From Rhodanobacter humi (GTDB lineage Bacteria > Pseudomonadota > Gammaproteobacteria > Xanthomonadales > Rhodanobacteraceae): a stretch of DNA of 64,000 bases. The notes beneath the pieces were generated by a model that worked only from the letters and a program-made list of their open reading frames with translations, made no database searches and had not been told where the DNA came from. The stretch lies in NCBI RefSeq assembly GCF_041107455.1, contig NZ_JBGBPY010000001.1:1054001-1118000 (forward strand). The letters are read 5' to 3'. This document shows positions 1 through 64,000 of the stretch, piece after piece (within the stretch, counting starts at the first letter, position 1; every line of letters begins with the position of its first letter). The translations under genes were made by a program, and so were the position numbers.

Positions 1-1144
1 TTTCCACCGTGCCGGTGGCGGTGCTCACCGCGACGTCCACCTCGGCGACCGTCTCGTGGAGGGCGGGATCGGCCTCGCCCTCTTCGGTGTACAGGTCGCT
101 CTGGCGGTAGCGCTCCATCAGGTAGCGCAGCAGCACCATCACCACCGAGGCGGCCGGCAGCGCCAGCAGCACGCCGATGAAGCCGAACAGCTCGCCGCCG
201 GCCAGCACCGCGAAGATCACCGCCACCGGATGCAGGCCGATCTTCTCGCCCACCAGCTTGGGCACCAGCACGTAGCCTTCCAGCAACTGCCCGACGATGA
301 ACACGCCGCAGACGATCAGCACGTGCGTCCAGTCGCCGTACTGCACCAGCGCGGCGATGATCGCGGCGCCGAAGCCGGTGATGAAGCCGAGGTAGGGCAC
401 GAAGCTCAGCAGGCCCGCGATCATGCCGATCAGCACGCCCACCGACAGCCCCGCCACCAGCGACAGCGTGCCGCCGTAGTACACGCCCAGCGCCAGCATC
501 ACCAGCAGCTGGCCGCGCACGAAGGCGCCGAGCACCGCATCCGATTCGCGCGCGAGGTGGGCGATGGTGGGCTGGATCGAGCGCGGCAGCAGGCGGTCGA
601 TCGCCGCCACCAGCCGGTCCCAGTCGCGCAGCAGGTAGAACGCCACCACCGGGATCAGCACCAGGTTGGTGAGCCACAGCACCAGGCCCAGGCCGGAGCG
701 CGAGACCTTGCCCAGCACCTGCCCCGCGATGCCGCCCACGGAACCGATGTGCGTCTTGATCGTGGCGATCAACCGGTCGCTGTCGAAGGTGCGCGGATCG
801 AGATGCAGCTTCGCCTGCAGCCACGGCCAGGCGGTGTGCTCGGCCCAGTCCACGTAGCGCGGCACGTTCTGGATCAGGTTCTCGATCTGGTGCGAGATCA
901 GCGGAATCAGCAGCAGCAGCGCGCCGGTCAGCAGCAGCGCCAGCAGCAGGAACACGATGCTCACCGCCAGCGTGCGCCCCATGCCGACGCGCTCCAGCCG
1001 GTCCGCCAGCGGATCGCCGAGGTAGGCCAGCATCGCCGCCACCACAAACGGCATCAGCATCGGCGCCAGCCGCCACAGCAGGAAGACGATGACCGCGAGG
1101 ATCGCCAGCAGCTGCCAGCGACGCTGGTTCTCCTGCGTCAGCAT
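1..1144 (-). CDS. AI-2E family transporter / PerM-like permease (partial, 3' end outside window)
   Basis: Only the first 381 codons lie in the window; the gene runs off the left edge without a stop. The protein has hydrophobic segments near residues 10-44 and 57-82, a long amphipathic stretch, then four or more helices between about residues 190 and 345 and a charged tail. This is the plan of the AI-2E exporter (PerM/YdgG/TqsA) family of inner-membrane permeases, variously linked to AI-2 export or cation antiport; the substrate cannot be told from sequence. The ATG at 1144 is preceded by AGGA at a good distance. It lies downstream of the DUF2066 gene on the same strand and is probably cotranscribed with it, with a repeat-rich gap between them. 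Confidence 0.85.
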   Translation of the reverse strand, partial: MLTQENQRRWQLLAILAVIVFLLWRLAPMLMPFVVAAMLAYLGDPLADRLERVGMGRTLAVSIVFLLLALLLTGALLLLIPLISHQIENLIQNVPRYVDWAEHTAWPWLQAKLHLDPRTFDSDRLIATIKTHIGSVGGIAGQVLGKVSRSGLGLVLWLTNLVLIPVVAFYLLRDWDRLVAAIDRLLPRSIQPTIAHLARESDAVLGAFVRGQLLVMLALGVYYGGTLSLVAGLSVGVLIGMIAGLLSFVPYLGFITGFGAAIIAALVQYGDWTHVLIVCGVFIVGQLLEGYVLVPKLVGEKIGLHPVAVIFAVLAGGELFGFIGVLLALPAASVVMVLLRYLMERYRQSDLYTEEGEADPALHETVAEVDVAVSTATGTVE

Positions 1145-1181
1145 GCGAACATCCTGTGGAAAGCCGGCTCTTCTGAAGAGT

Positions 1182-1267
1182 CCGCACAAGGATGTGCGGG
1201 GTTTTGCGAGGGACTCGCACATGACCGCACATGGATGTGCGGGCCATTGCGAGGGACTTGCATATCC
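1182..1267. repeat. Two tandem copies of a 43-bp hairpin-bearing repeat
   Basis: Units 1182-1224 and 1225-1267 align with about eight differences. Each starts with a small stem-loop (second copy CCGCACATGGATGTGCGG) followed by GCGAGGGACT. They sit between the DUF2066 gene and perM and reach the end of the DUF2066 reading frame (stop codon at 1269). They could act as a weak terminator or an mRNA-stabilising element; this is inference. Confidence 0.7.
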
Positions 1268-1268
1268 A

Positions 1269-2264
1269 TCAATGCAGCCAGCGCAGGCTGGCGTCGGTGC
1301 CGGGATGCGCGGCGGCGCGGATCAGCCGTCCACTGGCGGCGAGGTTCGCGGCCAGCGCATCGGCCGGCATCGCCGACTTCACTTCGATCAGCATGCCGTC
1401 GTTCTCCGCACCCAGCGTCGCGACGCTGCGCACCGAGGGATCGGCGCGCAGCACGTTGAGCAGGCTGGCGTAGTCCATCGCGCTGTTCAGTCCGCTCACC
1501 CACAGCTTCTCGTCGCTGACCGTGGCGCCGATCACGTTGAGCTGCTTGCCGATGCGGTCGACCGTGCCGTTGCCGGCGTCGACCAGCAGCGCGTCCTCGG
1601 TGGCGGCCTTGTCCGTCCAGCGCTGCGCCTTGCCGCCGGAGACCAGGGTCCAGTCGGCGCTGCCGTCGTGCAGGCTGCCCAGCAGCACCAGGCCGGTGTG
1701 GTACTGCTGGTTGATCGCGGCCAGCGTGGCCGGATCGGCGGCGTCCACCTTGGCCGGGTCCGGCGCGCTCGCGGGGTCGGCATAGGCCACGCCGTAGCCG
1801 CGCGCAGCGGCGGCCTTGGCGAGACTGGCCAGCGCGTCCTTGTCCAGCAACTGGCCGTCACTGCCACGCACCATCAGCAACACCGGCGGCTTGGCGCCCA
1901 CGCTGCCCACCACGCCCAGCGTGGAGACCAGGTGGCGCACCGCGCCGGGCTCGAAATCCACGGTGAGGCTCATGCCGGTGGCGGCGCGCGCGTACTGGAA
2001 GCGGCGCACCAGCGCGGCGGCGTTCTTCAGCGCGTCGTCGTAACCCGCCTTGCTGCGCAGATCCTGGCCACCGGCGACCCGCGCCAGCACCTGGCTGAGC
2101 GCAGTGGCGAAGGCGTCGCCGCGCTGGGTGTCGCTGGTGTCGGGCACCGGCACCGTCACCGAGTACGGCGAGGCGCCCTGCGCGTGCAGCGGCGGCAGCG
2201 CGGCGAAGCCCAGCAGCAGAGCGATGGTGAACAGGCGGAGCAGACGCAACGAGGGCAGGCGCAT
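1269..2264 (-). CDS. DUF2066 domain-containing exported protein
   Basis: 331 residues from the ATG at 2264, chosen because the frame further upstream would run into the purM promoter region and lacks a signal sequence. Residues 1-28 form a clear Sec signal peptide (basic start, hydrophobic core, PLHAQG cut site). The rest matches the DUF2066 family, periplasmic proteins of unknown function that in Xanthomonadales and other gammaproteobacteria lie beside purM and perM. No catalytic motif is visible. Divergent from purM with a 148-bp shared upstream region; followed by perM on the same strand. Confidence 0.8.
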
Positions 2265-2378
2265 CGGCGGGACACTGGTGGGGGATACCGCGGAAGTCTG
2301 CCCAATCGCCCTCCCGGCGTCCATGCCGCGGGCCACGGAACCGGCACGGCGGCCGCGCCGGCAACAACCCGCATGCGG

Positions 2379-2384
2379 TAGAAT
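2379..2384 (+). promoter_or_regulatory. Candidate -10 box of purM
   Basis: TAGAAT lies 29 bases before the purM ATG. No convincing -35 hexamer is found 16-18 bases upstream, so this is only a candidate. Confidence 0.3.
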
Positions 2385-2412
2385 TGCCCGTTTCCCACCG
2401 CCGGTTCCCGCC

Positions 2413-3447
2413 ATGTCCGACGCCCTTACCTACCGCGCCGCCGGGGTCGATATCGACGCCGGTAATGCCCTGGTCGAACGCATCAAGCCGCTGGTCAAGC
2501 GCACCGCTCGCCCCGAGGTGATGGGCGGGCTGGGCGGCTTCGGCGGCCTGTTCAACCTGGGGGGCAAGTACAAGGAGCCGGTACTGGTTTCCGGCACCGA
2601 CGGCGTGGGCACCAAGCTGAAGTTGGCCCAGCAGCTCGGTCGCCACGACACCATCGGCATCGACCTGGTCGGCATGTGCGTCAACGACGTGCTGGTGCAG
2701 GGGGCCGAGCCGCTGTTCTTCCTCGACTACTTCGCCACCGGCAAGCTGGACGTGGACACCGCCGCGGCCGTGGTGGGCGGCATCGCGAAGGGCTGCGAGC
2801 TGGCCGGCTGCGCGCTGATCGGCGGCGAAACCGCCGAGATGCCCGACATGTACCCGCCCGGCGAATACGACCTCGCCGGCTTCACCGTGGGCGCGGTGGA
2901 AAAGTCCGACCTGCTTTCCGGCGACGCCATCGTGGCCGGCGACGTGGTGCTGGGCGTGGCTTCCAGCGGCCCGCACTCGAACGGTTACTCGCTGATCCGC
3001 AAGATCCTCGACCGCGCCGGCCGCCCGCTCGATCTCGACCTCGGCGGCGTGAAGCTCGCCGACGCGCTGATGGCGCCCACCACGATCTACGTGAAGCCGA
3101 TGCTGGAGTTGCTCGCCACTCAGGGCGCGGCAGTGCACGGCATGGCGCACATCACCGGCGGCGGCCTCAAGGAAAACATCATCCGCGTGGTGCCCGACGG
3201 CCAGGCCCTCGCGCTCGACGCCGGCGCGCTGGCCCTGCCGCCCGTCTTCGACTGGCTGCAGCGTGAAGGCAAGGTCGCCCGCGAGGAAATGTGGCGCACC
3301 TTCAACTGCGGCATCGGCTTCACCGTGATCCTGCCGCAGAGCGCGGTGGCCGCGGCTTCGGCCCTGCTGGCGAAGCACGGCCTCGCCAGCCGCGTGATCG
3401 GCGAAGTGGTGAAGGCCGCGGGCGACGAGCGCGTCCATATCGGCTGA
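2413..3447 (+). CDS. purM: Phosphoribosylformylglycinamidine cyclo-ligase (AIR synthetase)
   Basis: 344 residues, the usual length. Catalyses ATP-dependent ring closure of FGAM to aminoimidazole ribotide, step 5 of de novo purine synthesis, in the cytosol. Diagnostic motifs are [10 protein letters not shown] at residues 61-70, [11 protein letters not shown] near 87-97, GGETAEMP and the [12 protein letters not shown] nucleotide-binding segment. The ATG at 2413 is the start because the family begins a few residues before the conserved YRAAGVDID segment. The frame stays open upstream, but that stretch is antisense to the DUF2066 gene. purN follows after a 117-bp gap holding a REP-like element. 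Confidence 0.97.
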
Positions 3448-3461
3448 ACTCCAATCACACA

Positions 3462-3546
3462 CCGTTCGCCCTGAGCGTAGACCCGCAGGGTCGAAGTCGA
3501 AGGGCCTTCGACTCCGGCGCGAAGCGCCTGCGCTCAGGGCGAACGG
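3462..3546. repeat. REP-like inverted pair (GTAG-headed family)
   Basis: Perfect 16-bp inverted repeats, CCGTTCGCCCTGAGCG at 3462-3477 and its complement at 3531-3546, bound an 85-bp element between purM and purN. Inside the left end CTGAGCGTAG is followed by a small stem ACCC-GCA-GGGT; the right end read in reverse has CTGAGCGCAG and a GCGC-TTC-GCGC stem. A second, related pair lies at 51390-51487. The head-plus-stem layout is that of REP sequences mobilised by RAYT transposases. Confidence 0.75.
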
Positions 3547-3564
3547 CCGCAGACCAACGAATCC

Positions 3565-4224
3565 ATGCCCACTCCCTTGCGCATCGCCGTGCTCGCCTCC
3601 GGCCGCGGCAGCAACCTCGCCGCGCTGATCGCCGCGCGCGACGCCGGCACGCTGCCGGTGGAGTTCGTGCTGGTGGCCAGCGACAAGGCTTCCGCCGGCG
3701 CGCTGCGGCTGGCCGAAGCGGCGGGCATCCCCACGCTGGCGCTGAACCCGAAAAGCTACCCCGATCGCCCGACGTTCGACCGCGAGCTGTTCGGCCGCAT
3801 AACCACCAGCGGCGCCGACCTGCTGGTGCTGGCCGGCTTCATGCGGGTGATCGACGGCTCCGCGCTGGCGCCGTGGGCGGGGCGCGTGCTCAACATCCAT
3901 CCCTCGCTGCTGCCCAGGTACCGCGGCCTGCACACGCACCGCCGCGCGCTGGAGGCCGGCGACGCCGAGCATGGCGCCAGCGTGCACTTCGTCACCGCGG
4001 AACTCGACGGTGGCCCACTGATCGCCCAGGCGCGGCTGGCCATCGAAACCGGCGACGACGAAGAAACATTGGCCCGCCGCCTGTTGCCGCTGGAGCACCG
4101 TCTGCTGCCGGCCGTGGTGGCGCTGGTCGCCGCGCACCGCCTCGCGCTGGGCGAGGCCGGCGTGCTGCTGGACGGACAGCCGCTGCACGCGCCATTGCAA
4201 CTGGGCGAACACGGCCTGCAGTGA
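3565..4224 (+). CDS. purN: Phosphoribosylglycinamide formyltransferase
   Basis: 219 residues. Transfers a formyl group from 10-formyltetrahydrofolate to GAR, step 3 of de novo purine synthesis. The phosphate-binding GRGSN is at residues 13-17, the active-site segment NIHPSLLPRYRG begins at N110 (with H112), and the catalytic Asp is D148 in ELDGGPLIAQ. All three residues of the N-H-D active site are present. Same strand as purM and likely cotranscribed despite the intervening repeat; a DUF3108 gene starts 37 bp after the stop. Confidence 0.96.
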   Translation: MPTPLRIAVLASGRGSNLAALIAARDAGTLPVEFVLVASDKASAGALRLAEAAGIPTLALNPKSYPDRPTFDRELFGRITTSGADLLVLAGFMRVIDGSALAPWAGRVLNIHPSLLPRYRGLHTHRRALEAGDAEHGASVHFVTAELDGGPLIAQARLAIETGDDEETLARRLLPLEHRLLPAVVALVAAHRLALGEAGVLLDGQPLHAPLQLGEHGLQ

Positions 4225-4261
4225 CGCCCGGTTCAGTTGGCCGCCGGCAGACTCGGCCTTC

Positions 4262-4960
4262 ATGAACCCACGCATCCTGCTCGCCGTCGCCCTCGCCTTG
4301 CTGCCGCTCGCCGCCGCCGCGGCCACGACGCCCAAGCCCTTCACCGCCCGCTATCAGGTATCCCAGGATGGCCAGCCTATGGGCGAGGCCACCGTGACCC
4401 TGCGCCCCGGCCCGGACGGCAGCTGGATCCTGCGCAAGGACACCAAGGGCACCGCCGGCCTCGCCGCCCTGCTCGGCGCCAGCACGCAGGAGGCCTCGCG
4501 CTTCCGCTGGCGGGGCGCCGTGCCCGAGGCGATCAGCTACGACTACCACCTCGTCGCCGCCGGCAAGGACAAGCAGCGCCACCTGCAGGTGGACTGGTCG
4601 AAGCGACAGGTGAGCGTGCAGGACGGCAAGCATGCCGACACCTACCCGGCCCAGCCCGGCATGGTCGAGCGCAATACCGTGCCACTGGCGGTCGGGCTGG
4701 CGTTGGGCGATGGCAAGCAGCAGATCAGCCTGCCCGTGGGCGTGCGCCAGACGGTGGAGACGGAAAACTTCAAGGTCGCGGGCAGCGAGACCGTCAAGGT
4801 ACCCGCCGGCAGTTTCCAGGCCGAACGGGTGGAGCGCAGCGACGCCGCCAAGACATTCAGCGCCTGGTACGTGCCCGGCCGCTACCCGTTGCCGGTGAAG
4901 CTGGCGCAGAGCGACGGCGGCAACCTGGTGCTGGAGCTGGTGAGCTATTCCCAGCCTTAA
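4262..4960 (+). CDS. DUF3108 domain-containing exported protein
   Basis: 232 residues. A signal peptide covers about residues 1-21 (hydrophobic run of Ala/Leu ending AAAAAT). The remainder, starting KPFTARYQV, has the beta-rich pattern of DUF3108 proteins, periplasmic proteins of unknown role that often follow purN in Xanthomonadales. No cysteines or catalytic motif stand out. It converges on the small membrane-protein pair on the other strand, with only six bases between the two stop codons. Confidence 0.8.
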   Translation: MNPRILLAVALALLPLAAAAATTPKPFTARYQVSQDGQPMGEATVTLRPGPDGSWILRKDTKGTAGLAALLGASTQEASRFRWRGAVPEAISYDYHLVAAGKDKQRHLQVDWSKRQVSVQDGKHADTYPAQPGMVERNTVPLAVGLALGDGKQQISLPVGVRQTVETENFKVAGSETVKVPAGSFQAERVERSDAAKTFSAWYVPGRYPLPVKLAQSDGGNLVLELVSYSQP

Positions 4961-4966
4961 CGGCGA

Positions 4967-5284
4967 CTACGCCGGCACGTAGCGATCCAGTTCGTGCGCG
5001 TGCTCGTGCAGCCATTGGCGGGTCTTCGGGGCAATTACCAGACCATCAACCACGAGCTGCACAAGCAGTACTCCTGACAAGGCCAGCGCCGTCCCCAGCC
5101 AGTCCGGTTTGACCCATAGCAGCGCCAGCACGGCGACTGTTCCAGCGATACGCGCCACCATCTGCAACAGCAACCAGCGAGGCGTGTTGCTGCGCGTGGT
5201 CGCCTCACTCCACAACGTGCGCTGCCGATGCGTCGGCAAGCCGCGCAATTCGGGAACATCGTCCAGACGCCAGAAGCGGATCAT
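4967..5284 (-). CDS. Small two-helix membrane protein, paralogue of its neighbour (unknown function)
   Basis: 105 residues. Not recognised as a named family. A charged N-terminal arm (residues 1-35, containing VPELRG and RQRTLWSEA) leads into two hydrophobic helices at about 37-57 and 63-84, then a polar tail. The ATG at 5284 overlaps the stop of the upstream gene as ATGA, so the two are translationally coupled. The two proteins share the layout: PEL in the arm, an Arg/Trp-rich stretch, two helices, then a QWL(R/H)EH motif near the C-terminus. Tandem duplication is the simplest reading. Confidence 0.7.
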
Positions 5285-5619
5285 GGCTTTGCCCCCGCCA
5301 CTGGTGGATCGTCGGTGCGGAACTCGCGCAGATGCTCGCGCAGCCATTGCCTGGCTCGCGGCTGCTGGTACGCGACGTCCCATATCAATGCGACGGCAGC
5401 GACAAACGCCGTTACTGGCACCACGGACAGAAAGCCCAGATGCAACCAAACCTGAAATTGTCCAGACACGAGCACGACAAGCGTGACAATCAGAACAGAC
5501 ACCCATCTGAAATATCGTGGGCGGCTGCGCTCCTCGGCCGCGCGCAACCACTCGCGCCGATCCACGACGGCGACTTCCTGCAGTTCCGGGATGTTCTTCG
5601 CGAACCAGTAGTACGCCAT
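5281..5619 (-). CDS. Small two-helix membrane protein, first of the tandem pair (unknown function)
   Basis: 112 residues from the ATG at 5619, which has GGAG just upstream. The N-terminal arm contains IPELQEV and [19 protein letters not shown]; helices lie at about residues 40-56 and 62-82, followed by [12 protein letters not shown]. It precedes its 105-residue paralogue with a 4-bp overlap. The gene begins 47 bp after murA on the same strand, separated from it by a perfect 24-bp palindrome. Function unknown; membrane topology is inferred from hydrophobicity only. Confidence 0.7.
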
Positions 5620-5624
5620 GCTCC

Positions 5625-5648
5625 GCCCTCCGTTGCGCAACGGAGGGC
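5625..5648. terminator. Perfect 24-bp palindrome downstream of murA
   Basis: GCCCTCCGTTGC followed directly by its reverse complement. It lies between the murA stop and the start of the next minus-strand gene. It can form a strong hairpin but has no T-run, so it may attenuate, protect mRNA 3' ends, or be a protein-binding site. Confidence 0.5.
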
Positions 5649-5666
5649 AGTCTGCGGTGGAGGCAC

Positions 5667-6935
<1,269 letters not shown>

Positions 6936-6971
6936 CTAACTGGTGCGCTCCTCCATGAGCGCAAAGAAGAA

Positions 6972-6987
6972 CCGGCATCCATGCCGG
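6972..6987. terminator. Hairpin between bolA-like gene and murA
   Basis: CCGGCATCCATGCCGG forms a 7-bp stem with a 2-base spacer. On the minus strand it is followed by TTCTTCTTTGCG, a moderately T-rich tail, so it may be a weak terminator after the bolA-like gene. A second small stem, GCGCTC-CTCCAT-GAGCGC, lies nearer murA. Confidence 0.4.
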
Positions 6988-7024
6988 ACTTTTCAATAAT
7001 TCAGGCGGTCATCACGGACGGGCA

Positions 7025-7267
7025 TCACTGCTGGCGCGCCGCGGCTTCCTCGGGGGTCAATGTCTTCAGCGCCAGCGCGTGGATCGCGCCGCCCATCAGC
7101 TCGCCTAGGGTGGCGTAGACCAGCCGGTGCCGCGCCAGCGGCAGCTTGCCGGCAAACTGGCCGGCGACCACGGTGGCCTCGAAGTGCACGCCATCGTCGC
7201 CGCTGACCTCGACCCTGGCCCCGGGCAGGCCGGTTTCGATCAGGGTCTGGATGCGTGCTGGGTCCAT
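7025..7267 (-). CDS. BolA/IbaG family protein
   Basis: 80 residues, the size of IbaG (YrbA). These small proteins pair with monothiol glutaredoxins and take part in iron-sulfur handling and acid or envelope stress. The family core is visible: IQTLIETGLPGARVEVSGDDGVHFEATVV, cut here as residues 6-34, and the conserved helix-turn RHRLVYATLGELMGG with the His at about 47, then HALALKTLTPEE. It lies directly upstream of murA (IbaG-MurA is a conserved gene pair) and divergent from kdsD. Whether it is IbaG or BolA proper is best judged from this position. Confidence 0.88.
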   Translation of the reverse strand: MDPARIQTLIETGLPGARVEVSGDDGVHFEATVVAGQFAGKLPLARHRLVYATLGELMGGAIHALALKTLTPEEAAARQQ

Positions 7268-7443
7268 CGGGCTTCCACGGGCAGGGGCGGCGACGCGGCC
7301 GGAACGGCATTGCGTCGACGTGTGACGTTAAAATGCGAATATGCCATGGTAATGGAAATCCCCTGTCGCAGTAACGACAGCGCCCTCCGCCTGGCCGCCA
7401 ACGCCCCCGCCACGGGCCTCCCGCCGTCCCGCACCGAGCCGAC

Positions 7444-8454
7444 ATGAACCCACGCCCCGCCCCGCATGCCGCCATCGAACCGCAGCCTGACGCCATCGTG
7501 CGCAGCGCCCGTGCGGTGATCGCCACCGAGGCGGCCGCGATCGCCGAGCTGGGCCCGCGCATCGACGGCGCGTTCGTGGACGCCTGCCGGCTGCTGCTGG
7601 CCTGCCGCGGCCGCGTGGTGGTCACCGGCATGGGCAAGTCCGGCCACGTGGCGCGCAAGATCGCCGCCACGCTCGCCTCCACCGGCACTCCGGCCTTTTT
7701 CGTGCACCCGGGCGAGGCCAGCCACGGCGACCTGGGCATGATCCAGCCCGACGACGTGGTGCTGGCGCTGTCCTACTCGGGCGAGACCGACGAGCTGCTG
7801 TTCATCCTGCCGATGATCAAGCGCCAGGGCATCCCGTTGATCGCGATCACCGGCAAGCCGGCGTCCTCGCTGGCCAGCCAGGCCGACGTGCACATCGACG
7901 GCAGCATCTCCAGCGAAGCCTGCCCGCTGGGCCTGGCGCCCACCACCAGCACCACCGCCGCCTTGGTGCTGGGCGATGCGCTGGCGATCGCCCTGCTGGA
8001 GGCGCGCGGCTTCACCTCGGACGACTTCGCCCGCTCGCACCCCGCCGGCAGCCTGGGCCGCCGCCTGCTGCTCAGGATCAGCGACGTGATGCACGGCGGC
8101 GACGACGTGCCGCGCGTGCCGCCCGAGGCCAGCCTCACCGCCGCGCTGGTGGAGATGACCCGCAAGCGGCTGGGCATGACCGCGGTGGTGGACGCCGAGC
8201 AGCACCTGCTCGGCGTGTTCACTGACGGCGACCTGCGCCGCGCGCTGGACGACGAGGACGTGAATCTGCGCGGCGCCCGCGTGGCCGAACTGATGACCCG
8301 CGGCCCCAAGACCATCGGCCCGGACAAGCTGGCCGCCGAGGCTGCGCAGCTGATGGAAAAACACCAGATCAACGCCCTGCTGGTGGTCGACGACGAACGC
8401 CGCGTGGTCGGCGCGTTGAACATTCATGATCTGCTCCGGGCGAGGGTGGTCTGA
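7444..8454 (+). CDS. kdsD: D-arabinose 5-phosphate isomerase (KpsF/GutQ family)
   Basis: 336 residues. Interconverts ribulose 5-phosphate and arabinose 5-phosphate, the first step toward Kdo for LPS. The N-terminal SIS domain has TGMGKSGHVARKIAATLAS near residues 60-78, the VHPGEASHGDLGM loop and SYSGETDEL; two CBS domains fill about residues 200-336, beginning VMHGGDDVP. Position before kdsC and the lpt genes matches KdsD rather than the paralogue GutQ. Divergent from the bolA-like gene across 176 bp, where a TAAAAT (7329-7334) is the only promoter-like hexamer I noticed. Confidence 0.95.
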   Translation: MNPRPAPHAAIEPQPDAIVRSARAVIATEAAAIAELGPRIDGAFVDACRLLLACRGRVVVTGMGKSGHVARKIAATLASTGTPAFFVHPGEASHGDLGMIQPDDVVLALSYSGETDELLFILPMIKRQGIPLIAITGKPASSLASQADVHIDGSISSEACPLGLAPTTSTTAALVLGDALAIALLEARGFTSDDFARSHPAGSLGRRLLLRISDVMHGGDDVPRVPPEASLTAALVEMTRKRLGMTAVVDAEQHLLGVFTDGDLRRALDDEDVNLRGARVAELMTRGPKTIGPDKLAAEAAQLMEKHQINALLVVDDERRVVGALNIHDLLRARVV

Positions 8455-8524
8455 TCCCGATTTGCCTTGGCAAATCGGAAAATCAGGCAAGCCCGCTCTT
8501 CGACGCTCTTCGCGACAAAATTTC

Positions 8525-9067
8525 ATGCCCTATCTCGCCAACATCCCCGCCGACATCCTCACCCGCGCCAGCGCCATCCGCCTGGCCGCCTTCGACGTGG
8601 ACGGCACGCTCACCGACGGTCGCCTCTGGTACGGCGAGGACGGCCACGAGGCCAAGGTGTTCCACGTGCACGACGGCCTGGGTCTGAAGCGCCTGCAGGC
8701 CAACGGCGTCGCGGTGGCGATCGTCACCGCGCGGATCAGCCACCCGGTGGCCTTGCGCGCCGAGGAGCTGGGCATCGCCCACGTCTACCAGGGCCAGGGC
8801 GACAAGCGCGCCTGCCTGGAAACCCTGCTGGAAGCGCTGAACCTCACGCCCGAACAGGCCGCCTTCGTCGGCGACGACCTGCCCGACCTGCCCGCCATGC
8901 GCATCGCCGGCCTCGCCGTGGCGGTGGCCAACGCTCACCCCTGGGTGGCCGAGGCCGCGCACTGGCAGACCCGGCTGCCTGGCGGCATGGGCGCGGCGCG
9001 CGAGGTCTGCGACCTGATCCTGCATGCGCAGGGCAAGAGCGCCGCCGAACGGGAGCGCTGGCATTGA
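8525..9067 (+). CDS. kdsC: 3-deoxy-D-manno-octulosonate 8-phosphate phosphatase (HAD family)
   Basis: 180 residues from the ATG at 8525; an in-frame open stretch before it lies over the end of kdsD and the short gap and shows no homology. Removes phosphate from Kdo 8-phosphate. HAD motif I is FDVDGTLTDG with the nucleophile Asp24 and acid Asp26; motif III is near GDKRACLETLL and motif IV is GDDLPDLPAM. No cap domain, as expected for the tetrameric KdsC type. The stop overlaps the TTG start of lptC. Confidence 0.95.
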   Translation: MPYLANIPADILTRASAIRLAAFDVDGTLTDGRLWYGEDGHEAKVFHVHDGLGLKRLQANGVAVAIVTARISHPVALRAEELGIAHVYQGQGDKRACLETLLEALNLTPEQAAFVGDDLPDLPAMRIAGLAVAVANAHPWVAEAAHWQTRLPGGMGAAREVCDLILHAQGKSAAERERWH

Positions 9068-9672
9068 TCGCGCGCCTGCGCCGCTGGCTGCGCGACCGCA
9101 AGCTGGCCAGCGCGATCGTGGTGGTCGCGCTCGGTGTCGGCCTCGCCCAGCTGCTGCTGTGGTGGATGGGACCGGCGCCGAAACCGAACGACTTCGTGGG
9201 CCCGCCACGCTCCGGCTACACGCTCACCGACTTCAAGCTCTGGTCCTACAGCCCGGAAGGCCAACTCGCCTTCCGCATGCAGGCACCGCAGCTGGAGCGC
9301 CGCGAAGGCGACGAGTCGCTGTACATCAACTCGCCCGTGTTCGACCTCGCGTCCAAGAAGCCCGGCGTGCCGGACTGGCACGGCCAGTCGCTGTACGGCT
9401 GGGTGGACAAGAGCGGCAGCCTGATCAAGCTGCAGGGCCCGGTGACCATGCACCGCCCCGCCTGGGCCGATACCACAGCGACGGACCTGGTCTCCTCGGA
9501 CGTCACCGTGTGGCCGAAGGAGAACCGCATGGAAACCGCCGCGCCGGCGCAGATGACACAGGGCGACAGTAGAATGGACGGGGTCGGCATGCGTGCCAAC
9601 CTCAACGACAATCACCTGGAGTTGCTCGACAATGTCCATGCCACGTTCCCGCCGCGCAAGCGCAAGTCGTAA
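9064..9672 (+). CDS. lptC: LPS export ABC transporter periplasmic protein LptC
   Basis: 202 residues from a TTG start at 9064 that overlaps the kdsC stop (TTGA). Single N-terminal membrane helix at about residues 14-33, then a periplasmic beta-jellyroll. LptC bridges the LptBFG transporter and LptA. The segment YTLTDFKLWSYSPEGQLAFRMQAPQL is the typical LptC opening (seen from about residue 46). No ATG gives a product containing the membrane helix, which decides the start. The 3' end overlaps lptA by 41 bp in a different frame. Confidence 0.9.
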   Translation: MIARLRRWLRDRKLASAIVVVALGVGLAQLLLWWMGPAPKPNDFVGPPRSGYTLTDFKLWSYSPEGQLAFRMQAPQLERREGDESLYINSPVFDLASKKPGVPDWHGQSLYGWVDKSGSLIKLQGPVTMHRPAWADTTATDLVSSDVTVWPKENRMETAAPAQMTQGDSRMDGVGMRANLNDNHLELLDNVHATFPPRKRKS

Positions 9673-10222
9673 GTTCGTCGCCGGCCTGCTCGCCGCGGCG
9701 GCATTGGCGCTGCTGCCCACGTTGGCGCTGGCGAAGAAGTCCGACCGCCAGCAGCCGATGAACGTCGAGCACGCGGACTCGTTCGACGGCACCTACGCCC
9801 CCAACAGCACGGTCAAGCTGCGCGGCCGCGTGGTGATCACCCAGGGCACCATGAAGATCACCGGCGACCTGGCCACGGTGCATTTCGACGCCGACCAGAA
9901 CGTCGACCACGTGCAGGTCACCGGCGCGCCCGCGCACATCCAGGAACTGGACGACGCCGGCAACCTGATGACCGGGGACGCGGCGCAACTCGACTACGAC
10001 AACATCAAAGGCATCGCCGTGCTCACCGGCAACGCGGTGGTCAAGCAGCAGGGCCGCGGCGAGGCGCACGGCGACAAGCTCACCTACAACACCCAGACCA
10101 GCGAGATGACCGGCAGCAGCAGCGGCGACAACGCCGTGCACATGACCTTCCTGCCCAAGCCGAAGCCGGGCCAGCCGGCGTCGCCCGCTCCCGCCCACAG
10201 CGCACCGGCGGGCGGCAAGTAA
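9632..10222 (+). CDS. lptA: LPS export periplasmic bridge protein LptA
   Basis: 196 residues from the ATG at 9632 (a second ATG follows two codons later). A signal peptide spans about residues 1-34 (RSRR, hydrophobic core, ALA-K). The mature part has the OstA-like fold opening [14 protein letters not shown], then repeated beta strands. LptA oligomerises to carry LPS across the periplasm from LptC to LptD. A proline/alanine-rich tail (about residues 178-196) is the only unusual part. Coupled to lptC by overlap, and followed by lptB after two bases. Confidence 0.92.
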
Positions 10223-10224
10223 GC

Positions 10225-10944
<720 letters not shown>

Positions 10945-10951
10945 CGCCGTT

Positions 10952-10987
10952 CCGGCGGGGACGTCGGGCTATGGCCGCCCCCGCCGG
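10952..10987. terminator. Inverted repeat between lptB and rpoN
   Basis: CCGGCGGGG at 10952-10960 pairs with CCCCGCCGG at 10979-10987. There is no T-run, so any termination would be weak; rpoN may still be partly cotranscribed with the lpt genes. Confidence 0.35.
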
Positions 10988-11028
10988 CTGCGGGTAGGAT
11001 TGGAACCCAGTCCTCCCCACAGGCCGGC

Positions 11029-12495
11029 ATGAAACCCGCACTGCAATTCCGCCTCCATCAACAGCTCACCCTGACGCCGCAACTGCAGTTGGCAATCCGC
11101 CTGCTGCAACTGTCGCAACTGGAGCTGGAGGCCGAGCTGCGGCAGCTTGCCGAAAGCAATCCGCTGCTGGAATTCGCCGACGAGAGCGAGGACGAGGTCG
11201 CCGCTGACGAGGCCGCGCCGGAAGCCGACTACGTGCAGGCGCCCGGCCCCGCCGAGGCCGCCGCCGATCGCGATGTCGACGGTGGCGACACCGCCGATTG
11301 GGCCGACGATGGCGGCGGCAGCGTCGAAACCCCGATCGACTTCTCCAACGGGAGCGGCGGCAGCGGCGCCACGCGCGGCGACGAGGATTTCGAGCCGCAG
11401 AACGTCACACCCGAGTCCCTGCAGCAACACCTGCTGTGGCAACTCAACCTCGCCGGCTTCAACCCGCGCCAGACCGCGATCGCCACCGTGCTGATCGATG
11501 CGCTGAACGCCGACGGCTACCTCGCCGACGGCATCGAGGCCGTGCGCGCGGCGCTGCCGGCGAACCTCGCCGCCGACCTCGACGAGATCGAGGCGGTGCG
11601 CCGCCGCCTGCAGGGCTTCGACCCGCTGGGCGTGGCCAGCCTGGACCTGCGCGACTGCCTGCGCAGCCAGCTGGAACAGTTCGACGCCGCCACCCCGCAG
11701 CGCGAGCTGGCGCTCGCCATCGTCGACGGCGAGCTGGAACTGCTCGCGCGCAACGACATCGGCAAGCTGGCGCGCAAGCTGCGCGCCAGCGAGGACGAGG
11801 TGGCCGCCGCCGCCGCGCTGATCCGCAGCCTCGACCCGCGCCCCGGCGCGGCGCTGGACACCACCCCGGTGGAATACGTGGCGCCGGACGTCTATGCCGT
11901 GAAGGACGGCGGCCGCTGGCAGGTACGCCTGAACCCGGACGCCCAGCCGCGGCTGGGCCTGAACCAGCACTACTGCAACCTGATCGCCCGCGCCCGCGGC
12001 GACGACGCCAGCTGGATGAAGGGCCAGTTGCAGGAAGCACGCTGGCTGCTGAAGAGCCTGGAATCGCGCGCCGAGACCCTGCTGAAGGTGGCCGGCGCGA
12101 TCGTGCGGCGGCAGAGCGCCTTCCTCGACTACGGCCCCGAGGCGATGCATCCGCTGGTGCTGCGCGAGGTGGCCGAGGAGGTGGGCATGCACGAATCCAC
12201 CATTTCGCGCGTCACCACGCGCAAGTACCTGCACACGCCGCGCGGCACCTTCGAGCTGAAGTATTTCTTCTCCAGCGGCGTGTCCACCGAGGACGGTGGC
12301 AGCGCCTCGGCCACCGCGATCCAGGCCATGCTGCGCAAGCTGATCGAGGCGGAAGACCCGCGCAAGCCGCTGTCCGACCAGGCGCTGGCCGAGGAGCTGA
12401 AGGGCAAGGGCATCCAGGTCGCCCGGCGCACCGTGGCGAAGTACCGGGAGGGGTTGCGCATCCCCAGTTCCAGCGAACGCCAGCGGATAGTCTGA
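11029..12495 (+). CDS. rpoN: RNA polymerase sigma-54 factor
   Basis: 488 residues, normal length. Region I (residues 1-50) is the glutamine/leucine-rich activator-interaction region beginning MKPALQFRLHQQLTLTPQLQ. An acidic region II follows at about 50-110. The core-binding and DNA-binding parts include the helix-turn-helix near VAEEVGMHESTISRVTTRKY and the RpoN box ARRTVAKYRE at residues 465-474. Directs core polymerase to -24/-12 promoters under the control of enhancer-binding ATPases. Followed by a 422-bp gap before hpf that is largely filled by a palindromic element. Confidence 0.97.
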   Translation: MKPALQFRLHQQLTLTPQLQLAIRLLQLSQLELEAELRQLAESNPLLEFADESEDEVAADEAAPEADYVQAPGPAEAAADRDVDGGDTADWADDGGGSVETPIDFSNGSGGSGATRGDEDFEPQNVTPESLQQHLLWQLNLAGFNPRQTAIATVLIDALNADGYLADGIEAVRAALPANLAADLDEIEAVRRRLQGFDPLGVASLDLRDCLRSQLEQFDAATPQRELALAIVDGELELLARNDIGKLARKLRASEDEVAAAAALIRSLDPRPGAALDTTPVEYVAPDVYAVKDGGRWQVRLNPDAQPRLGLNQHYCNLIARARGDDASWMKGQLQEARWLLKSLESRAETLLKVAGAIVRRQSAFLDYGPEAMHPLVLREVAEEVGMHESTISRVTTRKYLHTPRGTFELKYFFSSGVSTEDGGSASATAIQAMLRKLIEAEDPRKPLSDQALAEELKGKGIQVARRTVAKYREGLRIPSSSERQRIV

Positions 12496-12496
12496 A

Positions 12497-12783
12497 GGAT
12501 GCTCCGATCAATCCCAGTGCAGGCGTCATGATGCCCAGAAGGTTCGCAGATTGTCGTGCGTGGCGCCGCCCAGACTGGCTGTCTGGGCAAGACGCGCGCG
12601 GCGATATGCGGACCTTCTGGGCATCACCTCGTCATTTGAATTCAAGCAGTTGAGGCCGGTCTGTCTGCGCGCATCCCTTCGGCCCGCCGTCTTGACAGAC
12701 AGCCAGTCTGCCTTCGACGACGGTCCTGCGGGCTGCGCGCAGACAGACCGGTGACGCCTACACTGGGATTGATCGGAGCATCC
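12497..12783. repeat. 287-bp nested palindromic element between rpoN and hpf
   Basis: Starts two bases after the rpoN stop. Outer 32-bp inverted repeats at 12497-12528 and 12752-12783 differ at one base. Between them are two hairpin arms: 12529-12626, closed by a perfect 15-bp stem (12529-12543 with 12612-12626), and 12656-12751, closed by a perfect 18-bp stem (12656-12673 with 12734-12751). Each arm has the apex CAGAC-TGGCT-GTCTG, in opposite orientation. The centre (12636-12645) is the palindrome TTGAATTCAA. No reading frame of interest is inside. See findings. Confidence 0.85.
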
Positions 12784-12917
12784 AAAGGGAACTTGCCCAC
12801 CGGGAAAACGCTCCCATTACCTGTAGTGAAGGATGATCGACGACGCGTTCGGACCCCGTCCGCAACGTGTCCATCCCGCCGCCAAACGCGGCACTGCACC
12901 ACCAGAGGAGGCGTACC
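12784..12917. promoter_or_regulatory. Leader of hpf after the palindromic element
   Basis: 134 bp without a gene. Near its end AGAGGAGG forms a strong ribosome binding site for hpf. A promoter must lie here or within the palindrome if hpf is expressed apart from rpoN; I see no clear -35/-10 pair. Confidence 0.3.
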
Positions 12918-13241
12918 ATGCAATTCCAACTCAGCGGCCAGCAGATCGAAGTCACCCCGGCGCTGCGCGCCCATGTCGAATCCAGGCTGGACCGCCTCCA
13001 ACGCCTCGATGACAAGCTGATCAGCCTCGCCGTGGTGCTCTCCGTGGACAAGCTGCAGCACCGCGCGGACGCCACGCTCGGCGTCACCGGCGCCACCCTG
13101 CACGCGCAGGCCGCCGAGGCCGACATGTACGCCTCCATCGACATGCTGTTCGACAAGCTGGTCAACCAGCTGCGCCGCCATCGCGAGAAGATTGTCGACA
13201 AGCATCAGCGCGCCGTGCGCGACGAGCGCCAGTACGGCTGA
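12918..13241 (+). CDS. hpf: Ribosome hibernation promoting factor, short form
   Basis: 107 residues, the size of the short HPF of gammaproteobacteria. Binds the 30S decoding centre in stationary phase and promotes 100S dimers. The opening [20 protein letters not shown] matches the family, and the conserved [23 protein letters not shown] helix follows (about residues 74-96). No long-form C-terminal dimerisation domain. AGAGGAGG precedes the ATG. Located after rpoN as in many gammaproteobacteria; the ptsN gene normally found next is missing here. Confidence 0.95.
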
Positions 13242-13252
13242 TCCGTTCCCCG

Positions 13253-13280
13253 CAGGCCGCCCGTTGCCGGGCGGCCTGCC
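13253..13280. terminator. Perfect 12-bp stem-loop after hpf
   Basis: GCAGGCCGCCCG, loop TTGC, and the exact complement. It lies 12 bp after the hpf stop and 90 bp before hprK. No T-run follows, so it may be a rho-dependent or attenuating structure rather than a classic terminator. Confidence 0.55.
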
Positions 13281-13369
13281 CCGCCGAAACACGCACGCCG
13301 CCCAAGCTGGCACAATGGCCCTGCCCCGCCGCGAAGCCCACCGGCGGCGCGACGCAAAGGACCGAAGGC

Positions 13370-14320
13370 TTGGACCGGCTCACCGCACGACAACTCTACG
13401 ACGGCGTCAACGAACGCATGGGGCTGCGCTGGCTGGCTGGCATGCGCGGCGAATCGCGCGTGCTGGAACCGGGCGCCGCGCAGGCACGCCGGCCCTCGCT
13501 GACCGGCTACCTCAACGTCATCTACCCGAACAAGATTCAGATCGTCGGCACGGAGGAGCTGAACTTCCTCGACGGGCTGGATTCGCGCCAGCGCTGGGAG
13601 GTGATCCACAAGATCGCCGCCACCCGGCCGGTGGCGCTGATCGTCACCAAGGACCAGTCGGTGCCCTCCGACCTGCGCGAGGTGGCCGAGGAAACCGACA
13701 CCCCGCTGTGGGTCAGCACCAAGCGCGGCCACGAGCTGCTGACCTTCCTGCAATACCACCTCGCGCGCCAGCTGGCGGCGAAGACCACCCTGCACGGCGT
13801 GTTCCTGGAAGTGTTCTCGATCGGCGTGCTGATCACCGGCGAGCCCGGCTCCGGCAAGAGCGAGCTGGCGCTGGAACTGATCAGCCGCGGCCACCGCCTG
13901 GTCGCCGACGACGCCACCGAGTTCACCCTGATCGCGCCGGACGTGATCGACGGCAGTTGTCCCGAGCTGCTGCAGGACCTGCTGGAGGTGCGCGGTCTCG
14001 GCGTGCTCAACGTGCGCGAGATGTTCGGCCACATGTCGGTGAAGCCGTCCAAGTACCTGCGCCTGGTGATCCACCTGAAACCGTTGCGCGAGGGCGAGGA
14101 CATCGACGCGCTGACCCGCCTCACCGGCGACATCGGCCACCGCGAGGTGTTCGACGTCAAGGTGCCGATGATCACCATCCCGGTGGCGCCCGGCCGCAAC
14201 ATCGCCGTGCTGGTCGAGGCGGCGGTGCGCAGCCACGCGCTGAAGAGCAAGGGCATCGACCCCGCGCAGACCTTCATCGACCGCCAGGCGCACCAGCTGC
14301 GCCGACTGCCGCCTTGGTGA
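13370..14320 (+). CDS. hprK: HPr kinase/phosphorylase
   Basis: 316 residues from a TTG start at 13370; the family's N-terminus (LTARQLYDG) begins directly after it and no ATG precedes it in frame. Phosphorylates and dephosphorylates HPr on serine. N-terminal domain to about residue 130; Walker A GEPGSGKS at 157-164; the HPrK/P signature region [15 protein letters not shown] lies near 205-219. Its substrate HPr, 1.3 kb downstream, keeps the target serine. In proteobacteria this kinase is linked to regulation rather than carbon catabolite repression through CcpA. Confidence 0.95.
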
Positions 14321-14324
14321 TGCC

Positions 14325-15227
14325 ATGAACGAAGACCATTCGCCGCCGCCCAGCCCCTATACCGACCCGCACGAGACGCACCTGATCGTGCTCACCGGCA
14401 TGTCCGGCGGCGGCAAGACGGTGGCACTGCGCGCACTGGAGGACCTGGAGTTCTACTGCGTCGACAACCTGCCGCCGGCCCTGCTGCCGCAGCTGGTGGA
14501 CGCGGTGTGCCGCGGCGCCGGCCGGCGCCGGCGCATCGCGGTGGGCGTGGACGTGCGCAACCGCGGCGACGACTTCGAGCACCTGCCCGAGGTGCTCTCC
14601 GCACTGGCCGCCACCGGCGTGCAGCTGCACCTGATCTTCCTCGACTGCAGCAATGAAGTGCTGCTCAAGCGCTACTCGGAAACCCGCCGCCGCCACCCGC
14701 TGGCAACGCGCGGCATGTCGCTGGCTGACGCCATCGGCAAGGAGCGCCGCCTGCTGCGCCCGCTGATGGCGATCGCCGAGAAGGTGATCGACTCCAGCGA
14801 GCTCAACGTGCACCAGCTGCGCCGGCTGGTCGCCACCGGTTACGCGCAGGCGACCGAGGGCATGACCCTGATGTTCCAGTCTTTCGCGTTCAAACGCGGG
14901 CTGCCGCTGGATTCGGATTTCGTGTTCGACGCGCGCTGCCTGCCCAACCCGCACTGGCAACCGCGGCTGCGCCCGCTCTCCGGCAAGGACGCGCCGGTGC
15001 GCGAGTACCTGGACGGCGAGCCGCTGGTCGCCGAATACCTCGCCGACACCACGCGCTGGCTGGACACGTGGCTGCCGCGCTTCGAGCAGGACGACCGCAG
15101 CTACGTCACCATCGCGATCGGCTGCACCGGCGGCCGCCATCGCTCGGTGTACCTGGTCGAGCAGCTCGCCGCGCACTACCGCGAAACGCGCGAAGGCGTG
15201 CTCACCTTCCACCGCGAGCTGGACTGA
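14325..15227 (+). CDS. rapZ: RNase adapter protein RapZ
   Basis: 300 residues. In E. coli RapZ delivers the sRNA GlmZ to RNase E and so controls glucosamine 6-phosphate synthase, linking amino-sugar supply to envelope synthesis. Walker A GMSGGGKT at residues 25-32, Walker B-like LIFLDCSNEVLLKRYSETRRRHPL, and the C-terminal RNA-binding domain with the highly conserved AIGCTGGRHRSVYLVEQL. Starts four bases after the hprK stop. The N-terminal 17 residues are a variable extension. Whether GlmZ exists in this organism cannot be seen from this window. Confidence 0.94.
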   Translation: MNEDHSPPPSPYTDPHETHLIVLTGMSGGGKTVALRALEDLEFYCVDNLPPALLPQLVDAVCRGAGRRRRIAVGVDVRNRGDDFEHLPEVLSALAATGVQLHLIFLDCSNEVLLKRYSETRRRHPLATRGMSLADAIGKERRLLRPLMAIAEKVIDSSELNVHQLRRLVATGYAQATEGMTLMFQSFAFKRGLPLDSDFVFDARCLPNPHWQPRLRPLSGKDAPVREYLDGEPLVAEYLADTTRWLDTWLPRFEQDDRSYVTIAIGCTGGRHRSVYLVEQLAAHYRETREGVLTFHRELD

Positions 15228-15270
15228 TCGGCATGTCGACACAACGAACAGAACAGGCAGGTGCACAGCC

Positions 15271-15663
15271 ATGAGCGTGGGCGTGATGCTGATGACCCAC
15301 GAGGCGGTCGGCCAGGCGCTGATCTCCGCCGCCCACCACGTGATGCCGAAGCTGCCGCTGCAGGTGGAAGCGGTGGAAGTGCCGCCACAGGCCGACCCCG
15401 ACGTGATGCGCACGCTCACCGCCCGCCACGCGCGCGCGCTCGACCAGGGCGAGGGCGTGTTGGTGCTGGCCGATCTCTACGGCGCCACGCCATGCAACAT
15501 CGGACTGTCGCTCGGCTCGCTGGGCGTGCGCCTGCGCTGCGTCTCCGGGCTCAACCTGCCGATGCTGCTGCGCGTGCTCAACTACGCGGAAAAACCACTG
15601 GACGAACTGGCCGAGATCGCGGCAAGCGGCGGCCGCGGGGGGATCTTCATTGACCATGCTTGA
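15271..15663 (+). CDS. PTS EIIA component, mannose type
   Basis: 130 residues. EIIA(Man)-like domain; phosphate is accepted on His10 in VMLMTHEAVG. The family segment VLVLADLYGATPCNIG is present near residues 62-78. No EIIB, IIC or IID gene lies nearby, so this is probably a regulatory phosphorelay component that receives phosphate from HPr rather than a sugar importer. Its stop overlaps the HPr start by eight bases. Confidence 0.9.
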   Translation: MSVGVMLMTHEAVGQALISAAHHVMPKLPLQVEAVEVPPQADPDVMRTLTARHARALDQGEGVLVLADLYGATPCNIGLSLGSLGVRLRCVSGLNLPMLLRVLNYAEKPLDELAEIAASGGRGGIFIDHA

Positions 15664-15925
15664 AAGAGAAATCGTGGTGTCCAACAAGCTGGGCCTGCAC
15701 GCCCGCGCCTCGGCCAAACTGGTGCAGCTGGTGCAGGGCTTCAAGTCCACCGTACTGCTGGTCAGCAAGGGGCGCGAGGTGAACGCGCAGAGCATCATGG
15801 GCGTGATGATGCTCGCCGCCGGCATCGGCACGCCGCTGACCGTCCGCGCCGACGGCCCGGACGAACAGGCCGCGCTCGACGCGGTGGTGGCGCTGTTCGA
15901 GCGCAAGTTCGACGAGGGAGCGTAA
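15656..15925 (+). CDS. ptsH: Phosphocarrier protein HPr
   Basis: 89 residues from the ATG at 15656 (a TTG two codons earlier is also in frame). Carries phosphate from EI to EIIA on His15 in KLGLHARAS. The regulatory Ser46 in NAQSIMGVMML is intact, matching the presence of hprK in the same gene run. Overlaps the EIIA gene, and EI follows after five bases. Confidence 0.96.
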   Translation: MLEREIVVSNKLGLHARASAKLVQLVQGFKSTVLLVSKGREVNAQSIMGVMMLAAGIGTPLTVRADGPDEQAALDAVVALFERKFDEGA

Positions 15926-15930
15926 CCACG

Positions 15931-17661
15931 ATGAGGCACGTCTTGCCCGGCACCCTCGCCTCGCGCGGCATGGCGCTGGGCCGTGCGCGGCTGGTGCAGC
16001 CCAGCCGCTACGCGGTGGACACCCGGCCACTGGCCGAGGATGAGATCGGGCCCGAGCTGGAACACCTGCACCGCGCGCTGGACACCGCACGGCAGGAACT
16101 GCGCGAGCTGCGCGGCAAGCTGCACGGCGCGCTGGCACGCGAGGTCAACGAGTTCATCGACGCGCACAGCCTGCTGCTGGATGACGCCGAACTGCTGCGC
16201 GGCCTCGACGACCTGGTGAAGATCGGCCACTACCGCGCCGGCGCCGCGCTGAAGAAGCAGCGTGATCGCCTCGCCGCGGTGTTCGAGGCGATGGACGATC
16301 CCTACCTGCGCAGCCGCAAGGAGGACATCGACCAGGTGATCGCCCGGGTGGTCTCCGCGCTGCAGCGCCACACCACGCCGGAGGAGCGCAAGCTGGCCGC
16401 GCGCGTGGGCGAGATCCTCGTCGCCGACACCATCGCGCCGGCCGACATGGCCCAGCTCGCCGGCAACGGCCTGCTCGGCGTGGTCACCAGTTCCGGCAGC
16501 GCGTATTCGCACAGCGCGATCCTCGCGCGCAGTCTCGGCCTGCCGATGCTGGTGGGCGCGCGCGACGCGCTGGCGTTGCTGCACGACGACGACCTGATCC
16601 TGCTCGACGCCGAGCGCGGCGAAGCGATCGTGCACCCCACCGCGCAGGACCTCGCCCGCTACCGCGCCTGGCAGCGCGAGGTCGCCGCCGAAGGGCGCCG
16701 CCTCGCCACCCTGGCGAACGCACCCACGCGCACCCGCGACGGCATCGAGATCCGCCTGCTGGCGAACGCGGAAACTCCCGCCGACGTGGCACTGGCACGC
16801 ACCCGCGGCGCCGACGGCGTGGGCCTGTACCGCACCGAGTTCCTGTTCCTGCGCCACAAGGGGCTGCCGTCGGAAGACGAGCAGTTCATCGCCTACCGCG
16901 ACCTGGTGCTGGGCATGGGCGGCTTGCCGGTCACGATCCGCACGCTCGACCTCGGCGCCGACAAGGCCGACGCGGCGGGCCTGGTGCTGCGCGGCGAGGA
17001 CAACCCCGCGCTGGGCGTGCGCGGCGTGCGGCTGTCGCTGCGTTATCCGGCGGTGTTCACCACGCAGATCCGCGCGATCCTGCGCGCCGCCTGCTACGGC
17101 CCGATGCGCGTGCTGGTGCCGATGGTGACCCAGCCGGACGAACTCATCGCGGTACGCACGCTGTTCAAGCTGGCGCGCCAGGACCTGAAGCGCGAGAGCA
17201 TCGACCTACCCGAGAAGCTGCCGCTGGGCGCGATGATCGAGGTGCCCGCCGCCGCGATCAACGTGCGCGCCCTGCTCGAACATGCCGACTTCCTCGCCAT
17301 CGGCACCAACGACCTCGCCCAGTACGTGCTCGCCGCCGATCGCGGCAACGACGCGCTGGACAACATCTACACCCCGCTGCAGCCGGCCATGCTGCGCCTG
17401 CTCTCGCACGTGATCAGCTCCGGCCGGCGCGCGAAGAAGCCGGTGAGCCTGTGTGGCGAGATCGGCGGCGACGTGAACTTCACCGCGATGCTGCTCGCGC
17501 TCGGCCTCAACGAATTCAGCATGCACCCCAGCCAGCTGCTGCAGGTGCGCGACCGCCTCGCTACGCTCGACCATGCCGCGCTGCGCGGCCACGCCACCCG
17601 CCTGTTGCGCGCCACCACCCACGAGCAGGTCGCCGAGCTGCTGGCGCAGTTGGCGCAGTGA
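15931..17661 (+). CDS. ptsI: PTS enzyme I (phosphoenolpyruvate-protein phosphotransferase)
   Basis: 576 residues, classic EI length without the GAF domain of PtsP. Takes phosphate from PEP on His194 (SGSAYSHSAILAR) and passes it to HPr. The N-terminal helical HPr-binding domain covers about 30-145; the PEP-binding TIM barrel covers about 255-540 with GLYRTEFLFL, VPMVTQPDE and the active-site Cys508 in VSLCGEIGGD. It ends the EIIA-HPr-EI run. A 13-bp hairpin follows within 12 bp. Confidence 0.96.
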   Translation: MRHVLPGTLASRGMALGRARLVQPSRYAVDTRPLAEDEIGPELEHLHRALDTARQELRELRGKLHGALAREVNEFIDAHSLLLDDAELLRGLDDLVKIGHYRAGAALKKQRDRLAAVFEAMDDPYLRSRKEDIDQVIARVVSALQRHTTPEERKLAARVGEILVADTIAPADMAQLAGNGLLGVVTSSGSAYSHSAILARSLGLPMLVGARDALALLHDDDLILLDAERGEAIVHPTAQDLARYRAWQREVAAEGRRLATLANAPTRTRDGIEIRLLANAETPADVALARTRGADGVGLYRTEFLFLRHKGLPSEDEQFIAYRDLVLGMGGLPVTIRTLDLGADKADAAGLVLRGEDNPALGVRGVRLSLRYPAVFTTQIRAILRAACYGPMRVLVPMVTQPDELIAVRTLFKLARQDLKRESIDLPEKLPLGAMIEVPAAAINVRALLEHADFLAIGTNDLAQYVLAADRGNDALDNIYTPLQPAMLRLLSHVISSGRRAKKPVSLCGEIGGDVNFTAMLLALGLNEFSMHPSQLLQVRDRLATLDHAALRGHATRLLRATTHEQVAELLAQLAQ

Positions 17662-17672
17662 TTCCGCCTTGC

Positions 17673-17700
17673 GCCCCTCTCCCGCTTGCGGGAGAGGGGC
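17673..17700. terminator. Hairpin after ptsI (CCCCTCTCCC repeat family)
   Basis: A 13-bp stem, GCCCCTCTCCCGC with its complement, loop TT. It probably ends the pts transcript and also serves the convergent LysR gene. It belongs to the dispersed CCCTCTCCC family also seen at 24010-24141, 46603-46795 and 56062-56100. Confidence 0.65.
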
Positions 17701-17721
17701 TGGGGGAGAGGGCGCGAAGCT

Positions 17722-18612
17722 TCAGCGACTGAGGCCCGCCTGCGCGATGAACGCATCCAGCAGCGCGCCGCGGTACTTCTGGCGATGCACCAGCATCGAG
17801 AGTTTGCGGCGCAGGTCGAGGAACGGCGTCTTCAGCGCCTTCAGCCGGCCGGTGGCGAGCGCGTCGGTGACCGCCACCTGCGGCAGGCAGGCGATGCCGA
17901 GGCCGGCGATCACCGCCTGCTTGATCGCCTCGATCTGGTCCAGCTCCAGCACGGTCTCGCCGGGCGGCAGCTGCGACAGCACGCGCTCGCTGGTGGCGCG
18001 GGTGGCCGAGCCCGGTTCGCGCATCACCCAGCGCGCGCCGGCGAAATCGGCGGGCTTCAGCGTGCGCTTGTGCGCCAGCGGATGATCCGGCGGCGCGCAC
18101 ACCACCAGCAGGTCGTCGCGCCACGGCCGCACCTCCAGCTGCGGGTGCGTCACCGGCCCCTCCACGCAGCCGAGGTCCAGGCTGTGCTCCAGCATCGCCG
18201 CGGCGATCGCGTCGGTGTTTGCCACACGCAACCGGATCGCCACCTGCGGATGCGCGCGCACGAACGCACCCAGCAGCTCGCCCACGCGGTAATTGCCCAC
18301 CGTGTTGCTGGCACCGATGCGCAACTCGCCGGAGAGCGCATCACCGTCCTCGCGGCCGCGGCGACCGAACTCGGCGTGGCGCTCCAGCAGTTCCTGCGCC
18401 AGCGGCAGCAGCTCGCGGCCGCGCGGGTTGAGCCGCAGCCGGCCGCGCTCGCGCGCGAACAGCGGCGCGTCAAGCTGCCGCTCCAGCTCGGCCAGCGCCA
18501 TGCTGGCGGCCGGCTGGGTCATGTACAAGCGCTCGGCCGCGGCGCGCACGCTGCCCAGCAGCGCGATCTGCACGAACACCTCGAGCTGGCGCGGGCTGAT
18601 GTTGTTCATCAT
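17722..18612 (-). CDS. LysR family transcriptional regulator (YeiE/CysB-like)
   Basis: 296 residues. N-terminal winged helix at about residues 5-65 (helix-turn-helix GSVRAAAERLYMTQPAASMA), then a LysR substrate-binding domain from about 92 to 290. It is divergent from a YeiH-type membrane protein, the arrangement of yeiE-yeiH in enterobacteria, so it likely controls that gene in response to a small ligand, possibly sulfite or another sulfur compound. A second ATG one codon in is an equally good start. A TTCG-N8-CGAA interrupted palindrome overlaps its start. Confidence 0.88.
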   Translation of the reverse strand: MMNNISPRQLEVFVQIALLGSVRAAAERLYMTQPAASMALAELERQLDAPLFARERGRLRLNPRGRELLPLAQELLERHAEFGRRGREDGDALSGELRIGASNTVGNYRVGELLGAFVRAHPQVAIRLRVANTDAIAAAMLEHSLDLGCVEGPVTHPQLEVRPWRDDLLVVCAPPDHPLAHKRTLKPADFAGARWVMREPGSATRATSERVLSQLPPGETVLELDQIEAIKQAVIAGLGIACLPQVAVTDALATGRLKALKTPFLDLRRKLSMLVHRQKYRGALLDAFIAQAGLSR

Positions 18613-18627
18613 TCGATCTTATACGAA
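18612..18627. promoter_or_regulatory. Candidate LysR operator in the yeiE-like/yeiH-like intergenic region
   Basis: TTCG-N8-CGAA with an AT-rich centre, in the short (75-bp) divergent region. The position fits autoregulation by a LysR protein, but the T-N11-A core is not exact; this is a guess from symmetry. Confidence 0.3.
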
Positions 18628-18687
18628 CGATCAGATTTTCCAAGTTTTGCTGATTGATGGCGACGAGGACAATGACGCATCCCCACC

Positions 18688-19725
18688 ATGCGCCGCCCCA
18701 TGAATACCCCACTCGCCGCCGCCCTCGCCCGCCCCACCCTGCGCAGCCGCGCACCCGGCCTGCTGCTCGCCGTCGCCATCGCGCTGCTGGCATGGTGGCT
18801 TGGGCGACTGGTGCCGCTGATCGGCGGCCCGGTGTTCGGCATCCTGCTCGGCATCGCGGTGCGCAACACCGTCTCGCCGGATGCGCGCTTCACGCCCGGT
18901 ATCGCGTTCGGCGGCAAGCAGGTGCTGCAGTGGTCGATCATCGCGCTGGGCTTCGGCCTCAGCCTCACCCAGGTGGCGAAGACCGGTCTGGAATCGCTGT
19001 CGGTGACCCTGGTGACGCTGACCGTAGCCTTCCTCTCTGCGTGGGCGCTGGGCCGCTGGCTGGGCGTGCACGACAAGCTGAAGATCCTGATCGGCGTGGG
19101 CACCGCGATCTGCGGCGGCTCGGCGATCGCCGCGGTGACGCCGATCATCAAGCCCGACGAGCACGACACCGCGTTCGCGATCTCCACCATCTTCCTGTTC
19201 AACGTGGTGGCGGTGTTGCTGTTCCCGCTGCTCGGCCACCTGCTGCACCTCAGCGACCTCGGTTTCGGCCTGTGGGCCGGCACCGCAATCAACGACACCT
19301 CCTCGGTGGTGGCAGCCGGCTACAGTTACAGCAGCGCGGCGGGCGACTACGCCACCATCGTCAAGCTCACCCGCGCCACGCTGATCATCCCGATCTGCCT
19401 GATCCTCGCCTTCGCGGTGGCCGCGCGCGAAAAGAAGAACGGCGCCGCCGACTTCAGCCTGCGCCGCATCTTCCCGTGGTTCATCCTGTGGTTCCTGGTC
19501 GCTTCAGGCATCCGCACCGTCGGCCTGATTCCCGCCGCGCTGCTGCCCATGCTGCACGACCTCGCCGAGTTCCTGATCATCGTCGCGCTCACCGCCATAG
19601 GTCTTTCCGCGAACCTGCGCAGGATGATCGCCAGCGGCGCGCGGCCGATCCTGCTGGGGCTGGGCGTGTGGGCGGCGGTGTCGGTGAGCAGTCTCGCGGT
19701 GCAGTTGTTGATCGGGAGGCTTTGA
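18688..19725 (+). CDS. YeiH/UPF0324 family putative sulfate exporter
   Basis: 345 residues with about ten hydrophobic helices. The family motifs GGPVFGILLGIAVRN near the second helix, the GxxxCGGSAIAAVTPII segment near residues 145-160, and NDTSSVVAAGYSYS are clear. Members are called putative sulfate exporters; the transported ion is not firmly known. The ATG at 18700 is an alternative start five codons in. Paired with the divergent LysR gene. Confidence 0.88.
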   Translation: MRRPMNTPLAAALARPTLRSRAPGLLLAVAIALLAWWLGRLVPLIGGPVFGILLGIAVRNTVSPDARFTPGIAFGGKQVLQWSIIALGFGLSLTQVAKTGLESLSVTLVTLTVAFLSAWALGRWLGVHDKLKILIGVGTAICGGSAIAAVTPIIKPDEHDTAFAISTIFLFNVVAVLLFPLLGHLLHLSDLGFGLWAGTAINDTSSVVAAGYSYSSAAGDYATIVKLTRATLIIPICLILAFAVAAREKKNGAADFSLRRIFPWFILWFLVASGIRTVGLIPAALLPMLHDLAEFLIIVALTAIGLSANLRRMIASGARPILLGLGVWAAVSVSSLAVQLLIGRL

Positions 19726-19775
19726 ACCCGATTCCAAGACATGGTCCGGGAGTAGGAATCAAGGAATAAGCGCGG

Positions 19776-20168
19776 CTACTGCCCCGGCATCGCGTGAAGA
19801 TCCATTTCGAATGAGGTGAAGAAAGGCGCACTCGGTGGTTGAAACAAAACCAGGTGCGCCACCTTTTCCTCAAAGCAGACCGCAAGATCTGAATCCCCGT
19901 CGCGCCATGTGGCGACAACCTTGCCTTTCGAGTCAAGCTTCGCCACGACGACAAATGGCGGCAGGTCATTCGACCTCGCCCCAGAGAGGCATTGCGGCAA
20001 TATCTGGCTGATCGCCTTGCCCTGGGATTCGAGCAGCGTTTGGGCTCTCGCCCCATGTATCGAAGCTTCGTCACGGTCAGCAAGCGCCTTGGCCTCGCTG
20101 AAGCCGAGTGATGCAGCCAAGGCAGGCTGCATCGCTACCGCCAGAATGCAGAAAGCGATCCAACGCAT
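19776..20168 (-). CDS. Small secreted protein of unknown function
   Basis: 130 residues. I do not recognise a family. Residues 1-18 form a signal peptide (MRWIAFCILAVAMQPALA). The mature part contains two cysteines (about residues 60 and 98) that could form a disulfide, and a central VVVAKLDSKGKVVATW strand-turn-strand resembling the beta hairpin of TonB-like C-terminal domains, though this is only a resemblance. Base composition is lower in GC than its neighbours (34 of 60 bases in 19861-19920). Orphan gene between yeiH and tsaB; possibly acquired. Confidence 0.6.
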   Translation of the reverse strand: MRWIAFCILAVAMQPALAASLGFSEAKALADRDEASIHGARAQTLLESQGKAISQILPQCLSGARSNDLPPFVVVAKLDSKGKVVATWRDGDSDLAVCFEEKVAHLVLFQPPSAPFFTSFEMDLHAMPGQ

Positions 20169-20312
20169 ATGCCCGTATCCCCTGATGCAAAATGATCTTC
20201 GGACGGAGCATATCGCACAATCTTTCGGATTCCGCACGGTGCGTGCAGAACCTTGGATCACAGCATCAAGGAAGCTGGCCCACCTACCTTGCAGGATGCA
20301 GCGAGACGGCTT

Positions 20313-21005
20313 TCAGGCCTTCCCCTGCTCCACCAGCGTCAACGCCACCTTGTCGCGCAGGTACACCGGCAAGGCCTGTTCGGGCGGCAGCGCGCGGCCG
20401 GCCTTGAACTCGCGCGCGGCGAGTTCGGCCACGTGCACGGCCTGGGGATAACGCGCACCGTCGGCGTAGCGCGGCGCCACGCCCAGCCGCGTGCGCAACG
20501 CGGCTTCGTAGGTCGCCCAGCCGCTGCCAACCACCTGCCAGGCACGGACTTCGGGCAGCCGCAGGGATTCGGCGGTACAGACGCGCTCGTCGTCCAGCGC
20601 AACGAGTCCGCCTGCGCCGTCGCGGCGGTAGCTGGCGGCGTAGATTTCGCCCATGCGCGCGTCGATCACGGCGAGGATGGCGGTGTCGGCGTCGCCCGGT
20701 GCTTCCAGCGCCAGCGCGGCCAGCGAAGACACCGTGACCACGGGCAGGTCCAGCGCCAGCGCCATGCCTTGCGCCAGCGACACCGCGAGGCGCACGCCAG
20801 TGAATGCGCCGGGGCCGCGACCCACCGCGATCACGTCCAGCGCATGCTTGCCCAGGCCCGCTTCGGCCAGCAGCTCGTCGGCCATCGGCAGCACGCGCTC
20901 GGCGTGACGGCGCGGCGCCAGTTCGCTGCGGGCGATCACTTCGTCGCCGTGGATCAGGGCGACGGAGCAGGCTTCGGTGGCGGTTTCGATCGCAAGCAGG
21001 TTCAT
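20313..21005 (-). CDS. tsaB: tRNA N6-threonylcarbamoyladenosine biosynthesis protein TsaB
   Basis: 230 residues from the ATG at 21005, whose MNLLAIETATEACSVAL opening is the family start. TsaB forms a complex with TsaD and TsaE that makes t6A37 in ANN-decoding tRNAs. The conserved GRGPGAFTGVRLAVSLAQGMA segment (about residues 67-86) is present. The ASKHA-fold active site is degenerate as in all TsaB. Last gene of the minus-strand series that starts with dinG, after a 227-bp gap in which I see nothing convincing. Confidence 0.93.
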   Translation of the reverse strand: MNLLAIETATEACSVALIHGDEVIARSELAPRRHAERVLPMADELLAEAGLGKHALDVIAVGRGPGAFTGVRLAVSLAQGMALALDLPVVTVSSLAALALEAPGDADTAILAVIDARMGEIYAASYRRDGAGGLVALDDERVCTAESLRLPEVRAWQVVGSGWATYEAALRTRLGVAPRYADGARYPQAVHVAELAAREFKAGRALPPEQALPVYLRDKVALTLVEQGKA

Positions 21006-21232
21006 GGCCGCTCCATGATAGCCGTTGACGGAACGTGCGACGCCGGCACTCCGGCCGTCGTGCCTCGCCGGCTGGCCGCCATTCGCGTGGGCCAGCACCC
21101 GCATGCCGGAAGGATCATGTGCGCGCACCTCGCCAGGGAGTGCCCATCACATCAGCGGGAAGGGCGCTGCGGGAGGCGGCAACGGCCGGTTCGGGGTCGG
21201 CACGATGGCATGGCCCGGGAAGCGGGGGGTCG

Positions 21233-22378
21233 CTACGACGCTTGCACGGCGGCCAGGCTGTCCCGCGTGATGCCGGCGATGGACTTCGCGCCGGTCAGGG
21301 TCATCGCCACGCGCATCTCGCTGGCGATCAGGTCGAGCAAGTGCGCCACGCCCTGCTCGCCGGCCGCGGCCAGCGCGTAGACGAAGGCGCGGCCCAGCAG
21401 CACGCCGTCAGCGCCCAAGGCCAGCATGCGCACCACGTCCAACCCCGAGCGCACGCCGGAGTCGGCGAGGATCTTCAACTCACCCTTCACCGCATCGGCG
21501 ATGGCCGGCAGCGCGCGCGCCGAGGACAGCACGCCATCGAGCTGGCGCCCGCCGTGGTTGGACACCACGATGCCGTCGGCGCCGAAGCGCACCGCTTGCT
21601 TCGCGTCCGCGGGATCGAGGATGCCCTTCAGCACCATCGAGCCCTTCCACGATTCGCGGATCCATTCCAGATCGCGCCAGCCGATCGCGGGGTCGAAGTT
21701 CTTGCCCAGCCAGCCGATGTAATCCTCCAGCCCGATGCGATGACCGAGGTAGGCCGACACGTTGCCGAGGTCATGCGGACGGCCCCGCAGGCCCACGTCC
21801 CACGCCCAGCGCGGATGACACATGGCCTGCCAGATGCGACGCAAGCCGGCATGCGGGCCGGACATGCCCGAATGCGCGTCGCGGTAGCGCGCGCCCGGCA
21901 CCGGCATGTCCACGGTGAACACCAGGGTGCGCACGCCGGCCACCCACGCGCGTTCCAGCACGCTCTGCATGAAGTCGCGGTCCTTGAGCACGTAGAGCTG
22001 GAACCAGATCGGCCGCGACACCGCGCGCTGCACTTCCTCGATGGGGCACACCGACACCGTGGACAGGGTGAGCGGCACGCCGCGGCTCGCCGCCGCTCGC
22101 GCCGCCTGCACCTCGCCGCGGCGCGCGTACATGCCGGTGAGACCCACCGGCGCCAGCGCCACAGGCAGGGCCAGCTTCTCGCCGAACAACTCGGTGGAGA
22201 GATCGACCGTGCCGACCTCCCCAAGCACGCGCTGGCGCAAGGCGATGCTGCGCAAGTCTTCGACGTTGCGACGCAGCGTCGCCTCGTCGTAGGCGCCGCC
22301 GTCGATGTAGTGGAACAGGAACGGCGGCAGGCGGCGCTGCGCGGCGGCGCGGTAATCCATCGCGGAGGAAATGATCAT
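21233..22378 (-). CDS. lldD: FMN-dependent L-lactate dehydrogenase
   Basis: 381 residues. Membrane-associated flavoprotein that oxidises L-lactate to pyruvate and feeds electrons to quinone. Opening [29 protein letters not shown] is typical (seen as residues 1-29), followed by FMN-binding [16 protein letters not shown], the active-site [10 protein letters not shown] with catalytic His and Arg, and [25 protein letters not shown]. Other members of the family oxidise glycolate or mandelate, but the LldD pattern fits best. No lldP or lldR gene is adjacent; it follows a cobalamin-binding protein gene by 46 bp. Confidence 0.9.
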
Positions 22379-22424
22379 GGTTCGCCACTCTGCACCGCCG
22401 CGCCATGGCACGCAACGCCGCGGA

Positions 22425-23189
22425 TCACTCCACCGCGGCGATCGCCGCGCGCAGCTGCCGGTAGCCTTCCACCAGGCGCGGGCCGGGCCGGCCGAGGAAG
22501 GCTTCGCTGATCGCGTGGATGTGATGGTTCGCCACCGCCGGCACCTCGCGCCAACCCTCGCGGGCACGCACCTTGTCGGCGCGATAGTTTTCGACCTTCA
22601 CCCCGCACCAGCTCATCGCCACGATGTCGGGCCGCTGCGCCGCTGCGTCCGCCAGCTCCAGCGGCACGCTCTTGGCATCTACGTCGCCCCAGGGATTGCT
22701 GCCGCCCGCGCGCTGGATGAGGTCGTTGACCCAGGAGCGCCTCGCCGCGGCGATCACTGGCTTGGGCCACCACTCCACCAGCACGCGCGGCCGCTGTCCC
22801 GTCGGCTCCACCGTCGGCATCGCCGCCTCCATCTTCGCCACCAACGCCTCACCGCGCGCCGCCACGCCCAGCGCGGCGGCGATGCGACGGATATCTCCGT
22901 ACACGTCGGCCAGCGATTGCGGATCGCACACCAGCGTCCGCAGCCCCGCGGCTTCCAGCTCCGCCACCACGCGCTCGTGGCCCGGCACGGTGAGCGAAGT
23001 CAGCACCAGCTCGGGTTCGAGCTTCAGCACGGCCTCGATATCGAGGTCGAGATCACGCCCGGTCTTGGGCAAGTCGGCCACGACCTCGGGCGGATAGTCG
23101 GAATCCGCATCCACGCCCACCAGCATGCCGCCGCAGCCCAGCGCGCAGACGATCTCGGTGTTGGAGCAGGTGTGGGAGAAGACGCGCAT
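22425..23189 (-). CDS. Cobalamin-binding protein (BtuF-like), no signal peptide
   Basis: 254 residues from the ATG at 23189; an in-frame ATG at 23204 would overlap the upstream gene by eight bases. Periplasmic-binding-protein fold of the BtuF/helical-backbone metal receptor type: opening [32 protein letters not shown], then [16 protein letters not shown]. BtuF binds vitamin B12 in the periplasm, but no signal peptide or lipobox is visible in either possible start, so this protein is predicted cytosolic. No btuC/btuD gene is nearby. Confidence 0.75.
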
Positions 23190-23196
23190 GGCTGGA

Positions 23197-23616
23197 TCAG
23201 GCATCGGCCACCACGGTGCCCTGGTGGTACACGATCTTCCAGCCGTCCGGATCGCGCTGCCAGATCGTGGCGCGGCGCGTCACGCGCTCGCCCTGCCGCA
23301 ACGTGTAGGTGAGCAGGTAGACCGCGCCGGCAAGCTGGCGGCAGTGGAAATCACTGGTTTCCCACGGGTCGGGCGACGGATCGCGCTGGCGCTCGTCCAG
23401 CACATCGAGCACATGCTCGCGGCTGTAGCGGCGGCCGGAGGCGCCCACTTCCCAGAAATCCTCCGTCGTCATCACCAGATGATCGGCGCGGCTGCTCCCG
23501 CATTCCGGGCGATGGAAGATCGGCTCGCGCCGGCGCAGCTCGTCCAGCACACCGGCGAGCCGGGGATCGGTGACCAGGTTCGGTTCCACGTCGACTTCCT
23601 CCCGGCGGCGGTGCAT
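23197..23616 (-). CDS. NTF2-like / DUF4440-type small protein
   Basis: 139 residues from the ATG at 23616, which overlaps the stop of the VOC gene. Fold of nuclear transport factor 2 type: an N-terminal helix (VLDELRRREPIFHRPECG), central EDFWEVGASGRRYSREHVLDVLDE, and C-terminal strands ending TIWQRDPDGWKIVYHQGT, a pattern shared by DUF4440 proteins and steroid-isomerase-like enzymes. No specific function can be assigned. Probably translationally coupled to the VOC protein. Confidence 0.7.
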   Translation of the reverse strand: MHRRREEVDVEPNLVTDPRLAGVLDELRRREPIFHRPECGSSRADHLVMTTEDFWEVGASGRRYSREHVLDVLDERQRDPSPDPWETSDFHCRQLAGAVYLLTYTLRQGERVTRRATIWQRDPDGWKIVYHQGTVVADA

Positions 23617-23984
23617 CAGGCCGGCGGCTGCCACAGTTCGACGCGGCTGCCTTCGGGGTCGGTGATCCAGCCGAAGCGTCCGAACTCGCTCTGCTCGACG
23701 CGTTCGTCCACCGCGACGCCGGCGGCGCGCAGTTGCGCCAGCAGCGCGTCGAGGTCGTCGACGCGGAAGTTCAGCATGTACGACTGCGGGCCGCCGCCGA
23801 AGTAGCCGGTGTCGGCGGCGAACGGCGACCACAAGGTATAGCCGGCGCGCCGTTCGTCCTCGGCGAAGCGGGCGCCGCCCCACTCCTCGACGTCCAGGCC
23901 CAGATGCTGCGCATACCACGCGCCGAGTGCGGCGGGGTCGCGCGATTTGAAGAAGATGCCGCCGAGTCCGGTGACCTTTGCCAT
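23616..23984 (-). CDS. VOC family (glyoxalase/bleomycin resistance-like) protein
   Basis: 122 residues, one VOC domain of two beta-alpha-beta-beta-beta modules. Opening VTGLGGIFFKSRDPAALGAWYAQHLGL and the closing FGWITDPEGSRVELWQPP with the terminal metal-ligand Glu are typical. Similar stand-alone proteins act as small-molecule lyases or binding proteins; the substrate is unknown. It follows dinG on the same strand across a repeat element and is coupled to the NTF2-like gene. Confidence 0.82.
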   Translation of the reverse strand: MAKVTGLGGIFFKSRDPAALGAWYAQHLGLDVEEWGGARFAEDERRAGYTLWSPFAADTGYFGGGPQSYMLNFRVDDLDALLAQLRAAGVAVDERVEQSEFGRFGWITDPEGSRVELWQPPA

Positions 23985-24009
23985 CGTTCAATCCTCGCTG
24001 GGTTGTGCT

Positions 24010-24141
24010 CCCTCTCCCCCGACTTTGTCGGGGGAGAGGGTTGGGGGTGAGGGGGCGCACTTGATCTTGAAGTTTCTGAAGAGCAAGAGCTACCCCCTCA
24101 CCCTAACCCTCTCCCCCATCGCAAGCGATGGGGGAGAGGGG
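24010..24141. repeat. Inverted pair of CCCTCTCCC palindromes overlapping the dinG 3' end
   Basis: Left hairpin CCCTCTCCCCCGAC-TTTG-complement at about 24010-24040, then TTGGGGGTGAGGGGG; right half is the mirror, CCCCCTCACCCTAACCCTCTCCCCC, shown here as 24093-24117, and a hairpin ending at 24141. The dinG stop codon (24103-24105) lies inside the right half. Same family as 17673, 46603 and 56062. Confidence 0.8.
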
Positions 24142-26094
24142 ATCAATCGCGGCACGCGGGAGGGCATTCCCGAAGAATGCCTGCACGTCGGCCAGTGCGC
24201 GGGTGCGCGGCATGGCCGGCAAGCTGGCGAGGAACAGTTTGCCGTAGTTCTTGCCGGTGAGGCGCGGATCGCACAGCACCAGCACGCCGCGGTCGGTGAC
24301 GCTGCGGATCAGCCGGCCGGCGCCCTGCTTCAGCGCGATCGCCGCGGCCGGCACCTGCCAGCCCATGAAGGGGTTGATGCCCTGCTGCTCCAGCGCCTCC
24401 AGCCGCGCCACCAGCACCGGATCGTCGGGCGCGGCGAACGGCAGCTTGTCGATCACCACCACGCTGAGCGCATCGCCGGCCACGTCCACGCCTTCCCAGA
24501 AACTCGCCGCGCCGAGCAGCACGCCGTGGCCGGAGTGGCGGAACTCCTCCAGCAACTGGTGGCGCGGCGCCGTGCCCTGCACGAACAGTGGCCACGGCAC
24601 GCGCGCGCGCAGCAGCTCGGCGGCGCGGCGCAGCGCGCGGTGCGAGGTGAACAGCAGGAAGGCGCGGCCGTTCGAGGCTTGCAGCACCGGCAGCACGGCG
24701 TCGAGCACGCGCTCGGTGTAGTCGCGCGCGGCCGGATCGGGCAGGCCTTCCGGCAGGTAGCACAACGCCTGCCGCGCGTAGTCGAACGGACTTTCCAGCA
24801 GCAGCGCCTGCGGCTCGTCCAGGCCAAGCTGGCGGGCGAAGTGCTCGAACCGGCCGGCCACCGACAGCGTGGCCGAGGTGAACACCCACGCGGCTCCGCT
24901 GCGCTCGCGCATCGCACGCAAGGGCGCCGCGAGATCCAGCGGCGTGGCGTACAGGGCGAAGCCGCGCGGGAACAGCTCGTACCAGCGTACGTCGCGTTCG
25001 GAACCCCGTTCGACGATGCGCTCCAGCCGCTCGGCCAGCAGCGCGGCGCGCTCGTGCGCGTTGGCCAGGCCGCGCGAACGCTCGGCCTGCGAGGCCAGCA
25101 GGTCGGCCAGCGTGGCCAGCAGTTCGCCCACCTCGTGCAGGCCTTCGCGCACCGTGTCGACAGCTTCCAGCGCACCGAACGCGCCGCGCGACGGCAGCGG
25201 ATCCATCGCCAGGCGCAGGCGTTTCAGCGCGTCCTGCAGCGCCTCCACCGGCTCCAGCAGCAGGCCGATCGCGCCGGTGACGCCGCTGCATTCGCGCAAG
25301 GCGTCCTGCGCCAGTTCCGCAAGCTGGCGCGCGCTCACGCTCTGCGAGAAGAACTGCCCGGCCAGCTCGGGCACCTGGTGCGCCTCGTCGAGGATGAAGG
25401 CCGAGGCACCCGGCAGGATCTCGCCGAAACCCTCCTGCTTCAGCGCGAGGTCGGCGAACAGCAGGTGATGATTGACCACCACCAGCTGCGCCTCCTGCGC
25501 CTCGCGGCGCGCCTTCACCACGTGGCAGTCGTCGTAGAACGGACACTCCACGCCCAGGCAGTTCTCCGGCGTGGAGGTGACGCGCGGCCACAGCCGAGAT
25601 TCCTCCGGCACCTCGGCCAGCTCCATGCGGTCGCCACGGCGCGTGCGCGCGGACCACGCGCGTATCGTCGCCAGTTGCGCGGCCTGCGCCTTGTCGAAAC
25701 TCGCCCCCTCGCGCACGGTCTGGTCGAGCCGGTACAGGCAGAGGTAATTCGCGCGCCCCTTCAGCAGCGCGGTCTTGACGCGCGCATCCAGCACCGAGCG
25801 CACTTTCGGCAGGTCGCGGAAATACAACTGGTCCTGCAGCGCCTTGGTGCCGGTGGAGACGATCACGCGTTCACCGGACAGCAGCGCGGGCACGAGGTAG
25901 GCGTAGGTCTTGCCGGTGCCGGTGCCGGCCTCGGCGATCAGCGTCTCGCGCCCGGCGATGGCCTCGGCCACCGCGGCGGCCATCGCCTGCTGCGCGGCGC
26001 GCGGCGCGAAGTTCGGCAGCTCGCGCGCGAACGGGCCGTCGGCGCCCAGCAGCGCGGCGACACTGTCCGGCTGCGTATCGTCGAATTCGATCAT
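24103..26094 (-). CDS. ATP-dependent DNA helicase, DinG/YoaA family (XPD-like)
   Basis: 663 residues. Superfamily 2 5'-3' helicase with a 4Fe-4S cluster. Walker A GTGTGKT at residues 57-63; cluster cysteines in YLCLYRL and ENCLGVECPFYDDC; DEAH box as LDEAHQVPEL; C-terminal motifs FTSATLS, SFWEGVDVAG and QGAGRLIRS. The length and lack of a nuclease domain point to the YoaA-like type. The last 11 residues (LSPIACDGGEG) are encoded by a CCCTCTCCC repeat, so the native C-terminus has been replaced or extended. Works in repair of stalled forks and R-loops by analogy. Confidence 0.9.
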   Translation of the reverse strand: MIEFDDTQPDSVAALLGADGPFARELPNFAPRAAQQAMAAAVAEAIAGRETLIAEAGTGTGKTYAYLVPALLSGERVIVSTGTKALQDQLYFRDLPKVRSVLDARVKTALLKGRANYLCLYRLDQTVREGASFDKAQAAQLATIRAWSARTRRGDRMELAEVPEESRLWPRVTSTPENCLGVECPFYDDCHVVKARREAQEAQLVVVNHHLLFADLALKQEGFGEILPGASAFILDEAHQVPELAGQFFSQSVSARQLAELAQDALRECSGVTGAIGLLLEPVEALQDALKRLRLAMDPLPSRGAFGALEAVDTVREGLHEVGELLATLADLLASQAERSRGLANAHERAALLAERLERIVERGSERDVRWYELFPRGFALYATPLDLAAPLRAMRERSGAAWVFTSATLSVAGRFEHFARQLGLDEPQALLLESPFDYARQALCYLPEGLPDPAARDYTERVLDAVLPVLQASNGRAFLLFTSHRALRRAAELLRARVPWPLFVQGTAPRHQLLEEFRHSGHGVLLGAASFWEGVDVAGDALSVVVIDKLPFAAPDDPVLVARLEALEQQGINPFMGWQVPAAAIALKQGAGRLIRSVTDRGVLVLCDPRLTGKNYGKLFLASLPAMPRTRALADVQAFFGNALPRAAIDPLSPIACDGGEG

Positions 26095-26189
26095 CGCCGC
26101 AGTATCGCCCAGCGCCTGCACGCGGCAAACCCGTTTCGTGCCAGTTGCGTGATGGCAGCCAGCGCCCCTGCCCGGCGAAAACCCTCCGA

Positions 26190-26396
26190 CAACCCGGTGG
26201 CGCGGGGGCACCACCGGGTTGCCGGAATGCGCCCTCCCGGCGCAGACCTGCATGCTTGCAGGCAAGACATGCATACCACTCCAAGCTGCCGGGCCGGCGG
26301 CGTGTCCCGGACACGCCGGCACGCCGCGGAACGCCACGGGCCGCCGCGACGGCTCCGGAACGCCCGGACCATCGCCAGCCACGACAGGCGTTCCGG
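26190..26396. repeat. Cluster of four inverted repeats upstream of dinG
   Basis: Within the 430-bp gap between dinG and the MAPEG gene are: CAACCCGGTGG/complement (26190-26200, 26211-26221); CCTGCA-TGCT-TGCAGG (26247-26262); CGGCGTGTCC/complement (26298-26307, 26309-26318); CCGGAACGCC/complement (26355-26364, 26387-26396). No reading frame with family resemblance occurs here. It looks like a composite repeat element that must also hold the dinG promoter. Confidence 0.6.
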
Positions 26397-26524
26397 CCCG
26401 TCTCGGATAGTCAGACGTTCGAGCGGCGGAAAATTGAAATGGCGGCCGTCATGCGTCACAGGCGTCTGGCGTGGCGGGCGTTTCGGGCTCACCATGCCGC
26501 CACATCGCCATCGGGAGACGCGTC

Positions 26525-26914
26525 GTGAGCATCGAGCTGCGGATGTTGGCCTGGAGCGTCGTGCTGGGACTGGTGCAGATAGGCATCGCCACCCTGGGTT
26601 TGCTCGGCCAGCGCGGGCTGGGCTGGGCCGCCGGTGCGCGCGACACGACTCCGCCCGCGCTCGCCGGCCTGGCGGGGCGGCTGGACCGCGCCCGCGCGAA
26701 CTTCCTGGAGACGTTCCCGTTCTTCGTCGCCGTGGTGCTCGCCACGATCGCCCTGCAACGGCACGATGCGACGACCGCGCTCGGCGCCCAGCTGTATTTC
26801 TGGGCGCGGCTGGCCTACGTGCCGATCTACGCGGCGGGCATTCCGTACCTGCGCACGCTGGTGTGGGCGGCGAGCCTCGTCGGCATCGTGATCCTGCTCG
26901 GCGCGCTGTTCTGA
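26525..26914 (+). CDS. MAPEG family membrane protein
   Basis: 129 residues from the GTG at 26525, chosen because the preceding in-frame codons are polar and lack homology. Four hydrophobic helices at about 7-27, 57-75, 80-98 and 105-125, with the family hallmark RLDRARANFLETFPFFVAVVL between the first two (about residues 45-65). MAPEG proteins include glutathione transferases and peroxidases of the membrane, but bacterial members of this short type have no assigned substrate. Monocistronic, plus strand, convergent with the lipoprotein gene. Confidence 0.85.
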   Translation: MSIELRMLAWSVVLGLVQIGIATLGLLGQRGLGWAAGARDTTPPALAGLAGRLDRARANFLETFPFFVAVVLATIALQRHDATTALGAQLYFWARLAYVPIYAAGIPYLRTLVWAASLVGIVILLGALF

Positions 26915-26932
26915 GCGGATGCCGGCCCCGGC

Positions 26933-27463
26933 TCAGTACCGGTTGATGCCCTGCACGTGGCACTTCGCCAGCCACTTCTGCGCGGTGGCGGCGCCGGCCT
27001 CGTCGTCGGCTTCCTGGCGCAGCTGGGTGATGGTTTCCCAGTTGCGCGCGCACAGCGGCCCGAGCTTGGGGCCCAGCGTCCACGACTGCTGGGCCAGCTT
27101 CTGCGCCAACGCGTAATCACGCTGGTACACCGCCACCTCGGCGCGATCCTGCAGCAGCTCGGGCGAATCCGGGCTGTGCTTGAGCGCCTGGTCGAGCTTG
27201 GCCGCAGCCGCGTCGTAATGGCCGGCGTCGCTGTCGGCCTGGGCGGCCTGCTTCCAGGCGCTGATGCCGGGATCAGCCAGCGGCTGCACCGCGATCACGG
27301 ACTGCTCGCGTTCGCCGGCGGCGCGGATCGCCGCAATCATGGCGGTGGGCGCCAGCGCGGGGCGCTTCGGCGACTCGATCGGCGCCGGCGTGGTGCAGGC
27401 CGCCAGCATGGCCGCCGCCACGGGCAGCGGCCATGCGCGCAGGAATCGACGTACGAGGAACAT
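26933..27463 (-). CDS. TPR-type lipoprotein, LpoP-like candidate activator of PBP1B
   Basis: 176 residues. Signal peptide with a lipobox LAAC giving a lipidated Cys23. Residues 68-150 contain helical pairs of TPR type (KQAAQADSDAGHYDAAAAKL, LDQALKHSPDSPELLQDRAEV). It starts two bases after the PBP1B stop on the same strand, so both are made together. In Pseudomonas aeruginosa the activator LpoP is a TPR-containing lipoprotein encoded beside the PBP1B gene, and this gene has the same anatomy and place. I infer it stimulates PBP1B from the outer membrane; this has not been shown here. Confidence 0.75.
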   Translation of the reverse strand: MFLVRRFLRAWPLPVAAAMLAACTTPAPIESPKRPALAPTAMIAAIRAAGEREQSVIAVQPLADPGISAWKQAAQADSDAGHYDAAAAKLDQALKHSPDSPELLQDRAEVAVYQRDYALAQKLAQQSWTLGPKLGPLCARNWETITQLRQEADDEAGAATAQKWLAKCHVQGINRY

Positions 27464-27465
27464 GC

Positions 27466-29823
27466 TCAGTTTCCGCTGGACAGGGAGGGAATGGCCACCG
27501 GGGCCGTGCCGGGATTGACCGGGGCGCCGCTCGACGACGACGACGCCGGGCTGCCGCCGCCGAACAGGCTCTGCCAGAAACCGCAGCCTTCGATGTCGCC
27601 GGACAGCGAGCCGGTCACCACCGGCACCTGCTTGGCGCCCGAGCACTGCTGCTCGGTAGGCTTGCCGTCGGCAGGGTTGACCCACGCCATCTGCAGGCCG
27701 TCGCCCGGCGCGGCGGACAATGGCCGGGTCGGCAGCTTGGCGAACAGGTTGCGCCACACGCGCAGCGCGCCGGTGGCGCCGAACAGGTGGGCGGGCTTGT
27801 TGTCGTCGCGGCCCATCCAGAACACGCCAAGGTGCTCGCCGGTGAAGCCGGCGAACCAGCTGTCGCGCAAGTCGTTGCTGGTGCCGGTCTTGCCCGCCAC
27901 GTGCAGCGACGCCAGGCTGGAATTGCCCAGCGAGCTCGCGGTGCCGTAGGTGGCCACCTGCTGCATCGCCCAGGTCACCAGGCGCACCGCCTCCTGGTAT
28001 TCGCCCTTGCCGCTCTGCACCTCATAGCGCTTGATGGTGCGGCCGTTGCCGTCCACCACGCCGCGCACGGCGAGCAGCGGCAGCGCATGGCCGTCGGAGG
28101 CGATGTACTCGTACAGCTGCGCCACCTGCAGCGGCGAGAGGTCCAGCGCGCCGATCAGCAGCGAGGGGCCGGAATTGACGTCGGTGAGGCCGAAGGACTG
28201 CAGGAACGCGCGAATCCGCGGCAAGCCCACCGCGAGACCGAGGCGGATGCTGGCGAGGTTCCACGACTTGGCCAGCGCGTCCACCATCGGCACCATGCCG
28301 TGGCTCTGGTTGTCGTCGTTGTGCGGCTCCCACAGCGTGCCGTTCTGCATGCGCATGCTGATCGGGCTGTCGTCCAGCGCGGTGGCGAGGTTCCAGCGCG
28401 AGGGATCGGTCAGCGCCACCAGATAGACGAAAGGCTTGATGGTGGAGCCGATCGGCCGCTGCGAATCCAGCGCGCGGTTGAAGCCCTGGTCGCCGGGGAT
28501 CTTGCTGCCCACCACCGCCAGCACGCTGCCGTCATGCGCATCGGTGACCACGCCGGCCGCCTGCAGGTCGTCGCCGCGCTTGCCCAGGCTGTTCACCGTC
28601 TCTGTCACCGCCTGCTCGGTGTAGAGCTGGGCGGCCGGGTCCAGCGTGGTGAAGATCGACAGGTTGCCCGCGCGCAGCGTGTCCTCGTCGAAATCGCTGG
28701 TGATCTGCTGGCGCACCAGCTGCATGAAGGCGGGGAAGCGGTCATGCGGCAGCTGGCCGTTCCTGATCACGTCCAGCGGCGCGGCCTGCGCTTCCTTGGC
28801 CTGTGCGGCCGAGAGCAGGCCGGTGTCGACGAACTCCTGCAGCACCAGGTTGCGCCGCGCCAGCGCGCGCTCCGGCGAGCGGCGCGGATCGTAGTAGCTC
28901 GGCCCCTTGACCAGGCCCACCAGCATCGCGATCTCCTGCGGGCGCAGGTCGCGCAGCGGACGGCCGTAGTAGAACTCCGAGGCGGCCGCGAAACCGTGCA
29001 CCGCCTGGCCGCCCTGCTGGCCGAGGAAGACCTCGTTGACGTAGGCCTCCAGGATGCGGTCCTTGCTGTAGTGCAGCTCCAGCAGCAGCGACATCAACGC
29101 CTCGTTGATCTTGCGCGTGAAGGTCTGCTGGCGGCTGAGGTAGAGGTTGCGCACCAGCTGCTGGGTGAGCGTGGAGGCGCCCTGCACGGTGCGCCCGGCA
29201 CGCAGGTTCGCGAACGCGGCGCGCAGGATCCCGCCGAAGTCGATGCCGATGTTGTGCTTGAAAGTGCGGTCTTCCACCGCCTGCAGGCCGCTGACCAGCA
29301 GCGGCGGCAGGTCGGCCAGGCGCACGATGCGCCGGTCGACCTGCTGGGCGCCGTACACGGTGGCGATGCGCGCGGGGTCGAGATGGGCCAGCTCGACAGC
29401 CTTGCCGGTGGCGAGGTCGCGCACCGACGCGATCGTGCCGTTGCCCAGGCGCACCTCGATGCGCTTGGGCAACTCGCCGCCTTCCGGCCCCGCGTAGCCG
29501 CGCGAGGAAATCGTGTAGCGCGTACCCTGCTTCGCCCAACTGCCCGGCACCTGGCCGTGGCCGTCGTCGCTGTACCCGGCGAAGGTGAGCTCCAGCTGCA
29601 GCGCGGCCGGGGTCATCGGCTCGCCCGCCTCCAGCGGCAGCGGCCGCGCGAACACCCGCGTGGGCACCGCGAACACCAGGTCGTTGAAGCGCTCCTGCAC
29701 GCGCTTGTTCAGCACCAGCGTGTACGGCAGCACGAAGCCGACCAGCAGGCCCAGGCAGATCCAGAACGGAATGCGCAGCCACGGCCACGCAGCACGCAGG
29801 AACGAGCGGGTTCGGGTCAGCAC
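27466..29823 (-). CDS. mrcB: Penicillin-binding protein 1B, bifunctional glycosyltransferase/transpeptidase
   Basis: 785 residues. Class A PBP of the inner membrane that polymerises and cross-links peptidoglycan. Membrane helix at about residues 15-35; UB2H-like domain at about 60-140; GT51 domain with catalytic Glu in AVEDRTF (about 181), then STLTQQLVRNLYL; transpeptidase with Ser460 and Lys463 of SxxK in GSTIKPF, SWN as the SxN motif, and Lys645 of KTGTS. A Ser/Gly/Pro-rich tail ends the protein. All catalytic residues are present. Followed directly by the LpoP-like lipoprotein gene. Confidence 0.96.
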   Translation of the reverse strand: MLTRTRSFLRAAWPWLRIPFWICLGLLVGFVLPYTLVLNKRVQERFNDLVFAVPTRVFARPLPLEAGEPMTPAALQLELTFAGYSDDGHGQVPGSWAKQGTRYTISSRGYAGPEGGELPKRIEVRLGNGTIASVRDLATGKAVELAHLDPARIATVYGAQQVDRRIVRLADLPPLLVSGLQAVEDRTFKHNIGIDFGGILRAAFANLRAGRTVQGASTLTQQLVRNLYLSRQQTFTRKINEALMSLLLELHYSKDRILEAYVNEVFLGQQGGQAVHGFAAASEFYYGRPLRDLRPQEIAMLVGLVKGPSYYDPRRSPERALARRNLVLQEFVDTGLLSAAQAKEAQAAPLDVIRNGQLPHDRFPAFMQLVRQQITSDFDEDTLRAGNLSIFTTLDPAAQLYTEQAVTETVNSLGKRGDDLQAAGVVTDAHDGSVLAVVGSKIPGDQGFNRALDSQRPIGSTIKPFVYLVALTDPSRWNLATALDDSPISMRMQNGTLWEPHNDDNQSHGMVPMVDALAKSWNLASIRLGLAVGLPRIRAFLQSFGLTDVNSGPSLLIGALDLSPLQVAQLYEYIASDGHALPLLAVRGVVDGNGRTIKRYEVQSGKGEYQEAVRLVTWAMQQVATYGTASSLGNSSLASLHVAGKTGTSNDLRDSWFAGFTGEHLGVFWMGRDDNKPAHLFGATGALRVWRNLFAKLPTRPLSAAPGDGLQMAWVNPADGKPTEQQCSGAKQVPVVTGSLSGDIEGCGFWQSLFGGGSPASSSSSGAPVNPGTAPVAIPSLSSGN

Positions 29824-29939
29824 GGCCGATGTGGGGTCATGACGGTCATAAGCACGGGATGATAGGGCGTGCTACCCGGCGCGGATATGAACGAATGGGG
29901 CGCAATCCGGGGCGGCAGTGCCCCGCGCCGTGCCCGTGG

Positions 29940-30050
29940 GTCGGGATTCATCCCGACTGACCCGGCAAGTCGGGCTGAAGCCCGACCTAGGGTGGCGAAG
30001 AGCGGAAAAGCGCCGTGCCTGATTTTCCGGCGTCGCCAAGGCGACGCCGG
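29940..30050. repeat. GTCGGGAT hairpins and a terminator-like stem between mrcB and the glucan synthase gene
   Basis: GTCGGGAT-TC-ATCCCGAC at 29940-29957 and GTCGGGC-TGAA-GCCCGAC at 29969-29986 belong to a family also present three times at 42129-42215. A perfect 11-bp stem with a 2-base loop lies at 30027-30050, ending three bases before the stop codon of the minus-strand glucan synthase gene, and probably closes that transcript. The remaining 229-bp gap must carry the mrcB-side end of the repeat and the mrcB promoter; no clear promoter hexamers were found. Confidence 0.7.
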
Positions 30051-30052
30051 GA

Positions 30053-32650
30053 TCAGCCAGCCTTGTCCCCCGCCGTGTGCGCGATCCAGGCGCCGACCAC
30101 GGCCGACACGTAGGGTATCGACTGCGCGGCGAGGATGAACATCCACAAGGTGCCTTCGATGTAGCGCGTGCCGTAGCCCAGCGCCATGCCCACGATGCAC
30201 AGCACCAGGGCGATCGCCATCAGGAGCTCCTCGCGCACCGGCGCGAACGCGGCAAAGCTCGACCCGCCCATGCGCCGGCTCTTGGCGGTCACCACGAACG
30301 AGGTTTTCTCGCGGGTGAGGCCGTGCAGGATGCCGCGCGCGATCGCGTGGCTGAGGCCCATGCTGGCCAGCGAGGCCATCAAGGTGTCGTACCAGCTGCA
30401 GGGCACACGGGCGCGGTACAGCACGATGCCGAAGATCGCCTTGGCGAAGAAGAAGCCGATCACCGGGATCAGGAACAGCTGCATCGGCAGGCTGAAGTAC
30501 TGCGGATACGCCACCATGCCGGCGGTCCAGAACAGCGCCATCAGGGTGAAGATCAGGTGCAGCGCGTCGGCGAACCAGCTGAACCAGCCGGTGAGGAAGT
30601 GGAAGCGCTGGCCGGCCGAGAGCGGCCCCTTCTGCGTCATCCACTGCCAGCGCCCTTTGAGGATCTGCATCGCGCCGAACGCCCAGCGGTAGCGCTGGCT
30701 CTTGTAGGCCTTGAAGTCGGCCGGCGTGAGGCCCTTGCCCATCAGCTCGTCGACGTAGACCAGCTCGTAACCGGCATGCATCAGGCGCAGGCCCAGCTCG
30801 GCGTCCTCGCAGATCGTCCATTCCGACCAGCCGCCGGTGCCTTCCAGCGCGCTGCGCCGGACCATGGTCATGGTGCCGTGCTGGATGATCGCGTTGCGCT
30901 CGTTCCTGTGGTGCATGCCGATGCGGAAGAAGCCGTCGAACTCCCACGCGGTCATGCGGCGGAAGCGGTTGTGCTCGAAATCGCGGTGCGCCTGCGGGCA
31001 CTGCACCACGGCCACCTTGGGGTCGTGGAAGTGGCCGGTGAGGGTGGACAGCCAGTCCGGGCGCACCACGTAGTCGGCGTCGATCACCGCCACCACGTCG
31101 GCCTCGGGTGCGGTCTCCTTCAGGCCGAAGTTCAGCGCGCCGGCCTTGAAACCGGGCCAGGGCTCCAGGTGGAAGAAGCGGAAGCGCTTGCCCAGCTTCT
31201 CGCAGTAGTCCTTCACCGGGCCCCATACCGCCGGGTCCTTGGTGTTGTTGTCGATCACCAGCACTTCGTAGTTCTGGTAGTCGAGCTCGGCCAGCGAATC
31301 CAGCGTGGCGATCACCATCTCCGGCGGCTCGTTGTAGCAGGCCAGGTGGATCGATACGAACGGCTGCTTCTCCGGGATGTCCGGCCGCAGCATGCCGGCA
31401 TGGCGCACCCAGCCGCGCCGCCACAACACTTCGGTGAACTCGAAGCCGTTGATCAGCAGGATGGCGAGGATCGCGATCTGCGCCGGGAACAGCAGCACCA
31501 GCATCGTCCAGTCCACCCAGCTCAGGTAGAACTGGAACGGCAGCGTGGCCGACCACACGATCAGGCCGCAGGCGAGCTGGATCAGCGCGGCGAAGAAGAA
31601 GCGCCCGGTGAGCTTGAAGCGCGCGAAGCGCCGCGCGAACCAGACCATCGGCAGCAGCGCCAGCAGGCTCGCCGCCAGCGCCTTCCACGGCCAGGCGGTG
31701 TCCTCGGTCACCGGGCCGGTGAACGGGAACTTCGGCTGGCGATCGGCGTTGAACATGCCCCAGTACGCCTCGGTGCGGCCCGAGAGCTGCTCCTTCCACG
31801 GCTGGTCGAACGCCTCCATCACGTAGTAGTCCAGGTGCAGCTGCTTGGCCACGTTGAACCACTGGCGCAGGAAGATCGCCTCGTCGGACACCGACGGATA
31901 GGCGTATTCGTGGCGGTCGCCGTTCGACGGCCAGCCGATCTCGCCGATCACGATGTGCTTGTTCGGGAACAGCCGCTGCAGGTTCTCGTAGCTGCCCAGC
32001 GCGGCACCGATCGCGTCCTTGCGCGGGATGCCGTTCCAGTACGGGAACAGGTGCACGGTGATGAAGTCCACGTGCTCGGCCAGTTCGGGATACTTCACCC
32101 AGATGTAGTCCGGCTCGGCGGTGGACACCGGCTGGTGCAGCGCGGCGCGCACCCGGTCCAGGTAGGCCATCAGCTGCTCGGGGGGAATGTCGTTGCGGAA
32201 CAGCACCTCGTTGCCCACCAGCACCCGGTTGATGGTGCCGGGGTAGCGCCGCGCCTGCGCGATCAGCGCGGCGATTTCCTTGTCGTTGTTGTCCAGCCGC
32301 GTGTCGATCCACGCGCCGGCCAGCACCTTCAGCCCCTCGCGCTCGGCCAGCCGCGGGATCTGCGGGTTCTGCAGCATCGAGTAGGTGCGGATGTTCGAGC
32401 TGTAGCCGCGCAGCAGGCGGAGGTCGCCGTCAAGCTGCTCGTCGCTGGGGAAATCGTTCTTCAGCGGGCTCTGGTAGCGCTGGAACGCCGACAACGCAAA
32501 ACCACCGATCGGGCCGTGCCAATCCTCGGGGCCGTGCGGGCGGTTGCTCCACCACCACAGGCCGATGTTCAGCGCGGCCACCACCAGGGCCAGCACGACA
32601 GCGGCAAACAGCGAAGGACGGCGGTGAAGATTGGAAGGGTCGGCGCTCAA
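30053..32650 (-). CDS. GH17-GT2 fusion, NdvB-type beta-glucan synthase
   Basis: 865 residues. Helix at about 13-33, then a periplasmic GH17 domain (about 45-330) with acid/base Glu148 in VGNEVLF and nucleophile Glu237 in GEIGWPSNG; two or three helices at about 335-415; cytosolic GT2 domain with Asp524/Asp526 (IDADYVV) and the SQRYRW processive-synthase motif; several C-terminal helices. Such fusions, e.g. NdvB of Pseudomonas, make periplasmic beta-1,3/1,6-glucans, with GH17 acting as a transglycosylase. Likely role: osmoregulated or biofilm glucan. It is monocistronic, with a hairpin after the stop. Confidence 0.88.
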   Translation of the reverse strand: MSADPSNLHRRPSLFAAVVLALVVAALNIGLWWWSNRPHGPEDWHGPIGGFALSAFQRYQSPLKNDFPSDEQLDGDLRLLRGYSSNIRTYSMLQNPQIPRLAEREGLKVLAGAWIDTRLDNNDKEIAALIAQARRYPGTINRVLVGNEVLFRNDIPPEQLMAYLDRVRAALHQPVSTAEPDYIWVKYPELAEHVDFITVHLFPYWNGIPRKDAIGAALGSYENLQRLFPNKHIVIGEIGWPSNGDRHEYAYPSVSDEAIFLRQWFNVAKQLHLDYYVMEAFDQPWKEQLSGRTEAYWGMFNADRQPKFPFTGPVTEDTAWPWKALAASLLALLPMVWFARRFARFKLTGRFFFAALIQLACGLIVWSATLPFQFYLSWVDWTMLVLLFPAQIAILAILLINGFEFTEVLWRRGWVRHAGMLRPDIPEKQPFVSIHLACYNEPPEMVIATLDSLAELDYQNYEVLVIDNNTKDPAVWGPVKDYCEKLGKRFRFFHLEPWPGFKAGALNFGLKETAPEADVVAVIDADYVVRPDWLSTLTGHFHDPKVAVVQCPQAHRDFEHNRFRRMTAWEFDGFFRIGMHHRNERNAIIQHGTMTMVRRSALEGTGGWSEWTICEDAELGLRLMHAGYELVYVDELMGKGLTPADFKAYKSQRYRWAFGAMQILKGRWQWMTQKGPLSAGQRFHFLTGWFSWFADALHLIFTLMALFWTAGMVAYPQYFSLPMQLFLIPVIGFFFAKAIFGIVLYRARVPCSWYDTLMASLASMGLSHAIARGILHGLTREKTSFVVTAKSRRMGGSSFAAFAPVREELLMAIALVLCIVGMALGYGTRYIEGTLWMFILAAQSIPYVSAVVGAWIAHTAGDKAG

Positions 32651-32809
32651 GAAAGTCCCCGTGGGTGCCTCTCCAGAGGCGGGCCAAGCCTCGTGAGCTT
32701 AACCAATGCACGGCGGCGGCCTCAATAAATACCGGCCACGGCGGTCAGCGCAAGCTCAGGCCAGGCCTCGGGTGGCGAGCTGCTCCGTCCGGAAACGCCT
32801 CGCCGGGGA

Positions 32810-34300
32810 TCAGGCGCGCACGGCCGAAATGCGCAGCGTCCAGGCAGGCGAACCCGCCAGTTGCCGGCGCACGGCCTCCGGCAAGTCGACGTGGACGCCA
32901 TCGTCGTGCTGCTGCCACGTCAGTTCGCCACCCGCGCCCAGCACCTGCAGGCGCGCGCCCGGCGCCGGCTTGAACGCGCGCAGCACGACGCTGGCCGGCG
33001 GCCCCTGTTCGCCCTCGTCGGCAAGCCAGATCGCGTTGACGCTGCCGTCCTTGCCCTGAGTGAAGCGGAACCGGCCCTCGCTGTAGGGCGCGATGACCCG
33101 GCTGCCGTGGATGGCCGAACCGTTGACCTGCATCCATGCGCCGATCGCGCGCAGGCGCTCCAGCGCCACCGCGGGCAACTCGCCGTCGGGCTGCGGGCCG
33201 ACGCCCAGCAGCAGATTGCCGCCCTTGGCCACGATGCCGACCAGGGTGTGCACCAGTTCGCGCGGCGACTTGTAGGTGTCGTGCGGGTTCCACGACCACG
33301 AGCCGCCCATCGTCATGCAGGTTTCCCACGGATACGGCAGCGGCTGGTCCGGCACGGCCTGCTCGGGCGTGCGGTAGTTCTCGTACGGACCGCTGACGTC
33401 GCGGTCGACCAGCACGATGCCCGGCTGGTTGCGGCGCGCGATCGCGGCCAGCCCCGGCATGTCGATGTCCTGCGCCCACGGCACTTCCATGCCATGGGCC
33501 TTGGCGTCGGGGTGCTCGTGCGCGTTCACCCAGCCGGCATCCAGCCACATCAGGTCGATGCCGCCGTACTGCGTGGTGAGTTCGTTGATCTGCGCGTGGG
33601 TGAAAGCTACGAAGCGTTTCCACAGATCCGGGTACTTGCGCACGTCGTAATTGTTGTTGCGGTCCGGCGTGGCCCACAGCGGCGACCAGTAGTCCGGATG
33701 GTGCCAGTCGGCCTTGGAGAAATACGCGCCGATGCCGAAATCGCGCCGACGGAACGCATCGAACACCGCCTTGGCGATGTTCGCGCGCGGGTTCGCGTGG
33801 TACGGCACATCGGGCGCGGTGACGCGGTAACCGGTCTGCGCCGTGTCGAACATGCAGAAGCCGTCGTGATGCTTGGTGGTGAACACCAGGTAGCGCATGC
33901 CGGCGGCGTGCGCGGCCTCCGCCCACTGCGCCGGATCGAACTTCACCGGGTTGAACTGCGTGCGCAACTGCTCGTAGCGCCGCTTCCACTCCACGTACCG
34001 CACGCCACCAGGACGCTTGATCCAGTCCTCCGAGCACAGCGTCCACGACTCGACGATACCCAGCACGCTGTAGAGGCCCCAGTGCAGGATGAGGCCGAAT
34101 TTCCAGTCCGACCATTGCGCCAGCTTCTTCTGCACCAGCGGATCGGTGACCGGCACGTATCCGTCGCCCACGGGCTTGGCATGTTCCTGCTGCGCGACCT
34201 GCGCCGCGTCCTTGGCCTGCTCATGGCCGAAGCCCTTGCCGAAGGGCGACAGCAGGGCCAGCGCTCCGGCCCCTTGCAGCATGCGGCGACGGGTGACCAT
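32810..34300 (-). CDS. Alpha-L-fucosidase (GH29), probable Tat substrate
   Basis: 496 residues from the ATG at 34300. N-terminus MVTRRRMLQGAGALALLSPF has twin arginines followed by a mild hydrophobic stretch, suggesting Tat export of a folded enzyme. Catalytic domain opens KFGLILHWGLYSV, has FTTKHHDGFCMFDT, and the nucleophile Asp254 in LMWLDAGW; a C-terminal beta domain follows from about 400. It would release alpha-L-fucose from glycans or plant and fungal polymers, outside the cytosol. A 159-bp gap separates its stop from the glucan synthase start; no fucose transport or catabolic genes are adjacent. Confidence 0.88.
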   Translation of the reverse strand: MVTRRRMLQGAGALALLSPFGKGFGHEQAKDAAQVAQQEHAKPVGDGYVPVTDPLVQKKLAQWSDWKFGLILHWGLYSVLGIVESWTLCSEDWIKRPGGVRYVEWKRRYEQLRTQFNPVKFDPAQWAEAAHAAGMRYLVFTTKHHDGFCMFDTAQTGYRVTAPDVPYHANPRANIAKAVFDAFRRRDFGIGAYFSKADWHHPDYWSPLWATPDRNNNYDVRKYPDLWKRFVAFTHAQINELTTQYGGIDLMWLDAGWVNAHEHPDAKAHGMEVPWAQDIDMPGLAAIARRNQPGIVLVDRDVSGPYENYRTPEQAVPDQPLPYPWETCMTMGGSWSWNPHDTYKSPRELVHTLVGIVAKGGNLLLGVGPQPDGELPAVALERLRAIGAWMQVNGSAIHGSRVIAPYSEGRFRFTQGKDGSVNAIWLADEGEQGPPASVVLRAFKPAPGARLQVLGAGGELTWQQHDDGVHVDLPEAVRRQLAGSPAWTLRISAVRA

Positions 34301-34396
34301 GGGCAATTCCTCACGATTGCAGACAGGCTCCAAGTCTTGCACAGGCTCCACGCGGACGGCGGCCCCTGCCAACGGTCATGCTTGACGCCAGTCCAA

Positions 34397-34418
34397 GTGT
34401 ATTGTTGTATTGATACAC
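34397..34418. promoter_or_regulatory. Inverted repeat operator at the start of the GntR gene
   Basis: GTGTAT-N10-ATACAC ends one base before the GntR ATG. A -35-like TTGACG lies at 34383-34388, and a -10-like TTGTAT falls inside the palindrome at 34405-34410. The repeat therefore covers the likely promoter, as expected for autorepression by a YtrA-type GntR protein. If transcription starts near 34417 the mRNA would be nearly leaderless. Confidence 0.6.
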
Positions 34419-34802
34419 ATGGATGCCTCCCTGCTCACGATCCAGCCCACTGCGCCTGAGCCGATCTACCGGCAGATCGTGGAGCAGCTGCGCCGCCTGA
34501 TCGCCGGCGGCCAACTCACCGCGGGCGAGCTGCTGCCTTCCGTACGCGACGTGGCGGGCTTCCACGCGATCAACCCGATGACGGTGTCGCGCGCCTACGG
34601 CCTGGCCGAGGCGGAAGGCCTGCTGGAACGCCTGCGCGGCAAGGGCATGGCCGTGGCTGCCACGCGCCGCGCCAGCCAGAGCGAGAACCAGCGCCTCGCC
34701 CTGCTCGAACCGCAGCTGCTGGAACTCGCCCGCCATGCGCGCGAACTGGAACTGTCGGCCGAACCGGTATTGCGGCGGCTGACCAGGTTGCTGGACGACT
34801 GA
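34419..34802 (+). CDS. GntR family transcriptional regulator, YtrA subfamily
   Basis: 127 residues from the ATG at 34419; a TTG three codons earlier lies within the operator. N-terminal winged helix (about residues 8-78): PIYRQIVEQLRRLIAGGQL, LLPSVRDVAGFHAINPMTVSRAY and GLLERLRGKGMAV. Only a short helical C-terminus follows, the mark of the YtrA subfamily, which usually represses an adjacent ABC transporter operon and responds to cell-envelope stress. It is followed by the ABC ATPase gene after 34 bp. Confidence 0.9.
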   Translation: MDASLLTIQPTAPEPIYRQIVEQLRRLIAGGQLTAGELLPSVRDVAGFHAINPMTVSRAYGLAEAEGLLERLRGKGMAVAATRRASQSENQRLALLEPQLLELARHARELELSAEPVLRRLTRLLDD

Positions 34803-34836
34803 CATTCAACGCATCACCACGGAACCGGGGAAGATC

Positions 34837-35730
34837 ATGAACGCCATACTGAAGGAAACCGCCAGCACCATCGCGCCGCTCACCGCGCGCGGCCTCACCC
34901 ACTGCTATGAAGGCAGCAACGTGCTGCGCGGCGTCGATCTCGCGCTGGAGCCCGGCAGCGTGCTGGGCCTGATCGGGCGCAACGGCGCAGGCAAGTCCAC
35001 CCTGATCCGCGCCATGCTGGGCCTGCTCGAACCCCTGTCCGGCGAGGCACGTGTATTCGGCGAGCCGGCGCTGAAACTTTCCGATGACGCCAAGGCCCGC
35101 CTCGCCTACGTGCCGCAACAGCCCGAGGCGCTGGCCTGGCTCACCGCGCAACAGATGCTGGATTACGTGGGCCGCTTCTACCCGCGCTGGGACGCCGACT
35201 TCGCGCACAGGACGCTGGAGCGCTGGAAGCTCCAGCCGAACAAGCTGCTGGCCAAGCTCTCGCCCGGCGAACGCCAGCGCGTGGACCTGATCCGCGCGCT
35301 CGCCTCGCAGCCCGAACTGCTGGTGCTGGATGAACCGGCCGCCGCGCTCGACCCGGTGGCCCGCCGCGAACTGCTGCGCGAGGTGGCGCTGCGCGCGGGC
35401 GAGAGCGGCACCACGGTGCTGTTCTCCACGCATATCGTCTCGGACCTGGAACGCGTGGCCTCGGAAATCGCCTTCCTGCACGAAGGCCGGCTGATCCTGC
35501 GCTGCGGCGTGGACGACACCAAGGAACGCTACGCGCGGCTGTGGCTGCCCGCAGCGAAGAGCGCCGCCGCGCCCACCCAGGCGCTGAGCCGTCGCCGCCA
35601 TGAGGACGGCAGCTTGAGCCTGGTGGTGGAACGCGACGCGCAAGACCACTGGCCCGAAGCCGCCAGCCTGCTTGGTGCCCGCATCGATGCGCTGGGGCTG
35701 GAAGACTTGTTCGTGGAGATCGCGGAATGA
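34837..35730 (+). CDS. ABC transporter ATP-binding protein (YtrB-like)
   Basis: 297 residues. Walker A GRNGAGKST near residues 48-56, Q-loop VPQQPEALAW, signature degenerate as LSPGERQRVDLIRAL, Walker B LLVLDEPAAALDPVA, switch His in FSTHIVSDLE. The C-terminal extension of about 70 residues after 225 is typical of exporter ATPases of the YtrB/EcsA type. The signature Pro instead of Gly (LSPGE for LSGGE) is common in this group. Its stop overlaps the first permease gene as ATGA. Confidence 0.92.
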   Translation: MNAILKETASTIAPLTARGLTHCYEGSNVLRGVDLALEPGSVLGLIGRNGAGKSTLIRAMLGLLEPLSGEARVFGEPALKLSDDAKARLAYVPQQPEALAWLTAQQMLDYVGRFYPRWDADFAHRTLERWKLQPNKLLAKLSPGERQRVDLIRALASQPELLVLDEPAAALDPVARRELLREVALRAGESGTTVLFSTHIVSDLERVASEIAFLHEGRLILRCGVDDTKERYARLWLPAAKSAAAPTQALSRRRHEDGSLSLVVERDAQDHWPEAASLLGARIDALGLEDLFVEIAE

Positions 35731-37193
35731 AACTCGCGCGCCTGTTGGCCTTGCCGTGGATGGCGCTGTCCAGGCCATGGCGCAAGGGGATCGGCATCTG
35801 CTTCGCCATCCTGCTCGCCGTGGTGGCGATCAGCGGCATGATCGCTCGCCAGCGCTCGACCTGGCTGTTCCATATCGGACACGCCATGGCCTTCATCGAT
35901 TGTATCTTCTGGGCCGGCGTGCTGTCGCAATCGCTGCTGCTGGCGCGCGAGGCCCATCGCCTGCGCCTGCCTGTATTGGACCGCGAGGTCACCGCAAGCC
36001 TGACCCTGTATGCCTTGCTCACCATCGCCCTGCCCGCGCTGTTGCTGGCATGGCTGGGCGGCAATGTCGCCGTGACGTTGACCGAAATCGGGATGGGTGC
36101 CGGCCTCGGCATGGCCTACGCCACCTTGCCGCCGTACCTCGGCATCATCGTTTGCTTCACCCCGATGTTGAGCGACCATGCGGGGCCGTGGCTGCCCATG
36201 CCTTCGGCCTCGCCTGATCGCTTTCTCGCATGGGCCGTGCCCTGCGCGGTCCTGCTGTGGCTGCTGATCGGTGGTTTCTGGCGCAGCGCCGTGCGACGCG
36301 ATTTCGGCCTGAGCGGCGCGCGCAAGCCGATCATGCTCAACCTGCGCACGCTGGCGTGGTACGGCCGCTGCCGCGGCAGCTACCTGGAGGTCCAGCAGAT
36401 CCGCCGACGCTGGCGCTGGGCGCAGCCCGTGGCCGACTTGCGCCATTGCGGCCCGGATCGCCCCATGTACAGCCTGCGCATCGCGATGGGTGGCTGGAGC
36501 ATGCCGCAGACATCCACCAGTCGATGGCGGCAACTTGGCATCCTGCTCGCCAGCATGCTCCTGCCCATCTTCGTCATGGCGGTGGCCTCGCACGGCGACG
36601 ACGTCTTGCGCAGCATTTTCGACAACGCCAACGTACTGGTCTTCGCGCTGTGCATCGTGGGTGCGGTACTGGCGCTGGCCCAGGTGCAGACGCTGCAGCG
36701 CCGCTGGAGCCGCCACAACGCGGAATTGCCGCTGCTGGCCTTGCTGCCGGGACTGGGCGACGCCATGCGTATCAAGCGTGAATTGCTGCTTGCCAACCTG
36801 CTTCCCACGCTCGGCGTGCAGGCGTTGCTGATACTGGCCATGCTCGGACTCGCCGCCAGCCTGCATCTGGATGCCGGCTCCGACATCATGTTGCTGCTGG
36901 GCCAGCTCACCGGCATGGGTATGCTGACAACCCTGGCTCTGGTCACGCTGGGCGGCGTGCATGTCCGCGATGGCTGGCTGATGGTGCTGTGCACCTGTGG
37001 CTACCTGCTCGTCAACATCAGCGTCGTCCTCGCGCTGCCGATGGTCGACAACCAGCCATTCATACACCAGCCCGCCGTTGCATGGGCCGCCGCCATTGCA
37101 TGGGCGGGATTGTTCGTGCCACTGCTGCGACTTGGCGTGCTCGGCTGGCATCGCCTGCGAAACAGGCCGCATCCGTTCCTGCCGGTGGCTTGA
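35727..37193 (+). CDS. Large integral membrane protein, putative ABC permease 1 (unknown family)
   Basis: 488 residues with about ten hydrophobic helices in two blocks (about 20-200 and 268-480), separated by a polar stretch at 205-265. I do not recognise a named family; its overlap with the ABC ATPase gene makes it the likely transmembrane partner. It shares with the next gene product the motifs RxNAELPLLALLPGLG (here HNAELPLLALLPGLG, near residue 330) and a C-terminal RPHPFL, and the same overall length, so the two are distant paralogues that could form a heterodimer. Confidence 0.75.
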   Translation: MKLARLLALPWMALSRPWRKGIGICFAILLAVVAISGMIARQRSTWLFHIGHAMAFIDCIFWAGVLSQSLLLAREAHRLRLPVLDREVTASLTLYALLTIALPALLLAWLGGNVAVTLTEIGMGAGLGMAYATLPPYLGIIVCFTPMLSDHAGPWLPMPSASPDRFLAWAVPCAVLLWLLIGGFWRSAVRRDFGLSGARKPIMLNLRTLAWYGRCRGSYLEVQQIRRRWRWAQPVADLRHCGPDRPMYSLRIAMGGWSMPQTSTSRWRQLGILLASMLLPIFVMAVASHGDDVLRSIFDNANVLVFALCIVGAVLALAQVQTLQRRWSRHNAELPLLALLPGLGDAMRIKRELLLANLLPTLGVQALLILAMLGLAASLHLDAGSDIMLLLGQLTGMGMLTTLALVTLGGVHVRDGWLMVLCTCGYLLVNISVVLALPMVDNQPFIHQPAVAWAAAIAWAGLFVPLLRLGVLGWHRLRNRPHPFLPVA

Positions 37194-37196
37194 GCC

Positions 37197-38735
37197 ATGA
37201 CCAAGACGAACCCGTACTCAGGCGTGTCTCCGTTCACCATCTTCATCACGCCGTGGCGCACCGTGCACCGCTCGTTGCGCTGGCTGGGTGGCGTATTCAG
37301 TCTGTTGCTATGCGTGGCCGCCATGGGCGTCGCCTTCACCGTGGGCGGCGCGCACGGCTGGCATTTCGGGCTGGCGCTCTACGCCTTCGGAGCGGGATAT
37401 TTCTGGATGACGGTGATGGCGTGCCTGCTGCTGGTGGACATCGACGCGCGGCGCATGCGCTTGCCCGGCATCGGGCGGTCCATCGCGGGAAGTTTGCTGC
37501 TGTACGGCCTCGCCTCGATGGCCTTGCCGCTGGCGCTCTTCGTGCCGATGGGTGGCGATGCCACCACCATTGCGCTGGTGGCGGCGCTGGCGGCGAGCAT
37601 CGGCCTGGCCTCACCTTTGCTGCCGCGCTACTTCACCATGGTGCTCGGCTTCCTGCCGGCGCTGGCCATTGGTGCGCGGCATCTTGTGCACATTCCATTT
37701 CCCGGCCAATCGGGTTTCATTCCACCGGGCTTGGTGATACTCGCCGTGCTGGTGACGGTGTGCGCGATCCGCTGGCGGCAACTGCTGCACGCCGAAACGA
37801 CCGCAGAGACGGGCATGGGCAGTGCGATGGTGATGCAGTACCGCCGCAACGGCGCGATGGCTGGGAGCTACGGCGTGCTGGGCGCAGCCTGGGGCAACAC
37901 GCTGCGGCATGACGATGCCGCAGCGGCCCGCCTGCGACAGGGCAGGGCCGCGCCATCGGTGCGCCTCGATGGCGTCGGCCCGAACTCGCCGGTGCTCGCG
38001 CTGCGCGTGGCGCTGGGCGAAGGCTATGCGCCGCAGAACCTGCGTGGTCACTGGCGGCGCTTCGCCCGCCTCGGCCTGCCCCTGCTGCTGTTCATCCCGC
38101 TCATGGCGGTCATGCAGGCCGGCGAGGCGCATGGCGACGTGCTGCGCGAGCTGATGCTTGGCGTGGGCGTCAACGTGGTGGGCTGGCTGGGTGTGATGGG
38201 CAGCTTGGCGCTGATGGCGATGGGTAGCCTGCTGCCCTGGGCGCGCTGGCACCGCGCGAATGCCGAACTGCCCCTGCTCGCCCTGCTGCCTGGCCTGGGC
38301 GAGGCCGCCCCGCTGCGCCGCCACCTGTTGCGCGCGGCGCTGGGCCGGCCGCTTGGGCTGCAGGCCCTGCTGCTGGCGTTGGTGCTGGGCGCGGCGCTCG
38401 CCATGCATACCGGCCCGCTGATGTTGTTGTTCGTGGCGCTGGCCCAGTTGGGCTGCGCCGCCACCGTCGTTGCGCTGGTGCTGGGCGTGTTCGGCGGCTC
38501 GCCGCTACCGGGCTGGGGACTGGCCGTGCTGATGACCGGCATGGGCCTGCTCGTATCCGCAAGCACTTTCGTGCCGATGTTCACCACACTGGGACGCCAC
38601 CCGCAGCCGCTGGGCGAAGGCATCGTCGCAGGACTGGCCATCGCGTGGGCCGGCGCTGCCACGCTGCTGCTGTGGCTGGGGCGACGCGGCTGGCTGGGCA
38701 TGCAGCAGCGGCCGCATCCGTTTCTGGTGAATTGA
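37197..38735 (+). CDS. Large integral membrane protein, putative ABC permease 2 (paralogue)
   Basis: 512 residues, about eleven hydrophobic helices. Residues after about 200 are a polar linker, then a second helical block with ANAELPLLALLPGLG near 362 and the C-terminal RPHPFLVN. It starts three bases after the stop of permease 1. The two permeases match best in the C-terminal half. Very rich in Gly, Ala and Leu. Specific substrate unknown; a role in exporting a drug, peptide or lipid-linked compound is only suggested by the YtrA-type control. Confidence 0.75.
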   Translation: MTKTNPYSGVSPFTIFITPWRTVHRSLRWLGGVFSLLLCVAAMGVAFTVGGAHGWHFGLALYAFGAGYFWMTVMACLLLVDIDARRMRLPGIGRSIAGSLLLYGLASMALPLALFVPMGGDATTIALVAALAASIGLASPLLPRYFTMVLGFLPALAIGARHLVHIPFPGQSGFIPPGLVILAVLVTVCAIRWRQLLHAETTAETGMGSAMVMQYRRNGAMAGSYGVLGAAWGNTLRHDDAAAARLRQGRAAPSVRLDGVGPNSPVLALRVALGEGYAPQNLRGHWRRFARLGLPLLLFIPLMAVMQAGEAHGDVLRELMLGVGVNVVGWLGVMGSLALMAMGSLLPWARWHRANAELPLLALLPGLGEAAPLRRHLLRAALGRPLGLQALLLALVLGAALAMHTGPLMLLFVALAQLGCAATVVALVLGVFGGSPLPGWGLAVLMTGMGLLVSASTFVPMFTTLGRHPQPLGEGIVAGLAIAWAGAATLLLWLGRRGWLGMQQRPHPFLVN

Positions 38736-38745
38736 GGAGGAAGTC

Positions 38746-39066
38746 ATGAGCCCTATCCTGGCCATCGTGAGCGGCGCTGTATCGTGCGTGCTGGCCGCGT
38801 TGCTGGCAGCCGCGCTGATCACCGGTCTGCGCTGGCTGGCACGTCGCCATGGCGGCCGGCACGGTGAGCGCCTGCTACACGGCATCTGCTTCGCCTTGAT
38901 CGGCGCGCTGCTGGGCGCAGGCTTGCCCTTGCTGTGGCCTGCGCTGGCAGCCTGGCACGCACTGGTGCTCGGAGCCAGCCTCGGCCTCGTCTGGGCCGCG
39001 ATGCAGCCGGGCATGCCAAGCCGCCAGCGCGCAGCCGACACCACCGACGCAGGCAACGCCCCATGA
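38746..39066 (+). CDS. Small membrane protein of the ABC operon (unknown function)
   Basis: 106 residues. Strong ribosome binding site (GAGGAGG) seven bases before the ATG. Three hydrophobic helices at about 3-25, 46-68 and 70-88, with a basic loop (RWLARRHGGRHGERLLHG) between the first two. No family recognised. It overlaps the next gene by four bases, and its place after the permeases suggests an accessory subunit. Confidence 0.7.
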   Translation: MSPILAIVSGAVSCVLAALLAAALITGLRWLARRHGGRHGERLLHGICFALIGALLGAGLPLLWPALAAWHALVLGASLGLVWAAMQPGMPSRQRAADTTDAGNAP

Positions 39067-39386
39067 GATTCATCACCGTCAGGCAACTGCAGCAAGAGTT
39101 CGGCATGCCGGTTCTCGAGGCATCCACCCTCATCGCGTCGCAGCGCAGTACGGCATCCAGACGCCACCGCCTGCTGCGGTTGGCGACGACGGCGTGCGTG
39201 CTGGCGTCGGGTGCGTCAATCATTGCCGACCTGCACTGGCCGACAGCCATGGTCGAAGCGCTCTGGCTGGCGGGGCTGGTGCTGGTCTTCCTGACGCTAT
39301 ACCTCATTCACCGTGATGCGCGTGCGCCGATACTCGCGGCAGCACGCGCATGGCGCGACGGCGCGACGAGCAAACCCGACGAATGA
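39063..39386 (+). CDS. Small membrane protein, last gene of the ABC operon (unknown function)
   Basis: 107 residues. A soluble N-terminal arm (about 1-38) precedes two helices at 39-56 and 66-83 and a charged tail. The ATG overlaps the stop of the previous gene as ATGA, so translation is coupled. No family recognised. The arm sequence MRFITVRQLQQEFGMPVLEA looks amphipathic. The M16 peptidase gene starts 57 bp after its stop with its own ribosome binding site, so the operon probably ends here. Confidence 0.65.
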   Translation: MRFITVRQLQQEFGMPVLEASTLIASQRSTASRRHRLLRLATTACVLASGASIIADLHWPTAMVEALWLAGLVLVFLTLYLIHRDARAPILAAARAWRDGATSKPDE

Positions 39387-39443
39387 TTTCACCTCGGGAC
39401 GCGAGGCCCGCGTCCGCCTTCTCGAACGATCCAAGGAAGCACG

Positions 39444-42110
39444 ATGAAGAAGCGAGTACTGCGACTGGCCGCCGCGATCGGCCTGGCCCTGGCCACCGGC
39501 GGCGCGTTCGCTGCCACCAACGACTCCGACGTCACCCGCGCCACGCTGGACAACGGCCTGCGCGTGGTGATCGTGCGCGACACGCTGGCGCCGGTCGTCA
39601 CCACGGAGATGAACTACCTCGCGGGCTCCGACGAGGTGCCTGCGGGCTTCCCCGGCACCGCGCACGCGGTGGAGCACATGATGTTCCGCGGCAGTCCGGG
39701 CCTGTCGAAGGACCAGCTCGCGGCGATCGCGGCGAACATGGGCGGCGCGTTCAACGCCGACACCACGCAAAGCGTGACGCAATACTACTTCGTGGCGCCC
39801 ACGCAGGACCTGGATGTGGCGCTGCACGTGCAGGCGCTGCGCATGCGCGGCGTGGACATGAGCGCCAAGGAATGGGACAAGGAGCGCGGCGCGATCGAGC
39901 AGGAAGTCTCGCGCGACCTCTCCAGCCCCGACTTCAAGTTCTACACGCAGATGCTGGAACAGATGTTCTCCGGCACGCCGTACGCGCACACGCCGCTGGG
40001 CACGCGCCCCTCGTTCGACAAGACCACGGCGGCGATGCTGAAGGACTTCCACGACACCTGGTACGCGCCGAACAACGCGATCCTGGTGATCGCCGGTGAT
40101 GTCGATCCCGCCGCCACGCTGGCGAAGGTGAAGCAGGAATTCGGTGGCATCGCGAAGAAGACGCTGCCCGCGCGGCCGGCGTTCGCGTTCAAGCCGGTGC
40201 AGGCGAAGACGGTGCAGCTGCCCACCGACAATCCCTACGGCTCGGTCTATCTGGGCTACCGCATGCCCGGCCTCACCTCGAAGGATTACGCCACCGCGCT
40301 GGTCATGAGCCAGGCGCTGGGCTCGCAGCGCGCCGCGCTGGCCGGCATGGGCTTCGACGGCACCGCGCTGTACGGCGGCTTCTTCGACCAGGGCATGCCG
40401 CAGGCCGGCGTGGGCATGGCGGTGGGCGTCTTCCCCAAGGGCGGCGATCCCGCGCCGATCCTGAAGAAGATGCAGGCGATCCTCGCCGACGCGGCGAGCA
40501 AGGGCATCGACCCCGCGCTGGTCGACGCGGCCAAGCGCAAGGCGATCGCCGACCTGGAGTTCAAGAAGAATTCGGTGGACGGCCTCGCCAACGCGTGGTC
40601 GCACGCGCTTGCGTTCCAGGACGCCGAATCGCCCGACGCGATCAAGGCCGCGATCGAGGCGGTGACGCCTGCCGCGGTGGATGCGCTGGCGAAGCAGACC
40701 TTCGACCACGCGCATGCGATCACCGCAATCCTCACCCCGGAAAGCTCGGGCAAGCCGGTGGCGGGCAAGGGCTTCGGCGGCGCCGAGAGCTTCGCTTCGA
40801 CACCCGACAAGCCGGTGCAGCTGCCGGCCTGGGCCGAGCAGGCGTTCGCGAAGCTCGAAGTGCCGAAGTCCTCACTGCAGCCCGTCGCCTACACCTTGCC
40901 GAACGGCCTCAAGCTGATCGTGCAGCCGGAAACGATCAGCGACACGGTGGAACTCTACGGCGCCGTCCAGACCAACCAGGACCTGCAGGCGCCCAAGGGC
41001 GAGGAAGGCGTGGCCGACGTGCTGGAAGGCCTGTTTCCGTTCGGCACCGAACACCTGGACCGGCTCGCGTTCCAGCAGGCGCTGGATGCGATCAGCGCGC
41101 ACGAGAGCGCCGGCGCCAGCTTCTCGCTGGCGGTGCCGTCCGCGCACTTCGCCGAGGGCGTGAAGCTGCTCGCCGACAACGAACTGCGTCCCGCCCTGCC
41201 CGCGCAGGCCTTCTCGGTGGTGCAGCGGCAAGTCGCAGGTGCGGCGGCCGGCATCTTGCAGTCGCCCGGCTTCCTGTTCGAGCAGGGGCTGGACAAGGCG
41301 CTGCTGCCGGCCAATGATCCCGCACTGCGCCATCCCACGCCGCAGAACGTGATGGCGCTGACCTTGGACAAGGTAAAGGCGTATTACGCGCAGACCTTCC
41401 GCCCCGACCTGACCATCATCGTGGTGGTCGGCAAGGTCGATCCGGCGCAGGCAAAGAACGTGATCGAGCAGGCCTTCGGCGACTGGAAGGCACAAGGGCC
41501 GAAGCCCGATACCAACTACGCCGCCGTACCCGCGAACAAACCCGGCAAGCTGCACGTGCCCGACGCCAGCGCGGTGCAGGACAGCGTGGACATGGCGCAG
41601 ACCATCGCCATCACCTTCGATAACCCGGACCGTTTCGCGATCAACCTTGGCAACCAGGTGCTGGGCGGCGGCTTCTACGCCTCGCGGCTCACCCGCGACC
41701 TGCGCGAGAAGCACGGCCTGGTCTACACCGTGGGCGTGGGTCTGGATGCACGCAAGCACCGCGGCAGTTACAAGGTGTTCTTCGGCTGCGATCCCGACAA
41801 GGTGGGCGCCGCCAGCGCGCTGGTGGTGCAGAACCTCAGGCAGATGCAGCAGCAGCCGGTGACCGACACCGAGCTGAAGCAGGCCAAGGGCATCCTGCTG
41901 CGGCGCATCCCGCTGGGCGAATCCAGCTTCGGCGCAATCGGCGGCCAGTTGCTCACGCTGTCGCAGGAAGGCAAGCCGCTGGATGCGATGACCATCGCCG
42001 GCCAGCACTACCTGCAGCTGACCGCGCCCGAGGTGCAGCAGGCGTTCGCGAAATACCTGCGGCCGGATGGACTGGTCACCGCGGTGAAGGGGCCGGCGCC
42101 GAAGGGCTGA
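39444..42110 (+). CDS. M16 family zinc metallopeptidase, two-domain, exported
   Basis: 888 residues. Signal peptide about 1-23 (GGAFA-AT). Pitrilysin-type: the inverted zinc motif HAVEH at 74-78 with Glu77 as catalytic base and a distal Glu near 154 in ERGAIEQEVSRD. The second half (from about 470) repeats the fold with the R/Y region VLGGGFYASRLTRDLREKHGLVY and lacks the zinc motif, as in two-module M16 enzymes. Probably degrades peptides in the periplasm. AGGAAG lies before the ATG. Confidence 0.93.
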   Translation: MKKRVLRLAAAIGLALATGGAFAATNDSDVTRATLDNGLRVVIVRDTLAPVVTTEMNYLAGSDEVPAGFPGTAHAVEHMMFRGSPGLSKDQLAAIAANMGGAFNADTTQSVTQYYFVAPTQDLDVALHVQALRMRGVDMSAKEWDKERGAIEQEVSRDLSSPDFKFYTQMLEQMFSGTPYAHTPLGTRPSFDKTTAAMLKDFHDTWYAPNNAILVIAGDVDPAATLAKVKQEFGGIAKKTLPARPAFAFKPVQAKTVQLPTDNPYGSVYLGYRMPGLTSKDYATALVMSQALGSQRAALAGMGFDGTALYGGFFDQGMPQAGVGMAVGVFPKGGDPAPILKKMQAILADAASKGIDPALVDAAKRKAIADLEFKKNSVDGLANAWSHALAFQDAESPDAIKAAIEAVTPAAVDALAKQTFDHAHAITAILTPESSGKPVAGKGFGGAESFASTPDKPVQLPAWAEQAFAKLEVPKSSLQPVAYTLPNGLKLIVQPETISDTVELYGAVQTNQDLQAPKGEEGVADVLEGLFPFGTEHLDRLAFQQALDAISAHESAGASFSLAVPSAHFAEGVKLLADNELRPALPAQAFSVVQRQVAGAAAGILQSPGFLFEQGLDKALLPANDPALRHPTPQNVMALTLDKVKAYYAQTFRPDLTIIVVVGKVDPAQAKNVIEQAFGDWKAQGPKPDTNYAAVPANKPGKLHVPDASAVQDSVDMAQTIAITFDNPDRFAINLGNQVLGGGFYASRLTRDLREKHGLVYTVGVGLDARKHRGSYKVFFGCDPDKVGAASALVVQNLRQMQQQPVTDTELKQAKGILLRRIPLGESSFGAIGGQLLTLSQEGKPLDAMTIAGQHYLQLTAPEVQQAFAKYLRPDGLVTAVKGPAPKG

Positions 42111-42128
42111 CCCTTTCTGATGACGTGG

Positions 42129-42215
42129 GTCGGGATTTGTCCCGACTCCTCATGCACGGTCGGGATGAATCTCGACCCACGGGGATGGCTGACGCAGGTC
42201 GGGATTCATCCCGAC
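42129..42215. repeat. Three copies of the GTCGGGAT hairpin, overlapping a gene end
   Basis: Copies at 42129-42146 (GTCGGGATTTGTCCCGAC), 42159-42176 (GTCGGGATGAATCTCGAC) and 42198-42215 (GTCGGGATTCATCCCGAC). The third contains the stop codon of the LuxR-type gene. The set fills the space between the convergent M16 peptidase and LuxR-type genes and could terminate both transcripts. Same family as 29940-29986. Confidence 0.8.
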
Positions 42216-42898
42216 CCGCGAGGCTGACGGCACGGTGCGGCGCAGCGCTGCAGCCGGGTCACCAGCTGCATCTGGCTGTGCATCAGCGTCTTCTCGAACA
42301 CGTGCTTGAGGTGGTTGCGGGCGGTGCCCTCGCCCAAGCGCAGCAGGCGGGCGCAGTCGCGCAGCGGATGGCCTTCGGCCAGCAGACCGGCCAGTGCGGC
42401 TTCGCGCGGAGTCAGTCCGAACGCCTCGGCGATCGCCTCACGGGACATCGAGAGGCGACCATCGGGGACGGTGATGAAGATCGCCACCCACGACGGTGGC
42501 CGGGAAGTCAGCGAGCTGAGATTGAGCAGCAGCGGCAACCGCGCCGAAGGGCGCGGCAGCGCGAGCCGCATCCGGCCTCGCAGCAGCCTGCCGTCGTCCG
42601 GCAGGCCACATCCGGCCAGCGCCACGGCACGGCGCAGGCGCTGCGTGTCGCCGGCGGTGGCGGCGTGCAAGCCGCCGGGTCGCACGACCAGGCCGTCGTG
42701 TTCCGCCAGGATCGCGCGCGCCTGCCGATTCAGGTAACGGGGACGCGCTGCCGCGTCGACGAGGATCACGCCGGTCACCAGTCGGTCGAGCACCTGCTGC
42801 AGGACGGTGGCGGGAATCGCTGGCACGGAAAAATCCGGCGCATCGAACGGCGATGCGGGAATTTCCCAGGCAACCAGCTGTTGCGGGCGCTTGCCCAT
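42206..42898 (-). CDS. LuxR-type (HTH) transcriptional regulator
   Basis: 230 residues. The C-terminal LuxR helix-turn-helix is clear: FGLTPREAALAGLLAEG, LRDCARLLRLGEGTARNHLKHVF (about 165-205). The N-terminal 140 residues resemble a PAS-like sensor (QVLDRLVTGVILVDAAARPRYLN, ARAILAEHDGL) that often precedes such HTHs in Xanthomonadales. No receiver domain. The last residues (RGSG) and the stop come from a GTCGGGAT repeat. Divergent from the methyltransferase gene across 133 bp, which it may regulate. Confidence 0.82.
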   Translation of the reverse strand: MGKRPQQLVAWEIPASPFDAPDFSVPAIPATVLQQVLDRLVTGVILVDAAARPRYLNRQARAILAEHDGLVVRPGGLHAATAGDTQRLRRAVALAGCGLPDDGRLLRGRMRLALPRPSARLPLLLNLSSLTSRPPSWVAIFITVPDGRLSMSREAIAEAFGLTPREAALAGLLAEGHPLRDCARLLRLGEGTARNHLKHVFEKTLMHSQMQLVTRLQRCAAPCRQPRGSG

Positions 42899-43031
42899 GA
42901 TGACTTCGCGGCCACCGCTGCCCTCATTCGCCCCATCCCGTTTGGGACAGGCTGCGGCACGAACGACGGCGTAAACAGGGCATTCATCCTACTCCGCTGC
43001 CGCCGTGGCGGCAGCGATCCGGAGCGGTCCC

Positions 43032-44084
43032 ATGGCTGTCGATACAGAGCGTTTGCATGCCTTTCTGGGCAAGGCGGTCGGCGATCTCGGGGCGGCGATC
43101 AGCGCCAGCCTGATCCTGATCGGTGACGAACTCGGTTTCTACAAGGCGCTGGCCGCCGGACCACTTGCCGCGGCCGAACTGGCGAAGCGCACCGGCACCG
43201 CCGAGCGCTACGTGCGCGAGTGGCTGGGCAACCAGGCCGCCGGCGGTTACGTCGAATACGACGCCGCGAACGACAAGTACGGCCTCAATGAGGAACAGGC
43301 GCTGTGCCTGGCCGACCCGAACGGACCGGCCGACCTGCCGGGGGCGTACGAACTCGTCGAGGCGGTATTCCATGCCAAGTCGCGCACGCTGGAACATTTC
43401 CGCAACGGCGAGGGTATGGAGTGGGGCGAGCACCATCCCTGCCTGTTCCGCGGCTGCGAACGTTTCTTCCGCGGCGGCTACAACGCGAACCTGGTCGGCA
43501 GCTGGCTGCCGGCACTCGATGGTGTGATGGACAAGCTCGGCAAGGGCGGCCGCGCGGCCGACATCGGCTGCGGCCACGGCGCCAGCACGGTGCTGATGGC
43601 GAAGTCGTTCCCGCATTCGAGCTTCGTCGGCTACGACTACCACGCGCCCTCGATCGACGTGGCGCGCGACCGCGCCAAGGCGGCGGGCGTGGCAAACGCC
43701 TCGTTCGAAGTAGCCGATGCCACGAGCTACCCGGGCCGGGACTACGACCTGATCACCTTCTTCGACTGCCTGCACGACATGGGCGACCCGGTGGGCGCGG
43801 CCAGGCACGCGCGGCAGGCTCTGAAGGACGATGGCAACTGCATGCTGGTGGAGCCGTTCGCGGGCGACCGCGTGCAGGACAACCTCAACCCGGTCGGGCG
43901 CGTGTACTACGGCGCCTCCTCGCAGATCTGCGTGCCGGTCTCGCTGGCCCGCAAGGGGCCGGCGCTGGGCGCGCAGGCCGGCGAGGCGCGCCTGCGCGCG
44001 GTGATGGTCGACGGCGGCGGCTTCCGCCGCTTCCGCCGCGCCACCGAGACGCCATTCAACATCGTGCTGGAGGCGCGGCCGTAG
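43032..44084 (+). CDS. SAM-dependent methyltransferase with N-terminal winged helix
   Basis: 350 residues from the ATG at 43032; nine earlier in-frame codons lack similarity. N-terminal winged-helix dimerisation domain (ELAKRTGTAERYVREWLGNQAA, about 45-66), as in O-methyltransferases, then a Rossmann methyltransferase with motif I AADIGCGHGAST near 178-189 and DLITFFDCLHDMGDP. The DNLNPVGRVYYGAS segment is typical of a group of bacterial class I methyltransferases without a known substrate. Likely target of the divergent LuxR-type regulator. Confidence 0.85.
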   Translation: MAVDTERLHAFLGKAVGDLGAAISASLILIGDELGFYKALAAGPLAAAELAKRTGTAERYVREWLGNQAAGGYVEYDAANDKYGLNEEQALCLADPNGPADLPGAYELVEAVFHAKSRTLEHFRNGEGMEWGEHHPCLFRGCERFFRGGYNANLVGSWLPALDGVMDKLGKGGRAADIGCGHGASTVLMAKSFPHSSFVGYDYHAPSIDVARDRAKAAGVANASFEVADATSYPGRDYDLITFFDCLHDMGDPVGAARHARQALKDDGNCMLVEPFAGDRVQDNLNPVGRVYYGASSQICVPVSLARKGPALGAQAGEARLRAVMVDGGGFRRFRRATETPFNIVLEARP

Positions 44085-44099
44085 CCGCGCCGTGCGGGC

Positions 44100-44567
44100 T
44101 CACTTCAGCAGCGAGCGCAGCATCCACGCGGTCTTCTCGTGCGCCTTCAACCGGCCGGTCAGCATGTCGGCGGTGCCCTCGTCGCCGGCCTTGTCGGCCA
44201 GCTTGATCGCGCTGCGCGCGGTGTGCGCCACGATCTCGTGGCCTTCCACCAGCTGGCCCACCATCACCTTCCATTCCGGCACGCCGGCCTCCTCCTTGAT
44301 CGAGCCGAGCTTGGCGAACTGGCTGTAGGAACCGGGCGCGAACATGTCCAGCGTGCGGATGCGCTCGGCCACCTCGTCGGCGGCCAGCCACAGCTCGTTG
44401 TATTGGGTCTCGAACATCGCGTGCAGGCTGTTGAACTGCGGGCCGGTGACGTTCCAGTGAAAGCTGTGCGTCTTGAGGTACAGCGAATAGGTGTCGGCCA
44501 GCAGCTTGGACAACTGCCTGGCGATGGCTTCGCGATCCTTCCTGGCGATACCGATGTTCGTGGCCAT
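44100..44567 (-). CDS. Dps family DNA-binding ferritin-like protein
   Basis: 155 residues. Dodecameric iron-storing, DNA-protecting protein of starvation and oxidative stress. The inter-subunit ferroxidase signature is present: [19 protein letters not shown] (His at about 38), then [19 protein letters not shown] with the Asp/Glu ligands. The N-terminus is short and only mildly basic, so DNA binding is uncertain. Convergent with the methyltransferase gene, 15 bp between stops; divergent from hrpA. Confidence 0.92.
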
Positions 44568-44704
44568 GGTGTGCTCCTCGTGGCGTGAGTGGATGGGCTT
44601 ACGGTAGCGATACGTCGCGTGCCGGTGAAATGAATCCTTGCGATGCTGTCGATAGCGGCAGGCTATCGAGCCGCCACCGGCCTGCCGCTATCATGTGCGG
44701 TCCC

Positions 44705-47700
44705 ATGAACGACCCGAACCGCCAGCGCCCCGCGCCCGCCGCCGACCGCCCCCTGCGCGAACTGCGCCGGGCGCTGGACGGCGTGTGCAGCCACGACTTC
44801 GGTCGCCTGCTGGGGCGCTGGCGCGGGCTGTCGAAACGGCCGGACGCGGACAAGCTGGCGATGCTCGCCGCGGATATCGAAATCTCCGCCGCGAAACGCC
44901 GCACCCGCGCCGCGGCCAAGCCCGCGATCCGATTGGACGAATCGCTGCCGATCACCGCGCGTGCGGACGAGATCGTCAAGCTGATCCGCGAGCACCAGGT
45001 AGTGGTGATCGCCGGCGAGACCGGTTCGGGCAAGACCACGCAGTTGCCCAAGCTGTGCCTCGCCGCCGGTCGTGGCGAGGCGGGACTGATCGGCTGCACC
45101 CAGCCGCGCCGGCTCGCCGCGCGTTCGGTGGCGCGCCGCGTGGCGGAGGAACTGGGCACGCCACTCGGCGACCAGGTGGGCTTCCAAGTGCGCTTCACCG
45201 ACCAGGTGAGCGAACGCACGCTGGTGAAGTTCATGACCGACGGCATCCTGCTCGCCGAGACGCAGGGCGATCCGTGGCTGTCAGCCTACGACACGCTGAT
45301 CATCGACGAGGCGCACGAGCGCAGCCTCAACATCGACTTCCTGCTCGGGTATCTCAAGCGGCTCGCCGCGAAGCGGCCCGAGCTGAAGATCATCGTCACC
45401 TCGGCCACCATCGACACCGCGCGCTTCGCCGAGCACTTCGGCGGCGCACCGGTGGTGTCGGTTGAGGGGCGCGCGTATCCGGTGGAATTGCGCTGGCGGC
45501 CGGCAGGGCAAAACCGGGGTCAGAGTGGCCTTTCGCAGGCGAAAGGCCACTCTGACCCCGGTTTTGCTTTCCAGCAAGGCAGCGCCGAACACATCGCCGC
45601 CGTGCTGGACGAGATCATCGCCGACCGCAGCCTGGGCGGCGGCCCCGGCGACGTGCTGGTGTTCCTGCCCGGCGAACGCGAGATCCGCGACGCGCACCTG
45701 CTGCTGTCGCGCCGCCAGTACCGCGAAACCGAGATCCTGCCGCTGTACGCGCGGCTGTCCGCCACCGACCAGGACCGCGTGTTCAAGCCCGGCCCGAAGC
45801 GTCGCGTGGTGCTGGCGACGAACGTGGCCGAGACCTCGCTCACCGTGCCGCGCATCCGCTACGTGGTCGACACCGGCAGCGCGCGGGTGAAGCGCTACAG
45901 CCAGCGCAGCCAGCTGGAACGCCTGCACGTGGAGCCCATCTCGCAGGCCGCCGCCGACCAGCGCAAGGGCCGCTGCGGCCGCATCGGCCCGGGCATCTGC
46001 TATCGCCTCTACGACGAGGCGGATTTCGCCGTGCGCAACGCCTTCACCGACCCCGAACTGCTGCGCTCCTCGCTGGCCAACGTGATCCTGCGCATGCTGG
46101 CGCTGAAGCTGGGCGACGTGGACGACTTCCCCTTCCTCGACGCGCCCGATCCGCGCGTGGTCGCCGACGGCTACCGCCGCCTCGCCGAGATCGGCGCCAT
46201 CGACGCGGCGCGCGCGCTCACCGCCACCGGCCGCACGCTGGCGAAGCTGCCGATCGACGTGCAGCTCGCGCGCATGCTGGTGGAGGCGGAAAAACTCGGC
46301 GCGCTGCGCGAGCTGCTGACGGTGGTCTCCTTCCTCAGCATCCAGGATCCGCGCGAACGCCCCGCCGACGCGCGCCAGCAGGCCGATCAGGCGCATGCGG
46401 CGTTTGCCGATCCCAAGTCGGATTTCGTCGGCGTACTGAACCTGTGGCGCGACTACCACAAGGCACACGAGGAACTGACGCAATCGAAACTGCGCGACTG
46501 GTGCTCGCGGCATTTCCTCAGCTTCATGCGCATGCGCGAATGGCGCGAGCTGCATCGGCAGTTGCTGCTGGTGGTGCAGGAGTTGGGGTGGAAGCTGGAT
46601 GCTCAAGCTCCCTCTCCCTCGCCTGCTCTTGGCCCCCTCTCCCCCAAGCAGAGCTTGGGGGAGAGGGCTGGGGTGAGGGGGGCAAGCTCGCGGAGAACTG
46701 ACAAGAACAAAGACGCTTCGCACGGACGCTCACGCAAGCCCCAACCCCTCACCCCAACCCTCTCCCAGGAGGGGAGAGGGAGTGAGGATGAGGCGGCGCG
46801 CCAATTCGAAAACATTCACCGCTCCCTCCTCGCCGGCCTGCCCACCCAAGTCGGCCGCAAGGACGAGCGCGGCATCTACCAGGGCACGCGCGAGCGCAAG
46901 TTCCAAGTCTTCCCCGGCTCGGCGCTGGCGAAGGTGCCGCCGAACTGGATCTTCGCCGCGCAGATCCTCGATGTGGGCGGCAAGGTGTGGGCGATGATGT
47001 GCGCACGCATCGAGCCCGTATGGGTCGAGCAGCAGGCTGCGCATCTGCTGAAATCCTCCTGCCGCGACGCGCACTGGTCGAAGAAGCGCGGCTGCGTGGT
47101 GGCCTACGAGCAGGTGAGTCTGTTTGGCCTGAACCTGGTCGAGCGCCGGGCGGTGACATTCGAGAAACAGGATCCCACGCTGGCCCACGAGATCTTCCTG
47201 CGCGAGGCACTGGCGCGCGGCGACATCGAGGCGCGCGCCGACTTCGTGCGCGCGAACCAGCGCGTGCTCGAAGACGCCCAGGGCATCGAAGCGAAACAGC
47301 GCCGCGAGGGCCTGATCCGCCACGAGGACGAGCTGGTCGACTTCTTCCGCGACAAGCTGCCGGAAGACATTTCATCCAGCCGTGCATTGGATGCGTGGTA
47401 TCGCCACGCGCGTCCCGCCGAGCAGGCCGCGCTGCGCTGGTCGCTGGATGACGTGATGGTCGGCGGCGCGGGGCTCGATCCGAAAGCGTTTCCCGCGACG
47501 CTGGAGATCGCACCGAAGGGTGGGGCAGCGCAACGTTACCGCCTCGAATACCGCTTCGTGCCCGGCGACGAGGCCGACGGCGTCACCCTGCACCTGCCGC
47601 TGGCGATGTTGAACGCCCTGCCCGCCGCACGCTGCGAATGGCTGGTGCCGGGCCTGCTGGCCGACAAGGCCGCCGAACTGATCCGCGGCCTGCCCAAGGC

Positions 47701-48841
47701 GCTGCGCCGCAACTTCGTGCCCGCGCCGGACTTCGCGCGCGCCTTCGCCGAAGCCGAGGCGCCGCGCGACGAGCCGCTGGCCACGGCGCTGGCTGCGTTC
47801 CTGAAGCGCGCCACCGGCGTGGCCATCGACGCCGGCGAATTCGCTGCGGTGGAACTCGCGCCGCACTTCCTGATGCGCTACCGCGTGCACGACGACAGCG
47901 GCCGCACGCTCGCCGCCAGCCGCGACCTCGCCGCGCTGCGCGCCGAATGGGAAGGCCGCGCGCGCGAAGCGTTCTCGAAGAAGACCGACGTGGAGCTCAC
48001 CCGCGAGGACGTCACCGCGTGGGACTTCGAGGAGATCCCCCGCGAGGTGCGCTCCAAGGGCAACCTGCTCGCCTTCCCCGCGCTGGTCGACCTTGGCGAC
48101 GCCGTGGCGCTGCGCGTGTTCGAGCGTCGCGACGAGGCCGCTGCCGCCCACCTCGACGGCGTGCTGCGCCTGCTGCGCAACGCGCTGGCCAGCGAGCTGA
48201 AACAGGCGCGCCGCCGCCTGCCGATCAGCAACCCGCTGGCACTGAAATACGCCTCGCTGGGCGGCGTGGACGGCCTGCGCGAAGACCTGGTTGAAGGCGG
48301 CCTCGCCGATCTCGTGGCGCGGCTCGACCTCGACGTGTGCAGCGCGGGCGCGTTCGCCGCACTGCACACGCAGGCTGCGCGCGAGTTGTTCGCCGGCGCC
48401 ATCGAACGGCTGAAACTCGCCGAACCGATCATCGAGGCGCAGGCCGAACTGCGGCCCTGGCTGCAACCGCCGCTGCTGGGTTTCGCCCGCGCCAGCTACG
48501 ACGACTTGCGCGAGCAGCTCGACGCCCTGCTCGCGCCCGGCTTCCTGCGCGAACTGCCGCCGGATCGCCTCGCCCACTACCCGCGCTACCTCAAGGCGAT
48601 GCGCCTGCGCGGCGAACGCCTGCGCCAGGACCCCGCGAAGGACCAGCAGCGCATGCTGCAGGTGCTGCCGTATTGGCGCGAGTACCTGAAGCACCGCGCC
48701 GCCGGCGACGAAGGCCTCGGCGAACTGCGCTGGCTGATCGAGGAATGGCGCGTGTCGCTGTTCGCGCAGGAACTGAAGACCGCCGAGCCGGTATCGGCCA
48801 AGCGCCTCGCGAAGGCGCTGGAAGCGATCGCCTCAGCGTGA
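44705..48841 (+). CDS. hrpA: ATP-dependent RNA helicase HrpA with two in-frame repeat insertions
   Basis: 1378 residues from the ATG at 44705, against about 1300 in E. coli. DEAH-box helicase: Walker A GETGSGKTT at 104-112, DEAH at 201-204, SAT motif TSATIDTARF, and the QRKGRCGRIGPG motif VI; OB-fold and the long C-terminal HrpA domain follow. HrpA rescues stalled ribosomes in E. coli. Residues 268-288 are encoded by a 29-bp-arm palindrome and residues about 633-697 by a CCCTCTCCC repeat pair; both keep the frame. Catalytic motifs are intact, so the gene is probably functional. Confidence 0.94.
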   Translation: MNDPNRQRPAPAADRPLRELRRALDGVCSHDFGRLLGRWRGLSKRPDADKLAMLAADIEISAAKRRTRAAAKPAIRLDESLPITARADEIVKLIREHQVVVIAGETGSGKTTQLPKLCLAAGRGEAGLIGCTQPRRLAARSVARRVAEELGTPLGDQVGFQVRFTDQVSERTLVKFMTDGILLAETQGDPWLSAYDTLIIDEAHERSLNIDFLLGYLKRLAAKRPELKIIVTSATIDTARFAEHFGGAPVVSVEGRAYPVELRWRPAGQNRGQSGLSQAKGHSDPGFAFQQGSAEHIAAVLDEIIADRSLGGGPGDVLVFLPGEREIRDAHLLLSRRQYRETEILPLYARLSATDQDRVFKPGPKRRVVLATNVAETSLTVPRIRYVVDTGSARVKRYSQRSQLERLHVEPISQAAADQRKGRCGRIGPGICYRLYDEADFAVRNAFTDPELLRSSLANVILRMLALKLGDVDDFPFLDAPDPRVVADGYRRLAEIGAIDAARALTATGRTLAKLPIDVQLARMLVEAEKLGALRELLTVVSFLSIQDPRERPADARQQADQAHAAFADPKSDFVGVLNLWRDYHKAHEELTQSKLRDWCSRHFLSFMRMREWRELHRQLLLVVQELGWKLDAQAPSPSPALGPLSPKQSLGERAGVRGASSRRTDKNKDASHGRSRKPQPLTPTLSQEGRGSEDEAARQFENIHRSLLAGLPTQVGRKDERGIYQGTRERKFQVFPGSALAKVPPNWIFAAQILDVGGKVWAMMCARIEPVWVEQQAAHLLKSSCRDAHWSKKRGCVVAYEQVSLFGLNLVERRAVTFEKQDPTLAHEIFLREALARGDIEARADFVRANQRVLEDAQGIEAKQRREGLIRHEDELVDFFRDKLPEDISSSRALDAWYRHARPAEQAALRWSLDDVMVGGAGLDPKAFPATLEIAPKGGAAQRYRLEYRFVPGDEADGVTLHLPLAMLNALPAARCEWLVPGLLADKAAELIRGLPKALRRNFVPAPDFARAFAEAEAPRDEPLATALAAFLKRATGVAIDAGEFAAVELAPHFLMRYRVHDDSGRTLAASRDLAALRAEWEGRAREAFSKKTDVELTREDVTAWDFEEIPREVRSKGNLLAFPALVDLGDAVALRVFERRDEAAAAHLDGVLRLLRNALASELKQARRRLPISNPLALKYASLGGVDGLREDLVEGGLADLVARLDLDVCSAGAFAALHTQAARELFAGAIERLKLAEPIIEAQAELRPWLQPPLLGFARASYDDLREQLDALLAPGFLRELPPDRLAHYPRYLKAMRLRGERLRQDPAKDQQRMLQVLPYWREYLKHRAAGDEGLGELRWLIEEWRVSLFAQELKTAEPVSAKRLAKALEAIASA
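45508..45567. repeat. Long palindrome inserted in frame in hrpA
   Basis: 29-bp perfect arms (45508-45536 and 45539-45567) with a 2-base spacer; the arms contain CCGGGGTCAGAGTGGCC. Total 60 bp, a multiple of three, so the hrpA frame is kept. It lies between the first and second RecA-like domains. Confidence 0.9.
46603..46795. repeat. CCCTCTCCC repeat pair inserted in frame in hrpA
   Basis: Left copy contains CCCCTCTCCCCCAAGC and its near complement GCTTGGGGGAGAGGG plus CTGGGGTGAGGGGGG; right copy contains CCCCTCACCCCAACCCTCTCCC and AGGAGGGGAGAGGGAGTGAGG. About 193 bp in all; it encodes a Pro/Ser/Arg-rich stretch with no counterpart in other HrpA proteins. The precise boundaries are approximate. 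Confidence 0.75.
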
Positions 48842-49048
48842 CTTGCGCTTGCGTCGCTGCCACAGCGCCGACATCAGCACGAGCACGGTGGACAGCACAC
48901 CGAACACGGCGCCCAACACCGGATGCTGCTGCGTGAAGTCGAGCAGCGACGGCGCGCCCGCGTCGCTCCACGCCATCAGCAGCCACGCACCCACCAGGGT
49001 GACGCCGGCGGCCAGCAATACCGCCAACAGGGAACGCAACCAGCGCAT
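48833..49048 (-). CDS. Small two-helix membrane protein (unknown function)
   Basis: 71 residues. Helices at about 5-27 and 44-63, joined by a short loop (SDAGAPSLLDFTQQHP), with a very basic C-terminus (RRKRKSR) that should stay cytosolic. No family recognised. Its 3' end overlaps the hrpA 3' end antisense by nine bases. The start region is only 114 bp from relA, so a shared divergent promoter region is likely. Confidence 0.6.
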   Translation of the reverse strand: MRWLRSLLAVLLAAGVTLVGAWLLMAWSDAGAPSLLDFTQQHPVLGAVFGVLSTVLVLMSALWQRRKRKSR

Positions 49049-49131
49049 GGACAAGTCCTGCCGAAACCGAAAGGTGGATCGGCATGATTCTGTGGCCGGT
49101 GGCCGGCAAAGCCAAGCGCCGGCAATCCACC

Positions 49132-49137
49132 TAAAAT
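49132..49137 (+). promoter_or_regulatory. Candidate -10 box of relA
   Basis: TAAAAT lies 26 bases before the ATG at 49163. If it is used, transcription would begin after the alternative ATG at 49136, which favours the 49163 start. No good -35 is seen. Confidence 0.3.
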
Positions 49138-49162
49138 GGATGCACCCGATACGGTCCCGGCC

Positions 49163-51304
49163 ATGACCACGCACCCGCAATCTGCTCGCCTGCAAGCCTG
49201 GCGCGACCGCGCCGGCACGCTGCCGCCCGCGCTGGCCGCGGCGCTGGAAGCCTGCCTGGCGCGGCCGGTGGACCAGGCTGAATGCGCCGACGTGCTCGAC
49301 CTGCTGGCGATGCTGGGTTGCGACGCGCCCACCCAGGCGGCGGCGTTGTGGTTCGCGCTGTCGCGCGTCGATCCCGCGCTGTGGCAGGCCGAGGCCCCGC
49401 GGTTGCCGGCAGACGTGCGCCGGCTGGTGGAAGGCCAGCAGGCCGCCGAGCAGGTATGGGCGCTGCACGCGCAACACGCCAGGGACGGCGGCTCCGAAGG
49501 CCTGCGCCGGCTGCTGCTGGCGATCATCCGCGACCTGCGCGTGGTGTTCGTGCTGCTGGCGCGCCAGCTCGCGCGCATGCGCGCGGCGGCGGCGCTGCCC
49601 GAGGCCGAGCGGCTGGAACTGGCGCGGCTCACCCGCGACATCCACGCGCCGCTCGCGAACCGCCTCGGCATCTGGCAGCTGAAGTGGGAGCTGGAGGATC
49701 TCGCCTTCCGCCACCTGGAGCCGGATACCTACCGGCGCATCGCGAAGCTGCTGGACGAGCGCCGCGCCGACCGCGAGGCCTTCATCCGCGAATCACTGGC
49801 CATGCTGGGCGACGCGCTCGTGGCCGCCGGCATCCGCGCCGAGCTGGCCGGGCGGCCCAAGCACATCTATTCCATCTGGAAGAAGATGCAGAAAAAGGGC
49901 GTTGAGTTCGCCGAGCTGTACGACATCCGCGCGGTGCGCGTGCTGGTCGATTCGGTGGCCGACTGCTACGCCGCGCTGGGCGTGGTGCACACGTTGTGGC
50001 CGCACCTGCCGCGCGAATTCGACGACTACCTCGCGCGTCCCAAGGGCAACGGCTACCGCTCGCTGCACACCGCGGTGATCGGCCCGCGCGACCGCACGCT
50101 GGAAGTGCAGATCCGCACCCACGAGATGCACCGCGCGAACGAGCTCGGCGTGGCCGCGCACTGGCGCTACAAGGAAGGCGGCGGTGCCGATGCCGAGTTC
50201 GAGGCGAAGATCGCCTGGATGCGCAAGCTGCTGGACACGCGCAGCGAGGACGAGGGCGCGCTGGCCGCCGACCTCAAGACCGCGCTGATGGAGGATCGCG
50301 TCTACCTGCTCACGCCGAAGGGCGAGGTGGTGGACCTGCCGCACGGCGGCACCGTGCTGGACTTCGCCTACCACGTGCACACCGAGGTGGGCCACCGTTG
50401 CCGCGGCGCCAAGGTCAACGGCCGCATCGTGCCGCTCACCTTCCAGCCGCAGAGCGGCGACCGCGTGGAGATCCTCACCGCAAAGCAGGCCGAGCCCAGC
50501 CGCGACTGGCTGTCGCCGCACCACGGCTACCTCAACAGCTCGCGGGCGCGCGACAAGGTGCGCGCGTGGTTCCGCCGGCTGGCGCACGACGCCAATCTCG
50601 CGGTGGGCCGCGTGATGTTCGAGCGCGAACTGAAGCGCCTCGCCCTGGCCGAGGTGGGTCTGACGAAACTGCCCGCGCACTTCCACCTGAAGAACCAGGA
50701 CGAGCTGCTGGTGGCGCTGGCGCTCAACGAGATCAGCACCGGCCAGATCGCCCGCGCGCTGCAGGACATCGCCCAGCCGGAGGACGCCGAGCCGGCACTG
50801 CCGCTGGCGCCCGTGCGCCCGGCGCCGGCGCGCGATCCCGGCGCGCTCAGCATCGAGGGCATCGGCAACCTGCTCACCACGCTGGCGCGCTGCTGCCAGC
50901 CGCTGCCCGGCGACCCGGTGCGCGGCTACGTCACCAAGGGCCGCGGCGTGTCGGTGCACCGCGCCGACTGCGCCAGCCTCGCGCGGCTGGCGCGGCGCGA
51001 TCCGGACCGGGTGATCGAGGTGAACTGGGGCAAGGCCAGCGCCCAGGCCTACGAGGTGGACATCGAGCTGCGCGGCTACGACCGCAAGGGCTTGCAGAAG
51101 GACGTCACCGGCACGATCAGCAACGCGAACATCCCGATCATCGCCTCCTCCAGCCGCGCCGACGCCAGGAGCGGCGAGGTGGGGATGCGCTTCGCGCTGC
51201 GCGTGCGCGACTTCGAGCAGCTCTCCACCCTGCTGGGCCGTCTGCTGGCGCTGCCGAACGTGCTGGAGGCGCGGCGCATCGGTGGCTCGCGCACGCCAGC
51301 CTGA
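49163..51304 (+). CDS. relA: GTP pyrophosphokinase RelA (ppGpp synthetase)
   Basis: 713 residues from the ATG at 49163; the ATG at 49136 would add nine. Makes (p)ppGpp on stalled ribosomes. The N-terminal hydrolase domain lacks the HD pair, as in RelA. The synthetase domain has RPKHIYSIWKKMQKKG and the acidic EFDD motif (Glu285-Asp288), which marks RelA rather than SpoT. TGS domain from about 395 (VYLLTPKGEVVDLPHGGTVLDFAY), zinc-finger Cys pair in ARCCQPLPGDP, and a C-terminal ACT domain. A separate SpoT is expected elsewhere in the genome. Confidence 0.95.
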   Translation: MTTHPQSARLQAWRDRAGTLPPALAAALEACLARPVDQAECADVLDLLAMLGCDAPTQAAALWFALSRVDPALWQAEAPRLPADVRRLVEGQQAAEQVWALHAQHARDGGSEGLRRLLLAIIRDLRVVFVLLARQLARMRAAAALPEAERLELARLTRDIHAPLANRLGIWQLKWELEDLAFRHLEPDTYRRIAKLLDERRADREAFIRESLAMLGDALVAAGIRAELAGRPKHIYSIWKKMQKKGVEFAELYDIRAVRVLVDSVADCYAALGVVHTLWPHLPREFDDYLARPKGNGYRSLHTAVIGPRDRTLEVQIRTHEMHRANELGVAAHWRYKEGGGADAEFEAKIAWMRKLLDTRSEDEGALAADLKTALMEDRVYLLTPKGEVVDLPHGGTVLDFAYHVHTEVGHRCRGAKVNGRIVPLTFQPQSGDRVEILTAKQAEPSRDWLSPHHGYLNSSRARDKVRAWFRRLAHDANLAVGRVMFERELKRLALAEVGLTKLPAHFHLKNQDELLVALALNEISTGQIARALQDIAQPEDAEPALPLAPVRPAPARDPGALSIEGIGNLLTTLARCCQPLPGDPVRGYVTKGRGVSVHRADCASLARLARRDPDRVIEVNWGKASAQAYEVDIELRGYDRKGLQKDVTGTISNANIPIIASSSRADARSGEVGMRFALRVRDFEQLSTLLGRLLALPNVLEARRIGGSRTPA

Positions 51305-51389
51305 ACGCGTGTTCCCGCGCGATGCGGCACCGCGGCAACACGATGCTAAAGTTCCCCACGATGAGCCGCGACGCTCAGCCAGAAAGTTC

Positions 51390-51487
51390 CGTTCGCGCTG
51401 AGCGTAGCTTGCGACAGCAAGCAAAGTCGAAGCGCCCAACTGCAACCCTTCGACTTCGGCCCTGCGGGCCTACGCTCAGAGCCTGCC
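51390..51487. repeat. REP-like inverted pair (GTAG-headed family), second copy
   Basis: Left head GTTCGCGCTGAGCGTAG followed by stem CTTGC-GACA-GCAAG; then the segment AAGTCGAAG; right half reads, in reverse, CTGAGCGTAGGCCCGCAGGGCC (stem GCCC-GCA-GGGC). Related to 3462-3546. It lies just after relA and may act as its terminator. Confidence 0.75.
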
Positions 51488-51555
51488 CCGGACTTGATCC
51501 GGGGGTGAACGGTGGAGGTACCGGCTGATCCATGTTGCCAATCAGGAAGTTTCCT

Positions 51556-51672
51556 TGCAATCACCCTTGATCGCATGAGTCACACGGACGGCCATCCATG
51601 GCCGCACTCGGGTTTCACTGCGATCATCCTTGATCGCATGAGTCACACGGGCGGCCATCCATGGCCGCACTC
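51556..51672. repeat. Direct repeat of a 54-bp unit with a CGGCCATCCATGGCCG hairpin
   Basis: Unit A 51556-51609 and unit B 51619-51672 differ at three positions, period 63 bp. Each ends with a hairpin whose arms are CGGCCAT and ATGGCCG. It fills most of the rest of the 400-bp gap between relA and the TPR gene, including the region where the TPR gene promoter must be. Two units only; not a CRISPR. Confidence 0.8.
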
Positions 51673-51704
51673 TTCAATATGGTTCATTTGAACTTCCCAA
51701 CCCC

Positions 51705-53447
51705 ATGAGCAGACGCCGCGACCAGCACGAATCCGACCACCGCGGACGCACCGAGCCCACGCTGGGCGATCTGGGCGGGCTCGACGAACCGCCGCGCAGC
51801 GCCGCACCGCCCGACGACCTGCCCTCGGTGGACGCCGAGCCGCGCGGCTGGCGCCGTGCCTCGAAGCTGCCGCGCCGCTCCCGTCGTCGCGGCTGGCTGG
51901 TGCCCGTGCTGGTGCTGGCGCTGATCGGCGTGGTGGGTGGCGCGTGGATCGAGCAGAACCGCCTGCGCAACCTGCTGCCGCGCACCGAACTCAACGACGT
52001 GCTCAGCCGCGCGCAGCAGGCGCTGGCCGCTGGCCATCTGGACGGCGACGACGGCAACAGCGCGCGCGAACTGTTCCAGGCCGCGGTGGCGCTGGAGCCG
52101 GACAACGACGCCGCGCGCAACGGCCTGCACCAGGTCGGCATGGCCGAAGTCTCGCAGGCCGACGCCGCGCTGCAAGCCGGCCAGCTCGACGTGGCCGCGC
52201 AGAAAGCCGCGGTGGCGCGCGAACTGCTGGGCGGCGGCAGCGACGTCGACCGGCTCGACAAGATGATCGCCGCGAAACGCGGCTCGCAGGTGCAGGTCTC
52301 GACCCTGGTGGATCAGGCGCAGCAGGCGTTTGCCGCCGGCCAGTACGGCGGCGAGCACGGCGCTGGCGCGCTGTACCGGCAGGTGCTCGCGGCCGATCCC
52401 GGCAACGCGGTGGCGCGCCACGGCCTGGACCAGGTCGGCGACGCGCTGGCCGCGCAGGCGCAGAAGGCGCTGGACGCGAACGACGGCACCACCGCCGACG
52501 CCGACATCGAACAACTCGCCGCGCTGCAGCCCAACAACGCCGCCCTGCCCGGCCTGCGCGCCGCCCGCGCACAGGTACGCCAGCAGGACAGCGCCGCGCT
52601 CGACGCCGCCCTGCAGCAGGGTGACGACGCGCTGCGCGCCGGCCGCATCGACGGCCCCGGCGACGACACCGCGCTGGCGCACTACAAGGCCGCGCTCGCG
52701 CTCGCCCCCGACAACCCGCAGGCCGAAGCCGGCTTGGGCAAGGTGGCGCAGGCGCTGACCGTGCAGGCCAACGCGGCGATGGACGCCGGTGACGCCGCGC
52801 AGGCCGGCACCCTGCTCGACCATGCCGCGGCGCTGGCGCCGAAATCCGCCGACCTCGCCGCCGCCCGCGCACGCCTGCAAGGCATGGCGCAAGCCAAGTC
52901 CAGCCCCCAAACCGGCATCAAGCCCGGCGCCGCGCCGAAAGCCACCGCCCCCGCCGACGAAGATTCCGCCGCCGACGCCGGCCTGCTGCATCCCGCGCTG
53001 ACGCCGCAGCAGAGCGAGCAGATCGCCAGCCTGCTGCAGCAGGCGCAGGCCGCCACGCAACGCGGCGACATCATGCTGCCGCCCGGCAAGAGTGCCTACG
53101 ACCTCTACCGCAACGCACTGGCGATCGACGGCAACAGCGCCGTCGCGCAACACGGCCTGCAAGCCCTGCCGGGCGTAGTGCTGCAACTGTTCAACCGCGC
53201 ACTGGCCGCCGGCGACCTCGCGCGCGCCGGCCAGATGCTGGACAACCTCGCCGACCTCGCCCCTGGCGACGCCTCGCAGAACATCCTGCGCCAGCGCCTC
53301 GCCGGCGCCTGGCTGGACCAGGCCGACCGCCAGCTCGCCAGCGGCAACCGCGCCGGCGCCATGCAAGCGCTGGAACAGGCGCGCAAGCTCGCGCCGAACC
53401 ACCCCCGCGTGCTCGACCTCACCGCCCGCCTGCAGTCGGGGACCTGA
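51705..53447 (+). CDS. Membrane-anchored TPR-like protein with internal repeats (unknown function)
   Basis: 580 residues. A polar, disordered N-terminus with Arg clusters (residues 1-61) precedes one membrane helix at about 62-82; the rest should be periplasmic. Four to five repeats of about 110 residues follow, each with AQQALAAGxxxG-GALxLYxxALAxDPxNxxAxxGLxxV (for example AGHLDGDDGNSARELFQAAV and AGQYGGEHGAGALYRQVLAA), like paired TPR helices. An Ala/Pro/Lys linker lies at about 395-420. Found upstream of an epimerase; a scaffold role is possible but not shown. Confidence 0.75.
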   Translation: MSRRRDQHESDHRGRTEPTLGDLGGLDEPPRSAAPPDDLPSVDAEPRGWRRASKLPRRSRRRGWLVPVLVLALIGVVGGAWIEQNRLRNLLPRTELNDVLSRAQQALAAGHLDGDDGNSARELFQAAVALEPDNDAARNGLHQVGMAEVSQADAALQAGQLDVAAQKAAVARELLGGGSDVDRLDKMIAAKRGSQVQVSTLVDQAQQAFAAGQYGGEHGAGALYRQVLAADPGNAVARHGLDQVGDALAAQAQKALDANDGTTADADIEQLAALQPNNAALPGLRAARAQVRQQDSAALDAALQQGDDALRAGRIDGPGDDTALAHYKAALALAPDNPQAEAGLGKVAQALTVQANAAMDAGDAAQAGTLLDHAAALAPKSADLAAARARLQGMAQAKSSPQTGIKPGAAPKATAPADEDSAADAGLLHPALTPQQSEQIASLLQQAQAATQRGDIMLPPGKSAYDLYRNALAIDGNSAVAQHGLQALPGVVLQLFNRALAAGDLARAGQMLDNLADLAPGDASQNILRQRLAGAWLDQADRQLASGNRAGAMQALEQARKLAPNHPRVLDLTARLQSGT

Positions 53448-54298
53448 TGACGGTCCTGGTATTCGGCGGCAGCAGCCAGATCGGCCATTTCCTCCTGCCG
53501 CGCCTGCTCGCCCACGGCGCCACGGTGACGGCGCTGAGCCGCCATGCCCGCACCTCGCAAACCGGTCTGCGCTGGCTGCAAGGCAGCCTGCCCGACGCCC
53601 TGCCCCGCGAACTGCCCCGCCCCGCGGCCATCATCAGCTTCGGCCCGCTAGGCCCGTTCGCGCAGTGGCTGGCCCGCACCGACTTCGGCAGCGAACCACC
53701 GCGCGTGATCGCCACCAGCTCGATGAGCGCGGAAACCAAGCGCGACTCCGCCATGCCCGCCGAACGCGCGCTCGCCCAGCAGCTGCGCGACGGCGAACAG
53801 GCGCTCGCCGCCGCCTGCGCCCGCCACGGCGCGCCGTGGACCGTGCTGCGCCCCACCCTGATCTACGGCGCCGGCCTCGACAAGAGCCTCAGCCCCATCG
53901 CCCGCCGCGCCTGGCGCACCCGCGTCTTCCCGCTCCCCGCCGGCCGCGGCCTGCGCCAACCCGTGCACGCCGACGACATCGCCCTCGCCGTACTCGCCGC
54001 CCTAGCCTGCCCCGCCAGCGCCGGCCGCATCCTCCCCATCGGCGGCGGCGAACGCCTCACCGCCCACGAGATGTTCGCTCGCGTCCGGAACACCCTGCCC
54101 CACGCCAATCTCCTGCTGCCGCTGCCTTCGTGGCTGCTGCACGCGGGCCAACGCTTCGCGCCCGCGAAGCTGCGCGGGCCGCTCGCGAGGCTTGATGCGG
54201 ATTTGATCGCCGACAACGGCGAGCTGGAGCGGTTGCTCGGCGTGACGCCGCGGGCGTTTCGGCCGGAGGCGGAGATGTGGTTTCCGGTGAAGAGATAA
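53447..54298 (+). CDS. NAD(P)-binding epimerase/reductase-like protein
   Basis: 283 residues. Rossmann-fold short-chain protein: GGSSQIGHFLLPRLLAHG at 7-24 binds the cofactor, with Arg after the second strand (ALSRHAR) suggesting NADP. The SDR catalytic Tyr-xxx-Lys is not evident: around the expected place the sequence is SSMSAETKRDSAMPAE, so it may be an atypical or binding-only member. The ATG overlaps the stop of the TPR gene (TGATG), so the two are coupled. Substrate unknown. Confidence 0.75.
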   Translation: MTVLVFGGSSQIGHFLLPRLLAHGATVTALSRHARTSQTGLRWLQGSLPDALPRELPRPAAIISFGPLGPFAQWLARTDFGSEPPRVIATSSMSAETKRDSAMPAERALAQQLRDGEQALAAACARHGAPWTVLRPTLIYGAGLDKSLSPIARRAWRTRVFPLPAGRGLRQPVHADDIALAVLAALACPASAGRILPIGGGERLTAHEMFARVRNTLPHANLLLPLPSWLLHAGQRFAPAKLRGPLARLDADLIADNGELERLLGVTPRAFRPEAEMWFPVKR

Positions 54299-54342
54299 CG
54301 CGACGCTGATCTTCCCAGACGGATTTCGCAGCGTGGGAAAAC

Positions 54343-55641
54343 TTAGGAATGTCGCGACCACACCGTGATCAAGATCACGACAAGCAACGCGAGCACCCAC
54401 CATGCATTCGTCGATTGCGCCTTGAGCCGCTGTGCGAGATCAGCTGCAAGACTCGCGAACCCGCTCTCAATTCGTTCCAAGCTTGCCTGCTCTGACGTCG
54501 ACAGTGACGCGCACTCTTCTGCCGGAGGCTTCATGCCAAGCAGCTCCTTGCAACGTTGGTGGTAAAGATCCCAAAGTGCGCTGTTTTCCAGCATCGAGGT
54601 GTTCTCGAAAACTTCTCGCGTTTTTTGGCTTTGGATGAGTTGCGCGTTACATAGAGCAGCGAGCGTGAATGCGGCCGCATCCTTGTCGTGTGCCTGTCTC
54701 ATCTGTTCGATGGTAAGTACCGCGTGGCCGTAATACGCGCAGCGTCGGGTAAGTTCAGGACTGTCGATTGCGCCTGCGTAAACTAGTTTTTTGGTTGTCC
54801 GGTCGTACCAGCGCCCAAATAACGCGGCGGCAAGACAACAAAATTCCTCGGCATAGTTAAGAGTCGTGTAACCGGCGTGATATTCCTTGAACTGATCGTC
54901 TAGTGCGACCGCCTGCCACCGTTTGACTGCCGGGATGGGATCTTCGTCTGGAGAGTGCGTTCGTCGCGGGTCGACCACCACTAGAAGCTGGCAAAGCGCC
55001 CCGATGGAAGCTTGGCTGACCGGCAGTGTCTGCACCAGTTTCCAGATCCCATTCTGCAGGTCCCAAGCAGCAAGGTCGGGGCCATCCGGACTGCTTTCAT
55101 CCTCATTAATGCACGGATTGTAGGCGGCGACTCCGATCATCCACGACTGGCGTTCGTGGGTCGCCCGGTCGAAGGGTGCGCCCCGATTGAACAAGCGTGC
55201 CAGTGTCGCCTTTGCGCCCGGATTACGTAACAGTACGTCCAACTCATCCAATCTGTCTTGGCCATCCGTCGAAATGAGGCGTGCCAACTCATAGTCGTCG
55301 ACGGGGCAATGGCTGGCAGCCCAGCTCGAACGCGCCAAGCCTTGATTGCCAAGCACCGCAAGCCGGATCGCACGACTGTAATCTGGATCGCTGGCCTTCA
55401 AAAAGGAACGTGCATAAAGCTCTGACGTGACTTTTCGATTTACTCCGAACTGGGCGAGGCCCAAGTCGATCAGAGGCTCAGCCTGACCGTACAGCGCCTG
55501 TTCCAAGTCATCGTTCCCGAATAACCAGCCACGAGAGTTAATGTAAGTGCCATATTCCCTTAGCTCGTCGTAAACCCTGTGTGGCGGCATTCGTAACAGT
55601 CTGGCACGCACTATGGCACACGGCGTCTTCTCGTCCCACAT
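54343..55641 (-). CDS. Orphan tail-anchored protein of unknown function (possibly acquired)
   Basis: 432 residues. No family recognised. The bulk is soluble and helical, rich in Trp, Tyr and Cys (at least eight Cys), and ends in a single membrane helix at about 410-428 (NAWWVLALLVVILITVW) with a four-residue basic tail, so it should be anchored by its C-terminus with the body in the cytosol. Base composition is clearly lower in GC than its neighbours (28 of 60 bases at 54601-54660; 47 of 60 at 53821-53880 next door), which suggests recent transfer. GGGGAAGG precedes the ATG. Confidence 0.8.
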   Translation of the reverse strand: MWDEKTPCAIVRARLLRMPPHRVYDELREYGTYINSRGWLFGNDDLEQALYGQAEPLIDLGLAQFGVNRKVTSELYARSFLKASDPDYSRAIRLAVLGNQGLARSSWAASHCPVDDYELARLISTDGQDRLDELDVLLRNPGAKATLARLFNRGAPFDRATHERQSWMIGVAAYNPCINEDESSPDGPDLAAWDLQNGIWKLVQTLPVSQASIGALCQLLVVVDPRRTHSPDEDPIPAVKRWQAVALDDQFKEYHAGYTTLNYAEEFCCLAAALFGRWYDRTTKKLVYAGAIDSPELTRRCAYYGHAVLTIEQMRQAHDKDAAAFTLAALCNAQLIQSQKTREVFENTSMLENSALWDLYHQRCKELLGMKPPAEECASLSTSEQASLERIESGFASLAADLAQRLKAQSTNAWWVLALLVVILITVWSRHS

Positions 55642-56209
55642 TGCCTTCCCCCGCTAATTAAGGATGCAGCAGGGAGGATACAGCGGGATGAGGGTACATG
55701 TTCGTAAAGGGGACGAAGGCAATTAGAATCTTCGTGTTTCCGCAGCCGCGCAGCGGCTGCGTCCGAGTGCGCGCCGGGAGCGCGCTGTTTTACCCGGGGC
55801 CCCTATGGCGCGGCGGGTGGGTGGAGGAAAGTCCGCAGGATGGCCGGCAGGGATGCCGGCCAGTTTTTCGCCGGTACAGGGACGTGCCGTCGAAAAACCC
55901 CGGAACCCGCCCGCGCACCCCAGGGCAGGATGCCCGGAGGGCGCGCCATCGGGGTGTCGTTTCCTCTTGGTTACTTCTACTTTGGACAAGCAAAGGAGAA
56001 GTAACTCGGGCGCCGACAGGCGCACGAAACGCTTTGAATCTCGCGAATCGTGCAAGAAGAGCCCCTCTCCCCTAACCCCTCTCCCGCAAGCGGGAGAGGG
56101 AAGAATCTGGTGCGCTCGTGAATGCATCGCGAGCCACGAACACGTCGCGGATTCATCCGCCACCCATCCCCCTTCGGTAAGCTGTCCTCAGCTTCGCCCC
56201 CACCCGAGG
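55642..56209. repeat. 568-bp gap made of mixed hairpin repeats
   Basis: No gene. Hairpins seen: GCAGCCG-CGCAG-CGGCTGC near 55743-55761; GGCCGGCA-GGGA-TGCCGGCC (55842-55861); TTTTTCG/CGAAAAA (55864-55870, 55891-55897); a 14-bp stem with one mismatch, GTTACTTCTACTTT / AAAGGAGAAGTAAC (55970-55983, 55992-56005); and the CCCTCTCCC family at 56062-56100. The tamA promoter must lie near the right end. Confidence 0.65.
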
Positions 56210-58003
56210 ATGGATCCCCTCCGCATGCGCCGCCCCCACCGACGCCTGGCCTTGCTTGCCGTGCTGCCGTTGCTGCTGTTCGCAACGCTGGCGCAGGCGG
56301 GCGTGCAACTGGTGGTGCGCGGGGTGGACGAGCCGCTGCAGCAGGCGGTGACGGCGTCGGTGGGGCTGTCGCAGTACGCGCATCGCGAGGTCAGCGAGGC
56401 GCAGATCCGGCGCCTGGTCGCGCAGGCGCCGGTGCAGGCGAAGGCGGCGCTGGAGCCTTACGGCTATTACGCGGCGGATGTCACCGCGCAGCTGCAAGCG
56501 GCGGGCAAGGACTGGAAGGTGACGCTGGACGTGCGCGCCGGCGAGCCGGTGAAGGTCGCCACGGTGGACGTGCAGCTCGACGCCACTGCGCTCGCGTTGC
56601 CGGCTATCCGCCGCGCGCGCAACGCGATCGTGCGCATGCGCGGCAAGCAGCTGGACGATGCCAGCTACGATGCCGCGCGCGATGCTCTGTCCGCCGCGCT
56701 CACTGCGAGCGGTTTCCTCGACGCGAAGCTGGTGACGCATCGCGTGGAGGTGAACGCGGCGCAGCACAGCGCGGCGATCCGGCTGGCCTGGCAGGTGGGG
56801 CAGCGCTATCGCTACGGCGCGGTGCATTTCGAGGGCTCGCAGTTCAACGAGGGCTTCCTCGACCGCTACGTGCCGTTCAAGCCCGGCGACTGGTTCGACC
56901 AGGGCCAGCTGCTGCAATTGCAGCAGGCACTGAACGGCGCGGACTACTTCGCCGTGGTCAACGTGCTGCCGCAGTTCGACGAGAAGGCCGACGGCCGGGT
57001 CGACATCAACGTCGAGCTGGCGCCGGCGAAGCGCACGATCTACACCGGCGGCCCGTTCATCGGCACCGACACCGGTTTCGGCGCACGCGCCGGCATGGAG
57101 CGGCGCTGGGTGAACCGGCGTGGCCACAAGTGGAAGAACGAGCTGGTGGTGGCGCAGCGGCTGAAGACGCTGTCCACGCTGTATTCGATCCCGATGCCCG
57201 GCGACGACCAGCGCAGCTTCAACGTCGGCGCGAATTTCCGCGATGCGAACACCAGCACCTCGCAGTCGCGCACGCTGGAGCTGGTGGGCAACGAGACGCG
57301 GCTGTGGCACGGCTGGACGCGCACCGTGGGCCTGCACGCGCTGTCCGGCACCTTCACGGTGGGCAAGCGCGGCGACGAGCCGGACTCGACGCCCGGCATC
57401 GAGCGTGGCAGCAGCACGCTGGTGTTCGCGGAAGGCTCGCTGTCGCGCAAGCAGGCGGACAACTACGACTTCGTGCATGACGGCTGGTCGCTGAACTTCG
57501 CGGCGCGCAGCACGGCGGGCGGCCTGCTCTCCTCGGCCAGCTTCAGCCAGCTCACCGCCGACGCGAAGTGGATCCACGCGTTCGGCGCGAAGCGGCGCAA
57601 CCGGCTGATCCTGCGCGGCAGCGCCGGCAAGACCTGGACCGACGACTTCGCCGCGCTGCCGCCGCAGCTGCGCTTCTTCGCCGGCGGCGACCGCTCGGTG
57701 CGCGGCTACGGCTACCAGTCCATCGGCCCCGAGAACAGCTACGGCCGCGTGCTCGGCGGCGTGAACCTGCTGGTCGCCAGCGCCGAGGTGGAGCACTACT
57801 TCACCCGCAACTGGGGCATCGCCACCTTCATCGACGCCGGCAACGCGTTCGACGCCATCGACTACCGCCCGAAGCTCGGCACCGGCGTCGGCGTGCGCTG
57901 GCGCTCGCCGGTGGGCATGATCCGGGTGGATCTGGGCACGCCGATCCACGACTCGCAGCGGCACGGCGTCGTGCTGCATCTGGTGATAGGACCCGACCTA
58001 TGA
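56210..58003 (+). CDS. tamA: Outer-membrane translocation and assembly protein TamA
   Basis: 597 residues from the ATG at 56210 (an in-frame ATG at 56225 is an alternative). Signal peptide to about residue 28 (ATLAQA-GV). Three POTRA-like domains (about 29-270) precede a BamA-type beta barrel with the lid motif SVRGYGYQSIGPENSYG (VRGYGYQS) near 505 and the C-terminal strand. With TamB it helps outer-membrane protein or lipid homeostasis. Barrel and POTRA number match TamA rather than BamA. tamB follows after 22 bp. Confidence 0.92.
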   Translation: MDPLRMRRPHRRLALLAVLPLLLFATLAQAGVQLVVRGVDEPLQQAVTASVGLSQYAHREVSEAQIRRLVAQAPVQAKAALEPYGYYAADVTAQLQAAGKDWKVTLDVRAGEPVKVATVDVQLDATALALPAIRRARNAIVRMRGKQLDDASYDAARDALSAALTASGFLDAKLVTHRVEVNAAQHSAAIRLAWQVGQRYRYGAVHFEGSQFNEGFLDRYVPFKPGDWFDQGQLLQLQQALNGADYFAVVNVLPQFDEKADGRVDINVELAPAKRTIYTGGPFIGTDTGFGARAGMERRWVNRRGHKWKNELVVAQRLKTLSTLYSIPMPGDDQRSFNVGANFRDANTSTSQSRTLELVGNETRLWHGWTRTVGLHALSGTFTVGKRGDEPDSTPGIERGSSTLVFAEGSLSRKQADNYDFVHDGWSLNFAARSTAGGLLSSASFSQLTADAKWIHAFGAKRRNRLILRGSAGKTWTDDFAALPPQLRFFAGGDRSVRGYGYQSIGPENSYGRVLGGVNLLVASAEVEHYFTRNWGIATFIDAGNAFDAIDYRPKLGTGVGVRWRSPVGMIRVDLGTPIHDSQRHGVVLHLVIGPDL

Positions 58004-58025
58004 CCCCGTGGAGGACCCCGCCAGC

Positions 58026-61000
58026 ATGAAGTGGCTGAAGCGCCTCGCCATCGCCATCGCGATCCTGCTGCTGATCGTGGCCGCCACCGTGTGGTGGTTG
58101 CTGGCCACCGGCGCAGGGCTGCGTTTCGCGCTGGCGCGGGCGCAATCGGCCACGCACGGCGCGCTGCAGTGGAAGCAGGCGCAAGGTTCGCTGATCGGGC
58201 CGCTGCAACTGACCGGCCTGCGCTACGACGACGGCCAGGGCACCGTGATCGCTGCGGCACAGGCGCGACTCGACCTGCGCTTCTGGCCGCTGCTGGCGGG
58301 CCGCGTGCACGTGCGCGATCTCGACGTGGAAGGCGTCACCATCGCGCTGCCGAAGAGCGCGGCCAGCAGCGAGACAAGCTCCGGCGGTTTTTCGCTCAAG
58401 CCGCCGATCGACCTGCTGCTCGACCGCGTGCACGTGGGCGCGGTGCAGGTGAGCCAGGGCGGCCAGCCCGTGTTCGCCTCCGACAGCCTCGACCTCGCCG
58501 GGCAATGGACGCAGGCGGGTATCGCCATCGACACGCTGAAACTGCGCGCGCCGGACGGTCATGCGGATCTCCAAGGCCGGCTCGTGTTCGCGCGCCGCGA
58601 GCGCGGCGACGGCAAGGCCGACTTCGCGTGGAAGCTGGGCGACGCCACGTATGCGGGCCAGCTTGTCGCCAGCGGCAACGGCAAGCAGGCGCAACTGGAT
58701 TTGAGCCTGCAGCAGCCGATGACCGCGCGCCTGCATCTCGAGCTGAGCCAGAACCGCAGCTACGACTGGAAGGCCACGCTGAGCGCACCGCGCTTCGATC
58801 CGAAACCATGGCTGGGCGACGGCACACTGAAATCGCTGGCGCTGGCCGTGCAAGGCCACGGCGACCGCCACGGCGGCGAACTCGACGGCACGCTGGATCT
58901 CAACCAATACCGCGTGCTGCTGCAACCGCTGCGCGCGCGCCTCAGCGACGACGGCAAGACGCTGACACTGCAGCAACTCGCCGTGAGCTCGCCGCAGATC
59001 CCGGGCCGGCTCGACGCCAACGGCACGCTGCAGCTGGACGCGAAACCGCTGGGCGGCCAGCTGGCGATCCAATGGAGCGGCCTGCAATTGCCTGCTGACC
59101 TGGTCGGCCAACCACTGGCCAGCGCCGGCAAGCTCGATGCCCAGGGCAATGCCGAGCGTTTCCACGCCACGGGCGATGTCACGCTCGGCCCGCCCGGCAA
59201 GCCCGCGCACCTCACGTTGAACCTCGATGGCACGCCGCAGGCGATCGCCCTGCACTCGCTGACCCTGCAGCAGCCGCAGGGTCAGTTGCAGGCGCAGGGC
59301 ACGCTGCAGCTGCAGCCCGCACTGGGCTGGCAGCTCGACGCCAAGGCCAAACGTTTCGATCCCGGCCAGCTGTTCGCGGGCTGGAGCGGCGCACTGGATT
59401 TCGCGCTGGCGAGCACAGGCAAGCTGACGCCGGCCGGCCCCGACGCCACGCTGGACCTCACGCAGCTCGCCGGCCGCCTGCGCGAACGCAACGTCGGCGG
59501 CGAGGCGAAGCTGCACCTGTCGCCCGACAAGGTGATCGACGGCCGGCTGCGGCTGGTCTCCGGCGGCAGCACGGTGCAACTCGATGCCAAGCCGGGCCGC
59601 AGCAACGACGCCGAGCTCAAGCTCGCAATCGCTTCGCTGGGCGACTGGCTGCCGGATGCCGGCGGACGTCTGGACGGCCAATTCGCCATACGCGGGCTGC
59701 TGCCGAAACTGTCCGTCAACGGCCATCTGCGCGGCAGCACGCTGAGCTGGCAGCAGCAGCGCGTGGACACGCTGCAGCTGATCGCGGGCCTGCCCGACCT
59801 CAGCCGACTCGCGGGCAAGCTGGAACTCACAACCGGCGGCGCGCACCTGGGCGGCCTCGCGTTCCAGCGCATCCACCTGCTGGCCGAAGGCAGCGAAGGC
59901 GACCACCGGCTGGAACTGGACACGCGCGGCAGCCAGCTCTCCGGCACGCTGGCGTTGCACGGCGCGCTGAAGAACGACGCGTGGAGCGGCACGCTCACCG
60001 CGCTGAACCTCGAACCGCAAGGCCTGCCGGGTTGGCGCCTGCAGCATCCCAGCCAGCTGGCGTGGCGCGACGGCGCCTTCAGCCTCGGCGAACTGTGCCT
60101 AACGGCGGGCGATCCGTTGCTGTGCGCGAGCGCGAAGCAGGACAAGGCCGGCAACCTCGACGCCAGTTACCGCTTGCGCGCACTGCCGCTGGCGCTGCTG
60201 CTGAATGCTGCCGGCGAAGCCGACCTGCCGCTGCGTGTGGACGGCAACCTGCAAGGCGATGGCCAACTGCGGCGCAGCGCCGCGGGCGTGCTCAGCGGCC
60301 ATGCCAGCCTCGGCCCCGCGCGCGGCAGCATCACGTACACCGAGCATGCCGACGCGCCGCTGCTGAGCTACGACGGCTTCGCGCTGGATGCCCAGCTCGG
60401 CGCGGGCAGCCAGCGCTTCAGCCTGCGCGCCGGCCTCGACCACGGCGGACGGCTGGACGGCCAGTTGAGCCTCAGCGGCAAGCAGCAGGCGCTGGCCGGC
60501 CAGCTCGACCTGCGCCTCAACAGCCTCGCCTTCCTCGAACTGTTCGGCAACACGCTGGCGAACGTGCACGGCCAGGCCAGCGGCAGCTTCCGCCTTGGCG
60601 GCACGCTGGCGCAGCCGTCAGTGACGGGTGGGGCAACACTGAGCGACTTCGCCACCGAAGTGCCGGCCGCCGGACTCAAGCTCAGCCAGGGCCGGCTGAC
60701 TGTGAATGCGCTCGACATGCGCAGTCTGCGCGTCGACGGCAGCGTGCAGTCCGGCGCGGGCACGCTCGCGGTGAACGGCGTCGCCGGCCTGGGCGGTGAC
60801 GTGCTCACCGACCTCGCGATCACCGGCAAGCAGTTCACCGCCGCCGACATTCCCGCCGCCAAGGTGGTGATCACGCCCGACCTGCGCCTGCAACGCGATG
60901 CGCAAGGCCTGGCCCTCGGCGGCTCGGTGCTGCTGGACAGCGCCGACGTGAACCTCGACAAGCTGCCCGGCGGCGGGGCCAGCAAGGCCTCGCCTGACGT

Positions 61001-61772
61001 GGTGGTGGTCGACCGCCCGCAGCCCGAACCCGGCAGCACGCTGCCGTTCACCGCCACGGTGAAGGTGGACCTGGGCCGCAAGACGCACCTGGTCGGCATG
61101 GGCCTGGACGGCCACCTCGCCGGCACGCTGACAGTGAACGAGCGCCCCGGCCGCGCCGCCACCGGCCAGGGCCAGGTCGCCGTGAGCGGCACCTACAAGG
61201 CCTACGGCCAGAACCTCGCGATCCAGCGCGGCAAGCTGCTGTTCGCCAGCACGCCGATCGACAACCCCGGCCTGGACATCCGCGCGATCCGCAAGCTCTA
61301 CCCCAACGCCACCATCGACGAAGGCCAGGAAGTGGGCCTGCAGATTTCCGGCACCGCGCAGCGGCCGGTGCTCACGGTGTTCTCGAACCCGCTGATGGAG
61401 CAGTCCGACGCACTGTCCTACCTGGTCACCGGCAAGCCGCTGTCGCAGGTGAAGGGCGGCGAGGGCGACATGCTGGGCGCCGCCGCGCAGGCACTGGGCT
61501 CGGCGGCCGGCAACCTGCTGGCCAAGAGCATCGGCTCGAAGATCGGCGTGGACGACATCGGCGTCTCCAGCAACGCGGCGCTGGGCGGCAACTCCGCGTT
61601 CACCGTGGGCAAGTACCTCTCGCCGCGGCTCTACCTCAGCTACGGCGTGGGCTTGTTCGAACCCGGCGAGGTGGTCACCCTGCGCTACCGGCTCAGCCAC
61701 CGCTGGAACTTCGAGGCGCAGAGCGCCACCGAATTCAGCCGCGCCAGCTTCAACTACCGGCTCGAAAAGTAA
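58026..61772 (+). CDS. tamB: Translocation and assembly module protein TamB (AsmA-like bridge)
   Basis: 1248 residues from the ATG at 58026, with GGAGGA ten bases upstream; a GTG at 58008 is a less likely start. N-terminal membrane helix (about 10-30), then a very long periplasmic beta-helix of repeated short strands rich in Leu, Gly and Asp, and a C-terminal DUF490/TamB domain (about 880-1248) with GKLLFASTPIDNPGLDIRA and VGKYLSPRLYLSYGVGLF. TamB-like proteins span the periplasm and are implicated in phospholipid transport and OMP assembly. Pairs with tamA, as in most proteobacteria. Confidence 0.94.
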   Translation: MKWLKRLAIAIAILLLIVAATVWWLLATGAGLRFALARAQSATHGALQWKQAQGSLIGPLQLTGLRYDDGQGTVIAAAQARLDLRFWPLLAGRVHVRDLDVEGVTIALPKSAASSETSSGGFSLKPPIDLLLDRVHVGAVQVSQGGQPVFASDSLDLAGQWTQAGIAIDTLKLRAPDGHADLQGRLVFARRERGDGKADFAWKLGDATYAGQLVASGNGKQAQLDLSLQQPMTARLHLELSQNRSYDWKATLSAPRFDPKPWLGDGTLKSLALAVQGHGDRHGGELDGTLDLNQYRVLLQPLRARLSDDGKTLTLQQLAVSSPQIPGRLDANGTLQLDAKPLGGQLAIQWSGLQLPADLVGQPLASAGKLDAQGNAERFHATGDVTLGPPGKPAHLTLNLDGTPQAIALHSLTLQQPQGQLQAQGTLQLQPALGWQLDAKAKRFDPGQLFAGWSGALDFALASTGKLTPAGPDATLDLTQLAGRLRERNVGGEAKLHLSPDKVIDGRLRLVSGGSTVQLDAKPGRSNDAELKLAIASLGDWLPDAGGRLDGQFAIRGLLPKLSVNGHLRGSTLSWQQQRVDTLQLIAGLPDLSRLAGKLELTTGGAHLGGLAFQRIHLLAEGSEGDHRLELDTRGSQLSGTLALHGALKNDAWSGTLTALNLEPQGLPGWRLQHPSQLAWRDGAFSLGELCLTAGDPLLCASAKQDKAGNLDASYRLRALPLALLLNAAGEADLPLRVDGNLQGDGQLRRSAAGVLSGHASLGPARGSITYTEHADAPLLSYDGFALDAQLGAGSQRFSLRAGLDHGGRLDGQLSLSGKQQALAGQLDLRLNSLAFLELFGNTLANVHGQASGSFRLGGTLAQPSVTGGATLSDFATEVPAAGLKLSQGRLTVNALDMRSLRVDGSVQSGAGTLAVNGVAGLGGDVLTDLAITGKQFTAADIPAAKVVITPDLRLQRDAQGLALGGSVLLDSADVNLDKLPGGGASKASPDVVVVDRPQPEPGSTLPFTATVKVDLGRKTHLVGMGLDGHLAGTLTVNERPGRAATGQGQVAVSGTYKAYGQNLAIQRGKLLFASTPIDNPGLDIRAIRKLYPNATIDEGQEVGLQISGTAQRPVLTVFSNPLMEQSDALSYLVTGKPLSQVKGGEGDMLGAAAQALGSAAGNLLAKSIGSKIGVDDIGVSSNAALGGNSAFTVGKYLSPRLYLSYGVGLFEPGEVVTLRYRLSHRWNFEAQSATEFSRASFNYRLEK

Positions 61773-61881
61773 AAACCTGCGCCGCCATCCTGCAACGCCG
61801 CATGCCCGCCGCGCCGCGCGGTGGCATGCTGGCGCGTCGGCCACGGCCGCGCCACTTCCCTGACACTGACGAGGTGATCCC

Positions 61882-63948
61882 ATGCAACGCACCCGATGGA
61901 TCCTGGCCGCGGCGATCGCCGCCGTGCTCTGCGGCTCCCCTGCCTTGGCGGCGACGCCCGCCACGCACGGCCCCGACATCGGCATCGACCTCGCCGGCAT
62001 CGACCACGCGGTGAAGCCGGGCGACAACTTCTTCGATTACGCGAACGGCAAGTGGCTGGCGACCGCGCAGATCCCCGCCGACCGTTCCAGCACCGGCACC
62101 TTCCTGAAGATCTTCGAGCTCACCGAGAAGCACACCGCCGAGCTGATCCAGCACGCCGGCGCCAGCCATCCCGCCGCGGGCAGCAACACGCGCAAGATCG
62201 CCGACTACTACGCCGCGTTCATGGACGAAGCCGCAATTACCAAGCACGGCCTCGCGCCGCTGAAGCCCGAGCTGGCCGCGGTAGCCGCGATCGCCTCGAA
62301 GGGCGACCTCGCCCGCGTGCTGGGCAGCCGCCTGCGCGCCGACGTGGACCCGGTCAACGCCACCAACTTCCACACCGAAAACCTGTTCGGCCTGTTCGTG
62401 ACCCAGGGCCTGGAAGATCCCTCGCACACCATCGCCTACCTGCTGCAGGGCGGCCTGGCCATGCCCAGCCGCGACTACTACCTCTCCACCGATCCGCACA
62501 TGGCGGCGTTCCGCACGCAGTACCACGCCTACGTGGTGGCGCTGCTGAAGCAGGCCGGCATCGCCGACGCCGCGGCGAAGGCGGACGCCGTGATCGCGCT
62601 GGAGACCAAGATCGCCAAGGCGCAGGAAAGCCTGATCGACAGCCAGGACGTGCACAAGGCGAACAACCTGTGGACGATGGCCGACTTCGCGCAGAAGGCG
62701 CCGGGCCTCGACTGGGCCGCCTACTTCAAGGCCGCCGGGCTGGACGGCCAGAAGGCGATCGACGCGTGGCAACCCGCCGCCACCACCGGCCTCGCCGCGC
62801 TGGTCGCCAGCGAACCGCTGGATGCCTGGAAGGACCTGCTCGTCTTCCACACCCTGGACAACGCCGCGCCGCTGCTGCCCAAGGCCTACGCCGACCTGCA
62901 CTTCGGCTTCTACGGCCACGCCCTGCAGGGCACGCCGCAGCAGCAGCCGCGCTGGAAGCGTGCCGTGGGCGCCACCAACGTCGACCTCGGCGACGCGGTG
63001 GGCCAGCTCTACGTGCAGAAGTACTTCCCCGCCTCGTCCAAGGCCGAAGTGCAGCAGCTGGTGAAGAACCTGATCGCCGCCTTCGACGAGCGCCTCGACA
63101 CGCTGAGCTGGATGACACCGGCCACCCGCGCCAAGGCCAAGGAAAAGCTGGTCACGCTGAAGGTCGGCGTGGGCTATCCCGAAAAGTGGCGCGATTACTC
63201 CAAGCTGAAGATCGGCGCCGACGATCCGCTCGGCAACCACCTGCGCGCGGTGAAGCACGAGTACGAATATCAGCTCGCCAAGCTCGGCCAGCCGGTGGAC
63301 CGCGGCGAGTGGTGGATGACCCCGCAACTGGTGAACGCGGTGAACCTGCCGCTGCAAAACGCGCTGAACTTCCCCGCCGCGATCCTGCAGCCGCCGTTCT
63401 TCGACCCGAAGGCCGACGCCGCCGCGAACTACGGCGCGATCGGCGCCATCATCGGCCACGAGATCAGCCACAGCTTCGACAACACCGGCGCCGACTTCGA
63501 CGCGCAGGGCAAGATGGAGAACTGGTGGACGCCGGCCGACGAGGCCCACTTCAAGTCCGCCACCGCCCAGCTGGCCAAGCAGTTCGACCAGTACGAAGCC
63601 CTGCCCGGCCTGCACGTCAACGGCGAGCAGACCCTGGGCGAGGACATCGCCGACGTCTCCGGCCTCACCATCGCGTATCTGGCCTACCACAAGTCGCTGG
63701 ACGGCAAGCCCGCGCCGGTGATCGACGGACTGACCGGCGACCAGCGCTTCTTCCTCGCCTTCGGCCAGGCCTGGCGCTCGAAGATGCGCGACGCCGCGCT
63801 GCGCCAGCGCCTCGCCACCGACGTGCACGCACCCGCGCAATTCCGCGCGCTCACCGTGCGCAACCTCGACGCGTGGTATCCGGCGTTCAACGTGCAGCCG
63901 GGGCAAAAGCTGTACCTGGCGCCGGACCAGCGGGTGAAGATCTGGTAG
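61882..63948 (+). CDS. M13 family metallopeptidase (neprilysin/PepO-like), exported
   Basis: 688 residues. Signal peptide about 1-24 (SPALA-AT). Zinc motif HEISH at 526-530 with the catalytic Glu527 and third ligand Glu587 with Asp591 in GEDIADVSGL; the substrate-binding Asn-Ala-(Tyr/Phe) region is represented by NAVNLPLQNALNFPAAIL. The N-terminal gluzincin opening AVKPGDNFFDYANGKWL is typical. Cleaves peptides on the amino side of hydrophobic residues by analogy. Starts 109 bp after tamB and appears separate. The window ends 52 bp after its stop with no further gene. Confidence 0.93.
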   Translation: MQRTRWILAAAIAAVLCGSPALAATPATHGPDIGIDLAGIDHAVKPGDNFFDYANGKWLATAQIPADRSSTGTFLKIFELTEKHTAELIQHAGASHPAAGSNTRKIADYYAAFMDEAAITKHGLAPLKPELAAVAAIASKGDLARVLGSRLRADVDPVNATNFHTENLFGLFVTQGLEDPSHTIAYLLQGGLAMPSRDYYLSTDPHMAAFRTQYHAYVVALLKQAGIADAAAKADAVIALETKIAKAQESLIDSQDVHKANNLWTMADFAQKAPGLDWAAYFKAAGLDGQKAIDAWQPAATTGLAALVASEPLDAWKDLLVFHTLDNAAPLLPKAYADLHFGFYGHALQGTPQQQPRWKRAVGATNVDLGDAVGQLYVQKYFPASSKAEVQQLVKNLIAAFDERLDTLSWMTPATRAKAKEKLVTLKVGVGYPEKWRDYSKLKIGADDPLGNHLRAVKHEYEYQLAKLGQPVDRGEWWMTPQLVNAVNLPLQNALNFPAAILQPPFFDPKADAAANYGAIGAIIGHEISHSFDNTGADFDAQGKMENWWTPADEAHFKSATAQLAKQFDQYEALPGLHVNGEQTLGEDIADVSGLTIAYLAYHKSLDGKPAPVIDGLTGDQRFFLAFGQAWRSKMRDAALRQRLATDVHAPAQFRALTVRNLDAWYPAFNVQPGQKLYLAPDQRVKIW

Positions 63949-64000
63949 GAACTGCCGGTCATCGTGCCGGGAAGCAGGCGTTTGCTTCGCACGAGGCGCG

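Follow-up and report, generated by a model that had tools for sequence, protein, structure and literature searches.

What is a palindrome of 287 bp, nested at several levels, doing between rpoN and hpf in Rhodanobacter humi? It occupies positions 12497–12783 of the window (the whole stretch of 64,000 nucleotides analysed here), and a sequence-only reading had proposed it to be a mobile or structural element. Its parts and its immediate surroundings are the following.

11029..12495, plus strand: rpoN (sigma-54), with three sigma-54 Pfam domains; found in 14 of 15 genus genomes
12497..12528, plus strand: left terminal inverted repeat, 5' side of the outer stem, 32 nt
12529..12626, plus strand (top-strand sense): hairpin 1 (arm 1), 98 nt, from the fold, covariance model R1 and the bias of G-U over A-C
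12571..12585, plus strand: apical 15-mer CAGACTGGCTGTCTG of hairpin 1
12627..12655, no strand: linker with a short CCTC/GAGG stem and an ATTCAA loop, from the sequence, the fold and the alignment of copies
12656..12751, minus strand: hairpin 2 (arm 2), 96 nt, inverted relative of hairpin 1, from model R1
12696..12710, minus strand: 15-mer at the apex of hairpin 2, reverse-complementary to the one in hairpin 1
12752..12783, minus strand: right terminal inverted repeat, 3' side of the outer stem, 32 nt
12787..12816, plus strand: hpf leader box, GGGAACTTG...GCTCCCA, intact directly after the insertion
12918..13241, plus strand: hpf-like gene, Ribosomal_S30AE family

The architecture first read from the letters is borne out in nearly all its parts. 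The outer 32-nt repeats are 97% complementary with a single mismatch, the two arms of 98 and 96 nt are closed by stems of 15 and 18 bp that can be read off the sequence as perfect, and the apices share the same 15-mer in opposite orientation. The neighbours are rpoN and hpf, as had been claimed, and the start that had been placed two bases past the rpoN stop agrees with a stop ending at 12495 and a single intervening base (12496). Folding of 12490–12790 gives −213.8 kcal/mol against −118.6 ± 4.1 for 100 shuffled sequences (z −23.5), none of which folds as well, and thus the nested palindrome goes beyond chance. Only the perfect palindrome at the centre fared differently: TTGAATTCAA does lie at the exact centre (12636–12645), but it looks incidental, as other copies repeat just part of it (consensus ...ATTCAA).

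Hairpin 1 has a conserved TGCGTGGC/CAAG region under its apex and scores 96.0 bits with R1 at 12533–12624. Hairpin 2 is matched by the same model on the minus strand only, with 51.5 bits at 12656–12749. An Rfam scan of 12000–13300 returned seven matches, all under their own gathering scores and four of them to miRNA models, and consensus scans of 12300–13000 found neither an intrinsic terminator (a hairpin followed by a T run) nor a sigma-70-like promoter. The raiA RNA motif, retron RNA, attC sites and bridge RNA came into consideration as possible identities too. There is no transposase gene within the 287 bp, the frames that cross the element being mechanical ORFs of the program's listing.

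Comparison of the rpoN–hpf gap, which had been suggested as a check, covered 15 genomes of the genus including our own, rpoN being found in 14. The gap is filled in two (our genome and G007) and empty in 12, where the GGAACTTG box of the hpf leader begins from a few to about 20 bases past the rpoN stop. This box lies downstream of the stop in all 14 gaps, with its TCCCA part seen in the six gaps that were printed whole, and the insertion keeps the leader whole, downstream of the element. In the line of descent leading to this strain, the element entered the stretch that separates the rpoN stop from the hpf leader. The box itself (12787–12816) we take to resemble a sigma-E/ECF promoter.

A search for more copies in the genome (4.15 Mb in two contigs) brought the count to 26, the one in the window included: four with the same ends as the window's (type A), 21 with ends GAGCCTGTT... 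(type B) and one of type D. The other three type A copies are 78–82% identical to that of the window. The lone type D copy (L068, near 427653 of the chromosome) combines a core like that of type B with yet another kind of ends (GGCCTTGATGTCGTATGCAAAGC). Two fragments (L069, L070) are outside the 26. The hairpin-1 covariance model makes 47 matches in this genome, of which 26 are on the sense strand, each within a catalogued element, and the other 21 are on the opposite strand or in hairpin 2 of those elements.

Beyond this genome, the element is matched in 27 of 99 genomes searched among relatives (own included), and the hairpin-1 model in 45 of 250 genomes of the order (again own included), spread over 20 of 77 genera. 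A scan of 84,980 species gave at least 119 matching stretches. The titles among the matches listed name Dyella, Rhodanobacter, Fulvimonas, Frateuria, Luteimonas, Pseudoxanthomonas, Xanthomonas, a Rhodanobacteraceae bacterium, and metagenome-assembled genomes labelled Lysobacterales or Proteobacteria; the named genera other than Rhodanobacter we take to belong to the Lysobacterales. Phages, plasmids and viral contigs matched neither the element nor the hairpin-1 pattern. Our catalogue holds 85 elements, 41 of type A, 35 of type B, eight of type C (GGCAACACTGAATAAGTA) and one of type D, between 264 and 331 bp long, after nine of 94 loci were dropped as fragments or unresolved (L033, L034, L087, L097, L098, L102, L106, L108 and L116).

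The flanks of these copies carry the marks of transposition. Identical 4-bp flanks are found in 11 of the 42 scorable type A and C elements (of 49), ten of the 11 being YTAR, that is, CTAG or TTAA, and identical 3-bp flanks in 15 of the 33 scorable type B elements (of 35), all TNA. The copy in the window has no clean target duplication, its flanks being TGAA and AAAG. IS5 subgroups vary in their target duplications.

As judged from their bases, the outer ends match those of IS5-family insertion sequences. For type A the partner is an IS of 1188 bp present in two identical copies in the same genome, flanked by the duplications CTAA and TTAG. Its ends, GGATGCTCTGATCAAT and GGATGCTCTGATTTATTCC, have 15 of 16 bases as at the end of the window's copy (12497..12528), and its protein matches NCBIfam NF033581 (IS5 family) with 350.6 bits against a cut-off of 140. 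The hairpin-1 model has no match in this IS in its own genome. One of its two copies lies on the chromosome (L133, near 223470) and the other on the second contig of 59 kb (L141, near 1870). In a genome of another genus (G032, L132) the same transposase protein is encoded, and the sequence immediately around it is that found at L141, which hints at a shared replicon. For type B the partner is an IS of 846 bp in Fulvimonas (G006), with GAGCCTGTTCAAAGTCTC at either end and a PF01609 match within. At one place in that genome (L142, G006:C46 161902-163134) a second pair of the same ends stands outside the 846-bp IS, with TGA on either side, an arrangement that we interpret as one IS inserted into an older copy.

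Two further leads were set aside. An IS of about 849 bp in G031 (L156), considered as the type B partner, has ends and flanks that fit worse than those of the Fulvimonas IS, and DDE_Tnp_4 (PF13359) as a search key gave matches in two of 17 genomes, none above the cut-off. G031 alone holds 24 transposase matches of near-equal score; the five inspected (L156-L160) have GAGC(A/C)TGTCGTCAT ends, and in the one measured these lie about 849 bp from each other.

The further copies, the empty sites, and ends and duplications that fit IS5-family transposases together identify the element as a miniature inverted-repeat transposable element (MITE) of a modular family found across the Lysobacterales. It has terminal inverted repeats in common with autonomous insertion sequences, target-site duplications at other copies, dispersed copies alongside 12 of 14 empty sites in the genus, and no transposase gene inside. 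To judge from sequence, it is almost certainly a mobile element moved by IS5-type transposases, and it is from the ends that we infer which insertion sequences are its likely transposase donors. The proposal of a mobile or structural element is supported.

What lies between the ends is more constant than the ends themselves. Types A to D have a common two-hairpin design, with one kind of hairpin 2 in types A and C and another in types B and D. When 80 of the at least 119 listed stretches were searched for outer repeats, 77 were found, at least six of which are not credible, and the rest include GGGCCTGTTAAC and GGGCGTGTCATC. The design also turns up, with ends of yet other kinds, in further families of the order (e.g. 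L351, L341 and L345), and such two-hairpin elements with other ends were seen in distant Lysobacterales at L341, L345, L351 and L352. The same kind of core thus sits behind several kinds of ends.

The body of the element consists of two related hairpins, of which hairpin 2 is inverted with respect to hairpin 1. Model R1 rests on 61 of 108 hairpins, none of them a hairpin 2 (in rows taken from the pattern scan the motif is fixed by construction), and was run on 73 sources. Of 38 type A and C sources, 32 have a hairpin 2 that it matches on the opposite strand. A match on the same strand exists besides in four of the 38 (L024, L096, L099 and L100) and is always the weaker one. There is no match to hairpin 2 in the 24 type B sources given, nor in the six distant ones (L351, L352, L343, L341, L345 and L354). 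Hairpin 1 read backwards still scores about 24–67 bits with R1, so that part of the score on hairpin 2 reflects generic hairpin shape; the evidence for the inverted pair is the strand preference together with the common apex, not the raw score. Kissing of the two apical loops was considered and dropped, as their complementarity follows from the inverted relationship. In one genome (G146) there are four places with both hairpins in opposite orientation.

The closing stems of the two arms differ from each other, and it had been suggested that the arms are conserved by structure rather than by sequence. The stems do covary, and this idea can be sharpened: the arms are inverted relatives biased to opposite strands. 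Alignment A1 comprises 31 of the 41 type A elements, leaving out the near-identical orthologue L019 and nine that are longer, shorter or end-trimmed (L029, L035, L084, L085, L093, L095, L101, L103 and L109), and A2 comprises 25 of the 35 type B elements, the ten left out being the longer ones of 282–313 bp. In A1, both partners have changed in 65 of 99 pairs, whereas shuffling yields 35.4 on average and in none of 500 rounds as many as 65; 95.8% of cells are paired, against 83.2% after shuffling and 32–41% with the partner slid. Stem covariation is seen in types A and B, and the outer stem covaries among relatives too.

As these cells count sequences rather than events, the direction in which pairs break was examined as well. 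The principle is simple: a G-U pair on one strand is an A-C mismatch on the other. In hairpin 1, with upper and lower parts summed, G-U and A-C cells number 143:11 in type A and 133:7 in type B; the outer stem has 22:23 and 20:16, showing no strand bias, and hairpin 2 has 11:26 and 7:10. Parsimony gains on FastTree trees for types A and B together, in which trees, parsimony rule and alignment-derived structure are all simple and the event numbers therefore indicative, are 75:17 for hairpin 1 (p 7e-10), 10:28 for hairpin 2 (p 0.005) and 30:35 for the outer stem (p 0.62); tested against the outer stem, hairpin 1 gives p 6e-6 and hairpin 2 p 0.06, the bias of hairpin 2 being the weaker.

A third count, with the arms aligned without pairing rules, took hairpin borders from the top-strand RNA fold; two of the 85 elements could not be parsed (L035 and L103), and the count kept to hairpins of ordinary length. 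G-U exceeds A-C in hairpin 1 of all 36 scored type A and all 33 type B elements, and A-C exceeds G-U in hairpin 2 of 27 of 37 type A elements (three show the opposite) and of all eight of type C. Type C hairpin 1 is weak, at 25:13 (five elements to two, of eight). Hairpin 2 of type B has the opposite sign here, with 45 G-U against 26 A-C (19 elements to seven), although its parsimony count is 3:8, and type B outer stems lean to A-C (28:48). The mirrored hairpin 2, like the outer stem, serves as a control within the same element, and both speak against a mutation bias of one strand. Taken together, the counts strongly suggest that the hairpins are selected as single strands, hairpin 1 on the top strand and hairpin 2 on the bottom one. 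That selection on the hairpins is strand-specific we regard as very probable.

Covariation above controls together with strand-specific pairing, as found here, is what a functional structured RNA shows, and single-stranded DNA would show both as well. One pair of loci, L021 and L022, taken as orthologous from their flanks, bears on where the selection acts. They differ by 22 substitutions, eight of them in unpaired columns, with no pair in which a double change was kept and one in which a double change is broken. As the structure is not visibly kept at this given site, it is probably in the mobile lineage, and not site by site, that selection acts.

The orientation of copies relative to their neighbours, with genes predicted by a simple GC-based caller, differs from even in one type. 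Type B elements run in the direction of both their neighbouring genes in 16:4 cases in the first set and 23:11 at new loci, 39:15 in total (p 0.0015); types A and C, at 15:13, have no bias, and they do not differ significantly from type B (p 0.14). At 22 new loci without a clear type the ratio is 5:7.

We suggest that the hairpins probably work as RNA rather than as single-stranded DNA. A transcript entering the element from either side would meet first a hairpin that is the right way round, and this hairpin could fold at once past the stop codon and so make the insertion harmless to its neighbours, whether through formation of a 3' end, cutting by ribonuclease III, or shielding. Harmless copies would in turn survive and spread. 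A MITE moved by IS5-type transposases, whose paired inverted hairpins are selected as single strands and act as RNA, is on balance the explanation that we favour for the findings as a whole. A broader proposal, that an old hairpin was made into a two-faced structured RNA as an inverted pair and joined to several IS ends, to become an order-wide mobile 3'-end device on transposons, is possible, and we put it forward tentatively.

The alternative that has to be weighed most carefully is that the hairpins act as DNA. In transposition, the hairpin at each end would be extruded or single-stranded on the strand that has its 5' end there, bound by the transposase or a host protein, and the inverted pair would give both ends the same arrangement. 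Symmetric ends would indeed need a hairpin 2 that is an inverted relative with a mirror-image strand bias; the strand bias as such fits single-stranded DNA as well as RNA, and a structure that seems to owe its shape to the mobile lineage, not to any one site, accords with this too. However, the same kind of core occurs with the ends of different IS groups, so that a single transposase is unlikely to be what recognises it, the hairpin-1 model makes no match in the IS that is the partner of type A in this genome, and the orientation bias of type B is not predicted. We therefore consider action as DNA unlikely, though worth serious attention.

The element could instead be an ordinary, functionless MITE with stems that remain paired through template switching. 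In quasipalindrome correction, such switching copies one arm onto the other. An outer stem that covaries without strand bias and the near-perfect arms of some copies are what this would produce, but it predicts equal numbers of G-U and A-C intermediates, whereas within a single element hairpin 1 deviates one way and hairpin 2 the other, and it leaves the conserved unpaired bases near the apices unexplained. This reading seems improbable to us. A host regulatory RNA of the rpoN–hpf operon, kept for the control of hpf, would be consistent with the position in the 5' region of hpf and the strong fold, and is nevertheless very improbable with the site empty in 12 of 14 genus genomes and 26 copies at different sites. 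A REP- or BIME-type palindrome moved by a tyrosine (RAYT) transposase is scarcely credible: paired inverted hairpins in intergenic positions beside stop codons do recall BIMEs, but the length of 264–331 bp, the IS5-like terminal repeats and the target duplications do not, and GTAG or GGAG occurs in none of the 85 catalogued elements within the 18 bases searched at the foot of hairpin 1, the only hairpin so searched. In that stretch CGTC, the tag of CGTC REPs, is present in 22 of 85, depending on type.

The core found here outlives changes of ends and bears signs of single-strand selection, of opposite sense in its two halves. If this is right, there are bacterial MITEs that carry a nucleic-acid structure with work to do, and the comparison of G-U with A-C would then be a simple way of finding more such elements. 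As far as the excerpts of the cited papers go, MITEs are mostly described as decayed insertion sequences and are typically AT-rich (PMC10969869). The present elements resemble other bacterial MITEs in being short and without a coding gene, with terminal inverted repeats, target duplications, intergenic positions and transcripts predicted to form stable stem-loops, but differ from the general description in being GC-rich, in having one kind of core behind several ends, and in their two inverted, related hairpins of opposite strand bias (PMC10969869). The excerpted text of that review makes no mention of Xanthomonas, mosaic or words in covaria-. In titles and abstract openings of a mainly open-access literature we found no account of this family, of which an earlier description is possible. 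IS5-family insertion sequences (PF01609; NF033581) share the terminal bases and the target duplications of types A and B; unlike them, the element has no transposase gene, and the type A IS for its part is without a match to the hairpin-1 model.

Among more particular systems, the Correia elements of Neisseria likewise have inverted repeats, a conserved core and transcripts that ribonuclease III can cleave, but they are a Neisseria family, in whose excerpted descriptions no inverted two-hairpin design appears (PMC2649163, PMC10969869). QMITE2 of Coxiella is also a MITE found mainly in 3' untranslated or intergenic regions, one copy of which is the source of a small RNA, and it differs from the present element by a GTAG REP, duplications of 7–11 nt and a length of 150–190 bp, according to the available text (PMC5896051). 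TIMEs, non-autonomous miniature elements with inverted repeats that derive from Tn3, are set apart by their Tn3-type ends, as excerpted (PMC4133298). GTAG/CGTC REPs (PMC3733652) and BIMEs (PMC2817692) are palindromes too, in alternating orientation in the latter; unlike the present element, REP units measure 20–40 bp, the GTAG REPs are tied to RAYTs, and no IS5-like ends appear in the part of their description available (PMC3733652). GTAG REPs are reported there often to give neighbouring genes a stop codon (PMC3733652).

Insertions directly after stop codons offer a concrete setting in which to ask how mobile elements spare their neighbours. A gene end faces the element in 58 of the 85 catalogued cases, and in 41 of these 58 it is no more than 10 bp away. 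This closeness may be a matter of target choice, as the TNA and YTAR targets overlap with stop codons.
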